Part shown: in pieces, positions 1-23,095 of the stretch
Position numbering within the stretch: position 1 is the first letter of the stretch
Layout: each line of letters starts with the position of its first letter
The notes under the pieces: generated by a model
Seen by the model: the letters and a program-made list of their open reading frames with translations, nothing else
Database searches by the model: none
Told to the model about the DNA's origin: nothing
Translations under genes and position numbers: made by a program
Virus record (IMG/VR): IMGVR_UViG_3300032224_000191
Coordinates: 1-23,095 of that record
Strand: one strand, 5' to 3'
Source of the DNA: a virus
Length of the DNA stretch: 23,095 bases

Positions 1-55
1 CTTGATATGGGAACTGCTGGTCGGATGAAATCATCCACTTTAAATCGTTGCTCAT
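1..55 (-). CDS. 5' end of a gene, possible metallophosphoesterase (partial)
   Basis: Only the first 18 codons are present; the gene runs off the left edge. The ATG at 55-53 has a Shine-Dalgarno-like AAGGTAG about 5 bases upstream. The peptide begins MSNDLKWMISSDQQFPYQ. A hydrophobic strand followed by SDxQxPY is how many phage calcineurin-like phosphoesterases begin (usually D-x-H or D-x-Q, then P-Y). That makes a metallophosphoesterase a reasonable guess, but 18 residues cannot establish it. The gene sits just after a terminator-like hairpin and about 48 bases downstream of the likely start point of a strong promoter, so it appears to open a new transcription unit rather than to continue the tail operon. 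Confidence 0.5.
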   Translation of the reverse strand, partial: MSNDLKWMISSDQQFPYQ

Positions 56-70
56 TTTCTACCTTAATAT

Positions 71-97
71 GTAAAAAAGTCACGGGTACGTGACTTT
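71..97 (-). terminator. Intrinsic terminator-like hairpin with T-run (end of tail operon or attenuator)
   Basis: On the minus strand a perfect 9-bp stem (AAAGTCACG / CGTGACTTT, bases 76-84 and 89-97) closes a 4-base loop and runs straight into a run of T residues at 78-73. It lies about 47 bases beyond the stop codon of the 144-581 gene and about 20 bases before the next start codon. It could end transcription from the tail-tip genes. It also lies only a few bases beyond the predicted start point of the promoter at 110-137, so it could instead act as an attenuator. Confidence 0.75.
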
Positions 98-98
98 G

Positions 99-119
99 AT
101 GTTACAGTAATTGTAACAT
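99..119. promoter_or_regulatory. Palindrome overlapping a promoter -10, operator-like
   Basis: ATGTTACA at 99-106 and TGTAACAT at 112-119 form an 8-bp perfect inverted repeat around a 5-base centre. The -10 hexamer of the candidate promoter (110-115) lies inside it. That arrangement is typical of a binding site for a dimeric repressor. As RNA it could also form a second hairpin just before the terminator-like one. Which role applies cannot be decided from sequence. Confidence 0.5.
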
Positions 120-137
120 ATTGGTTTAGCTTGTCAA
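110..137 (-). promoter_or_regulatory. sigma70-type promoter for the gene at the left edge
   Basis: The minus strand has a perfect -35 TTGACA (137-132), a 16-base spacer and a -10 TACAAT (115-110) with the extended TGn motif immediately before it (TGTTACAAT). The predicted start point is near base 103. It lies in the gap after the 144-581 gene and shares its -10 context with the promoters at 17699-17727 and 21780-21808. Confidence 0.6.
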
Positions 138-143
138 TAGGGT

Positions 144-581
144 TTATGCGTCTGCTGCAAAACAAATAAATTGGTGAGACTCTGTTGTAAACGGTCCTCT
201 TACTTGAAAAGTCATAGACTTTGTAGTAACTGAAGTAATTACTGTAGTAAAATCAAATGCCGTAGCTGCAGCAGATGTTTTTGTATTTTGCACTTGAATC
301 CAGCATCTTGGCGGAGCATTAAAAGTAATATTAGAGGTTACAAAGTCCCATTTACCATTTCCAACTTTATTTTTAGTTAATGTTAAAGGAACAACTGTGC
401 TGTATATTTTTTGAGATACGGCTGCCGCATCTTGCTTTTTTGTTCCCGTGCTATCAAGAGTCAATGAAAAAGTTGGAGCGGTAGCTTTATTTAATTCATT
501 TAAATCTAATACTAGATTATTTATAATATCGTATGTTACTGGATCTCCAGAATTAATGCTTGTTGATCTAATAGTAGCCAT
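144..581 (-). CDS. Small beta-rich putative virion/tail-tip protein
   Basis: A 145-residue protein of unknown function. The start is supported by AAAGGAG seven bases before the ATG, a site that overlaps the end of the preceding 50-codon gene. The N-terminus, with INSGDPVTYDIINNLVLDLNELN, resembles the short helical starts of small phage tail-fibre and virion proteins. The rest alternates short beta strands rich in T, S, V and F (for example WIQVQNTKTS and MTFQVRGPF), suggesting a beta-sandwich. There is no signal peptide or membrane segment. It is the last gene of the tail-tip run before the terminator, so a fibre accessory or tip protein is plausible. A head-decoration role is an alternative. 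The assignment as structural rests on context. Confidence 0.7.
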   Translation of the reverse strand: MATIRSTSINSGDPVTYDIINNLVLDLNELNKATAPTFSLTLDSTGTKKQDAAAVSQKIYSTVVPLTLTKNKVGNGKWDFVTSNITFNAPPRCWIQVQNTKTSAAATAFDFTTVITSVTTKSMTFQVRGPFTTESHQFICFAADA

Positions 582-584
582 TAT

Positions 585-737
585 TTACTCCTTTGGTTGT
601 TCCGCTGGAACTTCCTGTAATTTATTTGTTAATTCTGTTATTTCCGCCCTAAGAACGGCAATATGTGTCTCATATTGTGAGACTATCTCTCCTATGCGTT
701 GTTGCAACGCTTGAACTACTAATTCTACTTTTTCCAT
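585..737 (-). CDS. 50-residue coiled-coil protein
   Basis: A short gene, 50 codons plus TAA, with a textbook AAGGAG located six bases before the ATG. Its stop is followed by 3 bases and then the ATG of the next gene. The product begins MEKVELVVQALQQRIGEIV and continues as one amphipathic helix with heptad-spaced hydrophobics (V, L, I, V, L, I, L, L), ending in a charged, proline-containing tail. It has no transmembrane segment, so it is not holin-like. It is likely an oligomeric helical protein, perhaps a fibre chaperone or fibre-associated trimer. Function is unknown. The strong ribosome site, tight spacing and clean coiled-coil pattern argue that the gene is real. Confidence 0.78.
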   Translation of the reverse strand: MEKVELVVQALQQRIGEIVSQYETHIAVLRAEITELTNKLQEVPAEQPKE

Positions 738-768
738 TATATCTCCTTAATAGATTTACAGTATACCA

Positions 769-972
769 TTATGGCTTATTATTGTCTAGTTGATGTAAAG
801 CAATATATGATTCTGTTGTCATATCTTGATCTTTAATGCCACGATGTCTAGCAAAACTTTCTTTTAACAGTGTATTACAATCTGGACAATTAACATAAGC
901 CAAATTTGCATCTATTGTTGAAGCAAATAAATCTTTATCATCCATACATACTGAGCACCAAAATTTAAACAT
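769..972 (-). CDS. Mini-protein with two CxxC pairs (zinc-ribbon-like)
   Basis: A 67-residue protein overlapping the end of the fibre gene by 8 bases. Two ATGs are available, at 978 and 972. The Shine-Dalgarno GGAG sits 7 bases before the second and almost touches the first, so 972 is preferred. Two cysteine pairs, CSVC near residue 6 and CPDC near residue 30, are spaced as in a small zinc ribbon; the remainder is polar. There is no helix-turn-helix or catalytic motif. Position between the S74 fibre and a coiled-coil gene suggests a late-expressed accessory protein, but a DNA- or protein-binding regulator is equally possible. Function is unknown. Confidence 0.7.
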   Translation of the reverse strand: MFKFWCSVCMDDKDLFASTIDANLAYVNCPDCNTLLKESFARHRGIKDQDMTTESYIALHQLDNNKP

Positions 973-3643
973 TTGCATTCTCCAATTGTACTAGTCTTGT
1001 TTCAAGTGTATCTATTTTATCTTTCATATCTTTAACCATTGGAATTAAAAGAAATGCAAGTTTATGTTCATTTCTTAACGCCACTGGTTTTCCTGCTAAA
1101 TTTCTTTCAACAAAAAACCCTAGACCAGCATCTTCAAGATCTTCAGCAATTGGTCCCATTGCATGAGTTCCCCATAAAGAATCATCTGTTTCTGGATGAT
1201 TATCAATATATGTATAAAAAGCTGGTTTTACGTTTAAAATTCTTTCATAATATGTTTGTGGTAAATAATTTATATTTTCTTTAAATCTTCTAGATGAACT
1301 GTCGTTGTATAGCGCTCCAGTGTATCTTAAGTTGACTGCTCTTAATGTGTTTCTAATTTCTGCAGCATAATCTCTATTTGTTGAAGTTGTGTCTACTGCT
1401 AATCTAAATACATCTGATTTGGTATTAACATAAAATTGTTTAGTTTCTGATCCTGTATTTGATCCAGCAATAATTGAGTAAGGCCCAGTTGTTCCAGATC
1501 CAGATTCCCAGCCAATTTGAATTGTATTTCCAAATAAAATTCTTGGTTTATCTGCAAGTGTACCATTAAAATCTGCATTGCTAAGATTAAACTTTCCAAT
1601 GTTTCCACTTGTTGCATATACTTCACCTTTTATTGATATAGTACCACCACTGCTGATGGTTAGATTTTGAGACCCTCCACTATATCCACGAATTCCATTC
1701 CCATCTACAGCAAATCCATTTGTTGTATTTCCACCAGTAATATTTAATCTTGCAACATCAATAGTTCCAGTAGTAATACGATCACCATTTATTACAGTAG
1801 TATTATATGCAAGAACTGTATTAATATCTCCTGCCGCCATTTTTAAATCTGCTGCATCTTTTGCTTGTTGAGCTTTTGTTGCAGCTACTGTTGCGTCATC
1901 TCCTGCAGCTACAGCTTTATTATAAGCAGCATCAGCTCTACTTTGTGCAACAGAAGCAGCACCACTTGCTGCTGTTGCAGTACTAGATGCTGCTGTTGCT
2001 GTATTAGAAGCTGCTGTGGCGGTGCTGGAAGCAAGAACAATTGAGTCGTATGTAGATCCACTATTTATTACAAGTTGACCTGTTATTTGTGCTCCAGAGG
2101 CATAAAGTACTCCGTTTGAATCAACTTTAAATTTTGCTGCATTATCTATTGGGCTTTGGCTGCCTGCCCAAATTCTATAATCACCCGTTGAACTTAAATA
2201 AACACTATTTGAAGGTGCTGATCCTACTGATATTTGTCCATTAGCGCTATCTAAAACTACTCCGTTATTAGATAAAGTAGTTGCCCCTAAATTCCATCCT
2301 CCAATTAATCCAGATGTAGAATTTAAATATCCTGCTGTATCAAGAGAAAAAGTTTGTGTACCAGCAGAATTATATGCAAAAACTCCTGAGCTATTTAACC
2401 TAACTCTTTGTCCGCTATTTGGTAGTGTTCCTGCATATAAAGAACCTGCAGATAGCTGAACATCTCCGCTAAATGATCCACCTGTTGCATTTATTTTTCC
2501 CGTGGTATATAGGTCTGAGCCATTCCAATAAATAAATGCAGTTTCACTACCGACTCTAAAATGACCACTATTTAACCAATAGTTATTTCCAACATTTGTA
2601 GTTGATTTATTTAAAATAATTCCATTATTAACTGTTGTGTTTGCTGTATAAGTAGGAACAATAGTAGTGCTATTGTTAACTTTTTGAACAATTTGAGTTC
2701 CTATTTTAAATAAATCTTCTGTTGCTCCGCCAATAGATATGTAAGATTTTAACCTTGACCATGCTCCTCCTGCTGTAGTATCTGTTGCAGAAAATGTACC
2801 TGATGTTTTGTTTGCCCAATCAATTGCATTATATGCACTTTTTGGAGCAACCTCATAATAATAAGTTATATTAGGAGTTAATCCAGTTACTACAAAAGTT
2901 GTTGTATTTATTCCATCTACATTGTTATATTCCCACATGGGGTTTGAAACTGTTGCTGGGTTGTCAGTAGACCATCTTATTGAATAGCCTTTAGTATTTA
3001 CATCTGTTGATGCCACCCAAGTAATTGTGGGCATAGCACTAAAACCAGATTTATCGTTTGGATCTACTACAGCAGATGCGCTTGTGGTAGTCATACCACC
3101 TGGAGGAGTAGATGTATCTGGGTCAGGATTTAATGGTGTAACAGATAAAGGGCCAACATCAGTTTTGTTTAAATCATCCCATTTATCTCTTGTTCGTACA
3201 GTTATCCACCTTGTAGCAATAGAGTTTGTAGGAATTGTTACGTTTGTAGATGTTCCTCTATAAACTTCATTGCCAATGGACGTTGATGTAAGGCTTTCAT
3301 AAATTACAATATCTTCTTGAACACTTAATGGATCAAGATTAAATTTAACTCCATAATTTTTATATCCTGGAGTTAATGTTAAATTTAAAACACCTTTGGT
3401 TAAATTGGGTATAGCAAAATTTTCCATCCATATAGGGGATGAGTCGCTTAATTTTATTTCTTTTGTATCAGGGTTTTCATATTTGTATTTAAACCAAAAT
3501 TTATATTTTTTGTTTTTAATCAAAGGCAAATTAATTTTTACTGTATAAGAATCTTTTGATGTAGATGCAGCTGCAGCTGCTGATGCCGCATTTGTTTTTT
3601 CTAAATCAGCTGGAAAATAATTTCCGCTTAATGGATCGTACAT
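965..3643 (-). CDS. Tail fibre with Fn3 domain, coiled-coil stretch and C-terminal S74 intramolecular chaperone
   Basis: An 892-residue fibre. The ATG follows the upstream stop directly (TAA-ATG), implying coupled translation. Order of parts: an Ala-rich start (residues 19-29); Ig-like beta domains to about 170; a fibronectin type III domain at about 203-288 (ITWVASTD, GYSIRW, VVTGLTPNITYYYEV); a shaft of short Gly/Ser/Asn-rich beta repeats at about 300-535; heptad repeats at about 539-600; more shaft with GDRITTGTIDVARLNITGG; and from about 780 a Peptidase_S74-type endosialidase chaperone domain (SSSRRFKENINY, GPIAEDLEDAGL) ending in a short coiled coil. In that family a Ser/Lys pair releases the C-terminal chaperone after trimer assembly. 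Here Ser783 and Lys788 have the usual 5-residue spacing. Likely role: host-surface receptor binding. Confidence 0.88.
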   Translation of the reverse strand: MYDPLSGNYFPADLEKTNAASAAAAASTSKDSYTVKINLPLIKNKKYKFWFKYKYENPDTKEIKLSDSSPIWMENFAIPNLTKGVLNLTLTPGYKNYGVKFNLDPLSVQEDIVIYESLTSTSIGNEVYRGTSTNVTIPTNSIATRWITVRTRDKWDDLNKTDVGPLSVTPLNPDPDTSTPPGGMTTTSASAVVDPNDKSGFSAMPTITWVASTDVNTKGYSIRWSTDNPATVSNPMWEYNNVDGINTTTFVVTGLTPNITYYYEVAPKSAYNAIDWANKTSGTFSATDTTAGGAWSRLKSYISIGGATEDLFKIGTQIVQKVNNSTTIVPTYTANTTVNNGIILNKSTTNVGNNYWLNSGHFRVGSETAFIYWNGSDLYTTGKINATGGSFSGDVQLSAGSLYAGTLPNSGQRVRLNSSGVFAYNSAGTQTFSLDTAGYLNSTSGLIGGWNLGATTLSNNGVVLDSANGQISVGSAPSNSVYLSSTGDYRIWAGSQSPIDNAAKFKVDSNGVLYASGAQITGQLVINSGSTYDSIVLASSTATAASNTATAASSTATAASGAASVAQSRADAAYNKAVAAGDDATVAATKAQQAKDAADLKMAAGDINTVLAYNTTVINGDRITTGTIDVARLNITGGNTTNGFAVDGNGIRGYSGGSQNLTISSGGTISIKGEVYATSGNIGKFNLSNADFNGTLADKPRILFGNTIQIGWESGSGTTGPYSIIAGSNTGSETKQFYVNTKSDVFRLAVDTTSTNRDYAAEIRNTLRAVNLRYTGALYNDSSSRRFKENINYLPQTYYERILNVKPAFYTYIDNHPETDDSLWGTHAMGPIAEDLEDAGLGFFVERNLAGKPVALRNEHKLAFLLIPMVKDMKDKIDTLETRLVQLENANV
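1844..2029 (-). repeat. Ala-rich heptad-repeat stretch in the fibre gene
   Basis: Residues 539-600 of the fibre are nine consecutive 7-residue units, starting SSTATAA, SNTATAA, SSTATAA, SGAASVA and becoming more diverged (QSRADAA, YNKAVAA, GDDATVA, ATKAQQA). The first three units are also near-repeats at DNA level (gctgctgttgc and variants). The pattern predicts a trimeric coiled coil linking two beta shafts. Unit number could vary between relatives by slippage or recombination. Confidence 0.75.
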
Positions 3644-4600
3644 TTAAAAATTAATTCCTAATCTATATTCTATAACCATTTGCTTTCCTAAAGATTTAGT
3701 TATTGGTGTTGTAAGAACTGATCTACTTATCATTCCGTAATCTGTTCTAAAAGAATCTTCATCATTTATTCTCATACCGTCAAATAAAACTGTTGTTGTG
3801 CCAGACACCTTGGATTTTACTCCACAAGAAATCTTAACAATGGCTGTTTGATCTGGAGTTCCAGATCCATAGCCGCTGCTATATAAATTGTTTAATGTCA
3901 AAGATTTAATTTTATATCCTGTAGATAGATCTCCAGGGTACCTAATTTCATAATAACGATTGCTTGAATCGTACATTCTAACAAATACATAGTCTAAATT
4001 TGTATCGCTTTGATAATAAGCAAGAGTAAGACTATCTAATGCACTATATCCTGATACATCTATATTAAAATTATAAAAATATTCTTTTGATTGAGATGCA
4101 GATGCGCCTATTGAAAGATAAGATGTTCCAATTTGAGGAAAAGGAGTTGTTACAGATGATGCATATGCTCCTGTTGAATCTGACCAACTTTGATTGTCTT
4201 CAAATGTAGAAATAGAATTACTTGCATAATCTGTGCTGCTTAAAGAAACGCTTGGAAAAAGTCCTACTTCATTAATAATTCCTGCAACATCTACTGGCAA
4301 GGTTGTTTTGTATACAACACCATACGTACTAAGACCAGTTGTTGGGCTTGTTTGAATATCAATACTGCTCATAGAAACTGGAGATTTATAAAATTCAAAA
4401 CCAAGTTGAGTATCGTTAACTGTAGCTGCAGTTGAGCCAACGCCAACAGAAATGTCTTTTAAATTTGTGGTAGATTGACCAGCTAAGTATTGAGTAATAT
4501 ATCTTTTGCCAAATTTAGTTAACAAGTTTTTGCTGCGATGTATTTCTTTATTATCTTCATAAAATACATACTCTCCAAACATATTAATGCTATTGCCCAT
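3644..4600 (-). CDS. Minor tail/tip protein with inserted beta-sandwich domain
   Basis: A 318-residue protein whose first 11 bases overlap the preceding gene; GGAG and AGAGGG precede the ATG. The outer parts look like one tail-tip domain split in two: residues 1-118 (KNLLTKFGKRYITQYLAG, AGIINEVGLFP) and 285-318 (YGMISRSVLTTPITKSLGK, ending EYRLGINF). Between them, about residues 120-282, lies a beta-rich segment (STFEDNQSW, SYLSIGAS, YFYNFNIDVSGYSALDSL, FVRMYDSSNRYYEIRY, TTVLFDGMRI) with the pattern of a jelly-roll carbohydrate-binding module. Likely a receptor-binding or accessory tip protein. The family of the outer domain was not identified with certainty; the insert call is an inference from strand pattern. 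Confidence 0.75.
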   Translation of the reverse strand: MGNSINMFGEYVFYEDNKEIHRSKNLLTKFGKRYITQYLAGQSTTNLKDISVGVGSTAATVNDTQLGFEFYKSPVSMSSIDIQTSPTTGLSTYGVVYKTTLPVDVAGIINEVGLFPSVSLSSTDYASNSISTFEDNQSWSDSTGAYASSVTTPFPQIGTSYLSIGASASQSKEYFYNFNIDVSGYSALDSLTLAYYQSDTNLDYVFVRMYDSSNRYYEIRYPGDLSTGYKIKSLTLNNLYSSGYGSGTPDQTAIVKISCGVKSKVSGTTTVLFDGMRINDEDSFRTDYGMISRSVLTTPITKSLGKQMVIEYRLGINF

Positions 4601-4952
4601 AACCCTCTACTCCTATCACTGTATCCCCGCCGCTATTTTTAATATTAAATACAAATTCAACAAATTGATTTTTATTTTTATCCGTAATCATTGTTTTACT
4701 GACTAAAGTTATGTCAGACAAAGATGGAGCTTTTAGGCCCGCAGGAGGCTCTTCTTCTACATCAATTTCATCTGTGTTATCAGGATTATCATCACTTGCA
4801 TCTACGCTTGGATCAAAAATAACATTAAGGCTACCTGGATCAACAATAACGTAGTAGTCTGGCTTTAAAGTTTTGATTAAAGGGTCGCCAGGGAAGAGCA
4901 TTAGCTTTTTTTCTTTTGCTGTTGCCGAGGCTGGTTTTTGGATGTCACCCAT
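4590..4952 (-). CDS. Small acidic tail-tip protein, unknown function
   Basis: A 120-residue protein starting 19 bases after the hub gene's stop. No strong Shine-Dalgarno is visible, only a weak GGTAG. Residues 1-49 contain a short beta-type segment (KPDYYVIVDPGSLNVIF). A very acidic linker follows at about 50-70 (DNPDNTDEIDVEEEPP). A C-terminal strand-rich part (SDITLVSKTMI, FVEFVFNIKNSGG) could be a half Ig-like domain. It lies between hub and tip proteins, so a linker or attachment subunit of the tip is likely. No family recognised. Its last 11 bases overlap the start of the next gene, in keeping with co-translation. Confidence 0.7.
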   Translation of the reverse strand: MGDIQKPASATAKEKKLMLFPGDPLIKTLKPDYYVIVDPGSLNVIFDPSVDASDDNPDNTDEIDVEEEPPAGLKAPSLSDITLVSKTMITDKNKNQFVEFVFNIKNSGGDTVIGVEGYGQ

Positions 4953-4971
4953 ATTTACATTCTACCATTTC

Positions 4972-7900
4972 TTATATATAAATTGATCTGCATTCTAATG
5001 ACGTTGTTGGTGGTGAATCTTTATCGTACGTGCTATTTATAGACAATACAACAAACTTATTTGCAGCATATCCCGTAGGAATAGATGTATCTTCAGAAGA
5101 ATATAGCCCATTGTCTGGATAGGACACTTCAACAACATCTCCAATCTGTATGGTTGGATTTAAAAATGTCTGCATAGATAAAACCTTTTGTTGATGAGAC
5201 CATTGATCCCTCATCCACTCAGATAAAGCTTTTGCTTCAGTTTCTCTTTGAATCCATGTGGAGTCAAAGCCAATCATCTCTTGTTTATCCGCCTCACTAA
5301 GAGTAGGATCTATATATTCAAATGAGTCAGCAGGAACAATTCTATTACCAATAACGGCAAATTGTTTTTCTTGCTCATTAGCTAGAGCGGTAAATGCTCC
5401 TGTATTATTTAAAACATAGGTATCCATTGTAAAAGAATCAAGAGAAGATCCAGCAATAGTTACATCGGTATTGTTTACTAGCTGTGGATATAAAGGAAAA
5501 CCTGGTGTTGTATATCTAGATTGGATTCTTCTAAGCTCTCTAGCAACTGGACCAAATTCTCTAAGCCATGTTGAACTTGTTTGTTGTGATTTTTGATTAA
5601 AAATAAAATCTCCAAAAGTTTTTACAATTGATGAGTTGCCGCCAAGGAATCCTTTGTAAGGGTCAAAAGCTTCGTTTGAAGTAAATTCTTGAATAGTTAA
5701 TGGAGCAGTATAAATATAATCAAATGCAGAAACTCCTTGAAGCGAAAGTAATCCCACTTTTTGAGTTATAGTACTTAATGGTGATTGATCAATAACTAAA
5801 AAGGATTGATTATTAATAGATACTCTAAGGGTTAATACTTTACTTGATCCACCTGAAGGAATTGAATAGTTAGCACGAATATCTACTCTATACATTTTGC
5901 CGCCACTTATTCCAGTAACTATTGAACTATCAGTATCTTTTTGTTCATCTGATAACTTTACTGGTTTTCCATCTACAATTTTATAAACATTAATATCTCT
6001 ATAGCTTTTATCCGAATTAGTATTTTGAGAACTTGCAATAGACAAAAAGTATCCACTTTTATTATCTGCGCTTAATGAAAATGCTATGCCAGAAATAGTT
6101 CTTTGCTCTCCTGTGGCTCTGCTATCTTTAGGGTTTCTAATTAAAGGTAAATACATATTTGTACCAATAATAAAATTATCACTTACTGTGCCATCTGCTT
6201 TAGAGTATTTTGCATCAATTGTTGCAATCCCATATTCTGTATTTTTAATATACTCAGTTAAGGTTGCATCAGTTTTACTTGTTTGAGACTTAGCTGTTAG
6301 TGCAAAAATTGTCATCATAGATCTTGGAATAGAATAAAAAAGATTATACGGATTAGCAATATCTTTTCCATTAGCATCTTTAATAGCCACTTCTTGCAAA
6401 GTAAATGTGCTTTGATCTGTTGTAAAAGTTCCTGATACGGAGTTCCATTTACTGCCCGACCATTGAGCTTTTAAAGACTCTGTATCTGATTTATGAACTA
6501 AGTCTGCATTGTCTTTAACAGCATCAAAAGCATTTCTTTTTTTAATTCTATATTGACCTGTTGGCATGAATGAATTTGGTTTTGCTAAAGCTTGGCTTGC
6601 TTGTATATCTGAATCAGATGTTATCCATTTAGAAACAGTTGGCTGTCCTGTTATGGGAGGTAGTGGCTCATAATTATATTTAATAGCATCATACTCAATT
6701 ATTTCTTTTTCTAGAACTAAGTATCCAGTATAGGAATACAATTGACTAGCCGATCCACTTATTTGAACTGGCGAAAGTTTAAGTACGCCCAGCGGAGCAT
6801 CTACTTCTGGAGTAGCAACTGCTGGCAAATCTTCAAGCAACGCTGCTGCTCCTAAAAGAACAACGGGAGATGTATAAAGTTTATCTCCATCTCCATCATA
6901 ATTAGATGTTGTTTGTGGACTATACATAACTTTAATAGCTTTTACTGTAGGAACGTTCTCAACTGAAATTGATGATATATTTGGAACCTTTCCATCTGTA
7001 GTGCTATTATATCTAAAAGACAAAGCAGGATTTTTTGTTTTATCAAAGATATATCCTCTTGGATAGAATTGTAAAACATCATTGTTATCAAATACTGCAA
7101 TCATTTGTGTATCTTTACATAAATCTTGAACATGTTGCCATACAGTTTTTTGTGGATCAGTATACCAATAAAATGGAGTTACAACTGAATTGTCATTGGC
7201 TGCTATGTTAAATTTGTAATTTGTAAACCCTACAGAATCAAGCAGTCTTCTAATAATTGCAACGGATGACATATCTTTTGTTACAATATCAGGAGGCTTA
7301 ATATACTGAAGTTCTCTTGCTCCATCTAATGCGCTTATTGAAACTTCTCCAAACTCATCCACTTGATATGAATCAAGATAAAAAATTCCTAGGTTGATCT
7401 TTTCAGACTCAACCGTAACAAATGGCTTAATCATAATATTTTTATATAAATTTAATTTTGCTTTATTAAAAGCATTAGATTTATCATAATGCTCATAAGA
7501 CTTATCGTATGAATTTAAACTCATGGATAATGAATTTGCTGTAACATCTCCTACGGGAACTAGCCCAGTTATAGAATCTGATGAGTTTTGAGATATATCA
7601 AATGATTCAAGTACGTCTGTTACATCTTTTACTAGTCTTGCTGATATTTCAATAATTCCTAGATACCCGCCTGCAATATCAATAGAGTTAATTTGTAATT
7701 TTAATCCGCTTAAATTTACACCCTCTGATACGGTTGAAGGTTCTGTGGTTGACCACGAAGATCCATTATAATATAAATTAACTATACCGTTATCTGGACA
7801 GGTGGTTCCAGTATATATAAGTGACTCTGCTCCTAGTAAATTTACAAGTTTTACGGTCCAGGAGGTAGGCTTAGAGTGAGATGTCTCAAACTTAACAACA

Positions 7901-8382
7901 ATTTTATTTGTAGCAGCAGTCTTTGTTGCTGGGTAAGTTACTGATAAAATACAATTAGACAAAAGCATTCCTGATGCTTTGGGTGTGACCCAATATTTAT
8001 ATGCCGTCTTTAATCCAGAAAAATAAAGTCTTTTGCTAAATTCTTTTGCAGAAGCATATGTATTTGCACTGGCTACGCCTGACGCTGCAATATTTGCACT
8101 TACGCTTGGATCTCCTAAAATCATATATTGAATTCCAGCCATCTTTGGACGACGTGGATCAATGATGCTGGTTATTGGAAATAGCTTTTCAAATGGTTTA
8201 TAAGTATATCCTCCTTGGCTTGCAGGAGCGGTCAGAGATGCTGTTATAACGCCTTCAGGGGCCGTTACAGACGTTTCTGATATCAAGTCGTTCATATTAT
8301 ACTCAAGATGACATCCGTTAGCCATAACCACGCTGGCGGATTTATTTAATGCTGTTGCTGTATTAGCAGATACTGATATCAA
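4972..8382 (-). CDS. Baseplate hub / tail-associated minor tail protein with lectin-like insert
   Basis: A 1136-residue protein. The start is TTG, one base after the previous stop, with GAGG 6 bases upstream. The next ATG would remove 19 residues and has no better site. Residues about 110-250 form a beta-sandwich-like segment (RLYFSGLKTAYKYW). Residues about 250-490 resemble the phage hub fold (DVLESFDISQ, IFYLDSYQVDEFGEVSISAL, then SSVAIIRRLLDSVGF). About 650-905 looks like a laminin-G/concanavalin domain (SGIAFSLS, GYFLSIASS, VDIRANYS, LRVSINNQSFLVI, KVGLLSLQGVSAFDYIYT). The hub core resumes and ends near YIYI-like terminal strands (LECRSIYI). No peptidase or lysozyme motif is seen. Likely role: closes the tail tube, carries the fibres and binds the host surface. 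Confidence 0.82.
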   Translation of the reverse strand: MISVSANTATALNKSASVVMANGCHLEYNMNDLISETSVTAPEGVITASLTAPASQGGYTYKPFEKLFPITSIIDPRRPKMAGIQYMILGDPSVSANIAASGVASANTYASAKEFSKRLYFSGLKTAYKYWVTPKASGMLLSNCILSVTYPATKTAATNKIVVKFETSHSKPTSWTVKLVNLLGAESLIYTGTTCPDNGIVNLYYNGSSWSTTEPSTVSEGVNLSGLKLQINSIDIAGGYLGIIEISARLVKDVTDVLESFDISQNSSDSITGLVPVGDVTANSLSMSLNSYDKSYEHYDKSNAFNKAKLNLYKNIMIKPFVTVESEKINLGIFYLDSYQVDEFGEVSISALDGARELQYIKPPDIVTKDMSSVAIIRRLLDSVGFTNYKFNIAANDNSVVTPFYWYTDPQKTVWQHVQDLCKDTQMIAVFDNNDVLQFYPRGYIFDKTKNPALSFRYNSTTDGKVPNISSISVENVPTVKAIKVMYSPQTTSNYDGDGDKLYTSPVVLLGAAALLEDLPAVATPEVDAPLGVLKLSPVQISGSASQLYSYTGYLVLEKEIIEYDAIKYNYEPLPPITGQPTVSKWITSDSDIQASQALAKPNSFMPTGQYRIKKRNAFDAVKDNADLVHKSDTESLKAQWSGSKWNSVSGTFTTDQSTFTLQEVAIKDANGKDIANPYNLFYSIPRSMMTIFALTAKSQTSKTDATLTEYIKNTEYGIATIDAKYSKADGTVSDNFIIGTNMYLPLIRNPKDSRATGEQRTISGIAFSLSADNKSGYFLSIASSQNTNSDKSYRDINVYKIVDGKPVKLSDEQKDTDSSIVTGISGGKMYRVDIRANYSIPSGGSSKVLTLRVSINNQSFLVIDQSPLSTITQKVGLLSLQGVSAFDYIYTAPLTIQEFTSNEAFDPYKGFLGGNSSIVKTFGDFIFNQKSQQTSSTWLREFGPVARELRRIQSRYTTPGFPLYPQLVNNTDVTIAGSSLDSFTMDTYVLNNTGAFTALANEQEKQFAVIGNRIVPADSFEYIDPTLSEADKQEMIGFDSTWIQRETEAKALSEWMRDQWSHQQKVLSMQTFLNPTIQIGDVVEVSYPDNGLYSSEDTSIPTGYAANKFVVLSINSTYDKDSPPTTSLECRSIYI

Positions 8383-8383
8383 T

Positions 8384-8851
8384 TTATACCTCTTCTAAAG
8401 AAAGAGATACATCCCAAAATTCTTGCGGGACTGAAGCCATAGTAGACCGAATATTTCTTTTAGATACAGTAAAATTACAAGATGTAAAAGAAGCCAAAAA
8501 CACTTCATCTCTTCCAGCAACTGCGTTATAGGATATTTTAATTTTAAATGTTCCCTTACCTTTATTTAAATAAAAGTCTCTAATATCTTGTGCACCCATT
8601 CCGCCGTCCACTGTTAATGTATTATATGTCGGAATATCGCTCCATGAAACAGAAACTGTTTTTTTATCAGCAGTCCATATTTTTCTTAAAAACCCATTAG
8701 ACATTCTTTGAGTTTTTTCAATTCTATCTATATCTACAGATACTGCAGCCCTATTATGCTCAGACAATTTTGTCCAAGTTGGTGTGGCAGCATCAGTGCC
8801 TGTGTCAAAATAAAGTAATGATCCTACTGGAAGTGTCATTGGATAGCTCAT
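8384..8851 (-). CDS. Distal tail protein / tube-like protein next to the tape measure
   Basis: A 155-residue protein whose ATG overlaps the tape-measure stop (ATGA). It has no clear Shine-Dalgarno of its own, so translation is probably coupled. The sequence is beta-rich with one central helix (AQDIRDFYLNKG), as in tail-tube and distal-tail (Dit-like) folds: WTKLSEHNRAAVSVDIDRIE, KTVSVSWSDI, GTFKIKISYN, VFLASFTSCNFTVSKRN, then EFWDVSLSLEEV at the C-terminus. Its position, directly after the tape measure and before the hub, is where siphophages encode the distal tail adaptor. A tube-tip initiator related to the major tail protein is the alternative. Confidence 0.72.
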   Translation of the reverse strand: MSYPMTLPVGSLLYFDTGTDAATPTWTKLSEHNRAAVSVDIDRIEKTQRMSNGFLRKIWTADKKTVSVSWSDIPTYNTLTVDGGMGAQDIRDFYLNKGKGTFKIKISYNAVAGRDEVFLASFTSCNFTVSKRNIRSTMASVPQEFWDVSLSLEEV

Positions 8852-11800
8852 GTTTTAATACTCACATTCATTGAATTACCCTTCATTTTAGCATTTAACT
8901 TTGTATCTTGTCCAATGGCGTCCTTTGTCATTGACACCACTTGTCTTACAAACGCATCAGTATTCATATCCTTAGATGGGTATATGTTTTGAGTAAGGTT
9001 AATTACACTGCCACCGCTTTGTGCATCACGCATTGGCTCAAACATTTTTGCTGCTTGACCAACATCGTACCTTGGAGAAGCAAATGGAAGTTTAGCCATA
9101 TTAGGAATAACCATTCCTCCAAATGCCATTTCTGGTCCACGATCTCCAACAATTGTAGGAACTTTTGGATTAAGCTTCATGGTTCCATAGCCAGCTTTTT
9201 CTACATTATAATTTCCATACATTCCTGCGCTAGTAATTTTCCATTTTGTGCCAGATTTATCTACAAATAATGTTCCTTTTTCTCTACCCTGTACGCCTGC
9301 TGCTGATAAAGCACCTTCTCCAACTGTATTTTTCATGGTGCCAGTTGTTGATACTGCATAAGATATCGCCTTTAAAGCATTACCGCTTGCATCTACACTT
9401 TTAGAAACATCAGCCTTTTTGCCATTAATATATACATCACCCTTTACTTCAATACCTTTTGCGGCAAGTCCTTTAGCAACAGCATCACTTGTTGCTGTTA
9501 CCATATCAAGACCAACTTTGCCTACATCTATACCGCCTACTGTAGGAACTTTTACTCCTGCAGTTTTTGCAGTGTTAACAACAGCTGCTGCATCTTGCTT
9601 TCCAGCGTCTTTATTTTCATTAGTTCCATATTTAACATAATCTTCTAATGTTTTTCCAGCAGCGATTGCATTAAGTCTTAATGTAGTCATTGCTGTATTT
9701 ACATCATCAATTTTTTGTTTTTGAGTTGCAATTTTATCATTAAGTTTTCCAAGAGATTCTCCAGCAAGCGCCGCTTGATTTGACATCTTTTCTTGACCAT
9801 CATTAATTGCTTTAATTTTAGCTTCAAGTGGAGCATTTTGTAATTTAACAGTATCTTCAATTGCTTTCTTTTGTGAGTTATATTGTAGATTAGCTTGTAG
9901 CCCTTCCATATCAAGGCTTGCTTGTTGAGCTTTTGCTGTATCTCCTGTTGCAAGTGCTGCTTGATATTCCGCTTGCTTTTTAGCAATCTCTCTTGCAATA
10001 TCTCCTTCTTGTTTTGCAGCATCAAGAGCTTTTAATCTTGCATCTGCAAGTTTATTATTTGCATCAATTTGTGCCTGAAGACCCTTAAGCTGATCTTTTG
10101 TACTTATTTGTTGTGCAACAGATTGTCCTTTTGCTGCCTTCTCTAAAGCCTTTTGTTGTTTAGTTAATTTTTCCAAGTTAGCATATTGATCTTTTAACAA
10201 ACCTGTTTTATTAGCAGATGCAGTAGCTTCAGCTACGCCATCTGCAATTTTAGATAATGTTGAAACTGCTTCTGCTCCAAGTTTTGATAAATCTCCTGTA
10301 AATCCTTTTGCTGCAAGATCCATTTTAGCCCATAAAGAAACTACAGTATCCATAGGGTTAATTATTTTTTTAAGTTCTGGATTTTGTTTAGTCATCTCAG
10401 CAATTGTTTCTTTTGTTAATAAAGTTTTAGATGATTCAAGTCTATTAAGTCTTTCAAGCATTTTTGCTTGAGCTTCATATTCAGTTAAAACTTTTGTGTT
10501 TCCAGTTTTGTCAGCTTTTGCAGCCTTCTTGCTTTTATCAATTAAATCTTGAATTCCTGTCTCTATAGCATTAAGTCCAGTGTTAACTGCTCCAGCACCT
10601 TCACGTCCACCTTCTTTAGCAGCATTACCGTATCCACCAACAGCTTGTGCTGCAGCATCTTGTGCTGTTTTAATTTTATTAAATTTAGAATTACCTAAAG
10701 TAAATGCAGCGGCATCTTTTGCTTTATTAGACATTTGGAACATTGCCCAAATCTTTTTTGTTGCATCTTCTGCAGACAAACCTGCAGCCATCAACTGAAT
10801 CTTTAAATCTTCAGCAAGCTTTTCAGTATTCTTTTTACCCTTAGTTTGATTAATAAGTTTAATTTGATCCCCATAGGTTTCCTTAACTTCTTTTCTAAGT
10901 TTTTTGTATTCTTCAATTGTTAGTTTAATTGGAGTGCCAGCATCCTGCATGCTTTCATAAAGAAGTTGATTTCTTTCTCTAAGCGCTTCTATATTTTTAA
11001 CTGTATCTCCAAGCTTTGAATTATAATCTGTAAATTTTAATCCTGCTTTTTTAGCAGCTTCTGATGTTAATCCATATTGAAGCATTCCAATTCTTAAATG
11101 CTCATTGTGATTTTTCCATGCTTTCCATAAACCAATTGCTACGGTTGTACCCGCTGCTAATACAAGGTTTGCTCTTGTCATTCCAAGTGCAACCTTGCCA
11201 AGAATGCTTCCAAATTTTCCGCCTGACGTTGCCAGCGCTTCCATTTTTGCACCATAAGCACTCAACATTTTTGTTTGTCCGCCAAGTTGTGCAGATAATC
11301 CCTTTGCTCCAGTATTAACTGTAGATCCTATTGGTGTCGACCATCTACCTCTTTCTGATATAGGGGTAAATTCTTTTGAACTTCTGCCCATACCTGATCC
11401 TCCGCCAAGCATGCTACCAAGCATTGAACCAATAAAAGCTCCTCCTGGTATGCCACTCATTTGACCAAGTGATTGTCCAGCAGTCATGCCAATCATGCTC
11501 ATAATCAGAGGTTTAATCATTCCACCAATTCCATATTTATTTGGAACTATGCCTCCTGAGTTTCTAGGAACAAATAGTTCTGGACCTTTTTCTCCTACAA
11601 CATACGGAGTATTTGCAGATACTGGTCCTCCTGTAGCTTTTCCTTCAAGATTAAATACAAGCTTCTTTAAAGACTCTGTTAATGGAGTATCTTTTTTAGA
11701 TTCCCAATTTAAATATTTTGTTTTTAATATTTCTTTATCTATTGGGGATAGTTGTTTTAATACCGCTTTATCACCTATCATATCTGATGCTGCTGATCTT

Positions 11801-14800
11801 ATAACTGAATCCATGACACTTGGTTCTAATGCATTTTTCAATGAACCTTTTGCATCTTTAACGTAGCCATAAGGTTTTTCTTTTGCAAGAGCTGCTGCAA
11901 ATTTATCATAGAATAATTTTTGAGTATTTTTTCTTAAACCAGTATTTGCAAATAAAGTTTCTGCCATTTGTATAGATAGAGAATTTACTCCCCATGGTGC
12001 AGACTCATACATGCTTGGCTTAGGCTCACCAGTTGGTCCAAAACCAGCGCCAATTCTATGCATAGCCTTACCTTTAAGAACATTTCCAATTAATCCGCCA
12101 ATTGCAAATCCATTTTCTGGCGTCTTAAATGCATTATCAGAAAGGCTAACTAAGTGACCCTTTTGTCTGCGCTTTAATTCATCGCCCGCAAGCATCTTAG
12201 CAATTGCTGCTGGAGTCATTGTTTTTTCTGGAGCTATCTTTAATGATGAATGAATTCCATGTAGGTCTCCATAAGTTTGTCTTCTTGCATCAGATAGTCT
12301 TTGAATCATTGCATTATAAATAGCTTTTTCTTCTGCATTTAAATCAAATCTACCGATAGTTTGTTTTAACTTAGGAAGAGCTTTGTTAATTTCTTCAAGC
12401 ATGCGCTCATTATATTGATCTGCTGTCATTCCCTTTGGAATACTTGCAGTTGATTCAGCAAAAAACTTCTTTGCTCCGCTGCCCTTTACTCCCATTAAAT
12501 TAACCATTGCTTGGTGTTTAAATGAAGGCATTGTTGCAGAATAATCTCTTTGCCCAGAGGCAGTTGCAAATACACCAGCAGGACCAACATCTGCTAATAT
12601 ATTTCCAGATAGATTGCCTCTTCCAAGGTCTTTATCTCCACGTAATGCTGATGCAACTAATTGTCTAAAATATTGATCAGTTGTAAATTTACCATCTTGA
12701 TTTGCTATAGCAGGATTGTATTTAGACTCTAAAGCAAGCAGTGTTCTTGCTCCCTTTGGATCTGTAGGATCTCTCATTACAACAACTCTTTGGTTAGGTG
12801 TTTGTAGTCCATGTACATCACGAGCAATTTCTGTTGCTCTTAATTCTGCAAGTGCTGCTCTTTCATCAAGAACTGGCTTAACAAAAACTTTATCTCCGCC
12901 CTTATTATAAACTCCACCAATTCCAGGTACTGGGAAACTTCTTCCTGATGTTGGCTCTAAAAGTCCATCATAATCAGTTATTGGAGTCTTACTAAATCTA
13001 GAATCTTTAACTGCAAGACTTGCTTTTTCCATAGCAGCTTTTGCTGCTCTTTGGGCTTCTACCTGCTTAATAGTTCTTGGCATTCCAAGGAACATTGCTT
13101 TACCGCCACCAAATAGTTTTTGTGCAAATTTTCCTGGAACTGTTCCTCCAGCATTAAGTCTTTTGCCCTTTTTAGATTTTAAAAAATCCATAAATACTTT
13201 AGTTATTCCAAAGTTATGCTTTAGTCTTGTTGGGGCTTTAATAATTCTTTCTTCAGTTCCAGGACCTGTACCAAGACCTAAAACCTTTCCTATTGTATCA
13301 ATAGCCATTCTTTTTTCTGTTTCAGTTTGTGGCAATCTATCTATAAAAGGATTATTATGATTTTCTGTTAATTTTGAAAATGTGTTTGTCCAAGCGTTTA
13401 TATCTTTATTTCCTGCTTGTGCTTGTCCAAAATTACCAGTAGCGCTGTACCCATATTGAGCTGCTCGTATATCATGCTCTGTAGTATATCCGTGAGTATT
13501 TGGAATCCATTTTTGTGTTTTTGGATCCCATGCAGATCTACCAAACAATTCCATTTGCAATCTTTTAATCTCGCTTGGGTTTGCAAATCCCATTTTTGTT
13601 AATGTAGCAAGCAAAGAAGGTGATGGATGAACAGCAGAGTTTCTATTTGCTACTGGTGTAGGCATCATTTTTCCACTAGCTGATCGTAATGGTTTTTTTA
13701 AAAGCCCTCCACCTAATTTTTTATCTAATTCTCTAGTTTGCTTTTCTTTTATTTCAAGCATTCTTTCATCATTAATTGTATCTGTTTTAGGATCATAAGC
13801 ATATTGTCTTGCTTCATCATATAATCTTTTTGCTGTACGAATAGCTTCAACTTCTGACATTCCTAATTTATTAAGTATTGCTGCATCATGCATCACATGC
13901 CTGATTTGGGTATCTTCTAAAAAGTTTTTTGGAATTGATAATCTTGATACATAAGCAGACGCACCTCTTATGTTTTGTTCTGCTTGAGCTCTTATTCTAC
14001 CGCCGTCAAATCTTCCCATTCCACCAGTATTACCTGGCCCACCATTTAATTGAATCATTAAACCTGGATCACGTTGAGCAATTTTTGCTGGAATAACAGC
14101 TTCTCCAGGAGTTAGCACTACTGGTACTTGACCTCCATATTCAAATGCTGGAGTTCCTCCAAGAAGATTGCTTATAATTGGCATATTTTCTTGTGTTGAT
14201 TCTTTATTAATAACAAATGATCCAGCCTCTGCTGTTGTGTGATACGTATCGCTATTTCCAGTTCCTGGAACAATTCCACCATCAGCAAATTTAGGTTTAG
14301 TTGTTTGAATATTATATCCTGCACCTGAAGTTCTAACTCCACCTAATGCTCTTGCAATTTTATCTACTAAATCCTTTGTTGTTCCTTTGTGGAACATTTC
14401 TTTCATATTTGATTTACCCGTTGTTGGATCAATAACTGGCTGTGATGTGAGAGGAACAGTTGTAAGGTTTATGCCTCTTCCCATCGCTGTTGCTGCAGAT
14501 GAAGCAGTTTCTGCAAGCATTGTTTCAATTGTTGCATTTAATTGTATAACCTTTGCTCTTGCTTGATCTACAGTTATTTTACTTGCTTGAAGCTCTGCAA
14601 CAATTGCTTGTGTTTCTGTTGCTGCCATTTGTGTAATTTCTGAAAACTGTGGCAAAAGAGCTTGATATGAATCAGCTAAACTTGAGGTAACTGTTCCAGT
14701 AGCTGTAACTTCTGCTTTTAATACTTTAAGCTCTGCTTCTGATTGCATTGCAATTGCTGCTGTCATTGCATGCCACTTTGCTGCTTCTGTTGCTACAACT

Positions 14801-16995
14801 CCAGTTGATATACCATTTACAGAAGTTACTCCTGGAATCTTAGGCATATCTTGATTCATGTATGCTTGTGGATTTTTACCAATTCTAACATTTACTGGAG
14901 ATGCCCCTGGAACTGTTCCAAATATAGTTCCTGGTTGTTGCGTTTGAGCAGGAATCATATGAGACATATCTCTTGAATATGGAGCTCCAACTAATGGATT
15001 ATTCTTATCAACAATTCTTTGTCCGCTTGAAGTTCCTGCTGCAATAACTCCGCCTGCAACTGTAGATATTGCTGGTTGAACTGCAACCTTTGCTGCATCT
15101 GCTTTTAATACAAGTGTGTCAAATGAGGCCGCAAGTGTATTTACTGCATTTGTTAAAATAGTTGTTGCTTCTGTATCTGAATAAAATGATGTAGCTAATC
15201 CTTTTGCTGCAGCATCTGCAGCCATAATTTCTGGAGTAAGAAGTTTAAATCCTTGTCCACCTTTTGCAAGCTGCTTTAAATGAAATATACCTTTAATTAC
15301 ATAGCCAATAAAGTTACCCATTACACCAGCCATCATAATAAGTGGGCCTGCTACTGCTGTAAGTCCTCCAATAGCATTTAAAAATGTTTTAACTGGGCCT
15401 GGAAGATGCTGGAAGAATTTAATAATTCCATCTATAACATTTAATACCTTTGTGCTAATCTTTAAAAATTGCTCACCTGTTTGTGCCAGATCAGCTTGTA
15501 CTGAAGCAAGAGCTCTTTTAAATTGACCAGAAGCTGACTGGGTCATCATCCCTAATTCTCGTGATGATATGTTTGCAAGATCTGTAGCACTTGCCTTCAT
15601 TAAATCCATAACTTGAAGTGTTTGTGAACCAGACTTTCCTAAGTTATCAAATAAAGCTGACATTCTTGCAAATTGAAATTTTCCAAATAGTTGTTCAATT
15701 GCTCTTGATTTATCTAAAGGATTTAATCCATCTAATGCTGATTGCAAATCTAAAATTGTTTGTGTTAGATCTCCCGCATCTTTAGTTACAATTCCTCTTA
15801 AATCAATTCCAAAACCTGCAAACATTTCTGTTGCAACTTTAGTTGGATTAATAAGAGATGCCATAGCGGATTTAATTGCATTTGCGCCTTCTGCTGCATT
15901 TACTCCACCTTCTTTCATTGCTGTTAGATAAAGAGCTAAATCTTTTACGCTTCCGCCTAAAGCTTTAATTACTGGGCCAGCTTTAGGAATAGCCTCTGTT
16001 AAATCTGCAAGGCTAGTTGATGTTTGATTTTCAACTGCGTTAAGAAAATCAATAGATTCTGTAAGTTGATCTGTGTTTTGTTTAAAAGCATTTTGAATGG
16101 CAAGAGTTGCTTTCATGGCATCTTGTCTATCAACTTCACCCAGTACTGCTAATCTTGATGTTTGCTTGGTAGCTTCTAGTAAATCATTTCCTTGCTTACC
16201 TGTTGCTGCAAGATCTGCTGCTAAAGAGATTGTATCTTTATATGCAACTCCATATGAACCCGCAATTTCTTTTGCTGTTGCAGAAACATCTTTTCTAACC
16301 TTTGCAAGTTCTTGCGCTGAAACTGCAGATAGTCCACCATACACCTTTGTAAGTCTTACAAGTTCTGCATCTGCTTCTCTAAAAGCTTTTTGTGCTGCTG
16401 CGCCAAATGCTGCTAGGGGAACTGTCAAACCTACTGTTAATTGACGTCCTGCCCATTGAGTATTTTTACCCCAGTTAATAAGTTGATTAGATCCATCAAG
16501 CATAACTTTATTCATGATGGCTAGCTCTTGTCTTGCAATTGCAGACTTATTTTTTATTTCATCTAAACCTTTTGCAACCATTACGTTGTATTGCATTAAG
16601 CCTTGTGCATTTTTACCTACTGGTTGAATGATTGCTTGCTCAAGCATAACCTGCTGCTTTGCAAGCTCTCTAACTAAATTGCTGGTTTTCTTTGTATGAC
16701 CATTCCATGTATTGTAATAATCATTTAACTTAAGTCTACCTCGATCTAAATTCTTGCCAAATTTTTCTACATCTGAAGTAAGGGATACAAAATGTTGCGA
16801 GAACTGGCCTGTTGAAGTAAGCGTTGTTGCAAACGCCTTATTCATTACTGCAATTTGATTTGCAAGCTTGGCGTTAGTTCCCGCTGTTGTTTCTTGTAGT
16901 TTTAAGAGTTGGGCAGTAACCGCAGCTAGCTGAGTTCTTAAACTCGTAAAGTCTGCGTTGGCGGTAATATTGGTAGTGATTAAATTATCTGCCAT
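8848..16995 (-). CDS. Tape measure protein, 2715 residues, with kinase-like insert
   Basis: The largest gene in the window; it starts 9 bases after the chaperone fusion gene and has only a weak ribosome site. Residues about 170-420 match the PhageMin_Tail/TP901 tape-measure core (QLTVGLTVPLAAFGAAA, AEIAGSYG-like helices, EGGVNAAEGANAIKSAMASL). Hydrophobic stretches lie at about 538-570, 1828-1868 and 1935-1960. Glycine-rich tape-measure motifs recur: GGIVPGTG and AGSFVINKESTQ near 905-935, LTPGEAVIPAK near 961, VGEKGPELFVP at 1800, VGDRGPEMAFGG at 2616. Residues about 1000-1790 are not rod-like and include the kinase-like segment (1357-1485). Long coiled coil at about 2240-2460. The rule of about 0.15 nm per residue gives roughly 400 nm of tail, or about 270 nm if residues 900-1830 fold outside the rod. 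Confidence 0.95.
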   Translation of the reverse strand: MADNLITTNITANADFTSLRTQLAAVTAQLLKLQETTAGTNAKLANQIAVMNKAFATTLTSTGQFSQHFVSLTSDVEKFGKNLDRGRLKLNDYYNTWNGHTKKTSNLVRELAKQQVMLEQAIIQPVGKNAQGLMQYNVMVAKGLDEIKNKSAIARQELAIMNKVMLDGSNQLINWGKNTQWAGRQLTVGLTVPLAAFGAAAQKAFREADAELVRLTKVYGGLSAVSAQELAKVRKDVSATAKEIAGSYGVAYKDTISLAADLAATGKQGNDLLEATKQTSRLAVLGEVDRQDAMKATLAIQNAFKQNTDQLTESIDFLNAVENQTSTSLADLTEAIPKAGPVIKALGGSVKDLALYLTAMKEGGVNAAEGANAIKSAMASLINPTKVATEMFAGFGIDLRGIVTKDAGDLTQTILDLQSALDGLNPLDKSRAIEQLFGKFQFARMSALFDNLGKSGSQTLQVMDLMKASATDLANISSRELGMMTQSASGQFKRALASVQADLAQTGEQFLKISTKVLNVIDGIIKFFQHLPGPVKTFLNAIGGLTAVAGPLIMMAGVMGNFIGYVIKGIFHLKQLAKGGQGFKLLTPEIMAADAAAKGLATSFYSDTEATTILTNAVNTLAASFDTLVLKADAAKVAVQPAISTVAGGVIAAGTSSGQRIVDKNNPLVGAPYSRDMSHMIPAQTQQPGTIFGTVPGASPVNVRIGKNPQAYMNQDMPKIPGVTSVNGISTGVVATEAAKWHAMTAAIAMQSEAELKVLKAEVTATGTVTSSLADSYQALLPQFSEITQMAATETQAIVAELQASKITVDQARAKVIQLNATIETMLAETASSAATAMGRGINLTTVPLTSQPVIDPTTGKSNMKEMFHKGTTKDLVDKIARALGGVRTSGAGYNIQTTKPKFADGGIVPGTGNSDTYHTTAEAGSFVINKESTQENMPIISNLLGGTPAFEYGGQVPVVLTPGEAVIPAKIAQRDPGLMIQLNGGPGNTGGMGRFDGGRIRAQAEQNIRGASAYVSRLSIPKNFLEDTQIRHVMHDAAILNKLGMSEVEAIRTAKRLYDEARQYAYDPKTDTINDERMLEIKEKQTRELDKKLGGGLLKKPLRSASGKMMPTPVANRNSAVHPSPSLLATLTKMGFANPSEIKRLQMELFGRSAWDPKTQKWIPNTHGYTTEHDIRAAQYGYSATGNFGQAQAGNKDINAWTNTFSKLTENHNNPFIDRLPQTETEKRMAIDTIGKVLGLGTGPGTEERIIKAPTRLKHNFGITKVFMDFLKSKKGKRLNAGGTVPGKFAQKLFGGGKAMFLGMPRTIKQVEAQRAAKAAMEKASLAVKDSRFSKTPITDYDGLLEPTSGRSFPVPGIGGVYNKGGDKVFVKPVLDERAALAELRATEIARDVHGLQTPNQRVVVMRDPTDPKGARTLLALESKYNPAIANQDGKFTTDQYFRQLVASALRGDKDLGRGNLSGNILADVGPAGVFATASGQRDYSATMPSFKHQAMVNLMGVKGSGAKKFFAESTASIPKGMTADQYNERMLEEINKALPKLKQTIGRFDLNAEEKAIYNAMIQRLSDARRQTYGDLHGIHSSLKIAPEKTMTPAAIAKMLAGDELKRRQKGHLVSLSDNAFKTPENGFAIGGLIGNVLKGKAMHRIGAGFGPTGEPKPSMYESAPWGVNSLSIQMAETLFANTGLRKNTQKLFYDKFAAALAKEKPYGYVKDAKGSLKNALEPSVMDSVIRSAASDMIGDKAVLKQLSPIDKEILKTKYLNWESKKDTPLTESLKKLVFNLEGKATGGPVSANTPYVVGEKGPELFVPRNSGGIVPNKYGIGGMIKPLIMSMIGMTAGQSLGQMSGIPGGAFIGSMLGSMLGGGSGMGRSSKEFTPISERGRWSTPIGSTVNTGAKGLSAQLGGQTKMLSAYGAKMEALATSGGKFGSILGKVALGMTRANLVLAAGTTVAIGLWKAWKNHNEHLRIGMLQYGLTSEAAKKAGLKFTDYNSKLGDTVKNIEALRERNQLLYESMQDAGTPIKLTIEEYKKLRKEVKETYGDQIKLINQTKGKKNTEKLAEDLKIQLMAAGLSAEDATKKIWAMFQMSNKAKDAAAFTLGNSKFNKIKTAQDAAAQAVGGYGNAAKEGGREGAGAVNTGLNAIETGIQDLIDKSKKAAKADKTGNTKVLTEYEAQAKMLERLNRLESSKTLLTKETIAEMTKQNPELKKIINPMDTVVSLWAKMDLAAKGFTGDLSKLGAEAVSTLSKIADGVAEATASANKTGLLKDQYANLEKLTKQQKALEKAAKGQSVAQQISTKDQLKGLQAQIDANNKLADARLKALDAAKQEGDIAREIAKKQAEYQAALATGDTAKAQQASLDMEGLQANLQYNSQKKAIEDTVKLQNAPLEAKIKAINDGQEKMSNQAALAGESLGKLNDKIATQKQKIDDVNTAMTTLRLNAIAAGKTLEDYVKYGTNENKDAGKQDAAAVVNTAKTAGVKVPTVGGIDVGKVGLDMVTATSDAVAKGLAAKGIEVKGDVYINGKKADVSKSVDASGNALKAISYAVSTTGTMKNTVGEGALSAAGVQGREKGTLFVDKSGTKWKITSAGMYGNYNVEKAGYGTMKLNPKVPTIVGDRGPEMAFGGMVIPNMAKLPFASPRYDVGQAAKMFEPMRDAQSGGSVINLTQNIYPSKDMNTDAFVRQVVSMTKDAIGQDTKLNAKMKGNSMNVSIKT
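12541..12939 (-). other. Kinase-like segment inside the tape measure
   Basis: Residues about 1353-1485 of the tape measure have the layout of a HipA/phosphoinositide-kinase-like fold. A GIGGVYNKGGDKVFVKP hairpin has Lys1373 in the ATP-lysine position. A helix with Glu1384 (ALAELRATEIARDVHG) follows. Then come two strands (QRVVVMRD, TLLALESKYNP) and a helix (YFRQLVASALRGD) leading to DKDLGRGNLSGNIL, where Asp1456 with Asn1461 or Asn1465 could be the catalytic loop. Asp1469 or Asp1484 may be the metal ligand. The match is by pattern only; enzyme activity is not shown and the fold could be degenerate. Confidence 0.45.
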
Positions 16996-17004
16996 ATGTA
17001 TATG

Positions 17005-17669
17005 TTACTCTATAGAGTATCCTAATCCTGCTCCGATACCGAATCCAGCTTCGCTGGCAAGTGCACCTTGTAGTCCAACAACATCATCTGCTGATGCATT
17101 TATACCAAGTGCTCTTCTTCTAACATCTTCGAAGGATGACCCCTCCTCATTTTCATTACTGCTTTCATTTAAATCAACACCTTGAATTGAAGCTAAGAAC
17201 TTTCTTTTTTCCGATTCAGTTTTTTGCATTGACTTAAAAGTCTGGACCATCTCTGGCATTGAAAGATTATCTTCTAGTTCTTCGTAATTTTTCCAATTAC
17301 CTAAAAGAAATACTTCCCCTTCTAAAGCGGCTAGATCTAGTTCTGTCCAGCCAGTCCCGCTGCCGCTAATAGGTTTGGGTCGTCCATCTTAATTCCTCCG
17401 CAAATCTCAAGAATGCGGTTGATTGTTGGAACGTCAAGTGTGTCTTCAAATGCGTCTTTGTCCTTTACTAAATCAGGCAGTTGCTTTTCTAATGCTACTG
17501 CACATGCTTCAATAAGAATTGTGAGTGTTTCATCTTCTGATGTTACTTCTTGTGTCTTCTGAATGACTTGCATAAACTTACGAAGCTCTTTAATTGTTAA
17601 AGGCTTAAGCTTAACTGTTGCGCCATTTTGTAGCTGAATTTCTTCAACATCGTATACTGTAGTTGCCAA
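17005..17669 (-). CDS. Tail assembly chaperone GT, made by -1 frameshift
   Basis: The longer of two chaperones that share a start. Ribosomes read codons 1-99 in the frame of the short form (17669-17373), slip back one base at C CCA AAC and continue from 17373 to the TAA at 17005. The result is 221 residues. After the slip the frame is open without interruption and reads PISGSGTGWTELDLAALEGE and onward to LGNWKNYEELEDNLSMPEMV. The -1 frame is blocked just upstream (TAA in ATT AAG), so the slip must occur in the short window that holds the heptamer. Position directly before the tape measure matches lambda G/GT and its relatives, which hold the tape measure soluble and recruit tail-tube subunits. 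The stop lies 9 bases before the tape-measure ATG. Confidence 0.88.
17337..17669 (-). CDS. Tail assembly chaperone G (short form)
   Basis: A 110-residue protein with a TTG start, supported by AGGAGG placed 6 bases upstream and by the lack of a better ATG. It begins LATTVYDVEE (initiator read as Met) and is an acidic, helical protein typical of the G-type chaperone: ATVKLKPLTIKELRKFMQVI, TLTILIEACAVALEKQLPDL, PTINRILEICGGIKMDDPN. It ends at TAG, 12 codons past the slippery site. It is expected to be made in excess over the frameshifted GT form. Its own promoter lies about 30-58 bases upstream, after the terminator of the tail-tube gene, so chaperones and tape measure can be transcribed apart from the tail-tube gene. 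Confidence 0.9.
   Translation of the reverse strand: MATTVYDVEEIQLQNGATVKLKPLTIKELRKFMQVIQKTQEVTSEDETLTILIEACAVALEKQLPDLVKDKDAFEDTLDVPTINRILEICGGIKMDDPNLLAAAGLAGQN
17373..17379 (-). promoter_or_regulatory. -1 frameshift slippery heptamer C CCA AAC
   Basis: The minus strand reads CCCAAAC with zero-frame codons CCA AAC, which is the canonical X XXY YYZ pattern (X = C, Y = A). It lies in the small overlap where both zero and -1 frames are open. By eye the following 40 bases show only a weak 4-bp stem (CAGC / GCTG), so no strong downstream stimulator was identified. Confidence 0.88.
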
Positions 17670-17698
17670 TTTAATCCTCCTAGGATCTTGTCTTAATT

Positions 17699-17727
17699 AT
17701 TGTATCATATTGATAATATAAGGGCAA
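17699..17727 (-). promoter_or_regulatory. Promoter for chaperones and tape measure
   Basis: TTGCCC (17727-17722), a 17-base spacer and TACAAT (17704-17699) with extended TGA before the hexamer. The predicted start is near 17692, giving a leader of about 23 bases that contains the AGGAGG of the chaperone gene. It begins right after the T-run of the tail-tube terminator. Confidence 0.55.
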
Positions 17728-17760
17728 TAAAAAACCCCTCAATTTCTTGAGGGGAATTTT
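17728..17760 (-). terminator. Intrinsic terminator after the major tail protein
   Basis: A perfect 8-bp stem (CCCCTCAA / TTGAGGGG, 17735-17742 and 17747-17754) with a 4-base loop is followed on the minus strand by six T residues (17734-17729). It lies about 25 bases past the stop of the major tail gene. A T-rich stretch on the other side (17755-17762) may let it work in both directions. Confidence 0.9.
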
Positions 17761-17779
17761 ATTAATTAATTAATATTAA

Positions 17780-18532
17780 TTATAGCCAGGTGCGGTCTAC
17801 GATTGTTCCGTATTCCTTGCCTGCATCTCCTGCTGCTCCTGATGGAAGCAAACGGAATGTTACTGGGAATGTTGCTGCTGCGTTACGTGACAATGAGAAT
17901 TGTGACTGTTGTACAGAAAGAACACGACGTGCATAATATACACGCTCTGTCTTTGATGATGCTGCAGTTGTTGGAGCTTGTCCAACCGCAATTAGTTGAC
18001 GCTCAACTGGAGCTTCTCCTAGTGCGCCTGCTGCCATACCAAGTGTTGATCCATTAAGTGTTGCTCCTGATTGTCCAAATACGCCAAGAACGTTTTCAAG
18101 AGTTCCTTCTGCGAATTCTGTTGCAATCATAACTTCCATTGTTTCCTTGAATAGCTTTGCTGAGTCAAGAAGTTGATCTACTGTTACTGCACCGTATGAT
18201 GGGTTGTAAGTAATTTGAAGACCATTGTTTGTGTAACCTACGTTACGATATCCAGCTCCAGTTGCTGCTGATGATGTTGAATTGTCTACATCCACACCGT
18301 TAAGTGTTGTGATGTATGACTCTCCTGCTACATAACCAACTACTGGTGTACCTGATCCTGCTGTACCATTCTTAAATGCTGGTACTGTCTTGTTGCGTCC
18401 AACTGCGCCTGTTACAGCGGTTCCTGGAACTAAGTTTTCTACGTATCCTGATGTAGTAGAATCTTCTACTGACAAGAATAGCGGAGAAGCTCCAACAAGG
18501 ATATTTCTAGCATTACCAATGTTTTGTGCCAT
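17780..18532 (-). CDS. Major tail (tube) protein
   Basis: A 250-residue protein forming the tail tube. An upstream in-frame ATG at 18547 exists, but GGAGG lies 7 bases before the ATG at 18532 and overlaps the upstream alternative, so MAQNIGNARNILVG is the preferred N-terminus. Features of the tube family: a short N-terminal arm leading into LVGASPLFLSVEDS, a long variable loop rich in Gly, Thr and Ser (about 30-95), the strand GLQITYNPSYGAVTVDQLL, a helix-strand unit (FKETMEVMIATEFAEGTLEN), and C-terminal strands (YYARRVLSVQQSQFSL, TFPVTFRLLP). It is bracketed by its own promoter and terminator. Arg is mostly CGT, unlike the AGA-rich minor tail genes, in keeping with high expression. Confidence 0.9.
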   Translation of the reverse strand: MAQNIGNARNILVGASPLFLSVEDSTTSGYVENLVPGTAVTGAVGRNKTVPAFKNGTAGSGTPVVGYVAGESYITTLNGVDVDNSTSSAATGAGYRNVGYTNNGLQITYNPSYGAVTVDQLLDSAKLFKETMEVMIATEFAEGTLENVLGVFGQSGATLNGSTLGMAAGALGEAPVERQLIAVGQAPTTAASSKTERVYYARRVLSVQQSQFSLSRNAAATFPVTFRLLPSGAAGDAGKEYGTIVDRTWL

Positions 18533-18555
18533 GTGTAAAACCTCCATTAAATAAA

Positions 18556-18584
18556 TATATATATATTGACTTACTTTAAATCAA
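18556..18584 (-). promoter_or_regulatory. Candidate promoter for the major tail protein
   Basis: TTGATT (18584-18579), 17 bases, TATATA (18561-18556). The -10 sits in an AT repeat, so the exact register is uncertain. The predicted start, near 18549, gives a leader of about 17 bases containing GGAGG. The flanking TCAATAT resembles the context of the promoter at 17699-17727. The 110-base gap around it holds no gene and no convincing terminator. Confidence 0.4.
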
Positions 18585-18643
18585 GCTGGCTAGGCTCATT
18601 TCCTCTTATGTCCAATTTTACTGGATTAAGCCTTTAAAAGCAA

Positions 18644-19153
18644 CTAAGCAAATCTTCCAAGTCTATCCGTCACTCTAGAGTACTTTACCTCTAGAATTAC
18701 GTCTGTTGATAAGAACCCCTGAAGCTCAAGAGATGGGTCAATTGGGGTGGTCTCGACAATCATAACATTATGAAAAATTAATTTATTAGTACTTTTTGAC
18801 GCATTAACATCTTTTGCCGACTCGTCCATTCTTCTAAATAGGTCAGTCATAAGGTTTCTTATCTCATATATATCTGTTACATCTGTAGAGTATATAGAAA
18901 ATAAAACCTTCTCACAACATATAAGCCAATTTTCTTCATAGGATAAACCTATCTTATCGTAAACTATGTGCTTTTTGCCATTTAAAAATTGATCCATTTC
19001 TGGCACCTGCTGAACAGGAATAATAGGAATAATTTCATAACCCAGGTTATCTGAGTAATAATCTTCTGGATCAAACAGACCAGTTAATTTTAATTGCGAC
19101 CATAGGAATTTACGCAATTCAAACATTGCGTCTATTTTATAATCTACTGTCAT
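18644..19153 (-). CDS. Tail terminator protein (probable)
   Basis: A 169-residue protein. Its ATG overlaps the previous stop (ATGA) and is preceded by GGAGGG. Composition is mixed alpha/beta: N-terminal helix FELRKFLWSQLKLTGLF, a central strand-helix unit (KVLFSIYSTDVTDIYEIRNL then MTDLFRRMDES), and C-terminal strands (FHNVMIVETT, STDVILEVKYSRV). This order, with an N-terminal helix and a helix after a central hairpin, suits the lambda gpU / tail-terminator (Tc1) fold. The place just before the tail-tube gene is also the usual one. It would cap the tube and form the joint with the neck. The family assignment is from layout and position, not from a conserved motif. Confidence 0.7.
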   Translation of the reverse strand: MTVDYKIDAMFELRKFLWSQLKLTGLFDPEDYYSDNLGYEIIPIIPVQQVPEMDQFLNGKKHIVYDKIGLSYEENWLICCEKVLFSIYSTDVTDIYEIRNLMTDLFRRMDESAKDVNASKSTNKLIFHNVMIVETTPIDPSLELQGFLSTDVILEVKYSRVTDRLGRFA

Positions 19154-19938
19154 AGTGACCCTCCAAATGATGAGCTTAATGCTGCATCTGCTTGCATTCT
19201 TATTTTACCAGCACTAAAGCTATACTGCACCTTTTTAATATTAATTGGAGCTTCAAGAGCTTTAGCAATTTTAGTATTAAAAATTCTTTGAAACCCAGAT
19301 GCTTTTATTGAAGAGTTTACTAGTTGTCCGCCAAAAAATCTACCATATGTAAGTGCAAACTGATTTGTTGCAGCCTTGCCTCCAGGCCTTTTTACGGTCA
19401 CTGAGCTACCTTTAGGCATAAAGACTGTTGCACCATCTAATTCAAATACTAAACGCTCTGCAGACTTTGGACGAATTACTATAGGCATTCCCTCTTCCAT
19501 AACTGAAGCTTTATTAGCAAATACATATTTATTTTTTTGTTTTTTATTTTTAGAAGGAACTGTTGATTTAGATAGCTTAAAATCACGACCTATTCTAAAA
19601 GAAAGTCCGCCAGTATCAATTAAATATAAATTAAACAATCTAGCAGTAGGATTACCTACTTTATTCCATTCGTATACATGGTGAAGGCTTTTAGGTTTTG
19701 TTCTTGCTTGAGCATCTACATACTGACCAAAATCTTTTTCTATTTGATTAAATATTGTTTTTTTAAATAAATTTTTAAATGCAGCATTAGCTTCTAATTT
19801 AGAAAGTACAGATGCCTCATAATATAAAAATGCTGATACTTGTGCCACTGTACTATCTTTAATTATTCCTGGTGCAGAACCAGCCATCAGTCTTTCAAGT
19901 CCACTGGCTGTTTGTAATAAAGCTACGCTACTGTCCAA
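19150..19938 (-). CDS. Neck / tail-completion protein (probable)
   Basis: A 262-residue basic protein with a TTG start inside the previous gene (11-base overlap). It has helical N-terminal residues (about 15-80), a motif-like centre (SLHHVYEWNKVGNPTARLFN), a lysine-rich strip (KSTVPSKNKKQKNKYVFANK), and a C-terminal region with RPGGKAATNQFALTYGRFF. No catalytic motif and no membrane segment are present. Its position between the head-closure and tail-terminator genes fits a neck protein of the HK97 gp10-like or Ne1 kind. The basic charge could suit contact with DNA or with an acidic partner. The alternative is a minor head protein. Exact role is uncertain. Confidence 0.6.
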   Translation of the reverse strand: MDSSVALLQTASGLERLMAGSAPGIIKDSTVAQVSAFLYYEASVLSKLEANAAFKNLFKKTIFNQIEKDFGQYVDAQARTKPKSLHHVYEWNKVGNPTARLFNLYLIDTGGLSFRIGRDFKLSKSTVPSKNKKQKNKYVFANKASVMEEGMPIVIRPKSAERLVFELDGATVFMPKGSSVTVKRPGGKAATNQFALTYGRFFGGQLVNSSIKASGFQRIFNTKIAKALEAPINIKKVQYSFSAGKIRMQADAALSSSFGGSL

Positions 19939-20356
19939 TTACCTGGTTCTCCGATCTTTTCACGGTTGTATTATATCCAATAACTCCGCCCATTGGTTCG
20001 GTAATTGGAGTAACTCCAATAACTTCAAAAACTGTTGGTGTATTACTTGGAAAATTTATTTCTTCCCAAATAACTGTTTCATCTAAACTTCTTATATTAG
20101 TAATTTTTTCATTAAAATTTAATTTTGTTGTTGTTCTAACTTGAAGCATTTGTTCATTAACATATTTATTTGAAAAAGTTTGTTTTTCTCCAGACCTGCC
20201 CGCAGTAGAGTTACTTATCATTCCTTTTGCACTGCACTGCATTGTTCTATTAAATTGCCATTCTTTTTTTAAAGCCCCTGTTGCTGAATCTTGAGTTTCA
20301 AATTGTTTGTATACATCCATTAGCATCGGCATAAGGGAATCAACAAGATCATACAT
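19928..20356 (-). CDS. Head closure (stopper) protein (probable)
   Basis: A 142-residue protein whose ATG shares one base with the stop of the adaptor gene (TAATG), implying translational coupling. It opens with a helix (LVDSLMPMLMDVYKQFE) and continues as beta strands, including WQFNRTMQCSAKGMI, MLQVRTTTKLNF, PTVFEVIGVTPI and GGVIGYNTTVKRS. Size and strand-rich content match small head-closure proteins of siphophages (SPP1 gp16-like), which sit under the portal/adaptor ring and keep DNA in the head. Position next to the adaptor supports this. No signature motif was recognised, so the label rests on size, fold pattern and gene order. Confidence 0.6.
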   Translation of the reverse strand: MYDLVDSLMPMLMDVYKQFETQDSATGALKKEWQFNRTMQCSAKGMISNSTAGRSGEKQTFSNKYVNEQMLQVRTTTKLNFNEKITNIRSLDETVIWEEINFPSNTPTVFEVIGVTPITEPMGGVIGYNTTVKRSENQVIGQ

Positions 20357-21336
20357 TAGATAACGACCATCTTATTAATAACGTATGGAAGAAGAATTTG
20401 ATCTGCATATAAATTGCCCGTTCCTGAATATGTACCTGAATTATATTCAAATTGCCAATCAAATGTTTTAATAGACTTCATGTATTTATTTCTCCAAACT
20501 TTATCTTTAGAGAAATAGTCTTTCATTAATTCTATACAAGCAAGGTCAACTTCATCTGGAATTTCTTCCCAGCCAAACTTGCCAGCAACCTTATACGTAG
20601 ATCCAGTTGCAAACGATCCGCCCCATGTATTATTAATTTGTGGAGGAACCATTCCGTTTGCTGTGTATACAGTATTGTCTAACATGCTAGCTCTATCTAC
20701 TCTTATTCCAAATCCGCTTTCTGAAATAATTGTTTTATAGTTCCAATTATCTATATCATTAATTGTATCTATTAATAAAATATCGTTTTGATATAACTCA
20801 TGTAATTCTGATAATTTATAGGGCAATGGCAATACATCTGAGCCAGACCCATATGCAATTTGAACATCATCATATAAATAAAATTGTTGTTGAGTATATG
20901 CTTCAATCAACTTTCTTGCATATCTTTCAGCATTACATAACTCAAAATATGATTTAGTATTAGGATCTGAATAATCAGATCCCAACCCTAAAGCATCTAT
21001 TGCTTGGCTCATATCCGTATATGGAGTTTGAACAAATACTTTATGCTCTCTATGAGCATCTTGTCCATTTACCGTATACCACCAAACTAACCTAAGCTGT
21101 CTCTGTCTGTTAGTGTATTGATATGGTAAATAAACACTGTATGTTCCCGCATCTACTTCTGACTTAATTGGTGTTAATGATATAAGTAAAGTGCCTGGAT
21201 TGATAGGTGGTGATATTGCTGGATCTTCTGTAATATCATATACTCTAACTACTGGAAGAGTATCAGCATCTACAAGCTGTCCTTGCCAAAACACTTTGTG
21301 TGTTATTGGCGAATTTGAATCTACTAGAATTTCCAT
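20356..21336 (-). CDS. Head-tail adaptor with extra N-terminal beta domain
   Basis: A 326-residue protein starting 10 bases after the upstream stop, with no recognisable Shine-Dalgarno. Residues 1-105 form a beta-sandwich-like domain (ITHKVFWQGQLV, PVVRVYDI, AGTYSVYLPYQY, QLRLVWWYTVNG, EHKVFVQTPY). Residues 106-326 look like the head-tail connector/adaptor fold: a helix with DALGLGSDYSDPNTKSYFEL, RYARKLIEAYTQQQFYLYDD, strand LPLPYKLSELHELYQNDI, and a late helix pair (DEVDLACIELMKDYFSKDKV). Adaptors usually consist of this helical and beta core alone and are shorter; the added domain may decorate the neck or contact the capsid. It would join the portal to the head-closure ring. Confidence 0.75.
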   Translation of the reverse strand: MEILVDSNSPITHKVFWQGQLVDADTLPVVRVYDITEDPAISPPINPGTLLISLTPIKSEVDAGTYSVYLPYQYTNRQRQLRLVWWYTVNGQDAHREHKVFVQTPYTDMSQAIDALGLGSDYSDPNTKSYFELCNAERYARKLIEAYTQQQFYLYDDVQIAYGSGSDVLPLPYKLSELHELYQNDILLIDTINDIDNWNYKTIISESGFGIRVDRASMLDNTVYTANGMVPPQINNTWGGSFATGSTYKVAGKFGWEEIPDEVDLACIELMKDYFSKDKVWRNKYMKSIKTFDWQFEYNSGTYSGTGNLYADQILLPYVINKMVVI

Positions 21337-21346
21337 TTAATAAAGG

Positions 21347-21754
21347 TTAAGCGTAGTACTCCTGAACTTCCTTTGGAGTTGCTAAGCGAAAACCCTCCTC
21401 CTTGTCAAAAATTTCTTGAGCATTATCTTCTGTCATTGCAATAAAAGGATGCTCTTTTGTAAATGTAAAACCAATGATATCGTATCTAAAGTTATCTCTG
21501 GTCATTCTAACTAAAACTGTATCTTCTGGTTGAGCATCTGGATTAAACCTAGGAAGAATTTCTTCTGCATCTTCGCTAAACTCATCTGTTGCATCTTCAA
21601 TATCTTTAATAGTTTTTTGATAAACAGACCATGTGACTCCCTCTTCTGCAAGGGCGGCAACAATATCTGCCTTACTCTTAATACCATCAGTGTCAACTGC
21701 AAAGTCCTCTGCAATTTGTCTGAGTTCTGCTACTTTCAATGTCTCAAATGACAT
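21347..21754 (-). CDS. Small head protein with HeH/SAP-like N-terminal domain
   Basis: A 135-residue acidic protein with strong AAAGGAG five bases before the ATG. Residues 4-38 (LKVAELRQIAEDFAVD, then GIKSKADIVAALAEEGV) form the helix-extended-loop-helix pattern of HeH/SAP/Rho-N domains, which often bind nucleic acid. An acidic linker follows. The C-terminal part (VLVRMTRDNFRYDIIGFTF, TKEHPFIAMTEDNAQEIF) resembles short proteins often encoded just after actinophage capsid genes. It may be a capsid-associated or minor head protein that contacts packaged DNA through its N-terminus. It is the first gene after the capsid terminator and has its own promoter, so it begins the neck-gene operon. Confidence 0.7.
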   Translation of the reverse strand: MSFETLKVAELRQIAEDFAVDTDGIKSKADIVAALAEEGVTWSVYQKTIKDIEDATDEFSEDAEEILPRFNPDAQPEDTVLVRMTRDNFRYDIIGFTFTKEHPFIAMTEDNAQEIFDKEEGFRLATPKEVQEYYA

Positions 21755-21779
21755 ATTATCTCCTTTGTTAGGTTCTTTA

Positions 21780-21808
21780 ATTATAGCATTGATAAATTAA
21801 AATGAAAA
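21780..21808 (-). promoter_or_regulatory. Promoter for the neck-gene operon
   Basis: TTTTCA (21808-21803), a 17-base spacer and a perfect TATAAT (21785-21780) with extended TGC before it (TGCTATAAT). The predicted start, near 21773, gives a leader of about 19 bases containing AAAGGAG. The -35 lies within the T-rich tail of the capsid terminator, starting at the base after its stem. Confidence 0.6.
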
Positions 21809-21832
21809 GCCCCTAAAATTAATTAGGGGCCT
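21803..21832 (-). terminator. Intrinsic terminator after the major capsid gene
   Basis: GCCCCTAA / TTAGGGGC (21809-21816 and 21823-21830) forms a perfect 8-bp stem with a 6-base loop, followed on the minus strand by TTTTCATTTT. It lies about 26 bases past the capsid stop codon. Confidence 0.88.
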
Positions 21833-21856
21833 TTCGAGGGTTTTATCTTAAATTAA

Positions 21857-22906
21857 TTAAGAAGCAACCTTAACGTTCTTTACAACTACCCAAGCATCTG
21901 CCTGCTCGATCTGTACGCCAACTCTTGTGTACATTGTGTACTCAATTGAGTCCTTGCGTGGCCAGAAGAAACGGTAAACAGTTACGTCGCGCTTGATTCC
22001 AATAACTACGTTATTTGGGAATGACAAGTGGATGTCTCCGTGTGATCCTGTTGGTGTTGTGTATGTACCAGTTTGTGTTTCATTAAGAAGTGGAACTTCA
22101 ACAATCGGAATACCGAATGCGAATGGTGCCACATATCCTGCTGGTCCACCTAGTGGTGCGACTCCGCCACGAATTACGCTTGAAGCGATATCTTGTGGAA
22201 TTGTCTGGTTTGTTCCAATGCTGTTAGCATATAGGAAATCTTGAATCAAGTTTGATCCAGCAAGGAAGCGAAGGTCTCCACGACGTTGCTTGTACTTACG
22301 TGGCATAGCCTTAAGTGCCTTGTTGAATACTTCACGTGATACTCCAGCGCCAGCTGCGTCTACGACACGACCTGATGCCTTTGCCTTCTTTACAACGCCA
22401 TCAAATGACTTGTAAAGTGCGTCTGAAGAAAGTGATGTGTCACCGTTAAGAATAACATCTTCGATGTCATTTCCTGCCTGTGTTGCCATCAAACGTGCAA
22501 TGTGATCTTCTAGATCTGCACCTTCGATGTTATCTTCTAGAGACTCTGTTGAAAGCTCCCAATCCATGCGTAGCTTCTTTGTTGTTAAAGAGATTTTTGA
22601 GAAAGTTACTGCTGCGTTAACACCAGTATTGTCTGCCTCAGTTGCAAGCTTCATAAGCTTCTCACCAACGGACATACGATCAATCTCGGCTGTGTCTGAC
22701 TTCATACGAACTGTACGTGCGACCTTACCGATAACGGTTGCGTCGAACATATAATCAAGGAAGCGAGCAGACTGTTCTGGGTTAAGAAGACCACCGTTGC
22801 CATTTTCAGACGCTGTGTGTACTCCCGCTCCACCAGTTGTTGAACCGAATCCAGTTGATACCTGAGTACCAGCTGCTACGGCCTTTTCTAATGTTTCATT
22901 GCTCAT
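21857..22906 (-). CDS. Major capsid protein, HK97 fold
   Basis: A 349-residue protein with an ATG at 22906 preceded by AAGGTAGG. The N-terminus is a short flexible arm (Gly/Ser/Thr-rich, about residues 10-38) with no long delta domain, suggesting a separate scaffold. The body follows the phage capsid family order: GGLLNPEQSARFLDYMFDAT, then DTAEIDRMSVGEKLMKLATE (E-loop region), LTTKKLRMDWELSTESLEDN (spine-helix entry), ARLMATQAGNDIEDVILNGD, the P-domain segment FNKALKAMPRKYKQRRGDL, the A-domain loop GGVAPLGGPAGYVAPFAFGI, and C-terminal strands (VTVYRFFWPRKDSIEYTMY). Arg codons are mostly CGT and Lys codons mostly AAG, as expected of a highly expressed gene. It is followed by a strong terminator. 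Confidence 0.93.
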   Translation of the reverse strand: MSNETLEKAVAAGTQVSTGFGSTTGGAGVHTASENGNGGLLNPEQSARFLDYMFDATVIGKVARTVRMKSDTAEIDRMSVGEKLMKLATEADNTGVNAAVTFSKISLTTKKLRMDWELSTESLEDNIEGADLEDHIARLMATQAGNDIEDVILNGDTSLSSDALYKSFDGVVKKAKASGRVVDAAGAGVSREVFNKALKAMPRKYKQRRGDLRFLAGSNLIQDFLYANSIGTNQTIPQDIASSVIRGGVAPLGGPAGYVAPFAFGIPIVEVPLLNETQTGTYTTPTGSHGDIHLSFPNNVVIGIKRDVTVYRFFWPRKDSIEYTMYTRVGVQIEQADAWVVVKNVKVAS

Positions 22907-22921
22907 TATTTTATACCTACC

Positions 22922-23095
22922 TTAGTTGAATATTTCGTTTACGGAACCGAGGAAAGAACCGTTCCATTTAGATTTCTTGATTGTTACTTCTTCTGATCGG
23001 CCAAGATCGGAAGACTTCTTAATTGCAGTCTCTGATTCTACTGCGTCGACACGCTTTTGTACACCATCAATCGTGCTCTTGATGTTATTTACAGC
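22922..23095 (-). CDS. C-terminal end of a prohead protease/scaffold-type gene (partial)
   Basis: The final 57 codons of a gene that enters from the right edge, ending TAA 15 bases before the capsid ATG. A predicted helix comes first (VNNIKSTIDGVQKRVDAVES), then a polar stretch, then a basic, aromatic end (KKSKWNGSFLGSVNEIFN). A coiled-coil stretch ending in a short W-x-G-x-F-L-type tail directly before the capsid gene is typical of scaffolding or protease-scaffold fusion proteins, where the tail contacts the capsid protein. The catalytic part, if any, lies outside the window, so protease activity cannot be judged. Confidence 0.65.
   Translation of the reverse strand, partial: AVNNIKSTIDGVQKRVDAVESETAIKKSSDLGRSEEVTIKKSKWNGSFLGSVNEIFN

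What the first reader, a model, noticed from the sequence alone, without database searches (positions are those of the whole stretch)
12541..12939. Kinase-like segment embedded in a tape measure protein
Tape-measure inserts are usually cell-wall hydrolases. Here residues about 1353-1485 instead show a glycine-turn hairpin, a VFVKP lysine, a helix with a conserved-position Glu, two strands, then DKDLGRGNLSGNIL with candidate catalytic Asp and Asn. That resembles HipA or phosphoinositide-kinase-like enzymes. If active and injected with the tail tip, it could phosphorylate a host or virion target early in infection. The fold and activity are inferred from motif order alone.
Basis: partly seen in the sequence, partly recalled or inferred. 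Interest (0 to 1): 0.8.

Follow-up and report, generated by a model that had tools for sequence, protein, structure and literature searches.

The report
Kinase-fold cargo in phage tape measure
A protein-kinase-shaped module, missing one normally essential metal-binding residue, sits as an exchangeable insert in the tail-length ruler protein of freshwater actinobacterial phages, in a position where related phages carry a different enzyme-like module, which suggests that the ruler also carries cargo proteins into the host cell.

Summary
In detail: window 12541-12939 encodes residues 1353-1485 of a 2715-aa tape measure protein (TMP). AlphaFold2 on 52 metagenomic homologues (pLDDT 90.5, pTM 0.86) gives a kinase fold; all 50 listed VIA-align matches are kinase-fold proteins (CotH Z 12.0, CtkA, PI4KII-alpha, HipA, PI3K). 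No sequence search detects a kinase family.

In 105 distinct homologues Lys1373, Asp1454, Asp1456 and Asn1461 are invariant and Glu1384 is Glu in 103. No Asp is kept where the DFG metal ligand should be: 1479 is Ala in 105/105 and 1477 is hypervariable. The fold is supported; ordinary kinase chemistry is not.

The domain is a discrete module. A related TMP (L348) lacks exactly residues 1289-1628, with the flanks adjacent. Of 51 complete TMPs found through their N-terminus, 12 carry the kinase module, 8 an ADP-ribosyltransferase-like module (motif evidence only), 31 neither, none both. Related contigs encode WhiB, pointing to actinobacterial hosts.

Best reading: a swappable, probably injected effector module with an atypical kinase active site. 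Delivery and activity are inferred. I found no earlier report of a kinase-fold TMP domain in the open-access papers searched.

The parts
8848..16995 (-). Tape measure protein gene, 2715 aa
15682..16281 (-). PhageMin_Tail (PF10145) core of the tape measure protein, residues 239-438
13132..14013 (-). Upstream variable cargo region, residues about 995-1288; replaced by unrelated sequence (27-34% identity) in several relatives that keep the kinase module
13132..13161 (-). Gly-rich linker LNAGGTVPG (residues 1279-1288) at the upstream edge of the module
12112..13131 (-). Exchangeable kinase-fold module, residues 1289-1628; exactly this stretch is absent from the tape measure protein of L348
12160..13014 (-). 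Kinase-fold domain as modelled, residues 1328-1612
12907..12939 (-). Conserved Gly-rich loop SFPVPGIGGVY, residues 1353-1363
12877..12879 (-). Lys1373 (VFVKP), predicted beta3 Lys, 105/105
12844..12846 (-). Glu1384, predicted alphaC Glu, 103/105
12613..12642 (-). Catalytic-loop-like RGDKDLGRGN, residues 1452-1461; D1454, D1456 and N1461 are 105/105 and D1456-x4-N1461 has the HipA spacing
12553..12576 (-). GVFxxASG, residues 1474-1481, the DFG-equivalent segment; Ala1479 in 105/105, position 1477 hypervariable, no conserved Asp
11641..12111 (-). Neighbouring module, residues 1629-1785, also found in tape measure proteins that lack the kinase module

Best explanation
Residues about 1328-1612 of the tape measure protein form a HipA/CotH/PI4KII-like kinase-fold domain. 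It is carried as one exchangeable cargo module (1289-1628) between Gly-rich linkers in the tape measure protein of an actinobacterial tailed phage. Shown here by computation: the predicted fold, the conserved Lys/Glu/Asp/Asn set, the absence of a DFG-type Asp, the clean empty site in a relative, and the alternation with an ADP-ribosyltransferase-like module. Inferred: the module leaves the virion with the tape measure protein at infection, reaches the host envelope or cytoplasm, binds a nucleotide, and modifies a host (or virion) protein early in infection through an atypical kinase active site that lacks one metal ligand.
For: Fold: model of residues 1328-1612 with pLDDT 90.5 and pTM 0.86. 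All 50 VIA rows are kinase-fold proteins: CotH Z 12.0 over 213 aa at 3.9 A, CtkA 10.9, MavQ 10.0, PI4KII-alpha 9.8, HipA 9.7, then PI3K/PI4K, Bud32, RIO1, YabT. Foldseek best CtkA E 4e-4, prob 1.00. A first model from a different alignment and length gave the same families. Residues: K1373, D1454, D1456, N1461 105/105, E1384 103/105; D1456-x4-N1461 matches D309-x4-N314 in all seven HipA proteins aligned. Constraint: dN/dS 0.04-0.13 in the core. Cargo: L348 lacks exactly 1289-1628 with adjacent flanks. Of 51 complete TMPs found by the N-terminus, 12 have the kinase module, 8 the ART-like module, 31 neither; none of 323 kinase-bearing and 13 ART-bearing ORFs has both. The ART-like family keeps R, S and ExE positions. 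Precedents: TMP-fused virion RNA polymerase of P23-45 (PMC10770324); kinases and ARTs in injected polyvalent proteins (PMC5512222); MuF-VIP2 ART fusions present or absent in related actinophages (PMC7302621).
Against: No sequence-level match to any kinase family: Pfam on 13 members at E up to 10, PDB profile searches, hhalign against a small HipA profile. The DFG-type Asp is absent as a conserved residue. Foldseek TM-scores are low (0.3-0.37) and its global rmsd high, so the similarity is remote. Delivery into the host and any activity are untested. The ART reading of the alternative module rests on motifs only; no library matched it.
Confidence: 0.55

Rival explanations
1. Pseudokinase: the module keeps the fold, and perhaps nucleotide binding, but does no chemistry. 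It acts as a binding or switch domain, for example blocking or recruiting a host factor or controlling release of the tape measure protein.
For: The DFG-type Asp is replaced by an invariant Ala (1479) with a hypervariable 1477 in 105 sequences.
Against: Lys1373, Asp1454, Asp1456 and Asn1461 are invariant and Glu1384 nearly so, down to about 49% identity, with strong purifying selection. A domain with no chemistry need not keep the catalytic Asp and Asn.
Confidence: 0.3
2. Structural or envelope-crossing module: a folded spacer in the tape measure protein with a role in tail length, assembly or channel formation, the kinase fold being incidental.
For: It lies inside the length-determining protein and was found only in tape measure ORFs (300 of 306 with the TMP N-terminus, the other six cut short or interrupted).
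Against: It is dispensable and alternates with another module; complete TMPs range from about 1000 to 4270 aa with or without it; conservation is concentrated in active-site motifs.
Confidence: 0.1
3. Not a kinase fold: the structural match is a common alpha/beta arrangement.
For: No sequence match to any kinase; low Foldseek TM-scores.
Against: Confident model, two models agree, all reported VIA rows are kinase-fold proteins, and invariant residues fall on the kinase catalytic positions with the right spacing.
Confidence: 0.05

Closest known systems
HipA and HipT family Ser/Thr kinases (HipA_C, PF07804)
   Same: Predicted fold (Z 9.7 and 9.2), conserved Lys, catalytic Asp-x4-Asn spacing
   Different: No sequence match by Pfam or hhalign; no DFG-type Asp (HipA D332); no HipB-like antitoxin gene next to it in the window; embedded in a tape measure protein
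CotH spore-coat kinases (PDB 5jd9, 5jda)
   Same: Best structural match, Z 12.0 over 213 residues
   Different: 10% identity, no Pfam match, no conserved Asp at the DFG position, phage virion protein
Type II PI4-kinase and CtkA-like atypical kinases
   Same: Fold (PI4KII-alpha Z 9.8, CtkA Z 10.9 and Foldseek E 4e-4)
   Different: No sequence relationship detected; DFG-type Asp absent
P23-45 tape-measure-fused virion RNA polymerase (PMC10770324)
   Same: An enzyme domain fused into a tape measure protein, thought to act at the host envelope at entry
   Different: RNA polymerase; no exchange of modules described in the passages read
Polyvalent proteins and MuF-VIP2 ART fusions (PMC5512222, PMC7302621)
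   Same: Virion or injected proteins carrying protein-modifying domains such as kinases and ARTs, present or absent between close relatives
   Different: Different carrier proteins; the polyvalent kinases are a truncated Ser/Thr/Tyr-kinase group with intact active-site residues, not the HipA/CotH/PI4K-like fold found here

Membership tests
Protein-kinase-like (PKL) fold superfamily | Two-lobed kinase fold | tested here: met
   AlphaFold2 model pLDDT 90.5; Foldseek and VIA hits are kinase-fold proteins. Prediction only.
Protein-kinase-like (PKL) fold superfamily | Beta3 Lys and alphaC Glu | tested here: met
   K1373 105/105, E1384 103/105; roles assigned from motif order and model strands, not from coordinates.
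Protein-kinase-like (PKL) fold superfamily | Catalytic Asp and metal-binding Asn (D-x4-N) | tested here: met
   D1456 and N1461 105/105; spacing as in HipA.
Canonical metal-dependent active kinase | DFG-type metal-binding Asp after beta8 | tested here: not met
   A1479 (Asn+18, the HipA spacing) is Ala in 105/105; 1477 is S/K/A/G/D/E/N/Q/T; no conserved Asp in this stretch. Position assigned by spacing and predicted strands.
HipA family (PF07804) | Sequence match to HipA_C or a HipA profile | tested here: not met
   No Pfam match in 13 members at E up to 10; no HipA_C match in the window record; hhalign probability 0.3% against a 7-sequence HipA profile, which is small.
PI3_PI4_kinase, CotH, actin-fragmin kinase families | Sequence match to the Pfam model | tested here: not met
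   None listed at E up to 10 for 13 members; HMMER filters drop weak matches.
Phage tape measure protein | PhageMin_Tail domain and tail-gene context | tested here: met
   PF10145 E 1.5e-28, PHROG tape measure families, flanked by tail tube and minor tail genes.
Injected virion effector | Delivered into the host cell | not testable with these tools
   Inferred from known tape measure behaviour and from module exchange.

The most novel reading that the evidence does not exclude
Tape measure proteins of these phages are a polymorphic effector-delivery platform: one variable slot carries interchangeable protein-modifying domains (kinase-like, ADP-ribosyltransferase-like and several unknown modules), and the kinase-like module is active with a new active site that lacks the DFG-type Asp.
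Probability: 0.3. Interest if true: 0.9.

Novelty: new variant of a known kind. Interest (0 to 1): 0.7.

Why it matters
Tape measure proteins are usually read as rulers with cell-wall hydrolases. A kinase-fold module that alternates with an ADP-ribosyltransferase-like module in one slot would make the ruler a carrier of swappable host-modifying effectors delivered with the genome, in mostly uncultured actinobacterial phages. It also offers a large natural family of kinase folds that lack one metal ligand while keeping the rest of the active site, a direct test of how far kinase chemistry can be altered.

Tried and rejected
Sequence searches for kinase families all failed: Pfam, PDB by sequence profile, hhalign against HipA. 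tblastn of the module against 50,697 phage records found nothing, and the GTDB genome scan found no relative. BFVD gave only weak hits, unnamed or giant-virus kinases. Position 1477 was considered as the lost DFG Asp because a few lineages have Asp there; it changes at least 25 times on the tree and takes nine residues, so it is not a conserved catalytic site. Literature searches for tape measure with kinase, HipA, pseudokinase or phosphatidylinositol kinase found no earlier report; only open-access papers are held.

Full report
WHAT IS THERE. The window is a whole 23 kb virus record, 36% G+C, with a run of head and tail genes on the minus strand. ORF 8848-16995 is a 2715-residue tape measure protein, with PhageMin_Tail at residues 239-438 and several PHROG tape measure families. 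The nearest cultured phages are Streptomyces phages (capsid protein about 57-60% identical; tape measure N-terminus about 37%). Eleven of sixteen long related contigs encode WhiB; WhiB proteins are typical of actinobacteria and their phages (general knowledge), so the host is probably actinobacterial.

FAMILY. Five scans of the viral contigs with the segment or its alignments gave 306 ORFs with the domain, many from the same contigs, and 105 distinct domain sequences in 26 clusters at 75% identity, down to about 49% identity to the window. 300 of the 306 ORFs carry the tape measure N-terminus; the other six are cut by a locus or contig start, or (L087 = L250) are interrupted by a stop upstream. 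None was found in 50,697 phage records or in GTDB species genomes.

FOLD. A first AlphaFold2 model (23 sequences, pLDDT 77) already retrieved CtkA, HipA, CotH, PI3K and PI4K. A second model of residues 1328-1612 from 52 diverse sequences has pLDDT 90.5 and pTM 0.86. Its secondary structure follows a kinase N-lobe (hairpin with the Lys strand, long alphaC helix, two strands), then a helix and a short-stranded catalytic loop, then a helical lobe. VIA-align 2 ranks CotH first (5jd9, Z 12.0, 213 residues, 3.9 A), then CtkA 10.9, MavQ 10.0, PI4KII-alpha 9.8, HipA 9.7, LepB 9.5, HipT 9.2 and PI3K/PI4K; the remaining rows are Bud32, RIO1 and YabT, also kinase folds. Foldseek's best hit is CtkA, E 4e-4, probability 1.00. 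TM-scores are only 0.3-0.37, so this is remote similarity. No sequence method sees it: Pfam, PDB profiles, hhalign against HipA.

ACTIVE SITE. Over 105 sequences, Lys1373, Asp1409, Arg1452, Asp1454, Asp1456, Asn1461, Asp1469, Gly1471 and Ala1479 are invariant, and Glu1384 is Glu in 103. Asp1456-x4-Asn1461 has the same spacing as Asp309-Asn314 in all seven HipA proteins aligned. HipA has its invariant Asp332 eighteen residues after Asn314; the equivalent spacing here lands on Ala1479, which is Ala in 105/105. The residue just after the last predicted short strand, 1477, takes nine different residues with at least 25 changes on the tree. Either way, no conserved DFG-type Asp exists. This assignment uses spacing and predicted strands, not coordinates. 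The core nevertheless evolves under strong constraint (dN/dS 0.04-0.13), stronger than the tape measure N-terminus in most comparisons.

MODULE AND SLOT. The tape measure N-terminus (about 1-950) and a C-terminal part (from about 1630 or 1786) align between relatives, while the middle varies. In L348 the window's residues 1-1288 and 1629-2557 align to adjacent positions (both at subject residue 1319), so the kinase module 1289-1628 is cleanly absent; the join falls in Gly-rich GGxVPG linkers. Upstream sequence (1000-1310) is unrelated (27-34%) in several relatives that keep a kinase core 87-94% identical, so the module is a unit. In L330 the slot holds another module whose family (nine sequences) keeps an invariant Arg (GTLYRG), a Ser (RRSSWS) and an ExE, the pattern of R-S-E ADP-ribosyltransferases. 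That reading is by motif; Pfam, PDB and NCBIfam profiles did not match. A further scan with the tape measure N-terminus alone gave 51 complete tape measures: 12 carry the kinase module, 8 the ART-like module and 31 neither; none of 323 kinase-bearing and 13 ART-bearing ORFs carries both. Absences are by profile search, and the loci are not independent (close relatives recur). The other 31 hold several further unrelated modules between similar linkers.

INTERPRETATION. Swapping of whole modules, with protein-modifying folds in the same slot, is what one expects of cargo that acts on the host rather than of a ruler segment. Precedents in the papers read: the virion RNA polymerase fused to the P23-45 tape measure protein (PMC10770324), kinases and ARTs in injected polyvalent proteins (PMC5512222), and MuF-VIP2 ART fusions that come and go among actinophages (PMC7302621). 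I therefore favour an exchangeable, probably injected effector module. Whether it is an enzyme with an atypical metal site or a pseudokinase is open: the retained Lys, Glu, Asp and Asn favour chemistry, the missing Asp argues against the usual kind. I found no earlier report of a kinase-fold domain in a tape measure protein, within open-access papers only.

LIMITS. The fold is a prediction, without coordinates for active-site geometry. Delivery, substrate and activity are untested. The ART-like assignment of the alternative module is motif-based.

Noticed in passing
L330, L332, L356, L358, L362, L369, L377, L381, L393 (tape measure residues about 1290-1630): ADP-ribosyltransferase-like module (invariant Arg, Ser and ExE) in the tape measure slot that holds the kinase module in the window; never with it.
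   Followed up: partly
L072:4146-16949, tape measure residues 2703-2796: An OmpA-family (PF00691, E 2.7e-18) domain inside a 4268-aa tape measure protein that also carries the kinase module.
   Followed up: no
L336, L346, L350, L352, L354, L361, L365, L372, L382 and others, middle of the tape measure protein: Several further unrelated cargo modules of unknown function between LTPGExV and GGxVPG linkers.
   Followed up: no
window 17005-17669, minus strand: Two small ORFs in different frames between the tail tube and tape measure genes, the layout of tail assembly chaperones made by a programmed frameshift.
   Followed up: no
window 965-3643, minus strand: Tail protein with a C-terminal Peptidase_S74 (endosialidase chaperone) domain and a weak fibronectin-III match.
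   Followed up: no
window 12250-12261, minus strand (residues 1579-1582): Highly conserved H1579-G-x-H1582 in the predicted C-lobe, role unknown.
   Followed up: no
L087 and L250, about 75 residues upstream of the kinase module: A stop codon splits the tape measure ORF upstream of the module; assembly error, frameshift or real split not resolved.
   Followed up: no
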